Assembly: GCF_004138135.1 (NCBI RefSeq) | Contig: NZ_RYFD01000020.1 | Span: forward strand, 1-64,000 | DNA: 64,000 nt | Source: Candidatus Oscillochloris fontis | GTDB lineage: Bacteria > Chloroflexota > Chloroflexia > Chloroflexales > Chloroflexaceae | Direction of reading: 5' to 3' | Shown here: one piece after another, positions 1-64,000 of the stretch | How positions within the stretch are numbered: the stretch's first letter is position 1 | Layout of the letters: every line of letters begins with the position of its first letter | Made by a program: the position numbers and the translations under genes | The notes under the pieces: model-generated | Seen by the model: only the letters and a program-made list of their open reading frames with translations | Told to the model about the DNA's origin: nothing | Database searches by the model: none

Positions 1-72
<72 letters not shown>

Positions 73-145
73 AGGGATAGGCCTATCAACCTATCATCTG
101 GGGTGTCACAACCCCGCACAACCACACTCGATTGGGAAGATGCAC

Positions 146-188
146 CCCCACGGGCGTCGGCAGGAATGCCGGCGCCCGTGGGGTTTTT
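146..188 (+). terminator. Rho-independent terminator of the 16S transcript
   Basis: A 17-bp stem (146-162 paired with 167-183, one G-U pair) closes a GGAA tetraloop and is followed by five T at 184-188. Stem strength and position suggest that it ends the 16S transcript. Confidence 0.9.
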
Positions 189-204
189 GGCATGGGCAAA
201 GTTC

Positions 205-299
205 TTGGGGCTGCGCCCCAAAATGTTTGTTGTTGTTTGGCGGCTTCGCCGCCAAACAACAACAAAATAAAGATCTGCGGGGGCGGCTTGCCGCCCCCG
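205..299. repeat. Composite palindromic repeat (GGCGGC stem-loop family)
   Basis: Three stem-loops follow each other: 205-221 (TTGGGGC/GCCCCAA), 226-266 (19-bp arms ending in TTTGGCGGC and GCCGCCAAA) and 278-299 (CGGGGGCGGC/GCCGCCCCCG). Related elements lie at 9395-9445, 35020-35068, 46434-46475, 53250-53440 and 59782-59828, always between genes. It is a REP-like family of unknown function. Confidence 0.8.
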
Positions 300-322
300 A
301 ACCCCCACCAGAGCGGAGCGCA

Positions 323-1186
323 CTACCTTCGCGCAATACGTTGGTAGATCGCCTGAAGCATCGCCACCAGCATCTCTGGGGTGAGGTGCGCTGCCTCTAC
401 CTCGGCCATGAGCCGGATCTCATCGCCCTGTTGGGTGGCCCAGCGTACCAGGAGTGGCCCCGCTTTCCAGGGTGTCGCCGGCAGGCGCGTCGCGGCGCTG
501 TTGTAGTGCGCTGGGTTGAGTCGCAGACGTAGTGTTACCCGCTGTTGCTGGCTGCGCTTCACCGGTTTCCATTTGGTTTTGCCCGAAATGCTGCCGCGTC
601 GGTTGTGGCCTGGGCGTACCTTGACCCGCTCGCTGATGCGTAGGCGCAGTTCGTTGCCGTCAATCAGGCGCACTTCAAGATCAAGCCAGCGCCGCAAATA
701 GTAGTTGACGATGGTGTTGCTAAGACCCGGCGCGGTGCGGATCAGGTTGGCCGGATCTTCGGTCGGGTTGAGGTCAATCACTCCCACCATGCGCCGCTGC
801 CGCGACAGATCATGCTTGAGGTCGCTCAAGAGCCATGTGGCGAGTGCACAGCGCCCGCTTAGGTCGCTGGGCGGGTGTTCTTCGAGGGCGCGGAGTTGTT
901 TGCCGATCTTGCCTGCATACCACATCATAAAGCCTTCGCCAATGATGGTGATGAAGAAGAAGATCATGTGGATGTTGATGCCGATCAAGAAGCCACCGAA
1001 GCCGAGAACGATGATCAGCCCAATGAATATGGATTGCTCGCGGGTGAGTTGTTTGCGCAGGGCTGCATCGGCTTGCACCACAACGGCATTCTCTTGGGCG
1101 TAGCTGGCGATGCGGGCAATATGCGGATCGAGGTGGTCAGGGCGCTGGTTGATCGAGATCGGGGGAATGAGGTGTCCGGTTGTCAT
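323..1186 (-). CDS. Membrane protein with two transmembrane helices, unknown function
   Basis: A 287-residue protein that I do not recognise. Residues about 52-90 form a hydrophobic hairpin (two membrane segments, rich in Ile, Phe and Gly). A hydrophilic, Arg-rich C-terminal domain of about 190 residues follows, probably cytoplasmic and with a mixed alpha/beta look. It lies downstream of the 16S terminator on the opposite strand and is divergent from the glycosyltransferase that begins at 1216, so the two genes share a short promoter region. Coding quality looks normal for this genome. A function cannot be assigned. Confidence 0.75.
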   Translation of the reverse strand: MTTGHLIPPISINQRPDHLDPHIARIASYAQENAVVVQADAALRKQLTREQSIFIGLIIVLGFGGFLIGINIHMIFFFITIIGEGFMMWYAGKIGKQLRALEEHPPSDLSGRCALATWLLSDLKHDLSRQRRMVGVIDLNPTEDPANLIRTAPGLSNTIVNYYLRRWLDLEVRLIDGNELRLRISERVKVRPGHNRRGSISGKTKWKPVKRSQQQRVTLRLRLNPAHYNSAATRLPATPWKAGPLLVRWATQQGDEIRLMAEVEAAHLTPEMLVAMLQAIYQRIARR

Positions 1187-1202
1187 CGGTTCTCTTCTCC
1201 GC

Positions 1203-1208
1203 TACAAT
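1203..1208 (+). promoter_or_regulatory. -10 element of a leaderless promoter
   Basis: TACAAT lies 7 bases before the GTG start at 1216, so transcription should begin at or next to the start codon. No Shine-Dalgarno sequence would then be transcribed. Confidence 0.5.
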
Positions 1209-1215
1209 ACGCCTC

Positions 1216-2421
1216 GTGAAACATATCCTCTACACAGCCTTCGATGTGGTGCCGAGCCCCAAAGGCTCTAGCACGCATATTACCGCGTTTGTGCAGGCTT
1301 TGGCAATCGCGGGTTATCAGGTCGATCTCTTGACCCCCGGCGATGCCCACTTGCCAGCCCAGGATCACCATGCCGGTGCGCGGCTGTTGCGTGTGGCACT
1401 CGATCCGGCGCTAAGTATGTTACGTCGGGCGACGCTTTTTGATGCAGCGGTGGCGGCGCATCTTGCGACCCACACCTACGATCTGGTGCATTTCCGCTCG
1501 ATCTGGGGCGGGTTGGCGGCGCTGCATGCCCAGCCTCAGTATGGCTACCGCACGCTCTTTGAGGTCAATGGGTTGCCGAGTATTGAGTTGAAGTACCACT
1601 ACCCCGGCCTCGCCGATGGGAGTAGTGCGGCGGCGGCGCTGATCGCCCAACTGCGGGCGCAAGAGGCTATGCTGATTCGCCAGAGTGATCTGTTGATCAC
1701 CCCGGCGGCGGTGACGGCAACCTTCTTGGCCAGCCTCGGCGCTGATCCGGCGCGGCTGCGCGTCATCCCGAATGGGGCCACGCCACTTGCCGATGTTCCC
1801 CCACCCTTGCAGGGCGATCTCCCGACGCTGCTCTATATCGGCACGCTTGCCGATTGGCAGGGGCTCCATACGCTGATCGCCGCCTTGCCCATGGTGCTGG
1901 CGGTGCGCCCGGTGCGGCTGCGGATTGTCGGTTCGGGGCGCTCGCGTCAGCGCCGCGCCCTCGCCAAGCTCGCGGCCAAGTTGGGGGTGAGTGAGGCGGT
2001 GCAGGTTGAGGAACCCGTGCCGCACGCCGAGGTGGCCGATCTGATCGCCAGCGCCGACGTGTGTGTGGCTCCGCTTGAGCCGAATGACCGCAATGTCACT
2101 CAGGGCTGTTGCCCGATCAAGGTGATCGAGTATATGGCGGCGGCGCGTCCGCTGGTGGCCGCTAACCTGCCGGTGGTGCGCGAGTTGCTGCGTGAGGATG
2201 TCGAGGGTCTGCTCGCTATTCCCGGCAACCCCCGCGATCTGGCGCGCTCTATCCTCAGCCTGCTGGATGACCCGGCGCGAGCCGTCGCGATGGGCCAGCG
2301 GGCGGCAATGCGCGTGCGCAGTAGCCTGACATGGCAGCACGCCCAGCAGCGCTTGTTGGCGGTGTATGAGCAGGTATTTACGTCAGATAATGCAAAAACT
2401 GGGCCGGGGTCAGTACTTTGA
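1216..2421 (+). CDS. Glycosyltransferase family 4 (GT-B fold)
   Basis: A 401-residue protein of the GT4 family, predicted to transfer a sugar from a nucleotide-sugar donor to a lipid or polysaccharide acceptor. The N-terminal half has the acceptor-side Rossmann pattern with a glycine-rich loop (VVPSPKGSSTHI). The C-terminal half carries the donor-binding region, including VIEYMAAARPLVAANLPVV and the following VRELL, the usual EX7E area. I chose the GTG at 1216 because homologues begin with a short strand like the encoded VKHILYTAF; an ATG 12 codons upstream would overlap the divergent gene. Its 3' end overlaps the convergent PIN toxin gene by 44 bases. Donor and acceptor are unknown. Confidence 0.9.
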   Translation: MKHILYTAFDVVPSPKGSSTHITAFVQALAIAGYQVDLLTPGDAHLPAQDHHAGARLLRVALDPALSMLRRATLFDAAVAAHLATHTYDLVHFRSIWGGLAALHAQPQYGYRTLFEVNGLPSIELKYHYPGLADGSSAAAALIAQLRAQEAMLIRQSDLLITPAAVTATFLASLGADPARLRVIPNGATPLADVPPPLQGDLPTLLYIGTLADWQGLHTLIAALPMVLAVRPVRLRIVGSGRSRQRRALAKLAAKLGVSEAVQVEEPVPHAEVADLIASADVCVAPLEPNDRNVTQGCCPIKVIEYMAAARPLVAANLPVVRELLREDVEGLLAIPGNPRDLARSILSLLDDPARAVAMGQRAAMRVRSSLTWQHAQQRLLAVYEQVFTSDNAKTGPGSVL

Positions 2422-2791
2422 GTGACGTGCCTGCAAAATCACCACCGTTACGGGTGACGATCATCTCTATGCCTAGAGCAGCAGCGGAAGATGCCTGGAC
2501 AGCATCTTCAAAATCTACAATCGAACTAGCTTGGGCTACATTGAGCACCGAAGCATCTACTGGAGCCACACGGAGTGTGGTCAGAATATGTGCGATATGT
2601 TGTCGAGCAGCACTGAGTCCTATCTGCTTACGACCGATATACCAGATGGTTGTGACGCTGATCGCTGCAACAAAGCCAATACAGCGTCCTTCCTCACAGG
2701 CAATCCATATTGCACGTGCATCAGTCGCAAATGGCTCACGTGCTAACAAAAGATCGAGTAACACATTCGTGTCAATAAGTACACGTATCAC
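2378..2791 (-). CDS. PIN-domain toxin (VapC-like ribonuclease)
   Basis: A 137-residue PIN domain of the PIN_3 type, expected to be a metal-dependent RNase inhibited by a partner antitoxin. Seen directly: the N-terminal acidic motif LIDTNVLLDLLL (Asp7), the DFEDAVQ motif near residue 93 and VTRNGGDF near residue 112, with the usual C-terminal VLTPAQFL. The position where relatives often have an acidic residue in the TDIYY motif reads TTIWYI, so one metal ligand may be missing or displaced. It overlaps the upstream antitoxin gene by 4 bases (ATGA), a typical toxin-antitoxin arrangement, and runs 44 bases into the end of the convergent glycosyltransferase gene. Confidence 0.88.
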   Translation of the reverse strand: MIRVLIDTNVLLDLLLAREPFATDARAIWIACEEGRCIGFVAAISVTTIWYIGRKQIGLSAARQHIAHILTTLRVAPVDASVLNVAQASSIVDFEDAVQASSAAALGIEMIVTRNGGDFAGTSLKVLTPAQFLHYLT

Positions 2792-3039
2792 GAGTGTTTT
2801 TCCATCATTGCCTCAAAGCGAATCCGATCAACCTCTTCGTTGCTAAGCTCCTGATGGGTAGGATTAAAAGCCCCATACAACCGATCCACTGCGCTTTCAT
2901 GTATGGTATTTGGCGAGACATCTATTTTGCTGAATTCGGCATTCAGCGCACGGCTTAGGGTATCGAGCAGCAGTAGTTGCTCGCGAGTTGTAAGTCGCGG
3001 GATTTCGATCAGCATCTCTTGGAGAGTCATCTTCTGCAT
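2788..3039 (-). CDS. Putative antitoxin of the PIN toxin
   Basis: An 83-residue acidic protein directly upstream of the PIN toxin and overlapping it by 4 bases. The N-terminal part (to about residue 40) is helical and Leu-rich. The C-terminal tail is rich in acidic residues and could be the toxin-binding segment. The start is supported by a strong AAAGGAGGT ribosome binding site just upstream (3041-3050 region, minus strand). I do not recognise the DNA-binding family; the antitoxin role is inferred from position, size and overlap. Confidence 0.75.
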   Translation of the reverse strand: MQKMTLQEMLIEIPRLTTREQLLLLDTLSRALNAEFSKIDVSPNTIHESAVDRLYGAFNPTHQELSNEEVDRIRFEAMMEKHS

Positions 3040-3170
3040 ACCTCCTTTCCCATTTTAGTCACTGTATGGTACAGGTGGCAGTATAGCACTTCTTCCCGCT
3101 GAAACCCGTATTTATCCAACACATGCTATACTGCCCTCCATTATCCTCTGGTGTATAAGGGTCTTTTTCT

Positions 3171-6100
3171 ATGTCCGCATCCCAATTACCGCTGGCGCTG
3201 GTACAGCACCACGCCAATCGCCAACTCTTTGCCGACCGTTACCTCAATGAGACGTTGCCGCGCCGTGATGCGTGGCGCGATCTGATTGCTGAGGCGACGC
3301 CGGTGTTGGCGCAGGTGCGGGCGATCTTGGCCGCTTTTACGCCTTCTTCTAATGAAAGCCAGACCGAGCGTGAGGTGGTGCGCCCGGTGCTGGAACTGCT
3401 CGGCCATACGTTTGAGGTGCAGGCGAGCCTGCGTACCCCCAAGGGCACCAAAAAGCCCGATTATCTCTTCTATACCGATCAGGCGGCGCTGCTGGCGAAT
3501 AAGAACCGGGTCGTGATGGCGGAGGATCTGGGGGCGGCGTTTGCGGTGGGTGATGCCAAGTATTGGGAGCGCCGCCTTGATGTCTCTAGCCAGGGTGAGC
3601 ATGATGAGATCAATCGCGTGCCATCCGATCAGATGGCGTTCTATATGCGCCATACCAGAGTGGCCTGGGGTATCCTGACCAATGGGCGATGTTGGCGGCT
3701 CTACCACCACGAGTCGGTCGAGCGCCAGGATCGCTTCTATGAGGTTGATCTGAAGGATCTGGCCGAGGCGAATGATCCAGAGGCGTTCCTCTATTTCTAT
3801 GCCTTCTTCCGCCGCGCTGCCTTTGCTCCGGCCCTGCCGGAGACACTGACGCTCGCTGCGATGCTGCGCGAGAGTGTGGATTATGCACGCGGCCTCTCCG
3901 AATCGCTCAAGTTGCAGGTCTTTGATGCGCTGCGCCATATCGCCCAGGGGTTGCTCGATTATCCACGAAACCGCCTGGAGCCGACCGCCGAGCATCTGGC
4001 CCAGATCTACGCGCATAGCCTGATTGTCCTCTATCGGCTGCTCTTTATCCTCTATGCCGAGGCGCGTGAGTTGTTGCCGCTGCGCGAGAGCCTTGCGTAT
4101 CGCGAGCAGTATAGTCTCTATGCGCTGGTACGCGAAGTGGTGCGCCGTCTGAATAGCGGAATGACGCTGCTGGCCGATACCGGGCAGACCTGGGCGCGGC
4201 TGAATGATCTCTTTACGATCATCAATCTGGGTAGCCCGCCGCTCAAGGTGGCGACGTTTAATGGCGGGCTGTTTGATCCCCAACGCCATGCGTTTCTGGA
4301 TCGCTATACGGTCGGTGATGCCCAACTTCAGCGGGCGTTGGAGAAGTTGGCGCGGGTACTCAATCCGCAGACGGGGTTGCACGAGTTTATTGATTACCGC
4401 GACCTCGCCGAGCGCCACTTGGGCACGATCTATGAGGGCTTGCTCGAATATCATCTGGTGCCGGTGGAGCGCGGCGCGGATGGCCTGAGTATCGAGTTGG
4501 TCAATGCGAAGGGCGAACGCCATCGCACTGGTTCCTACTATACGCCCGATTTTGTGGTGCAGTATATTGTTGAACAGACCCTCGCCCCGGCGCTTGATGC
4601 CGCGCTGCGCGGCAAGCAGGGCGATGCGGAGCAGATCGCGGCGGTGCTGGGGGTCAACTGTGTTGATCCGGCCATGGGCAGTGGCCACTTCCTGGTGGCA
4701 GCGACCGAGTATATGGCGCGCTCCTTGGTTGATCTGGGGGTGCTGCCGCCCGCCGAGGCGGGTGACGAGGCCGATCTGGCCTACTGGAAGCGCCGCGTGG
4801 CCCAGAACTGTATCTACGGGGTGGATCTCAATCCGCTGGCGGTGGATCTGGCTAAACTCTCGCTGTGGCTCGCCACGGCGGCCAAGGGGCGTCCGCTCTC
4901 GTTCCTCGATCACCACCTGCGCTGTGGCAATGCCCTGGTAGGAACGCGGGCCACCGAGTTGACGCATGCGCTTGCACCCAAGCCGAATAAGCGCCGCAAG
5001 CAGGTTGCCGCTGCCGAGAATGGCCAACTCAGCCTGCTGGATGACCCGGCGTTTGCCGGGGCGATGATGAGCGCGGTGGGTAGTATGTGGCTGATCGAGG
5101 GCAGCGCCGGGCGCACCGTGGATGATGTCAAGGAGCAGGAGCGCATCTATGAGCAGGTGCGGGCGGGCTTGACCGAGCGCTTTGCGGTGCAGGCCGATCT
5201 GGTAACGGCATCCGGGTTTGGGTTGGCTCCAGATCGCAGCCTGTGGCGTTCATTGGCCGAGTATGCCAGCCAGCGCGAGAACGGGACGTTCGCTACCCCC
5301 GCCTTTGAGCGCCCGTTGGCCGATCTAGTTGCGTTGCGCCAACGTCAACGCTTCTTCCACTGGGATCTGGAGTTTCCCGAAATCTTCTACGACCGCCACG
5401 GCCATCCGTTGGGTGATGCGGCGGGCTTTGATGTGGTCTTTGGCAACCCGCCCTACGTGCGCCAGGAAGAACTCAGCCCGCTCAAGATCTATTTTGAACA
5501 CGCCTTCGCCGCCACCTATAGCGGTACCGCCGATCTCTTTGTCTACTTCTTCCACCAGGGGATTAAGTTGCTGCGGGCGGGTGGGGTGTTGGGGTATATC
5601 AGTAGTAACTCCTGGCTGCGCGCCAACTACGCTACCCCGCTGCGGGCCTTCTTGCGCGAAACGGTGACGATTGAGCAACTGATTGATCTGGGCGATAACC
5701 GTATCTTTACCGATGCGCCCGATGTCTATCCGGCCATCCCGTTGGTGCGCAAGATCGCACCGCCTGCCGAGCATATCGCTCAAGTGGCCACCTTTAGCCG
5801 GGGCGAAGGTGTCAAGGAATTTGCCGACCAAGTGGCGGCTAAGCTGGCTCCGGTGCGGATTGATGATCAGTCGGATAGTGGCTGGCAGATTGGTGGGGAT
5901 GATCTGCGGCGGGTGTTTCTGAAGCTGACAGAGCAGGGAATACCCTTAGAAACATGTGTAGATGGAAGAATCTACTACGGGATCAAGACGGGTGCAAATG
6001 ATGTCTTTATTATTGACAGTAGCCAACGCGAACAGATCGTGAAGGATGACCCGCGATCTGAGGAGATTATTAAACCGCTGCTGCAAGGTGAAGATCTGCG

Positions 6101-6977
6101 TCCGTGGTATCAGGAAGATGAGGGGCGTTGGTTGATTCTCTTCCCAGCCCAATGGACGGAAACCACCTTTGGGCCAGGGTTAGATGAAGCTACCGCATGG
6201 ACAAAGCTGTGTGAACGCTACCCATCCATTGCGGCATATCTTGAGCCGTTTGCGGCTGAGGCAACGGCGCGTAGTGATAAGGGCGATTATTGGTGGGAGT
6301 TGCGTGCTTGTAGTTACTATGATGTGTTTACAAAACCACGTATCTATTGGCCCGATATTGCCAAATTCCCAAGATTTTCTTGGGACACTAGCAACACCTA
6401 TCTAGTCAACACCGGCTATATTGCAACCGTTGATGATCCTTGGATACTTGGGTATCTATCATCGCGGTGTGCATGGTTTCTCATATCACATACTGCGGCA
6501 AGTCTTGGTGAACGTGCTGGAGTAACACGTTATCGCCTCATTGATCAGTACATGCGCCCACTCCCCATCCCCGACGCCCCGGCAGCCGAACGCGAAGCCA
6601 TCGGCGCACTGGCGCTGCGCATCAGTGAGGCGGCCAAAGTGCGCTACGCCCTGCACCGGCGGGTACGCAAGCGCATCAGCAGCGACCTGGGGGGCGGGAA
6701 GAAGCTCAACCAGCGCCTAACTGCGTGGTGGGATTTGGATTTCGCCGGTTTCCGCAGCGAAGTGCAGAAGGTCTTTAAGCGCGACATTGCGCTAAAAGAG
6801 CGCGACGAGTGGGAAGAATGGCTGAGCCTCCAGTGTGCGGCACACCGCCAACACAGCGCCGCGATCATCGCCGGGGAGCGCGAACTGAATGCACGGGTGT
6901 ACCACCTCTTCGACCTAACGCCGGACGAGATCGCGCTGATCGAGGCGCATACCAAATATGGGTATGGTGAGGTGTAA
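3171..6977 (+). CDS. Type IIG restriction-modification enzyme (fused nuclease, methyltransferase and specificity)
   Basis: A 1268-residue single-chain restriction-modification enzyme of the Eco57I/MmeI-like class: it methylates adenine at a recognition site and cuts at a distance when the site is unmodified. The N-terminal nuclease has a PD-(D/E)xK-like pattern: Asp97 in KKPDYLF and the GDAKYW motif at about 127-132. The methyltransferase shows AdoMet motif I (DPAMGSG, 499-505) and catalytic motif IV (NPPY, 759-762). The region after about residue 900 is the target-recognition part, with local sequence less GC-rich (around 5930-6540), as expected for exchangeable specificity domains. No separate methylase or specificity gene lies nearby, so it probably acts alone. 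Flanking toxin-antitoxin genes suggest a small defence cluster. Confidence 0.93.
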   Translation: MSASQLPLALVQHHANRQLFADRYLNETLPRRDAWRDLIAEATPVLAQVRAILAAFTPSSNESQTEREVVRPVLELLGHTFEVQASLRTPKGTKKPDYLFYTDQAALLANKNRVVMAEDLGAAFAVGDAKYWERRLDVSSQGEHDEINRVPSDQMAFYMRHTRVAWGILTNGRCWRLYHHESVERQDRFYEVDLKDLAEANDPEAFLYFYAFFRRAAFAPALPETLTLAAMLRESVDYARGLSESLKLQVFDALRHIAQGLLDYPRNRLEPTAEHLAQIYAHSLIVLYRLLFILYAEARELLPLRESLAYREQYSLYALVREVVRRLNSGMTLLADTGQTWARLNDLFTIINLGSPPLKVATFNGGLFDPQRHAFLDRYTVGDAQLQRALEKLARVLNPQTGLHEFIDYRDLAERHLGTIYEGLLEYHLVPVERGADGLSIELVNAKGERHRTGSYYTPDFVVQYIVEQTLAPALDAALRGKQGDAEQIAAVLGVNCVDPAMGSGHFLVAATEYMARSLVDLGVLPPAEAGDEADLAYWKRRVAQNCIYGVDLNPLAVDLAKLSLWLATAAKGRPLSFLDHHLRCGNALVGTRATELTHALAPKPNKRRKQVAAAENGQLSLLDDPAFAGAMMSAVGSMWLIEGSAGRTVDDVKEQERIYEQVRAGLTERFAVQADLVTASGFGLAPDRSLWRSLAEYASQRENGTFATPAFERPLADLVALRQRQRFFHWDLEFPEIFYDRHGHPLGDAAGFDVVFGNPPYVRQEELSPLKIYFEHAFAATYSGTADLFVYFFHQGIKLLRAGGVLGYISSNSWLRANYATPLRAFLRETVTIEQLIDLGDNRIFTDAPDVYPAIPLVRKIAPPAEHIAQVATFSRGEGVKEFADQVAAKLAPVRIDDQSDSGWQIGGDDLRRVFLKLTEQGIPLETCVDGRIYYGIKTGANDVFIIDSSQREQIVKDDPRSEEIIKPLLQGEDLRPWYQEDEGRWLILFPAQWTETTFGPGLDEATAWTKLCERYPSIAAYLEPFAAEATARSDKGDYWWELRACSYYDVFTKPRIYWPDIAKFPRFSWDTSNTYLVNTGYIATVDDPWILGYLSSRCAWFLISHTAASLGERAGVTRYRLIDQYMRPLPIPDAPAAEREAIGALALRISEAAKVRYALHRRVRKRISSDLGGGKKLNQRLTAWWDLDFAGFRSEVQKVFKRDIALKERDEWEEWLSLQCAAHRQHSAAIIAGERELNARVYHLFDLTPDEIALIEAHTKYGYGEV

Positions 6978-6991
6978 GGTGTTCCATAGCG

Positions 6992-7016
6992 AGCGTGCTA
7001 TACTGATTCCAGCATA
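6992..7016 (+). repeat. 25-bp direct repeat, copy 1
   Basis: This 25-base segment, containing a possible TATACT -10 element at 6999-7004, recurs at 7424-7448 with a single mismatch. The two copies bracket the orphan antitoxin gene and the palindrome behind it. Confidence 0.8.
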
Positions 7017-7066
7017 CATTCAGGCGCGATACGTGGTATGTACGAACTTTGCACGGAGGTTGAACG

Positions 7067-7330
7067 ATGAGCGACATTGTTGAGATTGATGAGCGAGGCA
7101 TCATTCAGCTACCAAGCGACCTGCTAACATTTGTGAAGCCGCGCACCCGCTTTGTGCTCGAAGTGCAAGGCAAGACTCTGGTATTACATCCGATAACCGA
7201 TCTGCCGTTTTGGCAGATCGCAACCCCGCAAGAGCGGGCTGAGGCTGCGCGGCACTGGGCTGCGCTTGAGCGACCAGTAGCTCCGCCTATCCCTGATGTA
7301 GCCTTGCATCGTGATCAAATGTACGACTGA
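7067..7330 (+). CDS. AbrB/MazE-like orphan antitoxin
   Basis: An 87-residue protein whose first 45 residues match the swapped-hairpin AbrB DNA-binding fold (VEIDERGIIQLPSDLL, then a basic strand and VLHP). The tail from about residue 50 is like the toxin-binding tails of VapB/MazE antitoxins. It has a good ribosome binding site (GGAGGT) 6 bases before the ATG. The gene ends in ATGTACGACTGA, where a VapC toxin would usually start, but only a palindromic repeat follows. The toxin therefore appears to have been lost, or the protein is now a plain regulator. Confidence 0.8.
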   Translation: MSDIVEIDERGIIQLPSDLLTFVKPRTRFVLEVQGKTLVLHPITDLPFWQIATPQERAEAARHWAALERPVAPPIPDVALHRDQMYD

Positions 7331-7340
7331 TGACTACCTA

Positions 7341-7423
7341 TCTCTGTTCGTCCTCTGCGTACCTCTGTGTCCTCTGCGGTTAATCTGGTTCACCACAGAG
7401 AACGCGGAGGAGCGCAGAGAGAT
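7341..7423. repeat. Imperfect palindrome (CTCTGCG family)
   Basis: Two CTCTGTG/CTCTGCG-rich arms face each other around TTAATCTGGTTCA. The pairing is imperfect. It occupies the place where a toxin gene would be expected after the antitoxin. Confidence 0.6.
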
Positions 7424-7448
7424 AGCGTGCTATGCTGATTCCAGCATA
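7424..7448 (+). repeat. 25-bp direct repeat, copy 2
   Basis: This is the second copy of the segment at 6992-7016, with 24 of 25 bases identical. It directly abuts the stop codon of the minus-strand gene that ends at 7449. Confidence 0.8.
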
Positions 7449-7676
7449 TTACGCAGCAAAATCAAAAACAGGCGCACGCATGATCTTCTTTGGGGTAGCC
7501 CGTGATTGAAGAAGCACATGAATACGCTCCACGGTTTCAGGCGCAAATAATCGTTCACCTGTTTCGGTATTGACCCGTGCAGGAACGTGTTCAATAACAA
7601 TGATTTCATCGCCAAGCTCAAGAATATAGGTAACTTCTTGAACCTCGAATGGCTCATTCCAATCAAATGGTATCAT
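7449..7676 (-). CDS. YgiT-like putative antitoxin without zinc cysteines
   Basis: A 75-residue protein. The stretch IEHVPARVNTETGERLF followed by APETVERI matches the second half of YgiT-type zinc-finger antitoxins, where relatives read V(P)AxVCxxCGE. Here both cysteines are replaced (Asn and Thr positions), so zinc binding is unlikely. I chose the ATG at 7676 because it overlaps the stop of the upstream DUF4258 gene by ATGA; a start 11 codons earlier would overlap by 37 bases. Paired with DUF4258, it resembles a known type of putative toxin-antitoxin operon. Confidence 0.72.
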   Translation of the reverse strand: MIPFDWNEPFEVQEVTYILELGDEIIVIEHVPARVNTETGERLFAPETVERIHVLLQSRATPKKIMRAPVFDFAA

Positions 7677-7984
7677 TTCGCTCCCCTCCGTATGCGGTTG
7701 TGCTCCCATCGCCGAGGATCTGGCTCATACATGGTGATAATTTTCAGGAGTGGACGTGACGGGTAACTACATTGAATATGGATTGGTCGGTGGTGGGCGG
7801 TAAAACCGAGCAATAAGACACTCGGACCATATTTATCATACGGATAATCCTCGATAATTTCTGCGGTTGCTATCGCTTCTTTCAGTTCTTGAAGCGTAAT
7901 AGACCGGAGAATGCTTTGAGTTAGGGCATGTTCAGAAAATTCATAGGCGTTGCGGAGTATTTTATCGTGTATGGCTTGGATCAT
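7673..7984 (-). CDS. DUF4258 protein, putative toxin
   Basis: A 103-residue protein of the DUF4258 family, recognised by FSEHALTQSILRSIT near the N-terminus, EIIEDYPYDKYGPSVLLLGF in the middle and the closing IITMYEPDPRRWE. DUF4258 genes are often followed by a YgiT-like gene, and that is the order here with a 4-base overlap. The family is regarded as a likely BrnT/RelE-type small ribonuclease, but I see no proof of activity in the sequence. It is the first gene of a two-gene operon. Confidence 0.82.
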   Translation of the reverse strand: MIQAIHDKILRNAYEFSEHALTQSILRSITLQELKEAIATAEIIEDYPYDKYGPSVLLLGFTAHHRPIHIQCSYPSRPLLKIITMYEPDPRRWEHNRIRRGAK

Positions 7985-8102
7985 CGCTGGTATTCTTGAT
8001 CGTTCTCATTGCCTGAATACCGTATAATGATACCACAGTGAACGATTGCTATCCAATGGTGGTGCCAGACTTTACTTTGCCCATGCCCTATTCCCTCCCT
8101 CC

Positions 8103-8231
8103 GTAACTATTCACACTTCTCCTAGCCTCCAGGTTTTGACGCAAAGACGCCAAGACGCAAAGCCTTCAATAAAACCTTCGCGCCTTTGCGTGAACAATAG
8201 CGTTTCTTTTACCCCAAGTGTGAACAGTTAC
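8103..8231. mobile_element. MITE copy A with IS66-like ends
   Basis: A 129-bp non-coding element with terminal inverted repeats of 16 bp (GTAACTATTCACACTT at the left end, AAGTGTGAACAGTTAC at the right). It is flanked by an 8-bp direct repeat CTCCCTCC at 8095-8102 and 8232-8239, although that locus is pyrimidine-rich. The interior holds GACGCAAAGACGCC-type motifs that pair with each other. Copies B (28577-28702) and C (63842-63966) share ends and interior. The GTAA tip and 8-bp target duplication are the hallmarks of IS66-family insertion sequences. Confidence 0.85.
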
Positions 8232-8244
8232 CTCCCTCCCCACC

Positions 8245-8273
8245 TTGCACCAGTGCCGCGCCCAGAGTATACT
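8245..8273 (+). promoter_or_regulatory. Sigma-70-type promoter of ychF
   Basis: TTGCAC (8245-8250) and TATACT (8268-8273) are 17 bases apart, placing the transcript start about 30 bases before the ychF ATG. The promoter begins 14 bases beyond the end of MITE copy A. Confidence 0.7.
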
Positions 8274-8310
8274 GGCGCTTCAGTGTGCCGTATGCGAACG
8301 AGAAAGAACC

Positions 8311-9393
8311 ATGAAACTTGCAATCATTGGGTTGGCGAACAGCGGAAAGACCACCGTCTTTAACGCGCTGACCCGTAGTACCATTGAGACCGCCGCCTTC
8401 TCTTCGGGGCAGATGGAGCCTAATCTGGCGATGGTGAAGGTGCCCGATCAGCGGCTTGAGGTGCTGGCGCAGATGTTTAAGCCGCGCAAAGTGACCTATG
8501 CCGATGTGCAGTATGTGGATGTGGCCGGGATTAGTGGTGGGGATGGCCAGGGCGGCGGGTTGCCCCCGGCGTTGCTCAACTATCTCGGTACTGCCGATGC
8601 GTTGGTGCATGTGGTACGCGCCTTTGCCGATGAGGCGGTGGCGCATCCGAATGGCTCGGTTAATCCTGTGCGTGACGTGGCGACGGTGGATCTGGAGCTC
8701 TCCTTCTCGGATCTGGCGATCATCGAGAAGCGTCTGGTACGCCTGAATGCCGAGATTACCAAGATGGCCACCAAGGATAAGGAGTTACGCCTCGCCGAGC
8801 GCGATTTGCTGGTGCGTCTCCAGGCGGCGTTGGAGGCCGAGACGCCGATCCGCAATGTGGAGATGAGTGAGGAGGAGGAGCGCATGATTCGCGGCTTCCA
8901 GTTCCTCACGGCCAAGCCGATGTTGATCGCGCTGAATGTGGGTGAGGATGCGATCAATAACCCGCCCAGTATTGAGTACCCCTTCCGCCATAGTGCGGTG
9001 GTGGCGTTGTGCGGCAAGATCGAGGCCGAGTTGGCGCAGCTCGATGATGCCGATACCGAGTCCTTTATGGCCGATCTGGGTATTAGTGCCCCGGCGCGTG
9101 ATGTGGTCATCCAGCGCTCCTACGAACTGCTCGGCTTGATCAGTTTCCTGACCGCAGGCGAGGATGAGGTGCGCGCATGGCCGATCCGCCGCAATACTCC
9201 GGCGGTTGAGGCGGCGGGTACCATCCACTCCGATATTCAGCGCGGCTTCATTCGGGCTGAGACGGTCGCCTATACCGATCTGATCAGTGCCGGGGGGATG
9301 ACCGAGGCGAAGAAGGTGGGGACGGTGCGCCTTGAGGGCAAGACCTATATCGTCCAGGATGGCGATATTTGTCATTTCCGATTTAATAAGTAG
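8311..9393 (+). CDS. ychF: YchF/Obg-family ATPase
   Basis: A 360-residue P-loop protein matching YchF in length and order. The G1 loop GLANSGKTT is at 7-15, switch II is near the DVAGISGG motif, a coiled-coil insertion rich in Glu and Lys follows, a nucleotide-base motif NVGED replaces the NKxD of true GTPases (family members prefer ATP), and a C-terminal TGS domain ends in the usual DGDICHFRFNK. YchF binds ribosomes and takes part in stress control and start-site choice. The ATG at 8311 begins the MKLAIIGL strand and follows an AGAAAGAA sequence. The gene is monocistronic and ends at a palindrome shared with the convergent gene. Confidence 0.96.
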   Translation: MKLAIIGLANSGKTTVFNALTRSTIETAAFSSGQMEPNLAMVKVPDQRLEVLAQMFKPRKVTYADVQYVDVAGISGGDGQGGGLPPALLNYLGTADALVHVVRAFADEAVAHPNGSVNPVRDVATVDLELSFSDLAIIEKRLVRLNAEITKMATKDKELRLAERDLLVRLQAALEAETPIRNVEMSEEEERMIRGFQFLTAKPMLIALNVGEDAINNPPSIEYPFRHSAVVALCGKIEAELAQLDDADTESFMADLGISAPARDVVIQRSYELLGLISFLTAGEDEVRAWPIRRNTPAVEAAGTIHSDIQRGFIRAETVAYTDLISAGGMTEAKKVGTVRLEGKTYIVQDGDICHFRFNK

Positions 9394-9394
9394 G

Positions 9395-9445
9395 GATTCG
9401 TTGTTGTTGTGTGGCGGCAAAGCCGCCACACAACAACAACGAATC
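9395..9445. repeat. Perfect palindrome between convergent genes (GGCGGC family)
   Basis: Twenty-four-base arms (9395-9418 and 9422-9445) meet at an AAA loop, with a GGCGGC/GCCGCC core and GTTGTTGTTG outer arms. It fills the gap between the ychF stop and the stop of the minus-strand decarboxylase gene, so it could terminate both. Confidence 0.85.
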
Positions 9446-9451
9446 ATCGGG

Positions 9452-10630
9452 TTAGGGGTTGACCCCAATCTCCGCTAACGCCTCATCGGGGTCAATCAGG
9501 TTAGCAGGCCCCGCGATCTTCCCCCGGATCGTTTCGAGACCCAGGCCCAGCCCCTGGATCGCTGCCACCAGTGCATCCTCGTGGTCGCGGTGGGTGATGA
9601 AGACCACCGTCGGCCCGGTGTCGGTCGAGGCGTAGACCGGTATTCCCCGCTCGCGCAGATCGTTGCACATGCGGAAGAGCGTGATATTCTCCGGCTCCCA
9701 GCCGACCAGTTTGTTCTCGCGGCTGCCCGACATGGTGATACCGTGGAGGCGCATGCTGTCCATCTCGGCCAACTGCCCCACCGTGCGCCAGTCCCCACCG
9801 CGAATCGCCGCTAGACACTCGATAATCTCGTCGGAGCGGCTCTGCATCCAACTGCGGAAGAGGCTACTCTCTGGCGCGTCATGGTGCGCCGACTCGGTCT
9901 TCAGGCCGATGCTCGAGTCAATCGGCACCGTCACCAGGCTGACATGTTCCATCTGGCCTTCACCGTCCAAACGCACGGCGAAGCTGTCGGCGTGGCTGAG
10001 GCTGGGGTAGCTCAACCAGAGCGCGAGGCCGCCAGCGGCACTGCGGCAGCCCGATCCGGCCAGGAGGCGGGCGAAGCAACTCAGGAAGCGCCGGTTGCTG
10101 GCCAGTTCGGGGCCATAGAGGGCGGCCAACGCCGCAGCGGCCAGCGCCGCACTCGCCGAGGCGCTGGTGCCTAAGCCCTTGCCCGCCACCCGCGACTGAA
10201 GCACGTTGCGTGACATCACGCGGGCACGAGTCTGGCAGCCGGTGAGTTCGCGTACCGCATTGAGCGTCTGCACCACCCGATCCAGATCGCGGCCAGTGGC
10301 GGTGATCCCACCAATCTCGGCGCAGTCGGCCTCCAGATCGGGGTCAAATTCGACATAGGTGGTGGTGTGGGCGGCACTATTATTGAGCGAGATCGAAGGC
10401 AGGTAGGCGATGCGGTAATGCCAATCGCTGAGGCCGTGGTACTTGAGGACACCCTGCATCGGATAGGCGCGGGCGGCAGCACGTCCGGTTGGGCGCGGAT
10501 CGGGGATACGCTCCGGGTAGGGTTCATAATGAACCCCGTGCTCGGCCAGAGCGGCCAGAATACGCTCGTGGCCAGTGCGCATCACCTCCAACATGTCGGA
10601 AAAGCCTACGGGGAGTGTGGTGGTTGTCAT
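9452..10630 (-). CDS. Mevalonate-pathway decarboxylase (phospho- or diphosphomevalonate)
   Basis: A 392-residue GHMP-superfamily protein of the diphosphomevalonate decarboxylase family. Seen: the KYHG motif (KYWG in classical enzymes), the ATP-binding Ser-rich loop GKGLGTSASASAA and the catalytic-Asp motif STDTGPTVVFI. It converts a phosphorylated mevalonate to isopentenyl (di)phosphate with ATP use. In Roseiflexus castenholzii the homologue was shown to act on mevalonate 5-phosphate, feeding an isopentenyl phosphate kinase; by relationship this protein may do the same. The ATG at 10630 is preferred over a start 14 codons earlier because the family begins shortly before the first helix. It lies 50 bases downstream of guaB on the same strand. 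Confidence 0.87.
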   Translation of the reverse strand: MTTTTLPVGFSDMLEVMRTGHERILAALAEHGVHYEPYPERIPDPRPTGRAAARAYPMQGVLKYHGLSDWHYRIAYLPSISLNNSAAHTTTYVEFDPDLEADCAEIGGITATGRDLDRVVQTLNAVRELTGCQTRARVMSRNVLQSRVAGKGLGTSASASAALAAAALAALYGPELASNRRFLSCFARLLAGSGCRSAAGGLALWLSYPSLSHADSFAVRLDGEGQMEHVSLVTVPIDSSIGLKTESAHHDAPESSLFRSWMQSRSDEIIECLAAIRGGDWRTVGQLAEMDSMRLHGITMSGSRENKLVGWEPENITLFRMCNDLRERGIPVYASTDTGPTVVFITHRDHEDALVAAIQGLGLGLETIRGKIAGPANLIDPDEALAEIGVNP

Positions 10631-10680
10631 AGTTTCAGGAAGAGGTGCGGGCCAGCAGCAAGCCACCCGCACCCCGACAA

Positions 10681-12153
<1,473 letters not shown>

Positions 12154-12207
12154 TCAGGTTCCTCCGTAGTGGGCGCGCCAACGCTCGCCCTGCGAGTGAT
12201 GAGTTAC

Positions 12208-12292
12208 AAAAAGCCCCCGCGCAATAGAGGGGCGCAGGGGGCAGCGGCGGCAGCTTCTCGGATGTCGGTCGCATCTCTTCGACCCTATTGCG
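12208..12292 (-). promoter_or_regulatory. Structured leader of guaB: terminator with overlapping alternative stem
   Basis: On the minus strand, GCCCCCTGCGC (12242-12232) pairs with GCGCGGGGGC (12222-12213), with one bulged T, followed by five T (12212-12208): an intrinsic terminator before guaB. Upstream, CGCAATAG (12292-12285) is perfectly complementary to CTATTGCG (12227-12220), which overlaps the terminator's 3' arm. The two pairings exclude each other. A GGTCG/CGACC hairpin (12284-12267) sits immediately after CGCAATAG. This is the architecture of an attenuator or riboswitch; I cannot match it to a known class. Confidence 0.6.
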
Positions 12293-12317
12293 TACAGGTA
12301 CCGAAGATGTGTCCGGT

Positions 12318-12346
12318 ACTATACCCCGCGATGCGCGGATCGTCAA
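12318..12346 (-). promoter_or_regulatory. Sigma-70-type promoter of guaB
   Basis: On the minus strand, TTGACG (12346-12341) and TATAGT (12323-12318) are separated by 17 bases. Transcription should start near 12311, giving a leader of about 157 nucleotides. Confidence 0.75.
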
Positions 12347-12421
12347 CTTTTGTGACGGGCAGCCTCCCCATTGGGGCACAAAGTGGCATAAATTTCACCC
12401 TAACATAACGCTATTTGACTA

Positions 12422-12427
12422 TATAAT
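12422..12427 (+). promoter_or_regulatory. Possible -10 element of folD
   Basis: A perfect TATAAT lies about 90 bases before the folD ATG. I see no convincing -35 hexamer at 16-18 bases. The palindrome at 12451-12485 would lie in the transcript's leader. Confidence 0.4.
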
Positions 12428-12450
12428 AGATATACAAGAGGAATAAATTG

Positions 12451-12485
12451 GCGGTAGAGACGGCCCGCCGGGCCGTCTCTACCGC
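12451..12485. repeat. Perfect 35-bp palindrome in the folD leader
   Basis: Seventeen-base arms (12451-12467, 12469-12485) surround a single C. The outer GGTAGAGACG/CGTCTCTACC matches the TAGAGACGCAA palindrome family, but the centre is GGCCCG/CGGGCC. There is no T-tract. Confidence 0.8.
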
Positions 12486-12514
12486 TGCACACAACCTATA
12501 AAAAAGGATGGACT

Positions 12515-13396
12515 ATGGCTGCTATGGTACTGGATGGCCGGGCGCTGGCCCGTGAGATGCGCGAAGATCTAAGTTTGCGGGTCGCGGCGTATGTGGCGCA
12601 ACACCACCACACCCCCACGTTGGGGGTCATCCACGTCTATGGTGATCGTTCAGCCGAGCGCTATGTGCGCAGCCTACAAATCTCGTGTAACCGAGTGGGG
12701 ATGAACTTCAAGTACTACCTGCTCCACCACACCGCCACCCAGCGCGAACTTGAGAGCGCGATCTATACCTTCAGTGCCGATCTGAATGTGGATGGCATTA
12801 TCATCCAGATGCCCTTGCCGATCAAATATGACAGTGCCGCAGCCGTAGCACAGCTTGATCACCGCAAAGATATTGATGGTGTCCACCCGATCAACGTGGG
12901 TCTGCTCAATCAGAACAAGCCCAGCTTGGTGCCGAATACACCCGCCGGTGGCATGCTGATTCTCGAACGCTACGGGATCGAACTTGCCGGACGCGATGCG
13001 GTGGTGATCGGGCGCAGCGCCATCGTGGGTGGTCCGATGTCTACCATGCTGCTCAACGCCGAAGCGACGGTCGAGATCTGCCACCGCGCCACGCGCAACC
13101 TCGCCGATAAGGTGCGGCGCGCTGATGTTGTGGTGACTGCCGCCGGGAAGATCGGGCTGGTGACGGGGGAGATGCTCAAGCCGGGTGCGACGGTGATTGA
13201 CTTCGGGATTAACGTGCGCTCCGATAATACCATCTGTGGTGACGTGGACTACGCGAGTGCCTTCGAGGTGGCCGGGGCGATCACGCCGGTACCGGGGGGC
13301 ACCGGGCCAGTTACGACGATGGTGCTGCTGGATAACGTGCTCAAGGCGGCAATCGTGACCCACGTTGATATTGATGAAGATATGGCTCAGTGTTGA
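12515..13396 (+). CDS. folD: FolD-family methylenetetrahydrofolate dehydrogenase, catalytic Lys replaced by Leu
   Basis: A 293-residue FolD homologue; FolD interconverts methylene-, methenyl- and formyl-tetrahydrofolate. The N-terminal catalytic domain and the NADP-binding Rossmann domain (VVIGRSAIVGGPM, about residues 162-174) are both complete. Gln98 (IQMPLP) and Asp121 (KDIDGVHP) fall exactly at the numbers known from E. coli FolD, and Tyr50 is kept. Position 54, the catalytic lysine of the YxxxK motif, is Leu (ERYVRSLQISCNRVG; codon CTA, not a one-base change from AAA). Such a protein is expected to be impaired in the cyclohydrolase step. AAAAGGATGG before the ATG supports the start. Confidence 0.93.
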   Translation: MAAMVLDGRALAREMREDLSLRVAAYVAQHHHTPTLGVIHVYGDRSAERYVRSLQISCNRVGMNFKYYLLHHTATQRELESAIYTFSADLNVDGIIIQMPLPIKYDSAAAVAQLDHRKDIDGVHPINVGLLNQNKPSLVPNTPAGGMLILERYGIELAGRDAVVIGRSAIVGGPMSTMLLNAEATVEICHRATRNLADKVRRADVVVTAAGKIGLVTGEMLKPGATVIDFGINVRSDNTICGDVDYASAFEVAGAITPVPGGTGPVTTMVLLDNVLKAAIVTHVDIDEDMAQC

Positions 13397-13512
13397 GTGT
13401 TGCTACAGGTGTTGGGGTTCACCGCCGAGAGCCATCTGGGTTGTGCAATCTCATCGAATAGTCTATCATCCCTGGCTAGAAGATTGTGCGCTTTTAGCCA
13501 GGGAGCAAATTC

Positions 13513-14379
13513 ATGCCCCCCTCCATTAGCCTCACCCAGAAAGCCCAGGGCATCTTCCAGATCTTTCGGCCTGAACTACCCACCGCCGCCGGTGTGTGCG
13601 TTTTGCTCGGCGAGGTTCTGGCCCTGGGTGCAATGCCCCCGCTGCCTGCGCTTGGATTCGGTTTTGCCTGCGGATTCTTGCTCTCCGGCTCTGCGCTGAT
13701 CACCAACGACTATTTTGACCTTGAGGTGGATCGGATCAATGCACCGCAACGTCCGCTACCCGCCGGGATTTTGACGCCATTCGAGGTGATGGTGCTCGGC
13801 CTCATCACGGCGCTTCTCGGTCTGGCTGCCGCATCTGCGTTCGGCTTGCTGGCCTTCGGGTTGAGCCTGATCATCTGGCTGCTCGGTTTCCTCTACAACT
13901 GGCGGCTGAAGGCGGCGGGCCTGTGGGGCAACCTCATCGTGGCGCTATCAGTGGGCATTACCTTTGTTCTCGGTGGCATCATCGTGGGCCACCCCTGGAA
14001 CACCACCGTTTGGACGTTCGCATTGATCGCGCTCGTCTTTGATTTGGCAGAAGAGATCGCTGGCGATGCGATGGACGCCGAAGGTGATCGGCAACGCGCC
14101 TCGCATTCGCTGGCCTTGCTCTATGGGCGAGCGACTGCCCTGCGGATCTCTGCGGCCCTCTTTGGTTTTGTGGTGCTATTGACGCTCTTTCCGTGGGGTG
14201 CGTTGGGGTTGGCCTACCGTATTCCGATCCTCATCACCGACCTGCTGATCGGCTTTTTTGTCATCCGGCTTCTGCGCAGCCAGACACCCACCGCAGGTCG
14301 CCGTGCCATGCGGGGCCTCTACCTGAGCGGTTCGCTGGGGTTGCTGGCATTTCTGGTTGGTGTGCTGGTGGGGGTGTAG
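13513..14379 (+). CDS. UbiA-family polyprenyltransferase
   Basis: A 288-residue integral membrane protein with about 8 hydrophobic segments, of the UbiA superfamily, which joins a prenyl diphosphate to an acceptor. The first Asp-rich motif NDYFDLEVDRINAPQRP spans residues 65-81. The second, around residue 180, reads DLAEEIAGDAMDAEGDRQR. The motif style resembles the geranylgeranylglycerol-phosphate and (bacterio)chlorophyll synthase side of the family, so lipid, quinone and chlorophyll substrates are all possible; the sequence does not decide. It begins at the ATG after GGGAGCAAATTC and is followed by the tRNA gene on the other strand. Confidence 0.88.
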   Translation: MPPSISLTQKAQGIFQIFRPELPTAAGVCVLLGEVLALGAMPPLPALGFGFACGFLLSGSALITNDYFDLEVDRINAPQRPLPAGILTPFEVMVLGLITALLGLAAASAFGLLAFGLSLIIWLLGFLYNWRLKAAGLWGNLIVALSVGITFVLGGIIVGHPWNTTVWTFALIALVFDLAEEIAGDAMDAEGDRQRASHSLALLYGRATALRISAALFGFVVLLTLFPWGALGLAYRIPILITDLLIGFFVIRLLRSQTPTAGRRAMRGLYLSGSLGLLAFLVGVLVGV

Positions 14380-14448
14380 GGTAAAGCCTGAGGGCCAGAA
14401 CCATCACTAGGATGATCCTGGCCCTCCGTGTTGCAGTGCCGTAACGAG

Positions 14449-14524
14449 TGGAGCCAATGCGGGGGCTCGAACCCCGGACCTGCTGTTTACGAAACAGCTG
14501 CTCTACCAACTGAGCTACATTGGC
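14449..14524 (-). tRNA. tRNA-Thr (anticodon CGT)
   Basis: A full cloverleaf is readable on the minus strand: acceptor GCCAATG/CATTGGC, D arm GCTC...GAGC, anticodon stem GCTGT/ACAGC with loop TTCGTAA (anticodon CGT, reading ACG), T arm CGGGG/CCCCG with loop TTCGAGC, discriminator T, and a genome-encoded CCA at 14451-14449. Confidence 0.97.
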
Positions 14525-14573
14525 GCGGACGGCACGTATTGTAGCGGAAATGTGCCCGCGTGTCAAGGCATGG

Positions 14574-14579
14574 TATCAT
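14574..14579 (+). promoter_or_regulatory. -10 element of a leaderless promoter
   Basis: TATCAT lies 6 bases before the ATG at 14586. The transcript should start at or beside the start codon, and no Shine-Dalgarno sequence is present. Confidence 0.45.
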
Positions 14580-14585
14580 CTCGGC

Positions 14586-15842
14586 ATGACACCTGCTACC
14601 CAACCAATTCGCGTCGCCATGCTGGCGCGCGTCGTCTACCCGCTGCACGGCTTTGGCGGTATTGAACGCCACGTCGGCCACTTGGTGACCCACCTCGCCC
14701 GCCTGGGCGTTGCAGGGATGCTCTATGTCCAGCCGACCCCCGATGGTCACGCGCCCACCCCCCAGGAGATCCCCGCGCTGGCCGATGGGTTGTGGCAGGT
14801 GCATCCGCTACGCTACGACTATACCTCGCCGCTCTTGCCGCCGAATGGTATCATCGGGCGCCAGATCAATTATCCCTGGTATACCTGGCAACTCGGTCTG
14901 CGCACTGCGGCGGCTGTGCGCCAGGGCATGTTCGATGTGGTGCATAGCCAGGGCTTGTGCGCCACCGGCTATGCCGCCATCCGCCAGCGTGACCCGCTGC
15001 TGCGTCGGGTGCCCTTCGTGGCCAACCCGCACGGTATGGAGGAGTTCCGCACCCCCGATTGGCGTAAGTGGTTGGCCTATGCGCCCTTCCGCGCCATGTA
15101 TGCCTATGGCCACCGCGCTGCCGACCGCGCCATCGCCACTGATGCCTGCACCCAGGACGATCTGCCGCGCTATTTGCGGGTGGCTCCGCAGCAGGTGGCG
15201 GTGGTGCCTTCGGCAATTGATGTGGTCGAGTGTGAAGGGCTGGTGCAACCGGTCTTGCGGCGTGCGCTGCGCGAGCGTTTCGGCCTTGATCATGCCCAGC
15301 CGGTCTTCCTCAGTGTCGGGCGGCTGGAGCGCAACAAGGGCTTCCACATCCTGATTACGGCGCTGAGCCAGTTGCGCGATCTCCTCCCACTCCAGTGGCG
15401 CTGGCTCCTGGTGGGCCACGGCAAGGAGCGTCAGGCGTTAGAAGAAGCCGCCCGTAGCGCCGGGATCGCCGACCACGTTACCTTTGTCGGGCGTCTCGAT
15501 GATGCCGAACTGCATAGTCTGTATGAAGAGGTGGATCTGGTGATCCATCCCACCCTCTACGAAGGCAGTTCCCTCGTCACCTTAGAGGCCATGATCCACC
15601 GCAAACCGATCATCGCCAGCGGCATCGGTGGCATCCCCGACAAGGTCTTCACCGGGCGCAACGGCTTTCTGGTGCCCCCCGGTGATGTTGCCGCCCTCAG
15701 CGCGGCCATCCGCAATGCCCTGCATGCGTGTGCGCAGTGGCCCATCTGGGGCGAAGAGAGTGCCCGCATCGTGCGTACCACCTTCGATTGGCCGATTGTT
15801 GCTCGTCAGACGCTCGATCTCTACCATACATTATTGGGTTAG
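14586..15842 (+). CDS. Glycosyltransferase family 4
   Basis: A 418-residue GT4 protein, predicted to build an exopolysaccharide, glycolipid or glycosylated wall polymer from a nucleotide sugar. The N-terminal half holds the acceptor loop (PLHGFGGIERHV) and NPHGMEE. The C-terminal half shows VGRLERNKGFHILI and the donor-site motif EGSSLVTLEAMIHRKPIIAS followed by GIGGIPD. The ATG at 14586 was chosen because it begins the conserved first strand (RVAMLARVVYP) and sits 6 bases after a -10 element; an in-frame start at 14520 would overlap the tRNA gene. It is a monocistronic gene. Confidence 0.92.
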   Translation: MTPATQPIRVAMLARVVYPLHGFGGIERHVGHLVTHLARLGVAGMLYVQPTPDGHAPTPQEIPALADGLWQVHPLRYDYTSPLLPPNGIIGRQINYPWYTWQLGLRTAAAVRQGMFDVVHSQGLCATGYAAIRQRDPLLRRVPFVANPHGMEEFRTPDWRKWLAYAPFRAMYAYGHRAADRAIATDACTQDDLPRYLRVAPQQVAVVPSAIDVVECEGLVQPVLRRALRERFGLDHAQPVFLSVGRLERNKGFHILITALSQLRDLLPLQWRWLLVGHGKERQALEEAARSAGIADHVTFVGRLDDAELHSLYEEVDLVIHPTLYEGSSLVTLEAMIHRKPIIASGIGGIPDKVFTGRNGFLVPPGDVAALSAAIRNALHACAQWPIWGEESARIVRTTFDWPIVARQTLDLYHTLLG

Positions 15843-15937
15843 CCTCAAAAATTATTTTTACTCACCTAAATCTTGCTGCAACATTGCGAATCATTTCGGC
15901 GTCCATACAATGATGGAATGAAGATACGTTTGGGCTC

Positions 15938-16150
15938 TCACCCCCGGCCCCTCTTCCGCAGGCGGGAGAGGGGAGACGAGCGCGCAATGTGATGCGACAA
16001 ACAGGCTTAAGCATGAATTTTCTGTCCGCCCTTAAACACACGCGGGAGAGGGGTGATTCCGCAGCGCGATGCGTTCGATGCCCCCTCTCCCACGCAGTGG
16101 GAGAGGGGGCTAGGGGGGGAGGGCCGATGCACAACGGTCACGCTGATTTG
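15938..16150. repeat. Intergenic repeat with GGGAGAGGGG palindromes, copy 1
   Basis: This fills most of the 366-base gap before the adaptor gene. It contains CTCACCCCCGGCCCCTCT and two facing GGGAGAGGGG/CCCCTCTCCC arms around GATGCGTTCGAT, followed by ACGGTCACGCT. The same order of motifs recurs at 42784-42917. No open reading frame here looks genuine. Confidence 0.75.
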
Positions 16151-16208
16151 ACCCTTCTGAAACATTGTCTAACGTGTATGGTCTCTTTTCTACAAAAAGG
16201 CATGACCT

Positions 16209-17687
16209 ATGTTCACCATGCCAAATACCCGCCTCTGGATCGTTCCGTTGGCCAGCCTCTTACTGAGTGGCTGTGCTGGTTTTGGTGCTGCCGAACCGAC
16301 TCCCACACCGCTGGTGGATCTGGAACCAGAGACGCCTCAGGTGCTCGCCGATGGGCGGGTGTTGCCGTTTACAAGTACCGAGTTGCGCTTCCTCGCCCCC
16401 GGCCTTGTCGGTGAGATCCTCGTCCACGAGGGGGATACGGTCGCCGTCGGGGATCCGCTGGCACGTCTGGATAGCGCCGAGCTTCAGTTGGGGGTGGAAC
16501 AGGCCCAGGCCAGTTTGACCCACGCCCAGGCGCTCTATGCCCAGTTGGCTACCGGTGCCTCGCCGGATGTTGTGGCAGCGGCTGAGGCGGCCTTGGCCCA
16601 GGCGCAAGCTACCGCACGCCAGGTTGCGGGCAGTGTCACCCAGAGTGATCTGGCGGCGGCGCGGGCGAGTCTCGCTCAGGCACAGGCCGAATTGAACCAG
16701 CTCCTCGCTGGCCCCAAGAACGAGGCGGTGACGCAGGCGCAAGCGGCGCTCGCTCAGGCGCAGGCCGATCTCCAGACCCAGCGCGATGCGCTCTCGGCGG
16801 CCAAGGGTCAGGCTGAATTGCAACTGACACAGGCGGCCAATCAGTTGCGCGATGCCCAAGATGCCTATAGCAACATCTACTGGCAGAACCGCGAGGCTGA
16901 ACGTGATGACCCCGATCTTCCCCAGAGCCAGCGCGATGCCGAAGAGGCGGCGCTGCGTGCGGTGCAGAGTGCCGAGGCGCAATTGGCTCAGGCGCAGTTG
17001 GCTGTGGAGCAGGCCCAGCAGGCTGAACAGAGCGGTGTGGCGAGTGCTCAATCACGGGTGGCGCAGGCTCAGGCCAGCCTCGATCTGCTCCTCACCGGCG
17101 CTGATGCTGATCAGATTGCCGGTGCGCGGGCGCGGGTGGCAGCGGCGCAGGCCAATTTGGCGCACCTGACCGGTGAGGCGCGGGGTGGTGAATTGAGCGC
17201 CGCTCAGGCGGTCATTCAGCAGGCCCAGGCTAATCTCAACCAGACTCAGGCTGGTCCGCGTGAGGTGGATCTGGCCGTCGCGGCGGCGCAGGTGCAACTC
17301 GCCGAGGTTGCGGTGCAGCAGGCGCAATTGGCGCTGGATCGTGCTACCCTCAAGGCACCCTTTGCTGGAACGGTGGTGGCGATCAATCTGAAGTTGGGTG
17401 AGGTGACACCGAGTGAACCCGCCATCATCCTGGCTGATACCAGTGTCTGGAAGATTGAGACTAGCGACCTCACCGAATTGGATATTGTCAATGTTGTTGT
17501 CGGTGCGCCGGTGACGCTCAGCTTTGATGCAATTCCCGATCTGACCCTGGAGGGTACGGTGACGGAGATTAAGAGTCTCGCTAGTAGCTACCAGGGCGAT
17601 GTGATCTATACCGTGGTGATTAAACCGACTACCTGGGATGCGCGGCTGCGCTGGAATATGACCGCCACCGTGGCGATTGGGTACTAG
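16209..17687 (+). CDS. Lipoprotein membrane-fusion adaptor of a MacAB-like exporter
   Basis: A 492-residue HlyD/MacA-family adaptor. A lipoprotein signal peptide ends in LLSGC (Cys22), so the protein should be lipid-anchored outside the cytoplasmic membrane. The biotinyl-lipoyl half-motif (VGEILVHEGDTVAVGDPLAR) is followed by an unusually long, Ala/Gln-rich alpha-hairpin with repeated AQAxLxQ heptads (about residues 95-385), then the second lipoyl half (LKAPFAGTVVAI) and a beta-barrel. It heads a group with the permease and ATPase genes, separated from them by a palindrome. No TolC-type outer-membrane partner is in the window. Confidence 0.9.
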   Translation: MFTMPNTRLWIVPLASLLLSGCAGFGAAEPTPTPLVDLEPETPQVLADGRVLPFTSTELRFLAPGLVGEILVHEGDTVAVGDPLARLDSAELQLGVEQAQASLTHAQALYAQLATGASPDVVAAAEAALAQAQATARQVAGSVTQSDLAAARASLAQAQAELNQLLAGPKNEAVTQAQAALAQAQADLQTQRDALSAAKGQAELQLTQAANQLRDAQDAYSNIYWQNREAERDDPDLPQSQRDAEEAALRAVQSAEAQLAQAQLAVEQAQQAEQSGVASAQSRVAQAQASLDLLLTGADADQIAGARARVAAAQANLAHLTGEARGGELSAAQAVIQQAQANLNQTQAGPREVDLAVAAAQVQLAEVAVQQAQLALDRATLKAPFAGTVVAINLKLGEVTPSEPAIILADTSVWKIETSDLTELDIVNVVVGAPVTLSFDAIPDLTLEGTVTEIKSLASSYQGDVIYTVVIKPTTWDARLRWNMTATVAIGY

Positions 17688-17689
17688 CA

Positions 17690-17764
17690 TTGACGCAAAG
17701 ACGCCAAGGCGCAAAGCCTTCAATAACGCATCACAACCTTTGCGTCTTTGCGCCTTGGCGTCAA
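17690..17764. repeat. Imperfect palindrome (GACGCAAAGACGCC type)
   Basis: Two arms of about 27 bases, made of GACGCAAAG and GCCAAGGCGC modules in shuffled order, face each other in the gap between the adaptor and permease genes. The interior resembles the MITE interior, but the GTAAC ends are absent. Confidence 0.65.
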
Positions 17765-17814
17765 AAAAAGGCTCTGCTCAGATTTGAGTTTTTGCATCCG
17801 AAGGCGGCCCCCCT

Positions 17815-20058
17815 ATGCTCAGCCTCAAGAATCTCTGGCGACGCAAACTACGCACCATCCTCACGACCCTCGGCATTGCTGTGGGAGTCGCGGCGGTGGT
17901 CATTCTCTCGGCCTTCGGCAATGGTATGGCCGATGGCTTCGGGACGAGTAGCGCCTCCTCCGATGCCGATCTGCTGGTCAGCCAGAAGGACGCGATCATG
18001 GTCATGATCGGCACGATTGATGAGCAGGTGGGGATCGAAATTCGTCAGATGCGCGGCGTCGCCGAGGTGGCTGGGACGGCGGTGGGGATGGTGCCGGTGG
18101 CCGATTCGCCCTACTTCCTGGTGGCGGGTGAAGATCCGCGTAGCTTTGCGATCAAACGCTATAAATTGATCGCTGGTCGTCAGGTGCTCAGCAAGCGCGA
18201 GGTGATGTTGGGTCGCCAGAGCGCCGAGAATATGCAGAAGACGATTGGCGATAAGTTCCGCATCAACGAGATGAGCTACCGGGTGGTGGGTATCTATGAG
18301 ACCGGGTTGAGTATTGAAGATAATGGCGCGGTGATTCACCTAGAAGATGCCCAGCGCACCTTCGATAAGCGCCGTCAGGTCAGTTACTTCAAACTGAAAC
18401 TGGATAACCCCGCCATGCGCGAGCCGGTGCGCGAGGCGATTCTGGCACGCTGGGATGCGCTGGGCGTAACGCGCTCTGGTGAGGCCAACGCGCAGGATCA
18501 GATGCTCGATATGTACCGTGCCATGGGCTGGGTGCTGGGGCTGTTTGCAATTCTCGTGGGTGGCCTGGGCATGATGAATGCAATGCTCATGAGCGTCTTT
18601 GAGCGTACCCGCGAGATTGGCGTGCTGCGGGCATTGGGCTGGCGGCGCCGCCGGGTGGTACGCATGATCCTGGGCGAATCGTTGGCCCAATCGCTCGTCG
18701 GCGGGGTGCTAGGGCTGCTACTTGGCGCGGCCCTGATTGGCTTAGCCGGTCAATCCACCGCACTGGCGGGGCTGCTCACCCAGGGCATGCAGGCCGATAT
18801 GGCGTTGCAGGCATTTGTGATCGCCCTCGTCCTCGGTATGGTTGGCGGCGGCTACCCGGCATGGCGCGCTGCCCGCCTCGCACCCTTGGAGGCCATGCGC
18901 GCCGAAAGTGGCGCAGCGGTGCGGCTCGGCCCCATCACCCGCCTGCTCAACCGGGTGGTGCGCATCAATGCCGTGCGCAACCTGCTGCGCCGCCCCGCCC
19001 GCACTTTCATGAGCGTGCTCGGTCTGGGCTTGGGGGTTGGCTTTGTGATCGCCCTAAGTGGGATTGTTGAGGGTTCCAAGGCGATGATCACCAACCTGCT
19101 CAGTGCTGGCCAGGCCGATATTATTGTCGAGCAGGCCAATGCCTCCGACGCGATGTTCTCCTCGATTGATGAGCGCACCGTCTCCCAACTGCGCCTCGAT
19201 CCAGCCGTGAAGAGCCTCTCCAGCCTTGTTTTTGGCACCACGACGGTGCCGGGCTTGCCCTTCTTCATCGTCTATGGCCTCGATCCGCGTGAGGAGTACG
19301 CCAAACACTATGCGGTGCAGGCGGGGCGCCCGCTGCAACGCCCCGGCGAGATGATCCTGGGCCGCATGGCCGCCAATAGCCTTGACAAAGGGATCGGTGA
19401 TGACCTGCGCCTGAGTGGCACCAACTTCGAGATTGTCGGTATCTATGAGACCGGCGCGGCCTTTGAGGATGCCGGGGCGGTCATTCCGCTGCGCGATGCC
19501 CAACGCATCTTCGGCAAACAGCGCCAGGTCTCGTTTGTTGGTATCGTGCTGCACGACAGCAGCCAAGCCGAGGTTGTGGCGCAGCGCTTAGAGGCGCGTT
19601 ACCCAGAACTGATGGTCAGCCCGACCGCCGATCTGACCGAGCGTATGCAGGATTTTGCCACCACCACCGCCATGATGAACGGGCTGATCGGGATGATGGT
19701 TCTGGTCGGTGGCATCGTCATGATGAACGTGATGATGATGAGCGTCTTTGAACGCACCCAGGAGATCGGGGTGTTGCGGGCGCTAGGCTGGGGGCGGCGG
19801 CGCATTCTGTCCACCGTGATCGGTGAGGCGCTGGCGCTGTGTGCAGTGAGTAGCCTCGCCGGGGCGGGGATCGGGGTCACGCTGAACTGGCTGATTGGCT
19901 TCGCGCCTAGTTATGGCGATATGCTGGAACCGCAGTATACACTGGCGACCTTCATCCTGGGGGCTGGGATGGCCTTTGGTTTGGGGATCGTGGGCAGCCT
20001 GGTACCCGCACTGCGCGCAGTACGGCTCAGCCCCTTGGAGGCATTGCGCTATGAGTAA
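17815..20058 (+). CDS. Double FtsX/MacB-type ABC permease (tandem fusion)
   Basis: A 747-residue permease containing two complete MacB-like units in one chain. Each unit begins with a helix after an RRK(L/P)RT-like segment, has an extracytoplasmic domain, and ends with three FtsX-type helices and a (V/I)LRALGWxRRR cytoplasmic loop. The halves are internal duplicates: VVGIYETGLSIEDNGAVI in the first and IVGIYETGAAFEDAGAVI in the second. The protein would work with the ATPase encoded next, without a second permease copy. Its stop overlaps the ATPase start (ATGAGTAA). The ribosome binding site is weak. Confidence 0.92.
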   Translation: MLSLKNLWRRKLRTILTTLGIAVGVAAVVILSAFGNGMADGFGTSSASSDADLLVSQKDAIMVMIGTIDEQVGIEIRQMRGVAEVAGTAVGMVPVADSPYFLVAGEDPRSFAIKRYKLIAGRQVLSKREVMLGRQSAENMQKTIGDKFRINEMSYRVVGIYETGLSIEDNGAVIHLEDAQRTFDKRRQVSYFKLKLDNPAMREPVREAILARWDALGVTRSGEANAQDQMLDMYRAMGWVLGLFAILVGGLGMMNAMLMSVFERTREIGVLRALGWRRRRVVRMILGESLAQSLVGGVLGLLLGAALIGLAGQSTALAGLLTQGMQADMALQAFVIALVLGMVGGGYPAWRAARLAPLEAMRAESGAAVRLGPITRLLNRVVRINAVRNLLRRPARTFMSVLGLGLGVGFVIALSGIVEGSKAMITNLLSAGQADIIVEQANASDAMFSSIDERTVSQLRLDPAVKSLSSLVFGTTTVPGLPFFIVYGLDPREEYAKHYAVQAGRPLQRPGEMILGRMAANSLDKGIGDDLRLSGTNFEIVGIYETGAAFEDAGAVIPLRDAQRIFGKQRQVSFVGIVLHDSSQAEVVAQRLEARYPELMVSPTADLTERMQDFATTTAMMNGLIGMMVLVGGIVMMNVMMMSVFERTQEIGVLRALGWGRRRILSTVIGEALALCAVSSLAGAGIGVTLNWLIGFAPSYGDMLEPQYTLATFILGAGMAFGLGIVGSLVPALRAVRLSPLEALRYE

Positions 20059-20863
20059 CCCGATTGTCCTCGAAACCCGCAACCTCACCCGTGTCTTTGG
20101 CGAACGGGTGCCCGTGCATGCCCTCAAAGGTGTCGATCTCCAGGTCGCCGCCGGGGAGATCCTAGCCATCATCGGCCCATCGGGATCGGGCAAATCAACC
20201 CTACTCAACCTGATCGGTGCGCTCGATACACCCACGTCGGGCGAGGTGATCATTGATGGCACACCGCTGGCGCAGGTGCGCAACCTTGATCGCTTTCGCG
20301 GCAAGACCATCGGCTTCGTCTTTCAGAGCCATAACCTACTGCCCACCCTCACCGCCGCCGAGAATGTGGAGGTGCCGATGTACGAGCAGCCCATGCGTGG
20401 GCGGGCACGGCGGGCACGGGCGTTGGAGTTGTTAGCGCTGGTTGGCCTGGGCAACCGCGCCGACCACCTGCCCAGCCAGATGTCGGGTGGTGAACGCCAG
20501 CGCGTGGCGATTGCGCGGGCATTGGCCAACGAACCGGCTATCGTCCTGGCCGATGAACCCACCGGCAACCTCGATACGGCCAATACCGCCGAGATTATGG
20601 CGCTCTTCAGTCGCTTGAATCAGGAGCGCGGCCTGACCCTGGTACTCGTCACCCACAACACCGAGGTCGCCGCCGCCGCCCAGCGCGTGATCACCATCCG
20701 CGACGGGGTGATCCAGCGCGATGTGACGATGGGCAGCGAGATCGAACGCGAATTGTTGCTCTTCAAGAGTTCGGTGTTGGGCCAAGCCATCCTGCGCGGC
20801 GACAACCTACCCGCCGCGCTTGCCGCTGCCGCTCCGGCCATCCGAACCATGTTAGAGCCGTAG
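20051..20863 (+). CDS. ABC transporter ATP-binding protein, MacB/LolD type
   Basis: A 270-residue ATPase that powers the preceding permease. Walker A is GPSGSGKST (42-50), the signature is [15 protein letters not shown], Walker B is [12 protein letters not shown], and the switch His is in VTHN. The start at 20051 overlaps the permease stop by 8 bases, implying coupled translation. About 30 residues beyond the core form a variable C-terminal tail. The stop codon lies inside a 42-bp palindrome. Confidence 0.94.
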
Positions 20864-20894
20864 AGACGCAACAGCTTGCGTCTCTACGGCTCTA
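20853..20894. repeat. Perfect 42-bp palindrome (TAGAGACGCAA family)
   Basis: Nineteen-base arms (20853-20871, 20876-20894) with loop CAGC. The arm supplies the TAG stop of the ABC ATPase gene. The element lies between convergent genes and is probably a transcription terminator or REP-like site. Confidence 0.88.
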
Positions 20895-20902
20895 CCGGTT
20901 CA

Positions 20903-22372
20903 TCACGACGCAAAGATGCGATAATTCAAATTCGGAAACGGCCCATCCAACTCCTCAAGCTGATCGAGCAAGAAGAAGTCAGTCGGGCTCATCTGAGGTT
21001 GGCGGGCAATCTCGATCAGCCGCTCGAAGCGCCCCAGGTAGATCTGCCAGCGCTCGCGTTGCTCCCCGGCCACCCCGGTAGCGACCAGCGCCTCAGGCCA
21101 ATCGCTGGTCTGCGCCAACATCAGTTCGCGCGCGGCCTGATTAAGTACCCGCTCCTGATCCTCTTCCGCACTCGGAAACTCACTCGCAATCGCCACCATC
21201 ATCGCTTCAGCGTGGTGGATGGCACGCCAATATTCATCGGTGGTGGCTGTCTGCCAGTTGGCGTTGCAGGTTTCGGCCCACGAACCTGCCTGGAGGTTCG
21301 ATTGTTGCCGGGTAGTCTGGGTGCGCAGGTATGCTGCGGGCGTGGTCAGGTGCAGCGCCGGATGGGTGGCACACAGCATCAACACCGCCTGAAGCCAGGT
21401 GGTACCCTCGAACCAGGTTTGCCCAATCATGGCCACATCAAGCAGCACCAGCGCGAGATCATCAGGGGCACGGCGTTCATGTTCAGCCAGTAACAACTGA
21501 ACAAAGTGGGTCGCGTGCTCCTGAGCGCGCCGCAGAGCGTGGTAGGGATCGTAGGGTTGCGGGCTACGCAGGCCAATTGCCGCATAGCCCCCCGGCTCAT
21601 CGGGGCTACGGTAGAGCGGATCACCCACATAGCCCAGTTCGGGCGTCCAGATATGCTGAGCGAGGCTCTCATCGGGGGCAAGCGCCGCCAGTCGGTACTT
21701 GAGCAGATTGATCGGGCGCTGTTCGGTTTCGCTGGGCATACAACTCGGATCAACCACCATGTAGTTGATGCCCACATCACTGATCACCTGCTCGATTCCC
21801 GGACGCCAGCCCCCACCCGGCAACCAGATCCCATCGGGTCGCCCCAGCGTGCGTGAGGTATGCAGGATGCCCTGTTCAATTTGCGCCCGCACCGACTCTT
21901 CGCGCCCCAACAAGGGTAAATAGGCATGGGTGGCAGGCACAGCCAGCGGTTCCACCATTTGTGCGCTCACCAGATCGCGCAGGCGCTGTATCAAGTTGCG
22001 ATTGTAGCGGCTGGTGAAGGTCTGTAACTTCTGGCGCCCCCACTCCAGGTAGAAGCGTGCGAGGTAGCTACTGTGGGCATCATTTTCGCTCTCAAAGCGG
22101 TGTAATTCCTCGCTACGCCGTTCGAGGCGTTCTTCCATCCAGAGGATAAAGTGCTTCTGAAGTACCGGATCGGCCAGTTGCTCGATCAACAGGGGCGAAC
22201 ATGCCAGTGCCACCTGCGGCTTGAGGCCACTGCGCTGGAAGTCACTCAGCAGATCAATCAGCGGAATCAAGCCCTGGGCGATCATCTCGTGCAGTGGCTC
22301 CTCCCCACTCGGTTGGCGACCGGCGCGGCGGAGGTAGGGGGCATGGGCGATGATCAGGAAGGAGATGTACAT
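20903..22372 (-). CDS. GH57-like protein (DUF1957 type) lacking the catalytic nucleophile
   Basis: A 489-residue homologue of GH57 1,4-alpha-glucan branching enzymes: the N-terminal HxPY region reads IIAHAPYLRRAGRQPSGEE, and the C-terminal DUF1957 signature reads ELMLAQTSDWPEAL. In active enzymes motif 3 reads WLPE(C/S), with Glu as the nucleophile; here residues 183-188 are WLPGGG, so Glu is replaced by Gly186. Motif 4 keeps an Asp and WFEG (LLDVAMIGQTWFEG), but the usual ELFGHWW is altered. It may be a binding or regulatory protein, or have changed chemistry. The ATG at 22372 begins the first barrel strand. Confidence 0.85.
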   Translation of the reverse strand: MYISFLIIAHAPYLRRAGRQPSGEEPLHEMIAQGLIPLIDLLSDFQRSGLKPQVALACSPLLIEQLADPVLQKHFILWMEERLERRSEELHRFESENDAHSSYLARFYLEWGRQKLQTFTSRYNRNLIQRLRDLVSAQMVEPLAVPATHAYLPLLGREESVRAQIEQGILHTSRTLGRPDGIWLPGGGWRPGIEQVISDVGINYMVVDPSCMPSETEQRPINLLKYRLAALAPDESLAQHIWTPELGYVGDPLYRSPDEPGGYAAIGLRSPQPYDPYHALRRAQEHATHFVQLLLAEHERRAPDDLALVLLDVAMIGQTWFEGTTWLQAVLMLCATHPALHLTTPAAYLRTQTTRQQSNLQAGSWAETCNANWQTATTDEYWRAIHHAEAMMVAIASEFPSAEEDQERVLNQAARELMLAQTSDWPEALVATGVAGEQRERWQIYLGRFERLIEIARQPQMSPTDFFLLDQLEELDGPFPNLNYRIFAS

Positions 22373-22383
22373 GGTTGATGCAT

Positions 22384-22459
22384 TGTAGGGGCGAAGCATC
22401 GCCCTCCAATAGAGTCCGTGTTTCCCATGCCACTTGCTGGGCGATGCTTCGCCCCTACA
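22384..22459. repeat. GGGGCGAAGCATCGC element, copy 1
   Basis: Twenty-one-base inverted arms (22384-22404, 22439-22459) surround a 34-base interior. The right arm contains the TAG stop codon of the kinase gene. Related copies lie at 38779-38849, 54817-54890 and 57660-57734. Confidence 0.85.
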
Positions 22460-23945
22460 CGGTAGGTGTAGGCACGAGCGTCTCGGTGGGCGGCACGAGC
22501 GTCTCGGTGGGCGGCACGAGCGTCTCGGTGGGCGGCACGAGCGTCTCGGTGGGCGGCACGAGCGTCTCGGTGGGCGGCACGAGCGTCTCGGTGGGCGGCA
22601 CCTCGGTGAAGAAGACCGGTGGTGGCGGTACCGGCGTGGGGCTGGGTGGCTCTGGCGTTAACGTGGGGCTGGGCGTGACGGTCGGTACCGCCGTGGGGCT
22701 TGGTGTCGGTGTTGACGTTGGTGAACCCAGCGGGATCGCAATTGTCGGGCTTGGAACACTACTGGTTACGGTGGGCATGGGCGGGCTACCACCGGCAAAA
22801 CGCTGGGCGACAAAAAAGAGAAGCAGCAACGTGATCACAACCAAGACACCACCAATGATCAACACCGGCAGTGCACTCGCACTCTGCACGGGCGCATGGT
22901 CAGGCAGTGGGCGCGGAACTGGGGCCGGACGCGGCTCCGGGGCTAGGCGCGGTTCCGGGGCCGGGCGCGGCTCCGGGGCTAGGCGCGGCTCCGGGGCTAG
23001 GCGCGGTTCCGGGGCCGGGCGCACCACCTGGGGCGCAGCTTGCGGAAGGGTCTGCTCGGTGGCCACGCCAGCATCAACCAGCGCCGCGAGTTGCTCGCGG
23101 GCTGCGATGGGGGTGCCGTAGCGTTGCGCCACCTCACGTAGTGCATCAACCATCGCGCTGCCATTGGGGTAACGGCCCTGGGGCCGTTTGGCTAGGGCAC
23201 GCGCCAACACCAGATCCAACTCACTGGGCAGATGCGCGACCACACTGGTAGGTGGCGGCGGTGGAAGTTGGGCGTGCGAGACGATCAACTGGGGGGTTGC
23301 GCCCGAAAAGGGCACCCGCCCGGTAATGATCTCGTAGGCCACCACCCCTAAGGAATAGAGATCACTCTGGCCATCAACCCGGCGTGCCTCGGCCTGTTCG
23401 GGCGAGATATACTCCGGGGTACCCATAAAGACCCCCGTGCGCGTCAGGCGTTCGTTATCCGCATCGGGGGTTTGGGCAATCCCAAAATCAGCCAGCACCA
23501 CCCGCCCCTGCGTATCCACCATAATGTTATGTGGCTTCACATCGCGGTGGACAGCACCCTGCGAGTGGGCAAAATCGAGCGCCCGCGCAATCGGGTCGAG
23601 CAAACTGATCGCATAACCAAGCCCCAGCGCCGATTGCTCGGTGAGGATGCTATGCAGGCTCCGCCCAGTGATCAACTCCATCGCAATGAAGTACAGACCC
23701 TGCACTTCACCCACATCATAGATCGTGATGATATTGGGATGGCGTAGCGCAGCGGCGGTGCGCGCCTCACGCTCAAAGCGGCGCACAAACTCGGCATCCA
23801 TACTCAATTGCGCCGCCAGCACCTTGATCGCCACCGGACGTTGGAGTAGCGTATCCAGCGCACGGTAGACCCGGGCCATCCCACCACGGCCCAACTCAGC
23901 TTGGATCTCGTAGCGGCCTAGCCGTTCGCCGAGCAAGTTCCTCAA
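22455..23945 (-). CDS. Membrane Ser/Thr protein kinase (PknB-like) with Pro/Thr-rich outer tail
   Basis: A 496-residue Hanks-type kinase. Kinase features: Gly loop GRGGMARVY from residue 19, Lys41 in VAIK, HRDVKPHN (133-140) and DFG (153-155). A Pro-rich linker with APEPRL repeats (310-345) leads to one membrane helix (about 359-380). The outer part is a low-complexity Thr/Pro tail ending in six PPTETLV heptads, encoded by a 21-bp tandem repeat. There is no PASTA or other recognised sensor domain. Such kinases signal from the cell surface or control division and wall synthesis; its substrate is unknown. It is a monocistronic gene ending in a palindrome. Confidence 0.94.
   Translation of the reverse strand: MRNLLGERLGRYEIQAELGRGGMARVYRALDTLLQRPVAIKVLAAQLSMDAEFVRRFEREARTAAALRHPNIITIYDVGEVQGLYFIAMELITGRSLHSILTEQSALGLGYAISLLDPIARALDFAHSQGAVHRDVKPHNIMVDTQGRVVLADFGIAQTPDADNERLTRTGVFMGTPEYISPEQAEARRVDGQSDLYSLGVVAYEIITGRVPFSGATPQLIVSHAQLPPPPPTSVVAHLPSELDLVLARALAKRPQGRYPNGSAMVDALREVAQRYGTPIAAREQLAALVDAGVATEQTLPQAAPQVVRPAPEPRLAPEPRLAPEPRPAPEPRLAPEPRPAPVPRPLPDHAPVQSASALPVLIIGGVLVVITLLLLFFVAQRFAGGSPPMPTVTSSVPSPTIAIPLGSPTSTPTPSPTAVPTVTPSPTLTPEPPSPTPVPPPPVFFTEVPPTETLVPPTETLVPPTETLVPPTETLVPPTETLVPPTETLVPTPTV
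22473..22605. repeat. 21-bp coding tandem repeat in the kinase gene
   Basis: Six nearly identical 21-base units (GTGGGCGGCACGAGCGTCTC core on the plus strand) encode the PPTETLV heptads at the C-terminus of the kinase. Such runs readily change copy number. Confidence 0.9.
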
Positions 23946-23986
23946 GGATGCGCTCCTGATTGTTTGTTCTTCGGCGTTGGGGTTAG

Positions 23987-24128
23987 GGCGGCGTAGAGAC
24001 GCAAGATATTGCGTCTCTACGCCGCCGCCATCACAACGTAACGACGCAAGATATTGCGTCTCTACGCCGCCGCCATCACAACGTAACGACGCAAGATATT
24101 GCGTCTCTACGCCGCCGCCATCACAACG
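23987..24128. repeat. 45-bp tandem repeat (three units) carrying TAGAGACGCAA palindromes
   Basis: The units start at 23996, 24041 and 24086 with near-perfect 45-base period. The first palindrome (23987-24026) is perfect, with 18-base arms and loop GATA. The third unit runs into meaB and provides its stop codon and last residues. The gap between the kinase and meaB genes holds nothing else. Confidence 0.9.
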
Positions 24129-25050
24129 AATTGATCAACTCTTCCGCTGCCGAATAGGGATCGCCCTGGCGAGCCGCAATCTTCGCTACCAACGCATCCC
24201 AGGCCGCACCACGCAGGCGCTCAACCACCAGTTCTTGCACGGCGGCGCGCAACTCACCCTCAGCCGCCGTGCGGGCGTGAGCATCGGCGAAGCCCGCACC
24301 ACGCAGATGTTCGGCGTGGCGGTCAGCATCGGCGATAATCTCCGGGATACCCTGGCCATTACTAGCGACCGAGGCCAACACCGGGGGTTCCCAACCATCC
24401 TCCGGCGGACCACCCAGGTGTAACATCGAACGCAACTGGCGCAAGGTTTTGTCGGCACCTTCGCGGTCAGCCTTATTGACCACAAAGATGTCGGCGATTT
24501 CGAGCACCCCGGCCTTGATGCTCTGTACATCATCGCCCATGCCAGGGACTTCCACCACGATGGTTGTCTGCGCAGTGCGGGCAATATCCACCTCACCCTG
24601 GCCGGCACCGACCGTCTCGATCAGTACCACATCAAAACCTGCCGCATCAATCAGCGCAATCGCATCGGCGGTAGCCCGCGAGAGACCACCTAAGCGGCCC
24701 CGGCTGCCCATGCTGCGAATGAAGACCCCCGCATCGCCGCCGAGTGGCTGCATACGGATGCGATCTCCCAAGACAGCTCCGCCACTAAAGGGCGAGGTCG
24801 GATCAACCGCCACAATCCCCACCGTGCGCTTCTGGCGGCGCAGTTCAAGCGCCAGCGCATTCACCAACGTACTCTTCCCGGCACCGGGAGGCCCGGTAAT
24901 TCCAATCGTATGGGCACGACCCGCATGCGGGTAGGCTCCGGCCAGCAGATCGCGGGCGCGGGAGCCTCCCTGTTCAGCCAACGAGATGGCACGGGCTAAC
25001 GCCCGACGATCACCTTGGAGCAGACGTGGAAGAAGATCAGGGATGTGCAT
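24121..25050 (-). CDS. meaB: MeaB/ArgK-family GTPase, methylmalonyl-CoA mutase chaperone
   Basis: A 309-residue G3E-type GTPase which guards and reloads adenosylcobalamin on methylmalonyl-CoA mutase. The P-loop GPPGAGKST is at residues 53-61. DPTSPFSGGAVLGDRIRM is the family switch region, ETVGAGQGEVDI follows, and NKAD is the guanine motif. The start at 25050 lies 1 base after the stop of the B12 subunit gene, showing one operon. The last codons come from a tandem repeat, so the C-terminal end may be recently altered. In Chloroflexus relatives this mutase works in the 3-hydroxypropionate bicycle. Confidence 0.95.
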   Translation of the reverse strand: MHIPDLLPRLLQGDRRALARAISLAEQGGSRARDLLAGAYPHAGRAHTIGITGPPGAGKSTLVNALALELRRQKRTVGIVAVDPTSPFSGGAVLGDRIRMQPLGGDAGVFIRSMGSRGRLGGLSRATADAIALIDAAGFDVVLIETVGAGQGEVDIARTAQTTIVVEVPGMGDDVQSIKAGVLEIADIFVVNKADREGADKTLRQLRSMLHLGGPPEDGWEPPVLASVASNGQGIPEIIADADRHAEHLRGAGFADAHARTAAEGELRAAVQELVVERLRGAAWDALVAKIAARQGDPYSAAEELINSL

Positions 25051-25051
25051 A

Positions 25052-25459
25052 TTAGTCGCGGGCCACCCCGGCATTGGCGCGGATATAGGCGACAATATCG
25101 TTGGTGTTAGTTCCGGGGCCAAAGACCTGGGCAATCCCATGCACGTTCTTCAGTGTTGCCGCATCATCATCAGAGATGATCCCGCCGGCCACCACGAGCA
25201 CATCATCCATCTGCTGTTCGCGTAACAACTGCGACACCTTGGGCAGCAGGGTCATATGTGCACCTGAGAGGATAGAGAGGCCAATGACATCAACATCCTC
25301 TTGGAGTGCTGCCTCAACGATCATCTGCGGAGTCTGCTGGAGGCCAGTGTAGATCACCTCCATACCGGCATCGCGCAGAGCGCGGGCGATCACCTTAGCA
25401 CCACGGTCATGCCCATCAAGGCCGGGCTTAGCAACGAGGACGCGAATTGTTCGATCCAT
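25052..25459 (-). CDS. B12-binding small subunit of methylmalonyl-CoA mutase
   Basis: A 135-residue stand-alone cobalamin-binding domain. The DGHDRG motif (His17 is the lower axial ligand) with LSILSGAH and [11 protein letters not shown] are the canonical contacts of acyl-CoA mutases. It should combine with a separate catalytic subunit encoded elsewhere. The ATG at 25459 is preferred because the family begins with a short strand before [11 protein letters not shown], and a GAGGAGACT site precedes it. It is the first gene of the operon with meaB and is divergent from the acyltransferase; TATAAT at 25504-25499 could be its -10. Confidence 0.94.
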
Positions 25460-25538
25460 ATGCGCAGTCTCCTCTGAGTGCAGCGTTGTGATGGGGTGAT
25501 TATACCATGTTGGCTTAGGGTAGCAGGCGAGGCTCTGG

Positions 25539-25544
25539 TATAAT
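25539..25544 (+). promoter_or_regulatory. -10 element of the acyltransferase gene
   Basis: A perfect TATAAT lies 40 bases before the start. A weak TTAGGG (25515-25520) lies 18 bases upstream. A minus-strand TATAAT at 25504-25499 makes this a divergent promoter region. Confidence 0.5.
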
Positions 25545-25584
25545 CGCAGGGCTAGATCAAGATCATCACTAAGGGAGGCTGTTG

Positions 25585-26229
25585 GTGCGCACGTTGATGT
25601 ATGGCATCCTCTATATCTCCATCCACTTCTTTCGCCTGATTGGTTGGTGGCGCTGGCGGGTTGAGGGATGGGAGAACCTTCCACCCAGAGAGTCGGGTGG
25701 GATGGTGATGGCGATGAATCATGTGAATGGCCTCGACATTCCGGCGATTGGGGCGATGCTGCCCTTCTCGTACCGTCTTTCGTGGCTAGGCAAGGCCGAG
25801 ATCTTTGAGCAACCGATTCCAGCGTGGTTTTACCGTACCATGCATGTCATTCCGATCAACCGTGGGCGCCGCGACATGGCTGCGCTCAATACCGCGATTG
25901 ATGCGCTGCGTGCCGGGGATACGTTGCTGGTCTTCCCAGAGGGCCATCGTAGCCAGAATGGGGTACTTCAAGAGGGCCGTAGTGGGGCGGTGCGCATGGC
26001 GATCCAGGCCGGGGTGCCGATTGTGCCGATTGCAATTATGGGCACCGAACATGGCCTGAAGGGTACCTGCCTACGCCGCCCGGTGCTGGTGCGTATCGGC
26101 AAACCACTCTTCATCCCTCCCAGCGAGACTGGCAAGTACCCCGCCGATGTCATGGAGCGCCATACTACCGCAATGATGCGCCAGATAGCGGCGCTCTTGC
26201 CCCCGGAACAGCGCGGGCCGTATCGGTAG
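25585..26229 (+). CDS. 1-acyl-glycerol-3-phosphate acyltransferase (PlsC-like)
   Basis: A 214-residue membrane-associated acyltransferase which adds the second acyl chain to lysophosphatidic acid or a related lipid. The catalytic NHxxxxD motif appears as NHVNGLD and the glycerol-phosphate motif as FPEGHRS (FPEGTRS in most). An N-terminal hydrophobic helix is present. The start is either TTG at 25582 or GTG at 25585; AAGGGAGG at 25571-25578 is better spaced for the GTG. The TAG stop is part of the first unit of the 24-bp repeat array. Confidence 0.88.
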
Positions 26230-26490
26230 AGACGTAACATCTTGCGTCTCCAGAGACGCAACATCTTGCGTCTCCAGAGACGCAACACCTCGCGTCTCCA
26301 GAGACGCAACATCTTGCGTCTCCAGAGACGTAACACCTCGCGTCTCCAGAGACGCAACACCTCGCGTCTCCAGAGACGTAACACCTCGCGTCTCCAGAGA
26401 CGCAACACCTCGCGTCTCCAGAGACGCAACATCTTGCGTCTCCAGAGACGTAACACCTCGCGTCTCCAGAGACGCAACATCTTGCGTCTC
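26227..26490. repeat. Array of eleven 24-bp palindromic units
   Basis: Eleven contiguous 24-base units of the form (T/C)AGAGACG(C/T)AACA(TCT/CCTC)GCGTCTC, with no spacers, starting on the stop codon of the acyltransferase gene. The units alternate between CATCTTG and CACCTCG centres. Each unit is itself a palindrome. It is not a CRISPR, because unique spacers are absent. Confidence 0.95.
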
Positions 26491-26499
26491 TATCCTATC

Positions 26500-27099
26500 C
26501 TATCGCGGTTGGAGGAACACAACTCCCTCGGCATCACGCTCGACCACCCATCCCTCCACCGCTTGGTCACTGATCCGCCACCAGACCAGACCATCCACTT
26601 GGCGTGGTCCTTCGAGGATCTGAATCTGGCTGCCCTGGGGAATACGGCCCACTATTTGGGTATCTGTCGCAAGGCTCGGTTTATCACGTACCCGCAGGGT
26701 TGAGCCATTCAGGTTGATCACCTCAGCGCGCCCGCCCACCCGTAGCGTTGGTGTGGGCGTCGGGATGATCGTGGGGATGTCCGTGGGCGTGGGCGTTGCG
26801 GCATCCTCTAGTGTGCTGATCGGGCTGGGGAGGTTACTCGGTTGTTCAGCTACCGGCGACGCGGGGCGTAACCAGGAGATGAGCAGAATCAGCAGCAGCA
26901 GCGTGACCGCCCCCCCGACAAACGAGACGAGCGGCAATAACCACCTTGGACGCGACGCCAGAAGCCCACCGCGCAGTTGGCGGCGGGCCGTGTCGTAGCC
27001 TTTGCGGTAGTAGTAGTAGTGTTGGTAGTAGAAGGTGTTTAGATCATCGTGCTCGGCATCACTGGCTCCGAGCGCGTACATCTCGTTGTTACTGGGCAT
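26500..27099 (-). CDS. Single-pass membrane protein with extracellular SH3b domain
   Basis: A 199-residue protein. The first 45 residues are hydrophilic and Tyr-rich (FYYQHYYYYRKGYD), probably cytoplasmic. One membrane helix lies at about 52-76, followed by a Pro/Thr linker (PTPTDIPTIIPTPTPT). The bacterial SH3 fold is at about 123-196, with STLRVRDKPS and WWRISD motifs. SH3b domains bind peptidoglycan or other wall components. The start overlaps the stop of the SCP2-like gene by one base (TAATG), so the two are co-transcribed. The physiological role is unknown. Confidence 0.85.
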   Translation of the reverse strand: MPSNNEMYALGASDAEHDDLNTFYYQHYYYYRKGYDTARRQLRGGLLASRPRWLLPLVSFVGGAVTLLLLILLISWLRPASPVAEQPSNLPSPISTLEDAATPTPTDIPTIIPTPTPTLRVGGRAEVINLNGSTLRVRDKPSLATDTQIVGRIPQGSQIQILEGPRQVDGLVWWRISDQAVEGWVVERDAEGVVFLQPR

Positions 27100-27533
27100 T
27101 AGGAGATAATCAGATCAGCTCGCCCGATCTCGCGTAGCATCTCTGGATAGATTGCATAGACTGGTTCGACGGCGGGAAGGAGCTTGAGAATCTTAGGAAT
27201 CGGCCCCTTAGCGATGATCTGACCTCGGGTGAGTGCCATCATCAGATTCACCTTGCCATGCCAGAACTGGTGCGCCACATCGGCCTTCATTTTCATTTCG
27301 ACATGCGGTTTGAGGTTGGGAGTTTCGCCCCAATCCACATCGTAGAAGGCGTTGTCTTGCGTGGGCGGCGCGGACGCATTGATCGTCACTACCCCGTATG
27401 GCTCGGTATAGCGAAATTGTACAATGATTTTACCATCGCGGATGCGTGGGGCGATTTTGGCATCTACTTTGACTCGATCATAGAGCATCCCAATGATTGA
27501 GCGAAGTTCGGCTTCATCTTTGAAGTAGGGCAT
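27099..27533 (-). CDS. SCP2 sterol-binding-domain protein
   Basis: A 144-residue SCP2-like protein. These form a hydrophobic cavity for lipids or acyl-CoA. The match covers DWGETPNLKPHVEMKMKAD, then FWHGKVNLMMALTRGQIIAKG and the C-terminal LLPAVEPVYAIYPEML. The ATG at 27533 was chosen over a TTG one codon earlier. It lies upstream of and overlaps the SH3b gene by one base. It is about 67 bases downstream of fmt on the same strand. Confidence 0.85.
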   Translation of the reverse strand: MPYFKDEAELRSIIGMLYDRVKVDAKIAPRIRDGKIIVQFRYTEPYGVVTINASAPPTQDNAFYDVDWGETPNLKPHVEMKMKADVAHQFWHGKVNLMMALTRGQIIAKGPIPKILKLLPAVEPVYAIYPEMLREIGRADLIIS

Positions 27534-27600
27534 CAAGTTCTCCCTTCGTGCCGGTTGGAATATGGCGAATTATACGGTTACTCACACGGTTGCGTCAATA

Positions 27601-28536
27601 TCAGGTACCAAAACATCCCGCACGTTCGCGTAGCCCCGCCAGCCATGCTGCCCCTTCCATTGGGCGCTTTCCGGCGGGTTGCACTTCACGCAGTTCTACC
27701 ACCCCATCTCCGGTTGCCACCAGTGGGCAGCGCTGCCCACTCTGGCCGATCAATTGCCCCGGCGTGGCTCCTGCTTTTGCACCATCCACCACGCTTGCAC
27801 GTAGCAGCCGTAGCCCCTGACCACGCCAAGTTGTCTGCGCACCCGGCCACGGATCGTAGGCGCGGATCATTCGCTCGATCTGGATCGCCGTGTGCTGCCA
27901 ATCTACCAGGCCATCCTCCTTCTTCAACATCCGGGTCAGACTGGCCCGCGCATGCGCCTGGGTTTGTGGTACGATCTGACCGGCTGCATAGGCCGTGAGC
28001 ACCTCGACCAGTAGCCGTGCCCCCAGGATGAAGAGTTGATCGGTGAGTGGGCCAGCGTAGGCATCTGGGGCTAGTTCGACCACCACTTGACGTAAGATTG
28101 GACCACTATCCATCCCGCGATCCAGTCGCATGATCGTCACCCCGGTCTGTTGTTCTCCCGCCAGGATCGCCCCCGATACCGGGGTTGGCCCGCGATGTAG
28201 CGGCAACAGCGAGGGGTGAATGTTCAAGTAGCCTAGCGGCGGAATCTCTAGTACGTTAGAGCGCAAAATCTCGCCATATGCCGCCACCACCCCCACATCA
28301 GGCTGAAGGGCGGCTAACGCCGCCACCACCGCAGGATCACGCAACGTCGGCGGCTGGAGGATCGCCAAACCCAAGCGTTGCGCCGCTACCTTCACCGGCA
28401 GTGGGGTGAGTTGGCGCTGCCGCCCCGCTGGGCGATCTGGCTGCGTCACCACTCCGACCACCTCATGCCCCGCCGCTACTAGTGCTTCTAGCGGATGCAC
28501 CGCAAAGGCGGGGCTGCCCATAAATACAATACGCAT
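27601..28536 (-). CDS. fmt: Methionyl-tRNA formyltransferase
   Basis: A 311-residue enzyme that formylates initiator Met-tRNA with 10-formyl-tetrahydrofolate. The N-terminal formyltransferase domain starts with MRIVFMGSPAFAV and has the active-site block NIHPSLLPLHRGPTPV. The C-terminal OB-like domain binds tRNA. A GAGGAG site 9 bases upstream supports the ATG at 28536. The usual partner gene def is not adjacent. It may share a transcript with the SCP2 and SH3b genes downstream. Confidence 0.96.
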   Translation of the reverse strand: MRIVFMGSPAFAVHPLEALVAAGHEVVGVVTQPDRPAGRQRQLTPLPVKVAAQRLGLAILQPPTLRDPAVVAALAALQPDVGVVAAYGEILRSNVLEIPPLGYLNIHPSLLPLHRGPTPVSGAILAGEQQTGVTIMRLDRGMDSGPILRQVVVELAPDAYAGPLTDQLFILGARLLVEVLTAYAAGQIVPQTQAHARASLTRMLKKEDGLVDWQHTAIQIERMIRAYDPWPGAQTTWRGQGLRLLRASVVDGAKAGATPGQLIGQSGQRCPLVATGDGVVELREVQPAGKRPMEGAAWLAGLRERAGCFGT

Positions 28537-28576
28537 TGCCCACAACTCCTCTATAGCATGATAATGATTGTGTCGG

Positions 28577-28702
28577 GTAACCGTTCACACTTCTCCTAGC
28601 ATCCAGGTTTTGATGCAAAGACGCCAAGGCGCAATGTCTATAACAAAACCTTCGCGGCTTCGCGGCTTCGCGTGAACTTTTACCCCAAGTGTGAACAATT
28701 AC
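28577..28702. mobile_element. MITE copy B with IS66-like ends
   Basis: A 126-bp element with ends GTAACCGTTCACACTT and AAGTGTGAACAATTAC, in the same orientation as copy A. It is flanked by TGTGTCGG (28569-28576) and TGTGTAGG (28703-28710), 7 of 8 identical, as expected for a target duplication. Confidence 0.88.
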
Positions 28703-28716
28703 TGTGTAGGGTCTTA

Positions 28717-28746
28717 TTGCATCTCAACAAACCACTATAGTATAAT
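28717..28746 (+). promoter_or_regulatory. Promoter of the dehydrogenase-like gene
   Basis: TTGCAT (28717-28722) and a perfect TATAAT (28741-28746) are 18 bases apart. The promoter begins 14 bases beyond the right end of MITE copy B, the same distance as at the ychF promoter. Confidence 0.65.
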
Positions 28747-28805
28747 CGCAGAACACGTAGCGCTCGGCATGCTGCGCACAAACCCACAACGGAGAAGAAC
28801 CAATC

Positions 28806-29759
28806 ATGCAGGCCCTCATTTTTGATGGAACCCTCAAACTGATCCAAAATTACCCCGCCCCCGAACTCCGCCCCGGTGAGGCGATCATTCGCCCCCATGT
28901 GACCGGGCTATGCAATACTGATATCGAGATTACCCGTGGCTATATGGGCTTTTGCGGGGTGCTTGGCCATGAGTTTGTTGGGACGGTCGTTGCCTGCCAT
29001 GATCAGTCATGGATCGGACGCCGGGTGGTGGGTGAGATCAATGCCTCATGCACGACCTGCCCTACGTGTCTGCGCGGCGACCCTACCCATTGCCCGAATC
29101 GTACTACCTTGGGGATTGATCGCCGTGATGGAGTGATGGCGGAACTCTTCTCGTTGCCAATTCACTGTCTGCACAGCGTTCCTTCTACTGTCCCCGATGA
29201 AGCGGCTGTCTTTGCCGAACCTCTCGCCGCTGCATTGGAGATAGTTGAACAGAGCCATATTCGCCCGACTGAGCGGGTGGCGGTTGTCGGCGATGGTAAA
29301 TTGGGCGCAATGATTGTTCAGGTGCTACGCCTTACTGGTTGTGATCTGACCTTGGTGGGCCGCCATCCTGAGCGCTGGTCACTCTATACTGAGCAGGGTA
29401 TTACCTGTCGTCATAGTCAGGATATAACGGCTACCGATAGATTTGATGTCGTGGTAGACTGCACAGGCAATCCGAAGGGCTTGGCCACGGCGCGCCAGTT
29501 GCTCCGCCCACGGGGTCGCTTAATTCTAAAGAGTACCTTCGAGGCCGCCTCGCAGATCAATCTAACCATGCTGGTGATTGACGAAATCCAACTGATTGGC
29601 TCACGCTGCGGCCCATTTGCCCCCGCACTGCGCCTGCTTGAGCGTGGCCTAATCGCCACCGCTCCTCTGATCAGTGCTGAATATCCGCTTCGCGACGGCC
29701 TGCAAGCCTTTGCCGCCGCCCACGGCCAGATGAAGGTGCTATTTCGCCATCCTGAGTAG
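28806..29759 (+). CDS. Zinc-dependent medium-chain dehydrogenase/reductase family protein
   Basis: A 317-residue protein of the zinc alcohol dehydrogenase (MDR) superfamily. Catalytic-zinc residues are visible: Cys in TGLCNTD and His-Glu in LGHEFVG. The structural-zinc lobe has CTTCPTC...C spacing. The NAD(P) Rossmann motif reads VVGDGKLGAMI. It is about 20-40 residues shorter than typical alcohol dehydrogenases. Substrate is not evident; sugar alcohols or a (bacterio)chlorophyllide hydroxyethyl group (as in BchC, of similar length) are possible, but I cannot show it. GGAGAAG precedes the ATG. It is a monocistronic gene. Confidence 0.85.
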   Translation: MQALIFDGTLKLIQNYPAPELRPGEAIIRPHVTGLCNTDIEITRGYMGFCGVLGHEFVGTVVACHDQSWIGRRVVGEINASCTTCPTCLRGDPTHCPNRTTLGIDRRDGVMAELFSLPIHCLHSVPSTVPDEAAVFAEPLAAALEIVEQSHIRPTERVAVVGDGKLGAMIVQVLRLTGCDLTLVGRHPERWSLYTEQGITCRHSQDITATDRFDVVVDCTGNPKGLATARQLLRPRGRLILKSTFEAASQINLTMLVIDEIQLIGSRCGPFAPALRLLERGLIATAPLISAEYPLRDGLQAFAAAHGQMKVLFRHPE

Positions 29760-29828
29760 GATGCTACGCCAATGAATACTTCAGCGTATCATTTTTAGGT
29801 GACACCTTCTGACTGGTCAGTATACTCT

Positions 29829-30794
29829 ATGGATTCTAGCGACATCCCGGCTGCGAATCAGACCATCCTGATCGCTGATGATGACGATTCGATTCGTCAG
29901 GTGTTGATGATCCTGCTGCGTAGTATTGGCTACCGTATCGAGTTGGTCGGTAATGGTAGCGATCTGATCCAACGCGCTCAGGTCGTCATGCCCCACCTGA
30001 TTCTTATTGATGTGATGATGCCGGATATGGATGGCTATGAGGCGTTGCGTCAGTTGCGCAACGATACGCGAACAGCACATATTCCGGCGATTATGCTGAC
30101 GGCACGCGGTGAACCAAAGGATTTGGTTCACGGCTTTGATAGTGGTGCCGATGATTATGTGATCAAGCCCTTTAATACTGCGGAGTTGATCGCCCGTGTG
30201 CGGGGCCAACTGCGTCGTGCCACCCGTAAGCCGGTACGTAGCCCGCTGACGGGGTTAGCTGGTAATGTGCTCATTGCTGAGGAATTGCGCTTCCGTCTGC
30301 GTCGCGAAGAGCCGTTTGTTCTGCTCTATGCGGATCTGAATAACTTTAAGCCGTTTAACGATATCTATGGCTTTGCGCGTGGGGATCGCGTTATACGTCT
30401 CGCCGCTGAGAGTATTGTTACTTGTGTTACCCGAATTGGTGAACATGATTTTGTTGGCCATATCGGTGGTGATGATTTCGCCGTCATTACTATCCCAGAG
30501 CGGATCAGTTCAATATGCCGCTCGATCTTGACCGACTTTGCTACCCAGGTACGCGATCTCTACGATCCGGATGATCTCGAACGCGGCTACCTTGAAGGGG
30601 TGGATCGCCACGGGATCTATCGTCAATTCCCGATTACCACATTCTCTATCGGTGGCGTCACGAATCGTTACGAGCAGTTTGCTGGCCCAGATGAACTTGG
30701 CCAACGTGCTGCCGAGATGAAAGGACAGGCCAAGAGTCTGCCGTATGGCTACTATGTGGTTGATGGGGATGTCTTTCATGCGTTTGAGCCGTAG
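29829..30794 (+). CDS. Response regulator with degenerate GGDEF domain
   Basis: A 321-residue REC-GGDEF protein. The receiver has acidic Asp17/18, phospho-acceptor Asp61 (LIDVMMPDMDG), Thr91 and Lys113. The GGDEF domain (about 150-310) starts with SPLTGLAGN. The metal motif reads YADLNNFKPFND and the active-site loop GGDDF. The inhibitory I-site RxxD five residues before the loop is GEHD, so product inhibition is probably lost. It may make or bind c-di-GMP. The start is uncertain: ATG at 29829 has no Shine-Dalgarno; GTG at 29799 lies 7 bases after a TATCAT and would be leaderless. Confidence 0.88.
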   Translation: MDSSDIPAANQTILIADDDDSIRQVLMILLRSIGYRIELVGNGSDLIQRAQVVMPHLILIDVMMPDMDGYEALRQLRNDTRTAHIPAIMLTARGEPKDLVHGFDSGADDYVIKPFNTAELIARVRGQLRRATRKPVRSPLTGLAGNVLIAEELRFRLRREEPFVLLYADLNNFKPFNDIYGFARGDRVIRLAAESIVTCVTRIGEHDFVGHIGGDDFAVITIPERISSICRSILTDFATQVRDLYDPDDLERGYLEGVDRHGIYRQFPITTFSIGGVTNRYEQFAGPDELGQRAAEMKGQAKSLPYGYYVVDGDVFHAFEP

Positions 30795-30996
30795 CGACGG
30801 CATGGGCAACGTCCTTGGGCGGCACAGTCCTCCCCGAAGATCTTTAGTTGGTATTGTTTGGGGCGCAGCCAGGGCATGTGCAAAGTCACCTCCGGTGGGG
30901 GTGCGGGGCGCAGCCCCAAGGATTTTGCTCTCTGTCTAAAATCGCTTACAATAAGCTGTCTGGATCACGCCTGGCCAAGCCTACGAGGAGCCATTT
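30795..30996. other. Intergenic stretch with degraded GGGGCGCAGCC repeats
   Basis: Between the regulator and TPR genes are GGGGCGCAGCC motifs at about 30860 and 30905 and CCTCCGGTGGGGG, resembling the composite stem-loop family but without clean pairing. I see no gene here. Confidence 0.5.
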
Positions 30997-33900
30997 ATGG
31001 ATCCGCAGCTGCTCCTACCCTTCCTCGTCGCTCTCACCCTCTTTCTGTTCGCTACTGCGCTCTTCTTCTTTGTGCGCTGGCTCCGCGAGAAGAAAGGGCA
31101 CACTGATCAGCCCCGTCGGCGCTTGTCGCTGCGCTGGGTCGTGCTCATTGCGCTCCCTGTACTCTTGATCGCAGTTGGCGCTTGGTTTTTCTTGAACCAA
31201 CAACGTAGTATTGATCGCTTTGTGGTGTTGATTGCACCCTTTGATGATGGAGGGGATGGCCAGACCGGGCGCAATGTCGCGGTTGAGTTGGCGCAACAGG
31301 TGATCCAGCAGGTTGATGCTCGGATCGAGGTGCGGTTGATTGACCAGCGTCCTACCGATGATCTACACGCAGTGGCCTTGGCCAATGCGGCTCAGAGTGA
31401 TCTGCTGATCTGGGGCCAGGTTGAACCCGGCGCATTGCTCGATAGTCAGTCGTTGCAGCCTAATCTGGTCTATACGCCCAATGGTGCCTATGCGCCTAAT
31501 GGCTGGGAGAGCTATCAGGGCCGCTTTGCGCTGCCCCAACGCGCCATCCTGACGAGCGAGCCGATTAATGGTCAAGCGGTTCTTCCTGGCTTTGTGGCGG
31601 CGCTCTTTGACTATAGTCAGGGCTATCCGGATCGCGCCGCAGCGACGATTGACCGGCTGATGAATGATTATCCGGCGCTGCGCACGCCACTGCCCCAAGC
31701 CTTGTTGGGTAATGTGCTCTGGGCGCGTGGGAGCTATGGTCCGGCATCTGATGCCTACCGCCTTGCCTTGAGTCTGCCTTCGCCGGAGCAGGCACTGTTG
31801 GCCAATAATCTGGGTGCAATTCTGCTGGATGCCGGTGATCCCGGTGTGCTCAATGCGTTTGCCGATGCGGTGCGCTTGCTTGATGGCCAGGATCTCGGTG
31901 CATTGCGCTATAACTTGGGGATGCTCGCGCTTCAGGATCAGCGACCGAGTGACGCGGCGGTTGAGTTGGAACAGGCGCGTAATCTTTTGCCTACCAATGC
32001 CACATTGCTGATCTCGCTCGCCAATGCCTACCGCGAGAGTGGTCGCCTGGGTAGCGCTGAGGATCTGCTGGTGGCCGCCGAACGTCAGATCAAACTTGAT
32101 GTGCGTGAGGTGCCCCAACTCTATCGAGTGATGCTTGAACAACGCCTGCGTGCGGCGATCAATGAAGAACGCGCAATGCTTGGCCTCGCTCGCAGTGTGG
32201 CGGCCCAGGGGCCGTTGATGTGGGAGTTGGAAGTTGCGCTCGCTCTGCCCGAAGCTGATGTCGAGAGCCAGTACAATCAGTTGCGGAGTGCGATTGAGTC
32301 CAGTGACTATGTCGCGGCGCGTTGGAACCAGCGTTCAGCCTCGGATAGCGCCACCGATCTGAGTGCTGGTCAGGTCGCGACCGGGCAGGCTGAACGTGCC
32401 GAGAGTGATGCGCGCCGTCAGCGCTACCATTTGGCGCTGCTGGCGATTGAGTTGGCGCGTACCCGTGCCGATAAGCCTACTGGTGGTCTCGGCGCACTCT
32501 TTGGCCGCACCAACCATACCGATGAGGGCTTGCGTTTGCTGGAGACCCTCGATCAGCGTACCCCCAACCGTCCGCCTATTCTGCTGGCCAAAGCGCGGGC
32601 CTATCGCGTGGCCGATAACCTGAATGATGCGGATCGCCTCTATGATCAGGTGCTGCAACTCATCCCGCAACGCCCGGAGGGCTATTTTGGTAAGGCGATG
32701 ATTGCCAATGATCGTGGTGATGTAAATACGGCGTTAGCCCTGTTGCACATGGCCATCGAACGCGATGCGGCCTTCTTCCCGGCGCGGATCGAGTTGGCGC
32801 GGATTGCTCAGCAACGCGGCGATCTAAATGAAGCCATCAGCCAGTGGCGCAGCGTGAGTTCCCAGCGCCCCGGTCCGGCTGCGGCTATTCCGCTGGCGCA
32901 GGCGTTGCGTCTGAGCGGGCCGAGTGGCTATGTTGAAGCTGAACAGGTGCTCTTGCCACTCAGTGTGACCAGCCCGGCGGCGGCGATTGAGCTTGGTCGC
33001 CTCTATAACGATGCTGGCCGACCTGAGGCATCTATTCAGGCGTACCGCGATGCACTGCGGATTGATCCTAAGAGTAGTGTGGCGGCCTTTGAATTGGGCG
33101 AGCGACTCGCAGCGCTCGGCGATCTCAAGGCGGCGGAACAATCTCTGCGTGATGCCCTGCGCTTTGATGATCGTAATATCGCTGCCCGTTTGGCGTTGGC
33201 GCGCCTCTATGAGGGGCCACTGGCGCAACCCGACCGCGCTGATAAGGAGTATGGGATCGCCCTTGATCAGGGGGTTGATGACCTCAATACGCTCATCCTG
33301 ATTGGTGATACCGCACTGAAGAATCAGAACCCTAACCAAGCGATCAATGCCTATAGTAGAGCCGTGCGCCTCGAACCCGATAACGCCTTGCCGCATCTCA
33401 AGTTGGCCACTGCGTACCTCACTACCAATCGGCTCCAGTCGGCAGAAGATTCGGCCACGAACGTGCTTATTCGTACTGATCCACCAGCGGATCTGCTGGC
33501 GGTGGATCTGCGCGCCCAAGCATTGGTGCTGTTGGGAGATGTGGCGTTGCGTAAACCGGATCTGAGCCTCGCCCGTCAACACTATACTGAAGCCTTGCAG
33601 ATCAACCCGCAGATGCTCAGTGCCCAACTCGGTATCGGGCGGGTCGCGGTTGGTGAGGGCCAGTGGGGGGTGGCACTCGGCTACTTCGAGACCTCCGCCA
33701 ATCTCCCAGGAGGTGCTCAAGATGCCGACGTGCAGTTCTGGTTGGCCGAGGGGCTGTTGCGCATCGGGGCGCTGGATCGCGCCATGAACGCCTACCAACG
33801 TGCGCTGGAGATTCGTCCGACCTTCCCCGAAGCGCTCTTGGGTCTCGCCCAACTCCAGTATGCCCAGGGCGATCCTGCTGCCGCGCTCCTCACCGTTGAT

Positions 33901-34380
33901 CAGAGTCTTACTCAGCGTGCCGATTATGCCGAGGCTCTGCTCTTTAAGGGTAAACTGCTCCAAGAGTATGGCCGAACTGATCAGGCACTGGCTGCCTATG
34001 ATGCCTCGATCCGTGCGAGTAGCCAGATTTCTGAGACCTATTACCGACGCTCGCTGCTGCTCATCAGTGCTGAGAAGTATGATAAAGCCATCAGCGATCT
34101 GCGGCGTGCGGTCATGCTGCAATCCAATTTTCCTGAAGCCCACTACTGGATGGGGCGCGCCTACTATGCACGTACCCAGATCGAACAGGCCCATACGGCC
34201 TTCAAGCAGGCCGTTGATCTCAATCCGAACTATACCGAAGCGCTCTATTACCTCGGCCTCGCTGCGGAAGACTTGGGACACCGTGATGAGGCCATTGGCG
34301 TCTACCAAACGGTCATCTTGGCTGATGGCGCTGGTGAATGGGCCACCCGTGCCCGCGATCAACTCAACCGTATCGAATAG
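30997..34380 (+). CDS. Large membrane-anchored TPR protein
   Basis: A 1127-residue protein. Two membrane helices lie at about residues 5-30 and 45-67. A domain of about 130 residues follows that resembles TolB-N/CsgG-like folds (VVLIAPFDDG, then SDLLIWGQVEPG). From about residue 210 to the end there are many tetratricopeptide repeats with the W/LG/Y/A/P pattern (for example AINAYSRAVRLEPDNALPHL and AEALLFKGKLLQEYGRTDQA). The repeats most likely lie outside the cytoplasm. The role is probably a scaffold for protein complexes or envelope assembly. The gene is followed 10 bases later by a gene of unknown function, suggesting translational linkage. Confidence 0.88.
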   Translation: MDPQLLLPFLVALTLFLFATALFFFVRWLREKKGHTDQPRRRLSLRWVVLIALPVLLIAVGAWFFLNQQRSIDRFVVLIAPFDDGGDGQTGRNVAVELAQQVIQQVDARIEVRLIDQRPTDDLHAVALANAAQSDLLIWGQVEPGALLDSQSLQPNLVYTPNGAYAPNGWESYQGRFALPQRAILTSEPINGQAVLPGFVAALFDYSQGYPDRAAATIDRLMNDYPALRTPLPQALLGNVLWARGSYGPASDAYRLALSLPSPEQALLANNLGAILLDAGDPGVLNAFADAVRLLDGQDLGALRYNLGMLALQDQRPSDAAVELEQARNLLPTNATLLISLANAYRESGRLGSAEDLLVAAERQIKLDVREVPQLYRVMLEQRLRAAINEERAMLGLARSVAAQGPLMWELEVALALPEADVESQYNQLRSAIESSDYVAARWNQRSASDSATDLSAGQVATGQAERAESDARRQRYHLALLAIELARTRADKPTGGLGALFGRTNHTDEGLRLLETLDQRTPNRPPILLAKARAYRVADNLNDADRLYDQVLQLIPQRPEGYFGKAMIANDRGDVNTALALLHMAIERDAAFFPARIELARIAQQRGDLNEAISQWRSVSSQRPGPAAAIPLAQALRLSGPSGYVEAEQVLLPLSVTSPAAAIELGRLYNDAGRPEASIQAYRDALRIDPKSSVAAFELGERLAALGDLKAAEQSLRDALRFDDRNIAARLALARLYEGPLAQPDRADKEYGIALDQGVDDLNTLILIGDTALKNQNPNQAINAYSRAVRLEPDNALPHLKLATAYLTTNRLQSAEDSATNVLIRTDPPADLLAVDLRAQALVLLGDVALRKPDLSLARQHYTEALQINPQMLSAQLGIGRVAVGEGQWGVALGYFETSANLPGGAQDADVQFWLAEGLLRIGALDRAMNAYQRALEIRPTFPEALLGLAQLQYAQGDPAAALLTVDQSLTQRADYAEALLFKGKLLQEYGRTDQALAAYDASIRASSQISETYYRRSLLLISAEKYDKAISDLRRAVMLQSNFPEAHYWMGRAYYARTQIEQAHTAFKQAVDLNPNYTEALYYLGLAAEDLGHRDEAIGVYQTVILADGAGEWATRARDQLNRIE

Positions 34381-34390
34381 ATTTGGGTCT

Positions 34391-35008
34391 ATGAAGACGT
34401 TTCTCCAGTATCGTATCGCCTTGCAAGTTTTTCAGTCGGGTCGGTTGCGCCGAGATTTTAGCGATCTGGCCGCCATTCCGATGTACGGGCCGGTGGGTGA
34501 GTTCTTCTTTGAAGAGATGTATGGTCCACGTGACTTTAGTCAACGCGATAATGATGCGCGCCGACTTCAGCACTTTCTCCATATTGTGCCGGGTGTCCAT
34601 CTGCACGATATTGAGCAGATCCTGGAGTTGATTAGCCTTACGGCTGATCTCGATGATGATTTGACGCGCCGCTTGATTGCCCTCGGCGTCCCGATCACGT
34701 TTGATGAAGCAATCTATGAGCAAGTCTACCGTGAAGCAGATAACTATGATCTGCGGATGCACCAGTTGGAGTTGATCCGTAGTTGTCTGATGAATGTCTA
34801 CCAACTTTCACGTTCACACCTATTGGGGATGGCGCTGGAAAGTTCGGGTCTCTTTGCGCGCCTCGCCGGGTTTGAGGCCGGACACACCTTCTTACTCAAG
34901 GGCTATCGGGCCTTGCGTGATGTCAACGAGATTGATCATTTTGCCGTGACAATCTATAGTCGGGAACTTATTCGTTTGGATCGAATCTATGAAAAAGAGA
35001 AGGTCTGA
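34391..35008 (+). CDS. Conserved protein of unknown function with YGP-F(F/L)xExYGP signature
   Basis: A 205-residue, largely helical protein. The segment IPMYGPVGEFFFEEMYGPRD followed by FSQRDND is distinctive, and I associate it with a widespread uncharacterised bacterial family; no function is known to me. There is no signal peptide or membrane helix. It begins 10 bases after the TPR gene stop. The start at 34391 is supported by that spacing, though GGGTCT is a poor ribosome binding site, so translation may be coupled. The next element is a palindrome. Confidence 0.75.
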   Translation: MKTFLQYRIALQVFQSGRLRRDFSDLAAIPMYGPVGEFFFEEMYGPRDFSQRDNDARRLQHFLHIVPGVHLHDIEQILELISLTADLDDDLTRRLIALGVPITFDEAIYEQVYREADNYDLRMHQLELIRSCLMNVYQLSRSHLLGMALESSGLFARLAGFEAGHTFLLKGYRALRDVNEIDHFAVTIYSRELIRLDRIYEKEKV

Positions 35009-35019
35009 TACCTAATTCT

Positions 35020-35068
35020 CTTTTTTGTTATTTTTTGGTGGCTTCGTCGCCAAAAAATAACAAAAAAG
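35020..35068. repeat. Palindrome with T-rich and A-rich arms (GGCGGC family variant)
   Basis: Twenty-three-base arms (35020-35042, 35046-35068) with a GGTGGC/GTCGCC core and TTTTTTG outer ends. A second CTTTGGGGGCAG...CCCAAACCCCCACC segment follows, as in the other composite copies. Confidence 0.75.
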
Positions 35069-35135
35069 ATCTTTGGGGGCAGTAAATTCGCACCCAAACC
35101 CCCACCGAACAATTCATTGTGTAAGGAGTTATTAA

Positions 35136-35609
35136 ATGACGATCAAATATACCCGTTGGTTGCGTTCCTATGTTGGTCACCAGCGGATTATGCAGGTGCG
35201 CTCATGTGGGTTTGTGCAGAATGAGTGCGGCGACGTGTTACTCTGTCGCCGTGCCGATGTGATGCTCTGGGATCTACCGGGTGGGACGATCAGCCTTGAT
35301 GAGACACCGGTGCAGGGCTTGGCCCGTGAGGTAGCGGAGGAGACTGGGCTGAGTCTGCAAGCCGAGCGCCTGATCGGGATCTATGCTGGCCCCGATTTCC
35401 ATTGGAGCTACCCCAACGGCGATCAGGCCCAGATTATTGCGGTTCTCTTTGCGGCACGGATTGTTGGTGGTGAGTTGCGCCAATCAGGCCACGAGAATGT
35501 GAATATTGGTTTCTTTAGCCCCGATGCCTTCCCGCCTCTGATTGCCCGCACCAAACGGATGTTGGCCGATGCGCTTTCCGGGCGGGTTGAGGCGGCGTTT
35601 GATCGGTAG
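35136..35609 (+). CDS. Nudix hydrolase
   Basis: A 157-residue Nudix protein. The Nudix box fits exactly: Gly50, Glu56, Arg64-Glu65-Val66, Glu68-Glu69, Gly71-Leu72 (GGTISLDETPVQGLAREVAE, then ETGL). It would hydrolyse a nucleoside diphosphate linked to another group; the substrate is unknown. AAGGAG 8 bases upstream supports the ATG. Its TAG stop is part of a palindrome that also supplies the stop of the convergent dprA gene. Confidence 0.92.
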   Translation: MTIKYTRWLRSYVGHQRIMQVRSCGFVQNECGDVLLCRRADVMLWDLPGGTISLDETPVQGLAREVAEETGLSLQAERLIGIYAGPDFHWSYPNGDQAQIIAVLFAARIVGGELRQSGHENVNIGFFSPDAFPPLIARTKRMLADALSGRVEAAFDR

Positions 35610-35635
35610 CGACGCAAGATATTGCGTCGCTACCG
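35604..35635. repeat. 32-bp palindrome providing both convergent stop codons
   Basis: Fourteen-base arms CGGTAGCGACGCAA/TTGCGTCGCTACCG with loop GATA. TAG at 35607-35609 ends the Nudix gene, and TAG on the minus strand at 35632-35630 ends dprA. Confidence 0.92.
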
Positions 35636-36715
35636 ACGTACATACTCCATCGGGCCGGCTTGGCGAACTAACCCCTTTAGCTCTAGTACTGCGAGGGTGG
35701 CCGCGACTTCGCCCGCCTGCATCGCAACTGCTCGCCCAATCTCGTCAATCGGTTGGGGTTCGTAGGTGAGCAGATCGAGCACCTTGGCCTCAATGGGGTC
35801 GGTGGGGAGTTCGCTGCGCGCCTCTTGCTGAACGGCGGCTACCGTCAGGTTGAGGCTCTCTAGAATATCGGCGGCGCAAGTGGCGAGGCTGGCACCATCG
35901 CGGATGAGCCGGTGGGTGCCGATGCTTTGGCGTGAGAAGATGTGCCCAGGCACCGCAAAGACATCGCGGCCTTGCTCCAGCGCGAAGTCAACCGTGATCA
36001 GTGCCCCGCTGCGCTCACCGGCCTCGATGACGAGGGTGGCTAGGCTGAGGCCGCTGATCAGACGGTTACGCGCTGGGAAGTTCATCGCCACCGGGCGTGT
36101 GCCTAATGGGTAGTCGCTGATCAGTGCGCCATGTTTGACAATGCGCGCCGCGAGATCGCGGTTGCGCTCCGGGTAGGGCTGATCAACCCCACTCCCTAGC
36201 ACCGCCAGCGTGCGCCCCTCCGCATCGAGCGTTGCCTGGTGCGCAATGCTGTCTACCCCCAGCGCTAAGCCACTCACCACTGTAATGCCATTCTGTGCTA
36301 GATCGTAGCTGAGGCGCTGCGCCACCTCGCGCCCATAACTGGTGGGTGAACGTGTCCCAACCACTGCCACTGTCCAGGTGTTGTGAAACTCGATGCTGCC
36401 GCGTACATAGATCAGCGGCGGCGCAGCCGGGATGTTGCGCAGCAGATGTGGGTATGCCGGGTCATCAATACTCAGCAGCGTGACCCCCGCCCGCTCCACG
36501 CGCTCCAGTTCATGATCGAGGTTGATTCGCTGACGACCAGCACACAGAGCTGCGCTGGTGCGCTTATCCAGCCCGGCCATGGCCATCGCTAGTTCGTCGG
36601 CAGACCAAGCCGCCTCAAGTGAACCACACTCCTCGATCAGGCGCGCCAGTCGTGCTGGCCCGACACCGGGGATGAGGTTGAAGCCGAGATAGTAACGGGT
36701 GTTGTTGGTTGGCAT
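35630..36715 (-). CDS. dprA: DNA-processing protein DprA
   Basis: A 361-residue DprA, which binds incoming single-stranded DNA and loads RecA during transformation. The N-terminal SAM/HhH-like part (IPGVGPARLARLI) is followed by the Rossmann-like DNA-binding domain with VVGTRSPTSYG, SGLALGVDSIAH and FPARNRLISGL, and a C-terminal winged-helix DML1-like domain (about 295-361). The ATG at 36715 begins the conserved YYLGFNLIPGVG stretch. Its presence suggests natural competence or at least DNA handling. The last codons fall in a palindromic repeat. Confidence 0.95.
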   Translation of the reverse strand: MPTNNTRYYLGFNLIPGVGPARLARLIEECGSLEAAWSADELAMAMAGLDKRTSAALCAGRQRINLDHELERVERAGVTLLSIDDPAYPHLLRNIPAAPPLIYVRGSIEFHNTWTVAVVGTRSPTSYGREVAQRLSYDLAQNGITVVSGLALGVDSIAHQATLDAEGRTLAVLGSGVDQPYPERNRDLAARIVKHGALISDYPLGTRPVAMNFPARNRLISGLSLATLVIEAGERSGALITVDFALEQGRDVFAVPGHIFSRQSIGTHRLIRDGASLATCAADILESLNLTVAAVQQEARSELPTDPIEAKVLDLLTYEPQPIDEIGRAVAMQAGEVAATLAVLELKGLVRQAGPMEYVRR

Positions 36716-36989
36716 AGTGATGGTGTTGGGCGATATGATTCTGGCTCGTTCTTTATACCGTATCAACCTGTGTTGAGGTTACGCTGGACTATATCGTGTA
36801 TCATACGATTAGCATGTAGTGAGTCTATGTGGCTTGGCTCAGGCAAGGTGATCGCTATGCCGCACTCTACACTTTAGCTAAGCCAGCGCAGATCCATGCG
36901 CATCCTTTCGGCAACTCTGGGGGAACTTTCGCAGGCGATTGGGGCGGCGTTCGTCGCCTTGGATCAACATCCATCATAGGTGGAGTGGT

Positions 36990-37910
36990 ATGGCCGATCT
37001 TCTCAGTTCGCTGATCATCGCGGGTAAAACGCTCGCCAATCGCATTGTGATGGCCCCAACGCCGAGTGGTTTTGCGACGGCTGATGGCTTCGTGAGTGCA
37101 GACCTGCTTGCCTACTATGCCCGTCGCGCTCAGGGTGGTGTCGGGCTGATTCTTAGCGAACCATTGCTTGTGGCCCCACCACCGCTGAGCGAAGGTGTTG
37201 CCCATCTGGGGCTGTATGCTGATGCCTTTGTGCCCCGCTTGCACCAACTTGCCGTAGCGTTACACGCCCACCATACCCGGCTCTTCTTCAGTTTGGAGTG
37301 CTATACGCAGAGTGAGTCGCTGTCGAGTGCGGCCCTCATCTCCCTGCGAGAACAGTTCATTCTGGCCGCATGGCGCGCCTACTGTGCCGGGGCCGATGGG
37401 GTGCTGCTCTCATCAGCCGATGGTGGTATCTTGCACAATCTCATCTCCCCTAGTCGTAATCGCCGCAACGATGTGTATGGTGGCGACTTGGCTGGACGGA
37501 TGCGTTTGGCCCTAGAGGTGATCGAAGCTATCCGCACCTGGATTGGCCCGCGCTTTATTGTGGGTTTCCGTCTGCCTGCCGAGGAGTTCTGCGCCGGGGG
37601 GATGGGCATGCAAGATGCGCGGGTGGTGGCCCGCCGGGTGATCGCGGCGGGGGTGCGGATGCTTGATGTGACGGTGGCGGCTGAGGATGCGCTTAACTTA
37701 GCGCGTTTCCCCGGTTGGGCCGTGCCACTGGTTAATGGTATCAAACGGGTGACTCCGGAGGTGCCGGTGATTGGTTTTGGGGTGCAGGGCGATCATTATG
37801 TTGCTGATAGTCTGATCCGCGATGGGAGTATTGATCTGGTTGCGCTGGATCATACGCTGCGCTATAACCCGGATTGGCCGCAGCAGGCCCAGGATCTGTT
37901 GGAGGGGTAG
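36990..37910 (+). CDS. Old-yellow-enzyme-like flavin oxidoreductase, shortened
   Basis: A 306-residue FMN-barrel protein of the NADH:flavin oxidoreductase family. Seen: NRIVMAPTPSGFA at the N-terminus, the SPSRNRRNDVYGGD signature, and VIGFGVQGD near the phosphate-binding end. Classical members are 340-370 residues and carry a His-x-x-His/Asn pair; here the QLxHAGR region reads LFFSLECYTQ and the HGYLL region reads SSADGGIL, so the usual substrate-binding histidines are missing. Activity on enals is therefore doubtful. AGGTGGAG precedes the ATG. The luciferase-family gene follows 40 bases later. Confidence 0.82.
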   Translation: MADLLSSLIIAGKTLANRIVMAPTPSGFATADGFVSADLLAYYARRAQGGVGLILSEPLLVAPPPLSEGVAHLGLYADAFVPRLHQLAVALHAHHTRLFFSLECYTQSESLSSAALISLREQFILAAWRAYCAGADGVLLSSADGGILHNLISPSRNRRNDVYGGDLAGRMRLALEVIEAIRTWIGPRFIVGFRLPAEEFCAGGMGMQDARVVARRVIAAGVRMLDVTVAAEDALNLARFPGWAVPLVNGIKRVTPEVPVIGFGVQGDHYVADSLIRDGSIDLVALDHTLRYNPDWPQQAQDLLEG

Positions 37911-37950
37911 GCGCGCGTCACAACGTGCGCCTATAGAGAGGGAGTATCTT

Positions 37951-38778
37951 ATGCGCTATGGCTTTGTGATGCCTTTCGGCGATGCACGCACCATTGCTCA
38001 GGCCGCGCTGGCGGCTGAAGAAGCCGGCTGGGATGGTATCTTTGTCTGGGAGCCGGTCTGGGGTGTAGATGCATGGGTTGCACTCGCAGCAGCAGCCATG
38101 GTGACGCAGCATATCCGGCTGGGTACGATGCTCTCGCCGATTGCGCGCATGCGCCCCTGGAAGTTGGCGAGTGAGACGGCAACGCTCGACAATCTCTCCG
38201 ATGGGCGGGTGAACCTTGCGGTGGGCCTCGGTGCGCCGGATACAGGCTACGCCGCCTTCGGCGAGGTGATTGATCGTAAAGTGCGTGCCGAATTGACCGA
38301 TGAGGGTCTGGCGATTCTGACCGGGCTTTGGGCTGGGCAGCCCTTCCGTTTCCAGGGCAAACATTACACGATTACTCCTAGCAACTTCAACCCTCCCCCA
38401 CCGCCTATTCAGCAACCGCGCATCCCAATCTGGATCGTAGGTGTTTGGCCGAGTGAGAAGTCTATGCAACGGGTCTTGCGCTATGATGGTCTGTTGCCCT
38501 CGGTTCTGGGTCTTGACGGTAAGACTCGTCAAGCTACCCCGGAGGAACTGCGTGCGATGGTGGACTATGTGGCAGAGCAGCGTACCTTGCCGACCCATTT
38601 CGATATTGTGGTTGAAGGCCAAACAGTGGGCGATGATCAGGGTAGAGCGATTGAGCAGGTGGCCCCGTGGATCGAAGCCGGAGCCACGTGGTGGATCGAG
38701 ACGCTGTGGGAGATACCCAACACTCCCGCCGGACTAGCAGCAGTACGCCAACGCATCGCCCAGGGGCCACCTACCTAG
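37951..38778 (+). CDS. Luciferase-like (LLM-class) flavin-dependent oxidoreductase
   Basis: A 275-residue TIM-barrel enzyme of the bacterial luciferase superfamily, which uses reduced FMN or coenzyme F420. Features: MRYGFVMPFGDA, ETATLDNLSDGRVNLAVGLG (a hallmark of the class) and IWIVGVWPSEKSM. GAGAGGGAG just upstream fixes the ATG at 37951. F420 genes lie 4 kb away, so F420 use is plausible but not shown. It is probably co-transcribed with the preceding flavoenzyme gene. The stop is followed directly by a palindromic element. Confidence 0.88.
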   Translation: MRYGFVMPFGDARTIAQAALAAEEAGWDGIFVWEPVWGVDAWVALAAAAMVTQHIRLGTMLSPIARMRPWKLASETATLDNLSDGRVNLAVGLGAPDTGYAAFGEVIDRKVRAELTDEGLAILTGLWAGQPFRFQGKHYTITPSNFNPPPPPIQQPRIPIWIVGVWPSEKSMQRVLRYDGLLPSVLGLDGKTRQATPEELRAMVDYVAEQRTLPTHFDIVVEGQTVGDDQGRAIEQVAPWIEAGATWWIETLWEIPNTPAGLAAVRQRIAQGPPT

Positions 38779-38849
38779 TAGGGGCGAAGCATCGCTCTCC
38801 ATGTGACAGGGGAACCCGAACGAGGTTGGAGGGCGATGCTTCGCCCCTG
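38779..38849. repeat. GGGGCGAAGCATCGC element, copy 2
   Basis: Arms TAGGGGCGAAGCATCGC and GCGATGCTTCGCCCCT enclose GGGGAACCCGAACGAGGTTGG, an interior shared with copies 3 and 4. Confidence 0.85.
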
Positions 38850-38855
38850 GGCGCA

Positions 38856-38884
38856 TTGACATCCCCGCAACTGCGTGCTATTGT
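38856..38884 (+). promoter_or_regulatory. Promoter of proC
   Basis: A perfect TTGACA (38856-38861) and TATTGT (38879-38884) are 17 bases apart, just beyond the palindromic element. Confidence 0.65.
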
Positions 38885-38921
38885 CGCCGCAGGAATAGCT
38901 TCTAGACAAACAACATCATCT

Positions 38922-39737
38922 ATGCTTAAAGATCTCCGTATTGCAGTGATCGGGCCGGGCGCGATGGGCGAGGCGATCATCGGTGGCTTGCTCCGCCGAG
39001 AATTGGTCGCTCCTGATCAAATCCTCGCCACTGATCCCTACGAGAACCGGCTCCGCGAGGTTCAGGCCCGTTACGCTATCCATACCAGCCAGGACAATCT
39101 GGCGGCGGCGCAGTGGGGTCAGATCGTGATCTTTGCGGTCAAGCCGCAACACCTCAAAGCCGTGCTTCAACCCCTACGTGGGATGTTGCGCTCCGATGCG
39201 CTGGTGATCTCGATTGTGGCTGGGGCGACTATCCAGACCTTCACCGAGGCGCTCGAACACTCCGTGGTGGTGCGCAGTATGCCCAATACTCCGGCCATGA
39301 TCGGCGAGGGTATGACGGTTTGGACGGCGCATGCCGAGGTGGACGAGCGCCAGCGCGCTTGGGCGCGCACGGTGCTGAGTGCCTTGGGCCACCAGATCTT
39401 TGTGGATAACGAGACCTACCTGGATATGTCTACCGCGCTGAATGGCTCCGGTCCGGCCTACTTCTTCCTGATGATGGAGGCCATGGTTGACGCGGGGGTG
39501 CATATGGGGTTGACCCGTCGCGTGGCGGAGGAACTGGTGATCCAAACGATGCTGGGGTCGGCGCGCTATGCCCAGCAGAGTGGTAAACACCTGGCAGAAC
39601 TGCGCAATGCTGTCACCTCGCCGGGAGGCACCACGAGCGCCGCGCTGAGCGAACTGGAGCGCGGGGGGCTTCGTACCGTGCTGGCCGATGCGATCTGGGC
39701 CGCCTATCGCCGCTCAGTGGAACTGGGCATGTCATGA
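38922..39737 (+). CDS. proC: Pyrroline-5-carboxylate reductase
   Basis: A 271-residue ProC, which makes proline from pyrroline-5-carboxylate with NAD(P)H. The N-terminal Rossmann motif reads VIGPGAMGEAI. VRSMPNTPAMIGEGMTVW and the C-terminal dimer signature TSPGGTTSAALSELERGG are the family landmarks. The length is typical. The ATG at 38922 is the first in frame after the promoter. The stop overlaps the start of the next gene (ATGA), so a nuclease-like protein is translated from the same message. Confidence 0.96.
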   Translation: MLKDLRIAVIGPGAMGEAIIGGLLRRELVAPDQILATDPYENRLREVQARYAIHTSQDNLAAAQWGQIVIFAVKPQHLKAVLQPLRGMLRSDALVISIVAGATIQTFTEALEHSVVVRSMPNTPAMIGEGMTVWTAHAEVDERQRAWARTVLSALGHQIFVDNETYLDMSTALNGSGPAYFFLMMEAMVDAGVHMGLTRRVAEELVIQTMLGSARYAQQSGKHLAELRNAVTSPGGTTSAALSELERGGLRTVLADAIWAAYRRSVELGMS

Positions 39738-40513
39738 TTAGCTATGCACGCCCGCGCTTAATCACCACCGACGACCGGCGTTACCGTGCGTATGTGGATG
39801 GTTTTAAGCTGCAACGCAAGAACAATAAGGCCATCCGTCCACCCCGCCAGCGCGATCTCTTTGGTGGCGAGGCTGAGGCGGCGCTGCGTGATTGGCTGGC
39901 CCCCCAGGTCGAACTGGACGAGCGGCGCATCATTGAGTATGAGGAGCGGCGCAACAAACGCGCTATGGTCAAGTACCGTGAGGTAGATGCGCTTGCGGTG
40001 GAAGATCAGGAGATCTGGGCCTTTGAGTTCAAAGCCAGCCGTACCGCCAGTGCGCTGCGGCGGGCGGTTGGCCAACTCCAAGAGACACGCCAGATCCTCA
40101 AGTTGCTACGCCACCATGTGCGGGTGACAATTCTGCTGGTGGATACCGGAATCCCGGCGAATGTGGCCGAGGTCGAGGCGCTGATGGCGAGTGAGCGGCC
40201 ACCCCGCCGCCGCCCGGAGTTGCTCAGCGAGGTGCTGGAGTCATTACCCATCCTGCGCCTGGTGGAGGATCTCAACACCCCACCCGATGCTGAGCGGATT
40301 GATCTGCGCTGCTTCACGGTTGACGAGATCATCGCCATCGTGGGGGCAGAAAACCTGCACCTCGATTGGGCCGCCGATGACGAGGAACCAGAGGAGGATG
40401 TCGAGCCACGCCCAACCTCCTCGCTCTATGCGAGTAGCTCGGAAGAGACCGCCCCTGATGACGAGGATGATAACCCCTTGGCGGCGGCCATGCGGCGGGC
40501 GGGGTTGCGGTAG
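39734..40513 (+). CDS. Putative PD-(D/E)xK-fold nuclease-like protein
   Basis: A 259-residue protein not firmly recognised. The central part reads KYREVDALAVEDQEIWAFEF and then KAS: an acidic residue at the end of one strand (EVD), then the ExK motif in the next strand (EFK, about 97-99), the core of the PD-(D/E)xK nuclease fold. A following helix has Arg and Gln (RRAVGQLQETRQIL), also typical. The C-terminal 50 residues are acidic and probably disordered. The gene overlaps proC by 4 bases. Whether it cuts DNA, or RNA, or is a binding remnant is unknown. Confidence 0.65.
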   Translation: MISYARPRLITTDDRRYRAYVDGFKLQRKNNKAIRPPRQRDLFGGEAEAALRDWLAPQVELDERRIIEYEERRNKRAMVKYREVDALAVEDQEIWAFEFKASRTASALRRAVGQLQETRQILKLLRHHVRVTILLVDTGIPANVAEVEALMASERPPRRRPELLSEVLESLPILRLVEDLNTPPDAERIDLRCFTVDEIIAIVGAENLHLDWAADDEEPEEDVEPRPTSSLYASSSEETAPDDEDDNPLAAAMRRAGLR

Positions 40514-40563
40514 GTAGAGACGCAAGATATTGCGTCGCTACGCAAGATATTGCGTCGCTACGC
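40514..40563. repeat. Two overlapping TAGAGACGCAA-family palindromes
   Basis: GTAGAGACGCAAGATATTGCG is followed by TCGCTACGCAAGATATTGCG and TCGCTACG, separating two convergent genes. The first copy touches the stop codon at 40511-40513. Confidence 0.85.
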
Positions 40564-40571
40564 TACGCCGG

Positions 40572-41321
40572 TCATAACATCCGCAAACGCCCCAACCAAC
40601 GCAACGGGTAACCAAACACCCGCGCCCCCACATCCCCACTATCGCGCAGCAACTCGATCCGGCGCAACGCCCGCGCATCGGCCTGCTGGCGCAATGTTTG
40701 GCGTTCTGTCTGATCGGGATTCTCGACGATCCTGATTGCCTGCTCCCAGACATCAGCGCGCCAGTTGCGCAGCAACTTCGCCGTACACCACTCATCCAGC
40801 GGCCCGCACACTACATCAATCAGGTTCATCAGCCGGGCGTATGGCTCCACCACCTCATCCTGCACCCGGTCGGTGGTCTCGGCAATCACTGCATTGACCT
40901 CGCAGTAGTCGCGGTGGCGTTCCTCGCGTTTACTCTGCGCCAGATCCGCCCACTCCGGCTCCAGCATGTCGGCCAGCACCAGTACCAAATCGTGGTTGAT
41001 GTGTGCATTCACCCCCAGCAAGAGACTCTGCACCACAGGCGTCTCCGGCTGACGCGCCATGTCGTAGGCCAACCGCCACACCTCCGGCAGGTGGGGGTGC
41101 TGGGCCTCATAGGCGTCGAGCGCCACAAAATAGTAGTCGGCGAAGTTGTGGATGAGTTGGTCAACCCACACCCGGTCGGCAAAACGGCCCGTGGTGACAC
41201 CCGCAAACATATTGCTGGTCATCATCGCGTAGCACGAGAGGAAGATCGAGCGGCGGTCACCCGTAGCCTGCCAAGTAGCAATCTGGGCAGCCATCCGGGC
41301 CGAAAGGGCTTCGTCGGACAT
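40572..41321 (-). CDS. DUF5995-family protein
   Basis: A 249-residue helical protein. The pattern GRFADRVWVDQLIHNFADYYFVAL, here split as RFADRVWVDQLIHNFADYYF and VALDAYEA, followed by WRLAYDMA and LLGVNAHINHDL, matches the DUF5995 family as I know it; its function is unknown. The INHDL motif and conserved His and Asp residues hint at a buried metal site, which is inference. GAAGAGGTGCCGT before the ATG at 41321 supports the start. It stands 36 bases downstream of the nitroreductase gene on the same strand and may share the F420 operon's transcript. Confidence 0.75.
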   Translation of the reverse strand: MSDEALSARMAAQIATWQATGDRRSIFLSCYAMMTSNMFAGVTTGRFADRVWVDQLIHNFADYYFVALDAYEAQHPHLPEVWRLAYDMARQPETPVVQSLLLGVNAHINHDLVLVLADMLEPEWADLAQSKREERHRDYCEVNAVIAETTDRVQDEVVEPYARLMNLIDVVCGPLDEWCTAKLLRNWRADVWEQAIRIVENPDQTERQTLRQQADARALRRIELLRDSGDVGARVFGYPLRWLGRLRML

Positions 41322-41357
41322 ACGGCACCTCTTCAGCAAACGATACAGCTACGACTA

Positions 41358-41960
41358 CTATTTCCACTCTACCACAAGCGCTTCTACGCTGAGGTGTGAT
41401 TTGCGAGTCGGTTCGTGAGCCGGGTAGCCGACGGGGATCAGGGCGTGCGGGTGCAGGCTTGCGTGGAGGTTGAGGGTGGTGCGCACTTCGTGTGGGCAGA
41501 AGAGCGGGGCACACATCCAGCCCGTACCCAAACCGAGGGCGTAGGCAGCCAGAAGCATATTCTGGATCGCACAACCGAGACTCTGGATTGCCATGGTGGT
41601 CTCAGCGGCCTGCCGTTCAGGGTCGGGGTAGGAATCGAGATCGTCGAGGTAGAGACAAGCAATGATGATCGCCGGAGCCTGGGTGATACGTTGCAGCGAA
41701 CGCTGGTAGCGCCGTTCAATGCTGGCAGCATCCTGGCCATCCTGGGCCAGATGGTTGCGCCACGTGGTACCCATAGCTTCGGCTAGGTGCTGCTTCACGT
41801 CGGGTTGGGTGAGAATGACAAAGCGCCAGGGTTGACGGCCATGCGGCGAGGGTGCCCAGCCTGCTGCCTCGATCAGCGTTGTGAGGTGCGCCGAACTGAC
41901 CGCATCGGGGCGGAATGTGCGCACCGAGCGCTGCCCACGGATGGCCTGCATCAGATCCAT
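41358..41960 (-). CDS. Nitroreductase-family FMN protein, likely dehydro-F420 reductase
   Basis: A 200-residue nitroreductase-fold protein (IRGQRSVRTFRPDAVS at the FMN site, WAPSPHGRQPWRFVIL, and LGLGTGWMCAP). It overlaps cofE by one base (TGATG), so the two are translated together. In actinobacteria CofE and such a domain are fused as FbiB, where the nitroreductase part reduces dehydro-F420-0; in a Thermomicrobium-type pathway the same chemistry is used. The overlap here suggests a split FbiB. The ATG at 41960 is preferred over the TTG one codon upstream. Confidence 0.86.
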   Translation of the reverse strand: MDLMQAIRGQRSVRTFRPDAVSSAHLTTLIEAAGWAPSPHGRQPWRFVILTQPDVKQHLAEAMGTTWRNHLAQDGQDAASIERRYQRSLQRITQAPAIIIACLYLDDLDSYPDPERQAAETTMAIQSLGCAIQNMLLAAYALGLGTGWMCAPLFCPHEVRTTLNLHASLHPHALIPVGYPAHEPTRKSHLSVEALVVEWK

Positions 41961-42718
41961 CAACGGAAGAGATCCATGCGCGGGTCGCGCAGTAGTTGGC
42001 GCGATGTCGCTCGTTCACTAGGCGTATAGGCATAGCCGCGCACTAGCGCCACCGGCACGCCATCAATCTTACCCATCACTAACTCGGCTGCCCCAGCAAT
42101 CTCGTCCACGACGGCGATCAGCGTGGCATGCATCGTGTACCCGTGCGGGTCATCAATGCCCGCAAAGTCGCTCATCGGCTGCATCCCGGCCACCCCAATC
42201 GCCACGTTCACTTGGCCATCGCGCCACGGGCGGCCAAAGGTGTCCGAGATGATCACGGCGAGGGTAACACCGCTGCGTTGGGCGATCTGGTGACGTAACT
42301 GTGCCGCGCTATGGTCGGGATCTTCGGGCAACAGGCAGACGATGCGGCCTCCGGACACATTCGACTCGTCCACACCGCTATTGGCGCAGATCTGGCCGTG
42401 GTGGGTCTCGGTAATCAGAACCCCGTTGGCCATCTTGACGATGCGGCGGCTTTCGCGCAGCACCACCTCCTGAAAGTGGGCATCTTTGCGCGCCTGCGCG
42501 GCGATCTGGTGGGCAAACGCAGATGGCTCGACGCTTGCCGGGTCAATCAGCCGCCCTTCAGCCTTCGAGACGATCTTCTGCGTAACGACCAGAATATCGC
42601 CCGCTTCCAACACCAGATTGTCATGCGCAAGCGCAGCTAAAATCAGCGCCGCGAGGTCGTCGCCGGGGCCAATCTCTGGGAGGCCACGAACTGGAATGAT
42701 ACGGATCTCGTTTGCCAT
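41960..42718 (-). CDS. cofE: Coenzyme F420-0:L-glutamate ligase
   Basis: A 252-residue CofE, which adds glutamates to F420-0 with GTP. Family landmarks: ILVVTQKIVSKAEGR, the metal-binding ANSGVDESN, VIISDTFGRPWRDGQVNVAIG and the closing RGYAYTPSE. The length matches stand-alone CofE proteins. It is the first gene of an operon with the nitroreductase and possibly the DUF5995 gene. CofC/CofD homologues are not in this window. The upstream gap is filled with palindromes. Confidence 0.95.
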   Translation of the reverse strand: MANEIRIIPVRGLPEIGPGDDLAALILAALAHDNLVLEAGDILVVTQKIVSKAEGRLIDPASVEPSAFAHQIAAQARKDAHFQEVVLRESRRIVKMANGVLITETHHGQICANSGVDESNVSGGRIVCLLPEDPDHSAAQLRHQIAQRSGVTLAVIISDTFGRPWRDGQVNVAIGVAGMQPMSDFAGIDDPHGYTMHATLIAVVDEIAGAAELVMGKIDGVPVALVRGYAYTPSERATSRQLLRDPRMDLFR

Positions 42719-42738
42719 ATCTCTTCACCGATTATCAG

Positions 42739-42917
42739 ATAGGGGCGCGTGGTGACGCGCCCTATTCACTTGACACCTTGCCGCCGGATGGCCCTCACCC
42801 CCGGCCCCTCTCCCGCACGCGGGAGAGGGGGCATTCCGCCGAGAGATGCGTTCGATTCCCCCTCTCCCACGCAGTGGGAGAGGGGCTGGGGGGTGAGAAC
42901 CGATGCTCAACAGTCAC
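42739..42917. repeat. Intergenic palindromes: GGGGCGCGT stem and GGGAGAGGGG repeat, copy 2
   Basis: A short stem (42739-42765, ATAGGG...CCTAT) is followed at 42784-42917 by the second copy of the repeat seen at 15938-16150, including GATGCGTTCGATTCC and CAGTCACGCT. It fills the gap between cofE and mtnP. Confidence 0.75.
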
Positions 42918-42921
42918 GCTA

Positions 42922-43785
42922 TCATAGATACTTTCCCGCAATCAGCGCGAGTCGTTCCTTCACCTCTGGCGCGATACGGCTGCGGTCGGTGATGATCGCC
43001 GTCGCCAGCGCACTATGCGCCGCGCTGCTGAAGTCCGCACTAATGCGCGCCACTGCCTGCGCAACGATCTGCTGCGAGAGCGTGGCGTTAGCGTGCAACA
43101 CCGCCACCACCGCATCTACTGTCACCGCGTCATGGCCGGGGTGCCAGGCGTCATAATCGGTGACCATCGCCAGCGTCCCGTAGGCGATCTCCGCCTCGCG
43201 GGCCAACTTGGCCTCTGGTAGCGCGGTCATCCCGATCAGATCATGGCCCCGGCGGCGGTTCTCCTCGCTCTCGGCGAGGGTCGAAAAGGCCGGCCCCTCC
43301 ATCACCACCATTGTGCCACCCATATGCACCGTCGCGCCGGCTGTTACGGCGGCATCGTACAGAATGCTGGTCAGCACTGGGCAGAAGGGCTTGTCGAAGG
43401 CAATGTGGGCCACAATCCCCTGCTCAAAGAAGGTGCTGGGTCGCCCGCCCTTGGTACGATCAAAGAGTTGGTTGGGGATAACCACATGACCAGGGGCGTA
43501 CTCCTCGCGTAGCGAACCGACCGCACTGACCGAGATCAGCGCCCGGATGCCAAGCTGCTTGAAGGCGTGGATATTCGCCCGGCTCGGCAACTCAGAGGGG
43601 TTGATGCGGTGACCACGTCCGTGTCGCGGCAGAAAGGCAACCCGTTGACCCGCCAGGGTTCCGATGATGAAGGCGTCACTCGGATCACCGAAGGGAGTCG
43701 TGAGGCGTACCTCCTCCACATCGGTGAGTCCCTCCATCGCATAAAGCCCACTTCCGCCGATCACGCCGATGGTGGCCTGAGACAT
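42922..43785 (-). CDS. mtnP: S-methyl-5'-thioadenosine phosphorylase
   Basis: A 287-residue purine-nucleoside-phosphorylase-fold enzyme that splits methylthioadenosine in methionine salvage. Landmarks: IGVIGGSGLY, LPRHGRGHRINPSELPSRAN (phosphate and substrate site), the MEGPAFST motif, and TDYDAWH, the Asp that contacts adenine in MTA phosphorylases (Asn in guanosine-type enzymes). AAGGAGCG upstream fits the ATG at 43785. It is monocistronic. Confidence 0.95.
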   Translation of the reverse strand: MSQATIGVIGGSGLYAMEGLTDVEEVRLTTPFGDPSDAFIIGTLAGQRVAFLPRHGRGHRINPSELPSRANIHAFKQLGIRALISVSAVGSLREEYAPGHVVIPNQLFDRTKGGRPSTFFEQGIVAHIAFDKPFCPVLTSILYDAAVTAGATVHMGGTMVVMEGPAFSTLAESEENRRRGHDLIGMTALPEAKLAREAEIAYGTLAMVTDYDAWHPGHDAVTVDAVVAVLHANATLSQQIVAQAVARISADFSSAAHSALATAIITDRSRIAPEVKERLALIAGKYL

Positions 43786-43911
43786 GGTATCGCTCCTTAA
43801 ACATGGTACAAATGGCTGTATGCGAGAGTATAGCGCAAGAATCTATTTTTGTGGTTGGGGGTGGAGTGCTTGGGTGTCACGTAACGTTTGCACGGAACCG
43901 TCCATGCGTGC

Positions 43912-43939
43912 GTAGGGGCGCATCACGATGCGCCCCTAC
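43912..43939. repeat. GTAGGGGCGCAT palindrome
   Basis: Twelve-base arms (43912-43923, 43928-43939) with a CACG centre lie just after the end of the secreted-protein operon. The rest of the gap 43786-43959 shows nothing else. Confidence 0.75.
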
Positions 43940-43959
43940 CTATTCCTTGCACCATACAC

Positions 43960-44253
43960 TCACCGCGCAACCAGTGGCAAAAAGTTCCGATACACGCCAC
44001 TCTTGCCTGCCCAGAACCCACCCACCACCTGGAAATCACCGCCACTACTCGCGAACGTACTGGCATCCGGCTGGCCGATGGTGCCCACCAGCGTATACTG
44101 GCCGCCCGTACTCGCCCCGCCGCCCCCATCGGACGACCAGCGTACCAGGGTGAAGTCGCCCCCAGCCGATGCCGCGAGCGCCCCGGCGAACAAGACCAGC
44201 ACCAGTATGGCAGCGACGAGCCAGTGGCGCAGTGGAAGATAAAGATGCTGCAT
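43960..44253 (-). CDS. Small secreted Gly-rich protein
   Basis: A 97-residue protein with an N-terminal signal peptide (WLVAAILVLVLFAGALAASA) and a Gly/Ser-rich mature part containing SSGGDFQVVGGFW and GGQYTLVGTIGQPD, ending in NFLPLVAR. Short proteins of this type follow secreted repeat proteins in Chloroflexi as I recall; their function is unknown. AGGAGGGA precedes the ATG. It is separated from the upstream beta-helix gene by 9 bases and so is part of the same operon. Confidence 0.78.
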   Translation of the reverse strand: MQHLYLPLRHWLVAAILVLVLFAGALAASAGGDFTLVRWSSDGGGGASTGGQYTLVGTIGQPDASTFASSGGDFQVVGGFWAGKSGVYRNFLPLVAR

Positions 44254-44262
44254 ACTTCCCTC

Positions 44263-46278
44263 CTATGGGCACGTCACCGATGCAAAGTTCACATTATAGT
44301 TGCCAATGCAGGTCATACCTGTAGAGAGCGGACCATTCAGCATGCTATATGCGACTTTCGCTGTGCTGTTGTCGTTATACACGCTATTCGTACTCCCAGT
44401 GATTGCTGAGTCGCGGATTGTAGGGGAGGCGGAGAAGTTGTTCTGGATGCCGTAGCTATATGTTCCCCCAGAGGCCGTAACGGTCACGTTGGTGATCGTG
44501 GGAGAAGAGTCGAATATGTTGAAAATGCCGTAGTTATTTGTACCCCCAGAGGCGGTGACGGTCACGTTGCTGATGGTGGGAGAGGCGTTGGTGTTGGAGA
44601 TACCGTAGTTATTTGTACCCCCATACGCGGTGACGGTCACGTTGCTGATGGTGGGGGTGGAGTAGTAACTGACGATGCCGTAGCTATTTATTTCCCCAGA
44701 TGCCGCGACGGTCACGTTGCTGATGGTGGGAGAGGCGGCGTAGTTGAAGATGCCGACACTCACGCTACCTGAGGGGATCGTGATGGTTACATTACTGATG
44801 GTAGGGGAGGATGAGGATATATTGTGGATTCCGTAGTTGAAATTTCCCCCAGAGACCGTAACGGTCACGTTGCTGATGGTAGGGGCAACGGAGTTGTTAT
44901 GAATTCCGACTGCATACGCTGTCCCCGCCCCAGCAATACTCTCGACGCTGAGGTGGCGCAGTGTGGCATTATTCGCTCCCTCCAACGTAGCGCTTCCGCT
45001 TTCAGATAAAGGATTTGTACTCCCACCACTCCAACGAATAATCGTCGCCCCCTCCCCAGCCCCCTCGATGGTCACGTAGGCTTTCATCGTCACCCGTTCT
45101 TCATACACCCCCGGTGCAACGTAGACCAGGTAGGGCTTGCCGACACCCGCATCGGTAATACTGTCGAGCGCGGCCTGAATGCTGGTGTAGTCGCCGCCGC
45201 TCTGGGCCACGACAATCACCTGGGCGTAGTGAACATTGAAGGTGGTGCCGTTTAGGGTCATGCCAACCCCGGCACTGTAGGTAGTGTCGTTGTCCCCATC
45301 GGCGAGATCGGTGGGCACGCCGGTCAGATTGGCCCATGGAATGGTGGTGGTGTCTTGGTCGCCATCATCCAACCCGGCAGGACGATTGCTAATGTCACCC
45401 CAACTGACGCTGGTCATCCCAACGTTGTCTCCATCGGCGAGATCGGTGGGCACGCCGGTCAGATTGGCCCATGGGATGGTGGTGGTGTCTTGGTCTCCAT
45501 CAGCAAGATCAGTGGGGATATTGGTAATGTCACTCCAACTGACACTGGTCATCCCAACGTTGTCCCCATCGGCGAGATCGGTGGGCACGCCGGTCAGATT
45601 GGCCCATGGGATGGTGGTGGTGTCTTGGTCGCCATCGGCAAGATCAGTGGGGATATTGGTAATGTCACTCCAACTGACACTGGTCATCCCAACGTTATCC
45701 CCATCAGCGAGATCGGTGGGCACGTCGGTCAGATTGGCCCATGGGATGGTGGTGGTGTCTTGGTCGCCATCATCCAACCCGGCAGGACGATTGCTAATGT
45801 CACCCCAACTGACGCTGGTCATCCCAACGTTGTCCCCATCGGCGAGATCGGCGGGCACCCCCGATACCCCACTCCACGGCACACTCGCCGCGTAGAGCGC
45901 GGCGGGCGCGGGCGTGATCGGCTGGCGTGGGCTGAGGGTGGTCGTACCGACCTGGATCTCCAAGTACCGGGCATCCGTGAACGCGCCGGGTCCAAAATCG
46001 AGTTGTACCGTGAAGATACCCTGGCTCACCGCAACCCCGGTGAGCGCCACGGCACCCCCGATCTGCTTGCCATCACTCAGCGCATCATAGAGCCGAAAGG
46101 TGAGGTCGTAGCTGCCATCCGTCGGTTGACCCGCATCCAACAACTGGCCCTGGTAGGTAAAGGCGCTCGGCAGGGCCGTGGGGGTGGCGTTGGGCTGCGG
46201 GCGGGCGAGCACCTGGCTGACTCCAAATAAGAGCACCATGACGAGGAGTGTGGGGATGTGCGGGATGAACTTGCGCAT
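44263..46278 (-). CDS. Secreted repeat protein with parallel beta-helix domain
   Basis: A 671-residue exported protein. A signal peptide (TLLVMVLLFGVSQVLA) is followed by a beta-sandwich-like region (SAFTYQGQLLDAGQPTDGSY) common in Chloroflexi surface proteins. Four 45-residue repeats come next, each holding LADGDNVGMTSVSW and DGDQDTTTIPWANL. The C-terminal half opens with a pectinesterase-like IQAALDSITDAG and VAPGVYEERV, followed by about nine rungs of SPTISNVTVTASGG type forming a right-handed beta-helix. No catalytic motif is evident, so adhesion or surface-layer roles are more likely than enzymatic ones. The start at 46278 was chosen because it begins the signal peptide. Confidence 0.87.
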   Translation of the reverse strand: MRKFIPHIPTLLVMVLLFGVSQVLARPQPNATPTALPSAFTYQGQLLDAGQPTDGSYDLTFRLYDALSDGKQIGGAVALTGVAVSQGIFTVQLDFGPGAFTDARYLEIQVGTTTLSPRQPITPAPAALYAASVPWSGVSGVPADLADGDNVGMTSVSWGDISNRPAGLDDGDQDTTTIPWANLTDVPTDLADGDNVGMTSVSWSDITNIPTDLADGDQDTTTIPWANLTGVPTDLADGDNVGMTSVSWSDITNIPTDLADGDQDTTTIPWANLTGVPTDLADGDNVGMTSVSWGDISNRPAGLDDGDQDTTTIPWANLTGVPTDLADGDNDTTYSAGVGMTLNGTTFNVHYAQVIVVAQSGGDYTSIQAALDSITDAGVGKPYLVYVAPGVYEERVTMKAYVTIEGAGEGATIIRWSGGSTNPLSESGSATLEGANNATLRHLSVESIAGAGTAYAVGIHNNSVAPTISNVTVTVSGGNFNYGIHNISSSSPTISNVTITIPSGSVSVGIFNYAASPTISNVTVAASGEINSYGIVSYYSTPTISNVTVTAYGGTNNYGISNTNASPTISNVTVTASGGTNNYGIFNIFDSSPTITNVTVTASGGTYSYGIQNNFSASPTIRDSAITGSTNSVYNDNSTAKVAYSMLNGPLSTGMTCIGNYNVNFASVTCP
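45290..45860. repeat. 135-bp coding tandem repeat (four units)
   Basis: Identical landmarks (AGATTGGCCC) recur at 45326, 45461, 45596 and 45731, exactly 135 bases apart. The units differ by only a few bases and lie inside the secreted beta-helix protein gene. Confidence 0.95.
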
Positions 46279-46540
46279 ACGCCGATCCTTGTGTAGAAGG
46301 GAGATAAATGCTTGTATGGTATCACAGCACAATAACCAATCATACTTTTTTTACAGATTCATATTTAGATGTAAATCTGCAAAATTTTATACGCGCTCGC
46401 CTACGCCCCAAATTCCTGTTTTTCCAAAAACAGATTTGCGAGGGCGGCGCATCTGCCCCCGAACCTCCACCGGATTGGCTTCCTGCCTATGCTACAATAC
46501 CAGACATGGGATGATACCGAAGTGAGGAGAGCGATCCCCT
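46279..46540. other. Intergenic region before pgk, with repeat fragment and -10 element
   Basis: This AT-rich gap lies between divergent genes. It holds a fragment of the composite stem-loop family at 46434-46475 (GAGGGCGG...CCCCCGAACCTCCACC) and TACAAT at 46493-46498, the probable -10 of pgk. I see no gene. Confidence 0.55.
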
Positions 46541-47743
46541 ATGGCAAAGAAGACTATTCGCGATGTCGCGTGGGCTGGTAAACGGGCGTTGGTGCGGGTT
46601 GATTTTAACGTTCCCCAGGATGAGCATGGCGCGATCACCGACGACACCCGTATTCGTGCGGCCCTCCCAACTATCCGCTATCTTTTGGAAGAAGGCGCCA
46701 GCGTGGTGCTGATGTCGCACTTGGGCCGCCCGAAGGGCAAGATCAACCCCAAGTACAGTATGCGCCCGGTGGTCGAGCGGCTCTTCGAGTTGCTGCCCGA
46801 AGCTACCGAGGTCAAGAAGACCGAGGCGATCACCGGCCCCGCCGCTGAGGCGGCGGCTGCCTCGCTGCGCCCTGGCCAAGTGTTGATGTTGGAGAATACC
46901 CGCTTCGATCCGCGTGAAGAGAAGAACGACCCCGACATGGCCGCTGAACTGGCGCGCCTCGGCGACATCTTCATTAACGATGCCTTCGGCGCGGCCCACC
47001 GCGCTAACGCCAGCACCGAGGGGGTCGCGCACCACCTGGAGGGTGTGGCGGGCTTCCTGCTCGAAAAGGAACTGGCCTTCATCGGCGGGGCTTTGGAGAA
47101 CCCAGAGCGCCCCTTTGTCACCATCATCGGTGGGGCCAAGATTAGCGACAAGATCGGCGTGATCGAGAATCTGCTCGGCAAGGTCAATACGCTGCTGATC
47201 GGTGGCGGGATGGCCAACACCTTCCTGATGGCCCAGGGCAAGTCGTTGGGCACGTCGCTGGTTGAGCCGGATAGCCTCGATCTGGCCCGCGATCTAATGG
47301 CCAAGGCCGAAACCGCAGGCACACGCCTGATGTTGCCGGTGGATGCCGTGCTGGCCGATGCCTTCAGCGCCAGCGCCAATACCCAAGTCGTGCCGGTAGA
47401 CGCCATTCCCGACGGCTGGCAGATGCTCGACATTGGCCCCGAGTCGGCTAAGCTCTATGCCGCCGAGGTTGTGGCCGCCAAGACCGTGATCTGGAACGGG
47501 CCGATGGGGGTCTTCGAGATGGCTCCGTTTGCCCAGGGCACCTTCGCGGTGGCCCAGGCCATGGCCGATGCCTCTGCCCACGGCGCAATCACGATCATCG
47601 GCGGCGGTGACTCGGTGGCCGCTATTGAGCAGGCCGGGTTTGCCGACAAGATGTCGCACGTCTCCACCGGCGGCGGGGCTTCGCTCGAACTGCTCGAAGG
47701 CAAGGTGCTCCCCGGCGTGGCCGCACTGGCGGATCGGGCGTAA
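46541..47743 (+). CDS. pgk: Phosphoglycerate kinase
   Basis: A 400-residue glycolytic enzyme converting 1,3-bisphosphoglycerate and ADP to 3-phosphoglycerate and ATP. Landmarks: [59 protein letters not shown], the hinge WNGPMGVFE and the C-terminal [13 protein letters not shown] with [13 protein letters not shown]. The length is standard. GTGAGGAGAG lies upstream of the ATG. Usually gap precedes pgk in bacteria; here neither gap nor tpi is adjacent. The gene ends just before a five-unit palindrome array. Confidence 0.98.
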
Positions 47744-47753
47744 TCGGGTACAC

Positions 47754-47900
47754 GTAGAGACGCAACATCTTGCGTCTCGTGGGCGTGAGACGCAACATCT
47801 TGCGTCTCGTGGGCGTGAGACGCAACATCTTGCGTCTCGTGGGCGTGAGACGCAACATCTTGCGTCTCGTGGGCGTGAGACGCAACATCTTGCGTCTCTA
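47754..47900. repeat. Array of five TAGAGACGCAA-family palindromes, 30-bp period
   Basis: GAGACGCAACATCTTGCGTCTC occurs five times in the 30-base repeat that adds GTGGGCGT between copies. The last copy provides the TAG stop (47900-47898, minus strand) of the MazG-like gene. The linkers are identical, so this is not a CRISPR. Confidence 0.95.
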
Positions 47901-48203
47901 CACCCACTCCCGCCCGTAATTCACCTGCAACTTCTCCAGAATCGCCTGCTCCAGATCAATCTCCAACAAATAGGCCAATTGAAACAGGTAGTTGGCCACA
48001 TCCGCCAACTCCCCGGCGATGGCCTGCGGGTCTTTCGGTGCATCCCCAAACTGAAAGTGCTCCAGGATCTCCGCCGCCTCGACCGCCACCGAAACCGCAA
48101 TATTACGCGGCGTCTGCGGGTAACGGCTGCCCTCCGCATACCAACCCTTGTCGGTCACAAACTGGTTGATCACAGCGGTCAGTTGCTGGATGTCCATACT
48201 CAT
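47898..48203 (-). CDS. MazG-like nucleotide pyrophosphohydrolase
   Basis: A 101-residue all-alpha NTP pyrophosphatase of the short MazG/iMazG type, which removes pyrophosphate from (often non-canonical) nucleoside triphosphates. The metal motif shows as [11 protein letters not shown] followed by [16 protein letters not shown], giving the Exx(E)...(E)xxD pattern. The start overlaps the stop of the upstream nitronate-monooxygenase-like gene (ATGA). The C-terminus falls within the palindrome array and may have been trimmed by it. Confidence 0.88.
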
Positions 48204-49753
48204 ACTACATCCCCCAGAATATCCGCCACTGCATCATGCGCCCAGTAGCGCATCTGGCCATTCCGCGACAACCGCCGCACCCCGTCCAGATGATCGCCCA
48301 AAGTGACGACCGCAGGCTCCTCGAATACCCCACCTGCCATGGGTTTGACTTGCCCCAGGCCCACACAGGCCAGCAGGCCATTACACAGACAGCGCCGCTC
48401 TTCGGTGTTGCGCGCCAGCCCGCGTTTGCTCACATAGCCCGCGACTGGCCCGGCGGCGCAGCGCTGGAAGATCGTGCGTGTCCCCGATCCATCGGGGGCG
48501 CTCAGGCCGATCTGTTGCAGTAACCCGATGTCGCAGATGCGTGGGCGATGCGCAAAGACCTCTTCGTCGGATAGGGTGCCCGCGATCTGGGCCACTTTGA
48601 AGGCGAAGCCAGTGGGTGAGACCAGCGTGGTGCGTACCAGTTGGCTATCGTCCATCCCGGCGCGCAGCGCATCCATGAGCGCCGTGCGGTACTCCGGGCG
48701 CAGCCCTGACTCCTCGCACAACGCGAAGATCGATCCCGCCTGAATCCCCACCGCCCCAGTCGCCTGTGCCGCCCGCAGTTGGTCGTGGTTGCCATAGCCA
48801 CCCGCCAACCAGAAGGGCAGCCCGATTTCGCGCAACACAGCGAGATCAGCGATGTCGTCGGGGCCATAGATCGGCTGACCGATCTCGTCGCGGTGCAGCG
48901 GGCCAGTCGGGTTTGCGTTGTGGCCCCCGGCGGTGTGGTTCTCGATGATCATGCCGTCAGGTGGCTCGGTACCACTTGCCGCTAACGCCTGGGCCAAGTC
49001 GTGGCGCGTGACGATAGCAAGGAACGCTGGGCGCTTCAGCGGGCGCTGGGCCAGCGCCCCCCCACACACCTGGCGCGGGTCGAAGGGCAGGCTGAAGTGT
49101 TCGCCACTGCCCTGGTAGAGCACCGCCAACTCGCGGCTCACCGGCTCGTGCTGCGCGAGGCGGCTACAGATCGCCGGTAGCCCTTCGGGGTTTCCCGCCC
49201 CCACCACGATCCCGTCCACCTCGGCCAACATCGCCCCGTACATAATGTAGAGCAGCGGCAATTCAACTTTGTTAAGAAAATTGATCAGGATCGTCCCCTG
49301 GTGGCCCTGCTTGGCCAACCAGACCTCAACAAAGCCGGTGGCGATCTGCAACTCGATGATCTCTGGGTCAATCACGAGCGGGATGATCGTATTCTCGCCG
49401 CTCGTTGCGGGAATCTGGGTACTCCCATTCTCCGTGCGCACGTTGATAATTGGCGCGGGGGCAAAGCGTGCATCGGCGGCCTTCCCACCTTCAATGAAAT
49501 AGCGCTCCAAAATCCGCTGCCCCATAGTGACCCCAAACTGGGCATCGAGGGCCGCCAACCCGCGCCGGATATGCCCGCCCGGATCACCAAGCTGGAGGAG
49601 CCGCACATACACAATATCGAGCGCCGTACCCGATACCGTCCCCGCCGTTACCTCCTCGCGGGCCATCGCGACGGCTCGCGCCAGTCGCCAATTGGAAACA
49701 TACACACCCATCCCACCCTGAATGAGTTGCACCTGCCTGAGATGATCAATCAT
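48200..49753 (-). CDS. Nitronate monooxygenase / PfaD-like flavin barrel protein
   Basis: A 517-residue FMN-binding TIM-barrel protein related to 2-nitropropane dioxygenase and to PfaD-type enoyl reductases. Seen: IQGGMGVYVSNWRLARAVA, ENHTAGGHN (the His-containing flavin loop), LAGGYGNHDQLRAAQATGA and VGIQAGSIFALC, plus extra N- and C-terminal parts that make it longer than the usual 320-370 residues. A Cys-containing C-terminal segment (RRCLCNGLLACVGLG) is notable. The reaction is not certain. It is followed by an overlapping MazG-like gene. Confidence 0.83.
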   Translation of the reverse strand: MIDHLRQVQLIQGGMGVYVSNWRLARAVAMAREEVTAGTVSGTALDIVYVRLLQLGDPGGHIRRGLAALDAQFGVTMGQRILERYFIEGGKAADARFAPAPIINVRTENGSTQIPATSGENTIIPLVIDPEIIELQIATGFVEVWLAKQGHQGTILINFLNKVELPLLYIMYGAMLAEVDGIVVGAGNPEGLPAICSRLAQHEPVSRELAVLYQGSGEHFSLPFDPRQVCGGALAQRPLKRPAFLAIVTRHDLAQALAASGTEPPDGMIIENHTAGGHNANPTGPLHRDEIGQPIYGPDDIADLAVLREIGLPFWLAGGYGNHDQLRAAQATGAVGIQAGSIFALCEESGLRPEYRTALMDALRAGMDDSQLVRTTLVSPTGFAFKVAQIAGTLSDEEVFAHRPRICDIGLLQQIGLSAPDGSGTRTIFQRCAAGPVAGYVSKRGLARNTEERRCLCNGLLACVGLGQVKPMAGGVFEEPAVVTLGDHLDGVRRLSRNGQMRYWAHDAVADILGDVV

Positions 49754-49768
49754 AGGTCCACTCCATGC

Positions 49769-50983
49769 TCAAATGAGCAGCATCGTCACCATGAGGCTCA
49801 AAATTGTCACCGGCATGCCGACGCGCACATAGTCAAAAAAGGTAATTCGGACGCCCCAGCGCCCGGCAAGTTCGGCCATAATCAGATTGGCCACCGAACC
49901 GAGCAGGGTCAGATTTCCCGCCAGAGTGGCTGTTGCGGCCAACATGAACCACGCCCGTTGGGTTTCGGCAAAGGCGGGCACCAACCCTTGCAGGAGTAAG
50001 ACCGCTGGCACATTGCTGATCAGGTTGGAGAGTACCACCGTCACCAACCCGAAAGGAATCAGACCCGCTTGGGCCAGCGGGGCCAGTATCTCAAACAGAC
50101 GCTCACTCAGTTGTTGGGTCTCCAGTGCATGCGTCACCACAAAGAGCGCGGCAAAGAAGAGCAGGAGTGTCCAGTCAATACTCTTCCAGACTCGATCCGG
50201 GCGCAGGCGTCGTGTTGTCATCAGGGTTGCGGCGGCCAACAATGCCGCCAGTGGGATCGGTACCCCCAGGAGAAAGAGCAGCAACATTGCGCTGATGACC
50301 AGCATACTCTTCCTCAGCAGTGGGCGCAAGGTCGCGGTACGCACCATATCGGGCACCCTGAAGGCCGGGCCGCGCATCTCCTCGCGGTAGACCAGCACAA
50401 TCACCAGCCAGCAGATGCCCAGACTGAGCAGCGCGGGTAGGCCGAGGTGCTGTACGAACTCGACATACCTGATATGTGAAAGACCCCCAATGATAATATT
50501 CTGCGGATTACCGGTAATCGTTGCCATTGAGCCAACATTTGCGGCGGTTGCCAGCCCCAACAGGTAGGGCAAGGGGCTGCGTTTAAGAGCGCGAGTCGTA
50601 TCCAAAATGATCGGCGTCAGCATCAGGACAATCGTATCATTCAGAAAGAGCGCCGAGAGCACCCCAGAGGCGAGAATGATCAGTGCCAGCAGCGTGCGCG
50701 GGCCACGCGCTGTGCGCACGACATGGCGTGTTACCACCCCGAAAAACCCAGCCAGATAGAGATTACTATTGATGACCATCATACTGAAGAGTAGGATGAT
50801 CGTACCTATATCAACTCCGGCATACGCCTCCTCTAGGCTCAACGCCCCGATGCCCAACAGCAACGTCGCCCCGATCAGGGTAATCCCCGTGCGATCCGCC
50901 CGCAACCATGGCCAACGCCCCACTGCAATCCCACCAATGGTGACGGCAACGATCAGCAAGGTGGCCCACTCACGCCATTCCAT
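49769..50983 (-). CDS. ArsB/NhaD/CitMHS-superfamily ion transporter
   Basis: A 404-residue membrane protein with about 11 helices. It belongs to the ion-transporter superfamily that includes ArsB, NhaD and SLC13-like carriers, recognised by the paired re-entrant motifs ITGNPQNIIIG (about 158-168) and GNLTLLGSVANLI near the C-terminus. FLNDTIVLMLTPI is also typical. The substrate could be Na+/H+, arsenite or a dicarboxylate; the sequence does not decide. It lies 15 bases upstream of the nitronate-monooxygenase-like gene on the same strand, so the two could be co-transcribed. Confidence 0.9.
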   Translation of the reverse strand: MEWREWATLLIVAVTIGGIAVGRWPWLRADRTGITLIGATLLLGIGALSLEEAYAGVDIGTIILLFSMMVINSNLYLAGFFGVVTRHVVRTARGPRTLLALIILASGVLSALFLNDTIVLMLTPIILDTTRALKRSPLPYLLGLATAANVGSMATITGNPQNIIIGGLSHIRYVEFVQHLGLPALLSLGICWLVIVLVYREEMRGPAFRVPDMVRTATLRPLLRKSMLVISAMLLLFLLGVPIPLAALLAAATLMTTRRLRPDRVWKSIDWTLLLFFAALFVVTHALETQQLSERLFEILAPLAQAGLIPFGLVTVVLSNLISNVPAVLLLQGLVPAFAETQRAWFMLAATATLAGNLTLLGSVANLIMAELAGRWGVRITFFDYVRVGMPVTILSLMVTMLLI

Positions 50984-51283
50984 CAGCTACCCCAACATGT
51001 GCCATAACTTCTCTATCTCTATCATAGCAGGATTATTCTGGCATGGGTAATACTGCTACGCTTGGCTTCGACAGGCTCAGCCAACGCCAGCGGCGCGGTG
51101 GCTGAGCTTGTCGAAGCCACCACATGCTCACCCACCAACTTGCCGAGATCGTCAATCGCCACTATAGTGGTAGCGATAGCTGGGCCACCACCCAGCCCTA
51201 CGATCATGTTCTGTGGGCGGGGCCGCATAGGCTCACCCCTGATCAAATGGCCTGTGATAGGTATACACAAGGAGTTTTGGACC
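50984..51283. other. Intergenic region before efp with imperfect palindrome
   Basis: A palindrome (51064-51118) has GGCTTCGACAGGCTCAGCCA and TGGCTGAGCTTGTCGAAGCC arms; a single similar arm recurs at 56020-56043. The rest holds the efp leader with AAGGAG at 51269-51274. I see no gene. Confidence 0.65.
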
Positions 51284-51853
51284 ATGGCTTCGGGAACTAC
51301 GTCCGATCTGCGCACCGGGATTGTGCTGCGCTACAACAATGATTTGTATCAGGTGGTTGAATTCCAGCACGTTGCCCCCGGCAACTGGCGTGCCTTCGTG
51401 CGTATGAAACTCAAGAACCTGAACAATGGGAAGGTGATTGAGGATCGCGTGCGCGCCGGTTCGGACATCGAAATTGTGCGTATTGAGCGCCGCCCCATGC
51501 AGTTCCTCTACCGCGAAGGTGAAGATTTTATCTTCATGGATAACAACACCTTCGATCAGATCCAGGTCAGTTCGGCTGCGGTTGGCGACGGAGCGCGCTT
51601 CCTCAAAGAGAATGAGAACGCTGATCTTGTCTATGACTCTGATCGCGAAGTGCTGCTGGGGGTTGAGTTGCCCATCTTTGTCATGCTGGCTGTCACTGAG
51701 ACGACCATCGCGGTGCGCGGTGATACCGCTACCAATGTGACCAAGGCGGCTACATTGGAGACCGGCGCGGTCATTCAGGTGCCGGGCTTTGTCAATGAGG
51801 GTGATGTACTCAAGATTGATACGCGCACTGGCGATTATATTGAGCGTGTCTAG
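51284..51853 (+). CDS. efp: Elongation factor P with Asn at the modification site
   Basis: A 189-residue EF-P, which helps the ribosome through polyproline stretches. The KOW-like N-domain and two OB domains are complete, and the end YIERV is typical. The loop that carries the modified Lys34 or Arg32 in other bacteria reads APGNWRAF, with Asn34; the lysine of PGKG is absent. An arginine is present two positions later. AAGGAG supports the ATG at 51284. pepP-type M24 peptidase, a common neighbour, is 3 kb downstream. Confidence 0.97.
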   Translation: MASGTTSDLRTGIVLRYNNDLYQVVEFQHVAPGNWRAFVRMKLKNLNNGKVIEDRVRAGSDIEIVRIERRPMQFLYREGEDFIFMDNNTFDQIQVSSAAVGDGARFLKENENADLVYDSDREVLLGVELPIFVMLAVTETTIAVRGDTATNVTKAATLETGAVIQVPGFVNEGDVLKIDTRTGDYIERV

Positions 51854-51914
51854 TCGGAAGTAGGCGACGGTTTGGGGGGCAGGTTCTTCCTGCCTCCACA
51901 GAATGGAGGTCTCT

Positions 51915-53222
51915 ATGGCCCCCCGGACGATCAATCTGCCCCAACCCTACGAGTTGCTCCAACAACGTCTTGACCGGAATGTGACCGGTGCGCCCGACTC
52001 GCCCACCTTCCTGCGCATCTTGCAACTGCTCTTCTCGCCCGCCGAAGCCGATCTGGCCCGCCGTATCCCGACAACCTTCATCTCGCTGCGTAAATTGGCC
52101 CGCCGTACCGAGATCGCTGAGGATCGTCTGGGTGAGATGGTGGCGAGTATGGCCGAACGCGGTCTGCTCTTTGATATTGAGCATGATGGTCGTCGCTATA
52201 TTGCGCTGGCCCCGGTCGTGATCGGTTTCTTCGAGTTTACCTTTATGCGCGTGCGCGAAGATGCCCCCGTGGCTGAATTGGCGCAACTCTTTGATGAGTA
52301 CTTCTTCGAGCGTGAAGACTTCGCTCACGCGGTCTTTTCTGGTCAGACCCAGATCGGACGCGCACTGGTTCACGAAGAGGCGCTGCCGGTGGGCGATCAT
52401 GCCGAGATTCTGGATTGGGAACGCGCCTCGCACATTGTCGAACATGCTACCGAACACGCCGTTTCGCTGTGTGCCTGCCGCAACCATGCTCAGCATGCCG
52501 GCCATGCCTGCGATCACCCCATGCGTACATGCCTGAGCCTGAATATGGGCGCCCGCGTGCTGGTACGCCAAGGGATTGCCGAGTCCATCAGCCGCACCGA
52601 GGCCATGCAGATCCTCAACCAGTCCAAGGCGGCGGGCCTCGTCCAGACCGGCGATAACGTGCAGCGCAATGTCAGCTACATCTGCAACTGCTGTAGCTGC
52701 TCGTGTGGGATGCTCAATGCCATCCGGCGCTTCGATCTGCGTAAGGCGATTGTTACCTCCAACTGGATTGCTATGATTGACCCCCAACTCTGCCGGGGGT
52801 GTGGGCGCTGCATTAAGGTATGCCCGGTTAATGCCCTTCAGATCAACCAGAGCGAACTGGATGGCCGCAGACGCAAGTGGGTCGTGCGCGATGCCGATCT
52901 CTGCCTGGGTTGTGGCGTTTGTTATGCTGCATGCACTCACGGTGCCCTCACCATGCAGCCCCGCGAGCGGCGCGTCTTCACGCCCGAAACCACCTTTGAA
53001 CGCATCGTGGCCATGGCGATAGAGCGCGGCAAACTGGGCGATCTGCTGCTCGATAACCTGGAAGGTTGGGGCTACGAGGCACTCGCCCGCGTCCTTCAGG
53101 TACTCGAACGCACCCCCATGACCACCGCGATCAATGCGATTACCCCGCTCAAATCCACCTTTCTCAACGCCATCGTGCGTGCGGCGCGCAAGGGTGGTGG
53201 CAAGGCCGCATCATTGGTATAG
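51915..53222 (+). CDS. Winged-helix and cysteine-rich 4Fe-4S ferredoxin-type protein
   Basis: A 435-residue iron-sulfur protein. Residues about 25-100 look like a winged-helix region (FISLRKLARRTEIAEDRLGE). A middle segment is rich in Cys and His: CACRNHAQHAGHACDHPMRTC (given here by its ends at about 183-204) and CNCCSCSCG (about 255-263). The C-terminal part has two ferredoxin motifs, CRGCGRCIKVCP and CLGCGVCYAACTHG. Such proteins act as electron carriers or reductase subunits; a partner is not evident. GGAGGT before the ATG at 51915 fixes the start, 62 bases after efp. Confidence 0.85.
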   Translation: MAPRTINLPQPYELLQQRLDRNVTGAPDSPTFLRILQLLFSPAEADLARRIPTTFISLRKLARRTEIAEDRLGEMVASMAERGLLFDIEHDGRRYIALAPVVIGFFEFTFMRVREDAPVAELAQLFDEYFFEREDFAHAVFSGQTQIGRALVHEEALPVGDHAEILDWERASHIVEHATEHAVSLCACRNHAQHAGHACDHPMRTCLSLNMGARVLVRQGIAESISRTEAMQILNQSKAAGLVQTGDNVQRNVSYICNCCSCSCGMLNAIRRFDLRKAIVTSNWIAMIDPQLCRGCGRCIKVCPVNALQINQSELDGRRRKWVVRDADLCLGCGVCYAACTHGALTMQPRERRVFTPETTFERIVAMAIERGKLGDLLLDNLEGWGYEALARVLQVLERTPMTTAINAITPLKSTFLNAIVRAARKGGGKAASLV

Positions 53223-53442
53223 ATGATCTTCGCCTCCGGCGGTGGAGGTTCGGGGGCAGCTTCGCCGCCAACATACGAGAAAAAAGCGGGTTTGGGGCGC
53301 AGCCCCAAGCGTGGTTTTTAGGGCGGTAGCCCTAAAGTTCATGTCTATGGGCGGCTTGCCGCCTCCGCAGATCGTTTTTGTTGTTGTTTGGCGGCGCAGC
53401 CGCCAAACAACAACAAAAACGAGGTTTGGGGCACAGCCCCAA
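53223..53442. repeat. Cluster of composite stem-loops (GGCGGC family)
   Basis: This gap contains several stems in a row: GGCAGCTTCGCCGCC near 53257, TTGGGGCGCAGCCCCAA near 53291, GGGCGGTAGCCCT near 53320, GGGCGGCTTGCCGCC near 53350, a long TTGTTGTTTGGCGGC/GCCGCCAAACAACAA stem centred near 53400, and TTGGGGCACAGCCCCAA near 53426. It is the largest copy of the family in the window. Confidence 0.85.
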
Positions 53443-53488
53443 TGATGCGGCCTTGCCCTAGGCCATGAACTAGGGCAAGGCCGCATCA
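53443..53488. repeat. Perfect 18-bp-arm palindrome upstream of the BMP gene
   Basis: Arms 53443-53460 and 53471-53488 are perfectly complementary around a 10-base loop. The sequence does not belong to the other families. It ends 14 bases before the -10 element at 53502. Confidence 0.8.
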
Positions 53489-53501
53489 GTAGTATCTATG
53501 C

Positions 53502-53507
53502 TATAAT
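53502..53507 (+). promoter_or_regulatory. -10 element of the BMP lipoprotein gene
   Basis: A perfect TATAAT lies 72 bases before the ATG at 53579. The -35 region would overlap the right arm of the palindrome at 53443-53488. Confidence 0.5.
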
Positions 53508-53578
53508 TCCTCGCTATGCGTGACTCTGTTCACGCCAGATTTCCCTGGATTGTCCTGAACAAAGGAGGCACATCCACC

Positions 53579-54796
53579 ATGCGCAAGTCTCTTGCGACCG
53601 TCCTGGCACTCTTCGTTCTGATGGTGCCAATGCTCGCTGCCTGTGGCAGCGCCCCGACCGCTCCGGCGGCTACCACCGCTCCGGTGGCTGCCGCCACCGA
53701 CGCTCCTGTAGCGACCGTCGCTCCGACGGCTGAGGCCGCTACTGAGGTTGCAACCGCCGCTCCGACCGAGGCCACCGCTGAGGTCACCGAAACTGCCGCG
53801 CCCACCGCGTTGCGGATCGCCCTCGTTACCGACTTGGGCAAGGTCAACGATGGTACCTTCAACCAGTTTGCCTATGAGGGTGCTCAGCAGGCTGCCGATG
53901 AGTTCGGCCTGGAGTTCAAGTACATCGAGACTCAGGCCCAGTCTGACTACGAGAAGAACATCCAGACCTTCGTTGATGAGAAGTTCGATGTGATCATCAC
54001 CGTCGGCTTCCTGATCCAGGATGCCACCAAGGCAGCGGCTGAGGCCAATCCTGACATCATCTTCATCGGGGTTGACCAGTACTACGAGCCAGGCACAGTT
54101 ACCGACAACCTAGTTGGTCTCCAGTTCCGTGAGGATCAGTCGGGCTTCCTTGCCGGTGCTCTGGCTGCGATGATGAGCGAGTCGGGCACGATTGCTATCG
54201 TGGCTGGCCAGGAGATCCCTCCGGTCAAGAAGTTCAAGAACGGGTTTGATAACGGGGCTATGTATGTCAACCCCGACATCACCCTGCTGGGTGTCTACCT
54301 GCCCAGCTTCATCGAGCCGGCCCTGGGCGCTTCGACCGCCGAGCAGTTTATCGGTGAGGGTGCCGATGTGGTCTTCGGTGCCGGTGGTCCCTCCGGTTCG
54401 GGTGGCATCAAGGCTGCCGCTGAGAAGGGTGCCTTCGTGATCGGTGTTGACCAGGACGAGTATGTCACTACCTTCGTGGGTGGCAGCGCTCCGGGTGCCG
54501 ACAAGATCCTGACCAGCGCGATCAAGCGGGTGAATGTCGCCGTCTATGATCAGATCAGGGCGGTGGTTGAGGGTACCTTCGAGGGCAATGGTATTGCGCT
54601 CTACGAAGCTGCCAACGATGGTGTCGGTTTTGCGCCCTACCACGATGCTGAAGCAGCCATCCCCGATGCGGTCAAGGCACGCATCCTGGAGATCCAGCAG
54701 GCTCTGGCTGATGGTACGCTGACCACTGGCGTTGATCCGGTCTCCGGCGATGTGGATGAGGCCACGGTGCCTGAGGCTGATCCCTTCCAGCCCTAA
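53579..54796 (+). CDS. BMP-family lipoprotein, ABC substrate-binding (nucleoside-type)
   Basis: A 405-residue exported lipoprotein: signal peptide with lipobox LAAC (Cys22), then a Thr/Ala/Pro-rich linker of about 60 residues and a BMP/PnrA-like periplasmic-binding domain (LRIALVTDLGKVNDGTFNQF, DVIITVGFLIQDAT and DVVFGAGGPSGSGG). PnrA-type proteins bind purine nucleosides. An AAAGGAGG site supports the ATG at 53579; a possible in-frame ATG at 53516 lies right after the -10. No permease or ATPase genes of the BmpA/NupABC type are adjacent, so its transporter is elsewhere. Confidence 0.92.
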   Translation: MRKSLATVLALFVLMVPMLAACGSAPTAPAATTAPVAAATDAPVATVAPTAEAATEVATAAPTEATAEVTETAAPTALRIALVTDLGKVNDGTFNQFAYEGAQQAADEFGLEFKYIETQAQSDYEKNIQTFVDEKFDVIITVGFLIQDATKAAAEANPDIIFIGVDQYYEPGTVTDNLVGLQFREDQSGFLAGALAAMMSESGTIAIVAGQEIPPVKKFKNGFDNGAMYVNPDITLLGVYLPSFIEPALGASTAEQFIGEGADVVFGAGGPSGSGGIKAAAEKGAFVIGVDQDEYVTTFVGGSAPGADKILTSAIKRVNVAVYDQIRAVVEGTFEGNGIALYEAANDGVGFAPYHDAEAAIPDAVKARILEIQQALADGTLTTGVDPVSGDVDEATVPEADPFQP

Positions 54797-54816
54797 ATCT
54801 TATCCTACGGCGCTCT

Positions 54817-54890
54817 GTAGGGGCGAAGCATCGCTTGCTATATAATCTAGGGAACACCAACGGGGTTGGTGGGCGATGCTTCGCCCCTAC
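54817..54890. repeat. GGGGCGAAGCATCGC element, copy 3
   Basis: Arms GTAGGGGCGAAGCATCGC and GCGATGCTTCGCCCCTAC enclose a 38-base interior with GGGAACACCAACGGGGTTGG. It lies between the BMP and peptidase genes. Confidence 0.88.
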
Positions 54891-54924
54891 GGAATGATCG
54901 GGGAACCAAAACAAGGATCTCCCC

Positions 54925-56013
54925 ATGCTCCAACAGCGTCTCTCTCTGCTACGTGCTGCAATGGCCGAACGTAACCTTCCCGCCCTGCTCGTCAGTGCTG
55001 CGGCCAACCGCCGCTACCTGAGTGGCTTTACGGGCAGTAGTGGTACCCTGCTGATTACCCCTGAGCACGCCCTGCTCTTTACTGATGGGCGCTATACCAT
55101 CCAGGCGGCGCGTGAGGCTCCTGCGTTTACGCTGCACGAGACAGCCGCGCCGGAGCGTAGCCTGCATATGCTGTTGACTCAGACGGTCAGTGATTTGAAC
55201 CTGGACTTGGTTGGGTTTGAAGCCGCCCACGTCAGTGTGGCCGAGCACTACGCGCTCTCCAAGTCATTTTTTGATACCCCGGTTGAACTTGAGCCGGTTG
55301 ATGGTTTGGTCGAGGCGCTACGTGAAGTGAAGGATGCCGACGAGTTGGCGACGCTGCGGCGTGCGGTTGAAGTGACCGATGCGGCCTTCTTGGCGGTGTT
55401 GCCCCACCTACGCCCCGACATGACCGAGCGCCAAGTGGCGTGGATGCTCGAAGTCGCCATGCGTGAGCGCGGGGCCGAGGCGCTCGCCTTCCCGATCATT
55501 GTCGCTGCGGGCCTGAATAGTGCGTTGCCCCATGCCCATCCTGGCGATGCGCCGCTCGGTGAGGGTCGCCCGATCACTATTGATATGGGTGCCCGCGTGG
55601 ATGGCTACCACGCTGATATGACCCGCACGATTACGTTGGGCAGCCCCGACGCCACCTTCCAGAAGATCTATGCGATTGTGCTTGAGGCGCAGCAGCGGGC
55701 GATTGCCGCCCTCCGCGCTGGCCTGCGTTGCAACGCCGCCGATGCTATCGCCCGTGATCATATCGCTGCCGCCGGATATGCTGATGCCTTCCGGCATAGC
55801 CTCGGCCACGGCGTCGGCCTCGACATCCACGAAGGCCCCTCGTTGCGCCGCGCCAAACCGGGCCACGAAGCGAGTGGTCCGCGTCTGCGGGCAGGCAACG
55901 TGGTGAGTATTGAGCCGGGGATCTACCTGGATGATTGGGGCGGGGTGCGGATTGAGGATCTGGCGATTATTACCGAGGATGGCTGCGAGGTTCTGTCGCA
56001 AGTGCCTACATGA
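54925..56013 (+). CDS. M24-family aminopeptidase P (Xaa-Pro) type
   Basis: A 362-residue metallopeptidase that removes an N-terminal residue before proline. The creatinase N-terminal domain (about 1-125) is followed by the pita-bread domain with all five metal ligands recognisable: Asp in ITIDMGARVDGY, Asp in HADMTRT, His in HSLGHGVGLDIHE, Glu in SIEPGIY and Glu in RIEDLAI. The length fits PepP/YpdF types. The ATG at 54925 is supported by AAGGATC. It lies 129 bases beyond the BMP lipoprotein gene, with a palindrome between. Confidence 0.93.
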   Translation: MLQQRLSLLRAAMAERNLPALLVSAAANRRYLSGFTGSSGTLLITPEHALLFTDGRYTIQAAREAPAFTLHETAAPERSLHMLLTQTVSDLNLDLVGFEAAHVSVAEHYALSKSFFDTPVELEPVDGLVEALREVKDADELATLRRAVEVTDAAFLAVLPHLRPDMTERQVAWMLEVAMRERGAEALAFPIIVAAGLNSALPHAHPGDAPLGEGRPITIDMGARVDGYHADMTRTITLGSPDATFQKIYAIVLEAQQRAIAALRAGLRCNAADAIARDHIAAAGYADAFRHSLGHGVGLDIHEGPSLRRAKPGHEASGPRLRAGNVVSIEPGIYLDDWGGVRIEDLAIITEDGCEVLSQVPT

Positions 56014-56019
56014 TTCTGC

Positions 56020-56136
56020 GTTGGCTGAGCTTGCCGAAGCCAACGCTGGGGTTGATCTCCAAGAGTGTCCGCAGATTACGCAGATTACGCAGATTATTAT
56101 AGAAAAAATAATCTGCGTAATCTGCGTAATCTGCGG
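56020..56136. repeat. Palindromes after the peptidase gene, including perfect 30-bp arms
   Basis: A GTTGGCTGAGCTTGCCGAAGCC arm near 56022-56043 (here split by wording, not a stem) resembles the palindrome at 51064-51118. The main element, 56069-56098 with 56107-56136, has perfect 30-base arms of CGCAGATTA repeats around ATAGAAAA. Extra CTGCGGATAA copies follow to 56155. Confidence 0.85.
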
Positions 56137-56186
56137 ATAAACTGCGGATAAACTGCCTTATTCGCGTCCTCCAGCGTGCCGCTTTC

Positions 56187-56642
56187 CTACTCAGTCGCCT
56201 TCGGGCGCATCACCAATACCGGCACGGGTGCCATCTGTACTACCTTCTGGGTCACACTGCCAAAGACGAAGCGGCTAATCCCACTCCGCCCGTGAGTCGC
56301 AATCGCAATCAAATCGGCTTCATGGCTCTCTGCATAGTCCAGAATGGCCTCTGCCGCTGGCATTGCGCTGACCTCGGTCTCCACCGTGTAGCCCTCGTTG
56401 CGGAAGGTCTCCGCCACTCCCTCTAGGTAGGTCTCGGCCTCACGTTCTAACGTCACCATACTATCCGAAATATCACTCGCCATCAGCCCGCTGTAGTCCA
56501 CGCTCGTCGTAAAGACGGGTGGCACCGCACGCAGGAGCGTGATCTTGGTGGTGCCTTCGTTGGCGGCCAATCCATGGACATGCGGTAATACTTGCTCGGC
56601 TAATGGTGAACCATCCAGTGGAACCAGAATATGCCGATACAT
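56187..56642 (-). CDS. Universal stress protein (ATP-binding UspA type)
   Basis: A 151-residue UspA domain protein. The start YRHILVPLDGSPLAEQVLPH and the end GRSGISRFVFGSVTQKVV match; the Gly-x2-Gly-x9-Gly-Ser pattern is the ATP-binding type. It helps cells endure stress by an unknown chemical role. CGGAGGTTCAAG before the ATG at 56642 fixes the start. It is the last gene of a three-gene minus-strand operon with the CBS protein and the small Cys protein. Confidence 0.93.
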   Translation of the reverse strand: MYRHILVPLDGSPLAEQVLPHVHGLAANEGTTKITLLRAVPPVFTTSVDYSGLMASDISDSMVTLEREAETYLEGVAETFRNEGYTVETEVSAMPAAEAILDYAESHEADLIAIATHGRSGISRFVFGSVTQKVVQMAPVPVLVMRPKATE

Positions 56643-56693
56643 CTTGAACCTCCGTTGCAGAGCTGCCTCATTGGAACTCAGCACACCCCAACA

Positions 56694-57152
56694 CTAACCA
56701 ACACTTGCCGATTGGGCCTTGAGAAACTCCGACTCGGCATCGCCCGTCTCCCAGATAATGTGCCGCAACATATCCGACGCAGTAATCACGCCCACGATTC
56801 GCCCTTCACTCACCACCGGGAACCCGCTGATCCGCCAGGCTAACAATAGGTGTGCTGCCTCGTGGAGCGGTGTGTCCGGGGTGACGGTGATGACCGGACG
56901 GCGCATCACCTCACGTAAAGGGAGGTCGTGGACGCGATAGTAGAGATTATAGGCTTGGTCGTCCCGTTCGGGCGAATCAGAAACGCGGTTGATGTCCCCT
57001 TCTGTGACGATTCCTACCAGATTTCCGGTGGCATTTACCACCGGCAAGCGACGGATTCCGGCGGCGATGAGTAGTTCACGGGCGCGCGGCAAGGTCTCCG
57101 TGTCACGGGCGATGATGGCTGGTGCGCTCATCCACGCCTTGACGGTTTCCAT
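56694..57152 (-). CDS. Two-CBS-domain protein
   Basis: A 152-residue protein consisting of a CBS pair. The first CBS spans about 8-60 (RRLPVVNATGNLVGIVTEGDI) and the second about 85-137 (ISGFPVVSEGRIVGVITASD). CBS pairs bind adenine nucleotides and act as energy or ionic sensors. There is no attached effector domain, so it must act on another protein. TAGGAGCG precedes the ATG. It is located between a small Cys protein and the universal stress protein. Confidence 0.9.
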   Translation of the reverse strand: METVKAWMSAPAIIARDTETLPRARELLIAAGIRRLPVVNATGNLVGIVTEGDINRVSDSPERDDQAYNLYYRVHDLPLREVMRRPVITVTPDTPLHEAAHLLLAWRISGFPVVSEGRIVGVITASDMLRHIIWETGDAESEFLKAQSASVG

Positions 57153-57170
57153 AGTGCGCTCCTAACGATC

Positions 57171-57476
57171 TCATCTCTCCCAGCGCAGATCGTCGTTGAT
57201 CACCTGAAGCAGTTCTCCTTCACGACTGAGGAGTAGGCGAATGGCTCGTCGTTGGGAGCAGACAAAGATCGGACATTTTTCGGTATCAGTGACCCCATAC
57301 GGACACGAGGCCACATCACGACACATATCAACGGATACCGCAAAGCGCGGTGAACCCGGAGGGCCGTCGAGTTGGCGCATGCGCAATCGAGCATTGCGAA
57401 GCTCTGGGGCAAGCCTGCTCAGATGTGCGCGCGCTACCCGTAGCATCGGGTGGGGCGGACGTTTTGGACGGGCCAT
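57171..57476 (-). CDS. Small cysteine-containing protein of unknown function
   Basis: A 101-residue protein without a recognised family. It holds the Cys pattern CRDVASCPYG and CPIFVC (about residues 52-73), which could bind zinc or an iron-sulfur cluster. The N-terminal half is Arg-rich. A GAAAGGGG site 5 bases before the ATG supports translation. It ends 19 bases before the CBS gene, so it probably starts this operon. The plus strand here holds no convincing gene. Confidence 0.6.
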   Translation of the reverse strand: MARPKRPPHPMLRVARAHLSRLAPELRNARLRMRQLDGPPGSPRFAVSVDMCRDVASCPYGVTDTEKCPIFVCSQRRAIRLLLSREGELLQVINDDLRWER

Positions 57477-57659
57477 TGATGCCCCTTTCTCTGCGTGTCA
57501 CATCAGTGGTGATCAGAAGACGATTAGTAGCAGCATAACAGGCTTCCCTATCTTCTGGTGAAATGGCTTCGCAACGGAGCGTTAAGATACAACCCCTGAT
57601 TGTGTATATACGCACACAGAACAACAACTCCATACATCACCGGGTTCCCCGATCATCCC
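57477..57659. other. Intergenic region, no gene seen
   Basis: The 183 bases between the small Cys protein and the palindromic element hold no clear gene. A minus-strand frame (from 57633) reads plausible protein for about 50 codons but overlaps the annotated gene in another frame; see rejected items. Confidence 0.4.
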
Positions 57660-57734
57660 GTAGGGGTGAAGCATCGCCCGCCATAGGAGCAGGGGAACCC
57701 GAATGAGGTTGGGCGGGCGATGCTTCACCCCTAC
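57660..57734. repeat. GGGGCGAAGCATCGC element, copy 4
   Basis: Twenty-three-base arms (57660-57682, 57712-57734), with GTAGGGGTGAAGCATCGC at one end, enclose GGGGAACCCGAATGAGGTTGG. The TAG stop of the permease gene lies inside the right arm (57733-57731). Confidence 0.9.
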
Positions 57735-58981
57735 TCATACCGCAGCGCCTCGATAGGCAACAGCATCGCTGCCCGTCGCGCTGGGTAGAATCCGAACCCG
57801 ATTCCAATTGCCGAGGCGAAGATCAACGCCAGCCCCACGCCGATCCACGAGATCCCGGCTGCAATCCCAGCCACGCTGCTGATTAGGGTCACGAGGCCAA
57901 TCGCCCCGCCCACGCCGATCAGGCTGCCCACGAGGCTGATCGCCAATGCCTCTAGCACAAATTGCCCCAGCACATCCCCATCACTCGCCCCCAGCGCCTT
58001 GCGCACCCCGATCTCGCGGGTGCGCTCGGTGACTGCCACCAGCATGATGTTCATGATCCCGATTCCACCCACCACCAAGCTGATCCCGGCCACCACCGCA
58101 ATAAAGCCGGTGATCGCGCCGTTGATGCCGGAGAGCACACCGAGTGCCTGGGTGGGCAGATCGAGCCGGAAGTCATTGATCGCGCCCTCTGGTACCGCAC
58201 GCCCACTGCGCAACGCAGCGTTGATCACGGTTTCAGCTTCATCCACCACCTGCTCGCTCTGGAGGCCGATCAGGATGCCGGTCATCTGCATGCCCCGTCC
58301 GGGAATGTCCAGCCCGCCCACCAAGCGCAGTCGCACCGCACTCACCGGCGCAAAGACCCGTCCGTCGGTGGCGTAGGGGCCGCCATTCTGGCGGATGATC
58401 CCGATCACTTCCAGCGGCTGGCCGTTGATCTCGATCACTCGCCCGATGGCTGCTTCTAACGCGGCTGGTTCGCTGCCGAAGAGATCCTCCGCAATCTGCG
58501 AACCCAGCACCCCCACTCGTGTCCCCGCTGCTTCATCCTCCGGGGTCAAGAAGCGCCCGTACTCCATCGGCACACTCTGCACCAGCCGGTACTGTTCGGT
58601 CGTCCCCACGAGTAGCGTCTGCACCGCCACGGTTCCGGCGCGCACCTCGGTTGGGATCGCTACCTCCGGCGCGAGGGTGCGGAACAGGTCGGGGCGCTCG
58701 TTCACCACTCGTTCCAGCGCGGCATAGTCTTGCACCGAGAGCAACCCATAACCGGGGATGTCGCGTGCTCCCTTGGCGTTGGGGTCACCGGGGCCAACCG
58801 CAATTCGCCGTGTGCCCAGGTCAATGAACTGCTCAAAGACTTGGCCTTGCAGACTGTTGCCCAGCGAGAGCACTGCCACCAGCGTGCCCGCCCCGATGAT
58901 GATCCCCAGCATTGTCAGCAATGAGCGGAATTTGTTGGCCCCCAGGCTCTCTAGGGCCATGATGACTTGTTCTTTGAACAT
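57731..58981 (-). CDS. MacB-type ABC permease
   Basis: A 416-residue permease with an N-terminal helix (FRSLLTMLGIIIGAGTLVAV), a large extracytoplasmic MacB_PCD domain (about 45-280) and three C-terminal FtsX helices with the loop TERTREIGVRKALGASDGDV. It pairs with the ATPase encoded just upstream (one-base overlap, TAATG). It is one half the size of the permease at 17815 and is expected to function as a dimer. It is the last gene of the TetR-adaptor-ATPase-permease operon. Confidence 0.94.
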   Translation of the reverse strand: MFKEQVIMALESLGANKFRSLLTMLGIIIGAGTLVAVLSLGNSLQGQVFEQFIDLGTRRIAVGPGDPNAKGARDIPGYGLLSVQDYAALERVVNERPDLFRTLAPEVAIPTEVRAGTVAVQTLLVGTTEQYRLVQSVPMEYGRFLTPEDEAAGTRVGVLGSQIAEDLFGSEPAALEAAIGRVIEINGQPLEVIGIIRQNGGPYATDGRVFAPVSAVRLRLVGGLDIPGRGMQMTGILIGLQSEQVVDEAETVINAALRSGRAVPEGAINDFRLDLPTQALGVLSGINGAITGFIAVVAGISLVVGGIGIMNIMLVAVTERTREIGVRKALGASDGDVLGQFVLEALAISLVGSLIGVGGAIGLVTLISSVAGIAAGISWIGVGLALIFASAIGIGFGFYPARRAAMLLPIEALRYE

Positions 58982-59742
58982 TATGCTGCCACCTTGACCC
59001 TTTCTTCCGCATGTGCATAGACATCCACACCATAGTACTCGTGCAGGATGTTCGCGGCTAAGCGCCCGTCACGTAGGCCAATCACGCGATCCATCTGCTT
59101 GCCGATCTCCGGGTCGTGGGTGACGATCACAATCGTGCGGCCCTCTTCGCGGTTGAGCTGGCGGAAGATCGCCATGATCTCGGCCCCGGTGCGGGTGTCA
59201 AGTGCCCCGGTTGGCTCATCGGCCAAGAGCAGGCTGGGGTTGTGGACGAGGGCGCGCGCAATCGCCACGCGCTGCTTTTGCCCGCCAGAGAGGGTGTTGG
59301 GCAGGCTGTTCAGCTTGTGGCCCAGCCCCACCGCCTCTAGCGCCATCCGTGCCCGATCCGCTCGTTCAGTCCCGCTGATCCGCCCATAGACCAGCGGCAG
59401 TTCGACATTCTTTTGCGCACTCAGCCGTGGCAACAGGTTGAAATTCTGGAAGACGAAGCCGAGTTTCTGGTTGCGCACCCGCGCCAGTTCCTCGCGGCTC
59501 AGTTGTCCCACATCCTGGCCATCGAGCCGGTAGACGCCCTTCGTGGGCTGGTCGAGTAGGCCGATCATGGTCATCAGGGTGCTCTTGCCACTCCCCGATG
59601 GCCCCATGATCGCCACCATCTCGCCGGGGTGAATCGCCACCGAGACATCCTCAAGTGCCAGGAAGGTGCTGTCGCCGACCATAAATTCCTTGCTCAGTCC
59701 TTCGATCTGCACAGTTGGCTGGGTGATATATTCGATACTCAT
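58981..59742 (-). CDS. ABC transporter ATP-binding protein, MacB/LolD type
   Basis: A 253-residue ATPase: Walker [10 protein letters not shown] (47-55), signature [15 protein letters not shown], Walker B LLLADEPTGALD, and the switch in VTHDPEIG. It energises the permease at 57731. The C-terminal 25 residues are outside the core. It is separated from the adaptor gene by 87 bases containing a palindrome, which could modulate expression of the downstream genes. Confidence 0.95.
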   Translation of the reverse strand: MSIEYITQPTVQIEGLSKEFMVGDSTFLALEDVSVAIHPGEMVAIMGPSGSGKSTLMTMIGLLDQPTKGVYRLDGQDVGQLSREELARVRNQKLGFVFQNFNLLPRLSAQKNVELPLVYGRISGTERADRARMALEAVGLGHKLNSLPNTLSGGQKQRVAIARALVHNPSLLLADEPTGALDTRTGAEIMAIFRQLNREEGRTIVIVTHDPEIGKQMDRVIGLRDGRLAANILHEYYGVDVYAHAEERVKVAA

Positions 59743-59781
59743 GGCTATCTCTTTCTAGGGTGACAAGAACCACTCTATCTG

Positions 59782-59828
59782 TTTTTTCTCTGCTGTTGGC
59801 GGCGAAGCCGCCAACAGCAGAGAAAAAA
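59782..59828. repeat. Perfect palindrome (GGCGGC family) inside the exporter operon
   Basis: Twenty-two-base arms (59782-59803, 59807-59828) with loop GAA and outer TTTTTT/AAAAAA. It separates the adaptor and ATPase genes. The T residues are within the stem, so it is not a classical terminator in either direction. Confidence 0.85.
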
Positions 59829-59829
59829 T

Positions 59830-61596
59830 CTACCGCACCACCACCTGCTCGCCTTCGCTCAGGCCACTCAGGATCTCGACCTGATCCGCCGTGCGCAACC
59901 CGACCTGCACCGGGCGCTCTTCGATGCTCACCTGGCCATCATCCGCCGTGGTCACAACCTGCACGCTCGTCTGCTCACCACTGCCGCGCACGGCTGCGGC
60001 GGGGACGTGCAGCACTGCGCTGCGTTGCTCGGCAATGATCGTCGCACTTGCGGTCATCCCCGGCTTCAGGTTGCGCTCGGATGGATCAACCTCCAGCGTC
60101 ACCAGATAGGCCGTCACGGCGCTATCGCCCTTGGGCAGCGGCTCGACTCGCAACACTTGGCCGTTCAGGCTAGCACCACCCAGCGCATCAACCAACACCT
60201 GCACTGCTTGGCCCACCGAGATCTTGCCGATGTCCACCTCGTCCACCGTCACCTTCACCAGATAGCGACTGGTATCAATCAGGGTGATCGGAGCTTGCTG
60301 GGCGCTGATAGCCTCGCCGGGAGCGACCGTCACCGCCGCAACAGTGCCCGCGAAGGGGGCGCGCAGCGTGGCATCATCGAGGCGGATCTGGGCCTGATCG
60401 AGCTGGGCCTGGGCCTGCGCCACCCGCGCCTCAGCGCGTGCCAGATCGCTACTGGTCGGGTCGCTGGTCAGTTGACGCAAGCGCGCCTGGGATGCATCGA
60501 GGTTGGCCTGCTGCGCGGCGATAGTACCGCTGCGCTGCGCTCCGGTCAGACGCGCCAACTCCGCCTCAGCGCGAGCCACATCGGCGCGCGCACGCGCCAG
60601 GGCGTCGGCTTCCGCGCCCACCAAGAGCTGATCGCGGTTAGCCTGGGCACTCGTCACTCGCGCCTGGGCCGTGGCCAGCCCACTGACTTCGTTCTGGATG
60701 GTAGTGTCGTAGGCGATCTGCGCCTGGTTCAGCGCCGATTCACTATCGGCGAGGCTCAACTCGGCACGGGCCAGCGCATCGGCGAAGTCACGCATCTGGG
60801 CATCATTGAGGGTGCGCCCGGTGCGCGGGTCAGTCTCATACTGCTTGACATGCTCGTTGTCCCAGTAGGCACTGCTATAGGCCGCCTGCGCATCGCGCAG
60901 GGCATTCGCACGCTGCTCCACTGTCGCCCGCGCATTCTCCTTGGCAGCGGCGAGTGCATTGCGCTGGCGATCCAGTTCGGCTTGGGCTTCGGTCACGGCG
61001 CTCTGAGCCTGGGTACGCGCATCGGTCTTGGGGCCAGCCTCCAGCGCGGCCAGCGCCGCACGGGCCTGCTCAATCTGAGCGCGGGCAGCGCGCAGATCCG
61101 CATCGGTGACACTGCCCGCCGTTTGGGTCAGGCTGCCCTGGGCCGCACGCACCTGCGCCTGCGCCTCGGCGACTTGTTCAGGGGTCGCACCATTGAGCAA
61201 CGCCTGGAGATCGGCCTGCGCTACCGCCAGATTGGCCTGTGCTGCTGCCACTTCGGTGGCCAATTGGCGGCTATCCAGGCTCATCAAGATCGCCTGCGCC
61301 TCCACCTGATCACCCTCAGCTACGCGCACCTCAGCCACCCGGCCACTCACGCCACTAAACGCCAACTCAGCCTGCATGCGCGGCTCGATACTCCCGGTTG
61401 CCGCCACACCCAGTTGCAGATCACCCCGGCTCACCGTCACCAGCCGCGCATCCGCCAGCGGATCACTCGGCTGAGTGGCCAAGGTACGTAACACAACCGT
61501 CGTGATCGCGGCAATCACCAGTACCGCTGCCACCAGTGCAGCAATCGGGATGCGTCGCAAACGGCCAGCCGGACGGGGTTGAGGGATGGTGGTCAT
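59830..61596 (-). CDS. HlyD/MacA-family membrane-fusion adaptor
   Basis: A 588-residue adaptor. A single N-terminal membrane helix (IPIAALVAAVLVIAAITTVV) anchors it; there is no lipobox. The first lipoyl half (GRVAEVRVAEGDQVEAQAIL) is followed by a very long Ala-rich alpha-hairpin with AQAxLxQ heptads (about 115-440), the second lipoyl half (LRAPFAGTVAAVTVAPGE), and barrel and membrane-proximal domains. It is longer than MacA (about 370 residues) because of the hairpin, which could span a thick wall. It comes second in the operon, 56 bases after tetR. Confidence 0.92.
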   Translation of the reverse strand: MTTIPQPRPAGRLRRIPIAALVAAVLVIAAITTVVLRTLATQPSDPLADARLVTVSRGDLQLGVAATGSIEPRMQAELAFSGVSGRVAEVRVAEGDQVEAQAILMSLDSRQLATEVAAAQANLAVAQADLQALLNGATPEQVAEAQAQVRAAQGSLTQTAGSVTDADLRAARAQIEQARAALAALEAGPKTDARTQAQSAVTEAQAELDRQRNALAAAKENARATVEQRANALRDAQAAYSSAYWDNEHVKQYETDPRTGRTLNDAQMRDFADALARAELSLADSESALNQAQIAYDTTIQNEVSGLATAQARVTSAQANRDQLLVGAEADALARARADVARAEAELARLTGAQRSGTIAAQQANLDASQARLRQLTSDPTSSDLARAEARVAQAQAQLDQAQIRLDDATLRAPFAGTVAAVTVAPGEAISAQQAPITLIDTSRYLVKVTVDEVDIGKISVGQAVQVLVDALGGASLNGQVLRVEPLPKGDSAVTAYLVTLEVDPSERNLKPGMTASATIIAEQRSAVLHVPAAAVRGSGEQTSVQVVTTADDGQVSIEERPVQVGLRTADQVEILSGLSEGEQVVVR

Positions 61597-61652
61597 ATCT
61601 ATACTCCTTATGAAACCTTTACGTCTTTATGCCTTCGCATCTTCGCGTGATA

Positions 61653-62279
61653 CTACGAACCGCTACGTACACCATTCAAAAAGAGATCTACCATCGTCTC
61701 CGCACCCAACATCGGGTTGGCAAAGTGGCCGACCGTCCCGATAGACCACTGGGCGAGGCGGGCTTGTTGGCCAAACTCGTGGAACGAGTCGCTCATCCCC
61801 AGGAACATCGCACTCAGGATTCCGGCGGGGTAACGCGCCAGAACACCCGTCGCGAGGCCATCGGTCATCACTGCCTCGATGGGGGCGAAGAGATGGGTAT
61901 AGAAGGCGCGCACTAAGAGATCGCGGTTGGCCGGGCCGACATGCTCGAACATCTCGTGGCGCATCAGGCGCATGTCGGCGTTGCGCTCGGCCAGCAGAAC
62001 TCGCGCTAGTGCCGTGAGCCGCTCAGCCGTTGAGGTACCCTGCGTCGCATCCTGCAACTGCCCCCCCATCATCACCATCAGGTGCAACCCCATCTGCACA
62101 AATAGCTCTTCCTTGTCGCTAAAGTAGTAGTAGAGGGTCGGCTTGGTAATCTCCGCCGCTTTGATCACATCGCTGATCGAGACGGCGGTGTAGCCGCGTT
62201 TCATAAAGAGCGGCATCGCCGCCTCAATGATCTTGACCGCCGTGGGGGCATTGATGGGTTGGAGCAGTTGTTCGTGCAT
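61653..62279 (-). CDS. TetR-family regulator of the exporter operon
   Basis: A 208-residue TetR-type repressor. The N-terminal helix-turn-helix (about 15-60) contains YTAVSISDVIKAAEITKPTL and YYYFSDKEELF, the classic signature. The C-terminal ligand domain is variable. It begins at ATG 62279 and is preceded by two promoters, each with a matching TTACC-N4-GGTAA palindrome, so it most likely represses itself and the downstream adaptor, ATPase and permease genes. The inducing compound is unknown. Confidence 0.94.
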   Translation of the reverse strand: MHEQLLQPINAPTAVKIIEAAMPLFMKRGYTAVSISDVIKAAEITKPTLYYYFSDKEELFVQMGLHLMVMMGGQLQDATQGTSTAERLTALARVLLAERNADMRLMRHEMFEHVGPANRDLLVRAFYTHLFAPIEAVMTDGLATGVLARYPAGILSAMFLGMSDSFHEFGQQARLAQWSIGTVGHFANPMLGAETMVDLFLNGVRSGS

Positions 62280-62300
62280 AGGGTTGTGTCTCACGTAACT

Positions 62301-62314
62301 TTACCGAACGGTAA
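62301..62314 (-). promoter_or_regulatory. Operator O1, TTACC-N4-GGTAA
   Basis: TTACCGAACGGTAA overlaps the expected start point of promoter P1, five bases downstream of its -10. It shares its arms with O2. Confidence 0.8.
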
Positions 62315-62319
62315 GAAAG

Positions 62320-62348
62320 ATTATAGTCTTGTGCAAAGCTCTTGTCAA
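62320..62348 (-). promoter_or_regulatory. Promoter P1 of the tetR operon
   Basis: On the minus strand, perfect TTGACA (62348-62343) and perfect TATAAT (62325-62320) are separated by 17 bases: a full-consensus sigma-70-type promoter. Confidence 0.88.
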
Positions 62349-62354
62349 GATGTT

Positions 62355-62370
62355 CTTACCAACTGGTAAG
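62355..62370 (-). promoter_or_regulatory. Operator O2, TTACC-N4-GGTAA
   Basis: CTTACCAACTGGTAAG is 4 bases downstream of the -10 of promoter P2 and 6 bases upstream of the -35 of P1, so one bound dimer could affect both. Confidence 0.8.
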
Positions 62371-62374
62371 GGTG

Positions 62375-62403
62375 AGTATAGCGTATTGAACATGTTTTGT
62401 CAA
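62375..62403 (-). promoter_or_regulatory. Promoter P2 of the tetR operon
   Basis: On the minus strand, perfect TTGACA (62403-62398) and TATACT (62380-62375) are separated by 17 bases. It lies 55 bases upstream of P1. Confidence 0.8.
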
Positions 62404-62430
62404 TACTTTGCAAAGATATTCTGGGCATAA

Positions 62431-62494
62431 TAAAAAGGAGAGAGGCACGTAGTAGAGACGCAATATCTTGCGTCTCTACTACGTGCCTCTCTCC
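62431..62494 (-). terminator. 27-bp-stem terminator of the DUF58 gene (TAGAGACGCAA family)
   Basis: Perfect 27-base arms (62437-62463, 62468-62494) with loop TATC, followed on the minus strand by TTTTTA. It contains the TAGAGACGCAA core and begins at the DUF58 stop codon. This is the clearest evidence that the repeat family can serve as an intrinsic terminator. Confidence 0.88.
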
Positions 62495-63804
62495 TACAAC
62501 CGCCCTTGGGCCTTTAGGCGCAGGTAGGTATTGACCACCGAGATGGTCAACTTGTCGGCGGGGACATCAATCGGGATCACACCGCTACGGGTGAGGGTGT
62601 CGAGGATGGTCTGGCGCTCATCGCGCAGGTCTTCTGCTACTGCCCGCGTGTAGGCGGCGTGGCTGTCGGGGGTGGGCATGCCCAGGGCCGCATGCACGTT
62701 GGGGTCGCTGATCGTCACACATACCGGCAGGTGGCGTCGGCCCAGCCGCGCCATATGCGCGATCAGTGGGCGTGCCGCATCGGGCGTGGCGAGGTCGGTG
62801 AAGAGTACCACCAGCGAGCGCCGCCGGATCTTGCGCTCCAGGTAGGCCAGCGCACTGCTGTGGTCGGCCTCCACCGCCTCGGCCTGCACGTTGTAGAGCG
62901 CCTCGATCATGCGCTGGAACTGGGTTCGCCCGCGTTGTGGGGCCAGGAAGCTTCCCACCTGATCTGCGAAGGTCAGCATCCCGACCTGATCGCCCTTCAG
63001 GCTGGCGACATAACTCAGTAGGAGCGCCGTGTTGATGACATAATCGAGCTTGGCGATCTCGCCAATCGTCGGCGCCATCAGCCGCCCGGTGTCAATCAGA
63101 CAGACCACATGCTGGCTGCGCTCAGTCTCAAATTCGGCGGCAATCGGGCTACCGCGCCGCGCCGTCGCCTTCCAGTTGATGTGCCGAAACTCGTCATCGG
63201 GGGTGTATTCGCGCAGCCGTTCAAACTGGCCGCCCTGCCCATACACCCGCGCCGGGCGCAAGCCCTGCTCGTACAACAACCCCTTGCGCGCCAGCAGGTC
63301 ATACTTACGCAACTCCAACACATTCGGGTAGACCTGCACCGCCGCACTGGCCGCGAAGCGCACTTGGCGCTGGAGCATCCCCAGGAGGCTCTGGTAGCGC
63401 AGCACCACATCCCCAAATTGGTAGTCACCCCGCTTGAGCGGGCGCACATGGTAGCGCGCCTCATATAGATCGAGTGGCGGCAATACCCCACTGAGAAACT
63501 GTGCATCACTGGGGAAACTATCTGGGTACTCATCACGCAGGCGGAAGGTCAAGGGGCGCGGGCTGGCGTTGGTGATCAGCAGCGTCACCAAATTTTCGGC
63601 TCCCAGCGAAAGCTTCTGGTCGTTGATCCGTTCGACCGTGATCACACCTGGTTTCGGGGTGATGACCAGATCACTTATCACCATTCCCGCTACCAGTAAC
63701 ACATAGAAGCCCGCCAACCAGATCAACGGCGGCATCAAGGCTGCTCCCCCAATCAGGGGCACGGCGAGCAGGAGTAGGATGAGGAGACGCGGTGTTGGCA
63801 GCAT
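62494..63804 (-). CDS. DUF58 domain membrane protein
   Basis: A 436-residue protein with two N-terminal membrane helices (about 6-24 and 26-46) and a DUF58 region. The hallmark GQFERLREYTPDDEFRHINW followed by KATAR is present. The von Willebrand-like segment after it reads CLIDTGRLM where metal-binding members have DxSxS, so the MIDAS metal site is incomplete. DUF58 proteins usually sit beside a MoxR ATPase, which would lie just outside the window. The ATG at 63804 is 7 bases after a TATACT, pointing to a leaderless message; an upstream in-frame ATG would lie within the promoter. Confidence 0.88.
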   Translation of the reverse strand: MLPTPRLLILLLLAVPLIGGAALMPPLIWLAGFYVLLVAGMVISDLVITPKPGVITVERINDQKLSLGAENLVTLLITNASPRPLTFRLRDEYPDSFPSDAQFLSGVLPPLDLYEARYHVRPLKRGDYQFGDVVLRYQSLLGMLQRQVRFAASAAVQVYPNVLELRKYDLLARKGLLYEQGLRPARVYGQGGQFERLREYTPDDEFRHINWKATARRGSPIAAEFETERSQHVVCLIDTGRLMAPTIGEIAKLDYVINTALLLSYVASLKGDQVGMLTFADQVGSFLAPQRGRTQFQRMIEALYNVQAEAVEADHSSALAYLERKIRRRSLVVLFTDLATPDAARPLIAHMARLGRRHLPVCVTISDPNVHAALGMPTPDSHAAYTRAVAEDLRDERQTILDTLTRSGVIPIDVPADKLTISVVNTYLRLKAQGRL

Positions 63805-63811
63805 GGTGTAT

Positions 63812-63817
63812 AGTATA
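63812..63817 (-). promoter_or_regulatory. -10 element of a leaderless promoter
   Basis: TATACT on the minus strand (63817-63812) is 7 bases upstream of the ATG at 63804, so the transcript should begin at the start codon. Confidence 0.5.
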
Positions 63818-63841
63818 CCCGACACCAGCATTCTTTTCATT

Positions 63842-63966
63842 GTGACTATTCACACTTGGGGTAGAAAGCCTTAGGCGCACGCGAAGGCGCGAAGGTTTTG
63901 TATAGGCTTTGCGCCTTCGCGTCTTTGCGTCAAAACCGAAATGCTAGGAGAAGTGTGAACAGTTAC
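63842..63966. mobile_element. MITE copy C with IS66-like ends, inverted orientation
   Basis: A 125-bp element, inverted relative to copies A and B, with ends GTGACTATTCACACTT and AAGTGTGAACAGTTAC. It is flanked by TTTTCATT (63834-63841) and TTTTCATC (63967-63974), 7 of 8 identical. Confidence 0.88.
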
Positions 63967-64000
63967 TTTTCATCCTGGGGGAGACCTTGAAGACCCAACA

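Follow-up and report, generated by a model that had tools for sequence, protein, structure and literature searches.

A putative guaB attenuator conserved across Chloroflexales and a possible GTP-sensing mode of its action

Introduction

The pyrBI attenuator of E. coli senses UTP and contains U-rich pause regions. It is coupled to the ribosome: behind the promoter of a nucleotide biosynthesis gene, a leader ORF runs through an intrinsic terminator, and no antiterminator hairpin is involved. The leader of guaB in the order Chloroflexales resembles it in having a promoter, a candidate leader ORF that crosses an intrinsic terminator and no antiterminator hairpin, and here too the pathway nucleotide could set the speed of RNA polymerase. 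It has been reported that a translating ribosome close behind the polymerase represses intrinsic terminators, and that a terminator within the first 100 bp of a coding sequence is spared except where, as in pyrBI, a pause lets the ribosome catch up (PMC4824070).

Three other systems are useful for comparison. In S. aureus, guaB is controlled by a guanine riboswitch (PMC2858708). The guaB genes of Chloroflexales likewise appear to be under a transcription-controlling leader RNA, although this leader does not have the purine aptamer, a known Rfam class, of the guanine riboswitch. In the HMP-PP (thiS) riboswitch, the terminator has a conserved sequence and belongs to a single pathway (PMC6478431), and the same can be said of the guaB terminator. 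Finally, attenuators of the trp/ilv type share with the guaB leader the combination of a leader ORF and a terminator. A literature search of incomplete coverage found no report of guaB attenuation other than by the guanine riboswitch, and nothing useful on mapped transcript ends in Chloroflexus. Chloroflexota branch deeply and are a large phylum ecologically, yet little is known of how they regulate nucleotide synthesis.

The guaB locus of Candidatus Oscillochloris fontis

The window, which here means the whole stretch of 64,000 nt that was analysed, comes from the 4.46-Mb genome of Candidatus Oscillochloris fontis. Among the named genomes of the collections, the one closest to it is that of an uncultured Oscillochloris sp. 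(G001, CAIRFY010000581.1). The features of its guaB locus are as follows.

10681-12153, minus strand: guaB, encoding IMP dehydrogenase of 490 aa (ORF)
12131-12274, minus strand: candidate leader ORF of 47 codons with its AUG at 12274, crossing the terminator and overlapping the guaB start; no good Shine-Dalgarno site
12154-12311, minus strand: guaB leader RNA of about 158 nt, its 5′ end predicted from the -10 box
12208-12212, minus strand: U tract of the terminator (T5), read from the sequence
12213-12242, minus strand: hairpin of the intrinsic terminator, with a C-rich 5′ arm and a G-rich 3′ arm; conserved and guaB-specific
12220-12227, minus strand: octamer CTATTGCG, in the loop and 3′ arm of the terminator
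12276-12307, minus strand: hairpin predicted by folding at the 5′ end of the leader (ucuucgg...cgaaga); sequence not conserved
12285-12292, minus strand: octamer CGCAATAG, complementary to 12227-12220; judged incidental
12318-12346, minus strand: guaB promoter of the sigma-70 type, TTGACG-17-TATAGT; nearly all relatives have the same promoter, including some that have no terminator

The promoter consists of a -35 box TTGACG (12346-12341) and a -10 box TATAGT (12323-12318) separated by a 17-nt spacer, and it matches the consensus at 10 of 12 positions. From the -10 box, transcription is predicted to start at about 12311. The terminator hairpin GCCCCCTGCGCCCCTCTATTGCGCGGGGGC (12242-12213) has a folding energy of -18.8 kcal/mol, and a Shine-Dalgarno sequence, GGAGG, stands between T5 and the guaB start at 12153. 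An earlier note on this DNA had given coordinates for the terminator stem and for the two octamers, all of which were correct on re-reading. The gene on the other side of the guaB promoter, folD, is divergent. Thus, the terminator can meet only guaB transcripts begun upstream on the minus strand, and it cannot belong to an upstream gene. Its exact pattern occurs once in the entire genome.

Several other elements were noticed in the window. A perfect 16-bp inverted repeat, GCGGTAGAGACGGCCCGGCGGGCCGTCTCTACCGC, lies at 12451-12485 between folD and the guaB promoter. The promoter spacer (12340-12324) holds a short dyad, CCGCGcatCGCGG; that of L013 likewise has CCCCGCgcaagGCGGGG, and such dyads, which are possibly operators, are common in several genera. 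Further away, the window holds a tRNA gene on the minus strand (14452-14524), and a 16S rRNA gene reaches into it with its 3′ end (1-70).

Conservation of the promoter and the terminator

The upstream regions of guaB were collected from genomes of the order Chloroflexales. A promoter like TTGACN-17-TATAGT followed by a terminator was found before guaB in 40 leaders from 17 genera, among them Oscillochloris, Chloroflexus, Roseiflexus and Kouleothrix. Across the order, these terminators range from -12 to -24 kcal/mol and end in 4-7 U. When aligned, they share gCCCC(C)UGCGC, a variable loop and GCGCGGGGGUUUUUU; the inner stem CUGCGC is conserved in sequence, and the loop varies in both sequence and length. 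In this alignment, 95% of the cells are paired. The covariation score of the stem was 0.282 versus 0.215; none of 500 shuffles reached the observed score, which was also above that of slid versions of the alignment. A promoter closely followed by a terminator is rare elsewhere: in a background set of 864 kb, made up of the window and related genomes, a terminator within the next 180 nt follows just one strong promoter of 28 apart from that of guaB.

The terminator is also close to exclusive to guaB. A covariance model searched over 82 genomes found the guaB leader in 38 of them at E < 1e-3; since the model was built from the same leaders, their recovery is by construction, and what carries information is the lack of other loci. 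Matches outside guaB at this threshold were a handful (G012:C958, G039:C7, G003:C24 and a few at 2e-4 to 1e-3), and no further clear loci that would make up a regulon were seen in the 82 genomes. Upstream of guaA, purA and pyrG, a promoter followed by a terminator was found in 0 of 68 regions. Judged from these comparisons, the guaB leader is probably a transcription attenuator, conserved across Chloroflexales and with a terminator essentially specific to guaB, which supports the term attenuator used in the earlier note. Some kind of conserved conditional attenuator probably stands before guaB in most genera of the order, the conditionality being what we infer; it would probably lower guaB transcription when guanine nucleotides are abundant.

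The arrangement has exceptions within the order and counterparts outside it. Genera g4, g12 and g21 have no terminator before guaB, and g12 and g21 keep the promoter, which leads straight into the gene. In families f2 and f3 (Herpetosiphon-like), a different terminator is found near guaB. Outside the order, genome G151 has a promoter, a short leader and a terminator before guaB, and two genomes of f19 have a terminator immediately before the Shine-Dalgarno sequence. In L090 and L093, also outside the order, an AUG just 5′ of the terminator that precedes the Shine-Dalgarno sequence opens a frame that passes through the terminator and is in frame with guaB.

The distance between terminator and gene bears on whether the promoter and the terminator might instead form a separate small RNA gene, with guaB served by another promoter downstream. 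Such a gene would fit L007, L008, L012, L015 and L065, in which 210-260 nt lie between the terminator and guaB. In most genomes, however, the distance from the U tract to guaB is just 19-75 nt, which leaves little room for a promoter, and the body of the RNA is not conserved. Moreover, the same kind of promoter in g12 and g21 runs into guaB with no terminator between. A small RNA gene is therefore highly improbable.

Leader sequence and alternative pairing

The leader of the window and those of 13 relatives have no match to any Rfam family, and the matches below threshold are at chance level. The earlier note likewise could not match the leader to a known class, and known riboswitch classes, including those for purine, PRPP and ppGpp, were rejected on this ground. 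From promoter to terminator, the leaders measure between about 22 and 170 nt, and no alignment is possible across genera, so that an aptamer common to them is unlikely. A new shared aptamer was rejected for the same reasons, some leaders having just 22 nt there, and also because the terminator loop is variable. In folding, the leader of the window is no more structured than its shuffles (z 0.02), and the upstream parts of all 40 leaders have a mean z of -0.74 that is driven by a few of them. Covarying hairpins were seen within genera, namely a 5′ hairpin in Chloroflexus and hairpin 2 in g5. In L007, L008, L009 and L012, a hairpin lies between the 5′ end and the terminator in which the pairing is kept and the sequence is wholly changed (for example CCAGGGU/ACCCUGG and GCCACGG/CCGUGGC).

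A riboswitch could still be imagined whose aptamer is embedded in the terminator, like that of the HMP-PP class, or in lineage-specific leaders. In its favour, a conserved terminator goes with a single metabolic gene, and covarying 5′ hairpins are seen in Chloroflexus and g5. Against it, there is no Rfam match in the window or the 13 relatives, leaders of different genera are unalignable, and the loop of the guaB terminator varies in length and sequence, unlike the conserved terminator loop of the HMP-PP class (PMC6478431). Such a riboswitch is quite improbable. The earlier proposal of ligand control is thus not supported, with no shared aptamer visible and no antiterminator pairing enriched.

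That proposal rested on two mutually exclusive pairings in the leader of the window. The 8-bp complementarity itself is real: CGCAATAG at 12292-12285 pairs perfectly with CTATTGCG at 12227-12220. The terminator loop of the window is 3 nt longer than in congeners, and both the octamer and this extension are missing in the five congeners. Of the shuffles, 2.1% contain a match of at least 8 bp (p=0.021 for the window); among the 40 leaders, 2 do, which is about the expectation. More generally, complementarity of the leader to the 5′ arm and loop of the terminator is not above that of shuffles (mean z +0.33, n=40; p=0.32 for the window), and no conserved or enriched antiterminator pairing was found among the 40 leaders. 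In a model of truncated transcripts, the probability of the 8-bp pairing is 0.53 for an RNA ending at 12220 and drops to 0.006 once three more nucleotides have been added. The pairing is favoured only until RNA polymerase enters the 3′ arm, and the terminator is predicted to beat it by about 9 kcal/mol. A two-state RNA switch by this pairing was rejected because it is confined to its own genome, not enriched and energetically the loser. Of the features that the earlier note had proposed to follow in the guaB leaders of relatives, therefore, the terminator is conserved and covarying and the 8-bp pairing is not conserved.

What is conserved is also what an RNA-binding protein might recognize. 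Such a protein would bind the terminator or a few bases before it and work the attenuator with no role for translation. The CUGCGC inner stem and the terminator are conserved and the upstream leader is not, and some genera have just 22-30 nt from the transcription start to the terminator. In g5 and g11, the block GGCGCACGAYGNNGTCGCCCC ahead of the terminator hardly varies, but the corresponding block differs between genera. Furthermore, a terminator confined to guaB would give the protein a regulon of one member, and there is no candidate protein. On balance, protein control is rather unlikely. As an observation in its own right, a nearly invariant GGCGCACGAYGNNGTCGCCCC stands just before the terminator in leaders L007, L008, L009 and L012.

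Another alternative is that the terminator works at a fixed efficiency, merely lowering guaB expression or discarding early transcripts with no regulation at all. It would agree with the finding of no conserved sensor or antiterminator and with the fact that g4, g12 and g21 live with no terminator. However, such strength (-12 to -24 kcal/mol, with a tract of 4-7 U), kept order-wide in the terminator of one biosynthetic gene, would be difficult to account for in the absence of regulation; a weaker promoter would do. An unregulated terminator is thus unlikely, and an attenuator that responds to some condition is the preferred reading.

Leader ORFs and the G-rich arm

An ORF starting with AUG crosses the 5′ arm of the terminator in 35 of 40 leaders, compared with 23.7 +/- 2.5 in dinucleotide shuffles, none of 300 of which reached the observed number. 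When weighted by genus, the count is 12.8 of 17 versus 9.4 (p=0.05), and the leader length covered by AUG ORFs gives p=0.002 with the same weighting. An AUG at the predicted +1, that is, in the first nucleotides of the RNA, was found in 3.9 genera versus 1.0 (p=0.014). It lies at +1 to +4 in g5 (MITQTDHAPVAP...), g13, g23 (MVLSKTTVGIRLLIRCHLPIDDWAD...) and g30, and these ORFs may be leaderless. In some Chloroflexi genomes, leaderless genes account for about 5% of genes (PMC3160421). Once GTG and TTG are admitted as start codons, the enrichment of crossing ORFs vanishes, as ORFs arising by chance then reach saturation. Five leaders (L011, L014, L035, L050 and L051) have no AUG ORF across the arm, and most leader ORFs, that of the window included, have no Shine-Dalgarno site. 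In the window, the AUG that is conserved in congeners is AUA, and another AUG would serve there.

Substitutions in the leader ORFs are not concentrated at third positions, so that nothing points to selection on the peptide sequences, and a conserved leader peptide was rejected for this reason. Lack of peptide conservation is what would be expected if only the position of the ribosome matters. An attenuator of the trp/ilv type, working through an amino acid, was rejected as well: unlike that type, the guaB leader has neither a run of regulatory codons nor a competing antiterminator hairpin. The earlier suggestion of peptide control accordingly survives in the sense that AUG ORFs cross the terminator and could provide ribosome coverage, and fails in the sense of a conserved regulatory peptide.

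The second feature is the base composition of the terminator. The 3′ arm of the guaB terminators averages 66% G, versus 37% in 290 background terminators. The G skew is positive in 41 of 41 guaB terminators, which do not amount to 41 independent events because those of f1 and f4 are homologous and the G-rich arm is largely inherited; the background terminators have no skew. By inspection, the terminators of f3 and f19, which are unlike in sequence, also lean towards G.

Attenuation of the pyrBI type requires a ribosome able to reach the 5′ arm of the terminator and a stretch rich in the sensed nucleotide. Crossing ORFs and a G-rich arm could provide the two, and a GTP-sensing mechanism is therefore proposed. 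A short leader ORF, often begun at the first nucleotides of the RNA or close to them, would carry a ribosome through the terminator and relieve termination. With ample GTP, RNA polymerase would move quickly across the G-rich 3′ arm with the ribosome left behind, the hairpin would form and transcription would end near 12208. With scarce GTP, the polymerase would be slowed in the run of G, so that the ribosome might catch up and cover the C-rich 5′ arm; no hairpin would form and guaB would be read. We infer every step of this scheme beyond the conserved terminator. From this analysis, ribosome-coupled GTP sensing like that of pyrBI is the leading but tentative reading, somewhat short of an even chance. 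Its full form, a GTP-sensing counterpart of pyrBI, is more doubtful: the G-rich arm would gauge polymerase speed, the part of the antiterminator would fall to a ribosome that has often started on a leaderless AUG at the 5′ end, and guaB would respond to the end product of its own pathway with no aptamer, protein or conserved peptide. Several leaders have only 22-30 nt ahead of the terminator, too short for much coupling, which counts against the mechanism. Its weakest points are the five leaders that have no crossing ORF and the poor Shine-Dalgarno sites.

Even so, the guaB leader would differ from pyrBI in several respects. It would read GTP and not UTP, and where pyrBI has U-rich pause regions it has a G-rich arm in the terminator. 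Many of its ORFs appear leaderless, and peptide and leader lengths vary widely. It would take proof of the GTP-sensing mode to make the guaB element notable. If this mode is true, it would be a guanine-nucleotide-sensing attenuator outside the riboswitch and stringent-response schemes, and transcription-translation coupling, possibly with leaderless initiation, would be used for regulation in Chloroflexota. The guaB attenuator is a small and directly testable system.

An element of another kind was noticed upstream of pyrG, the gene for CTP synthase. In Chloroflexaceae (L214-L243), a highly conserved long inverted repeat, GTGGGTCGGTTCAACCnnnnGGTTGACCGACCCAC, is found there, lying about 30-65 nt before the start in L231. 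It has no Rfam match, and in most genera it is followed by TTTT and then by GCCTATCGTCTGTAGTG. Its 3′ arm is rich in C, where that of the guaB terminator is rich in G, and the repeat could be an operator, an attenuator or the terminator of an upstream gene.
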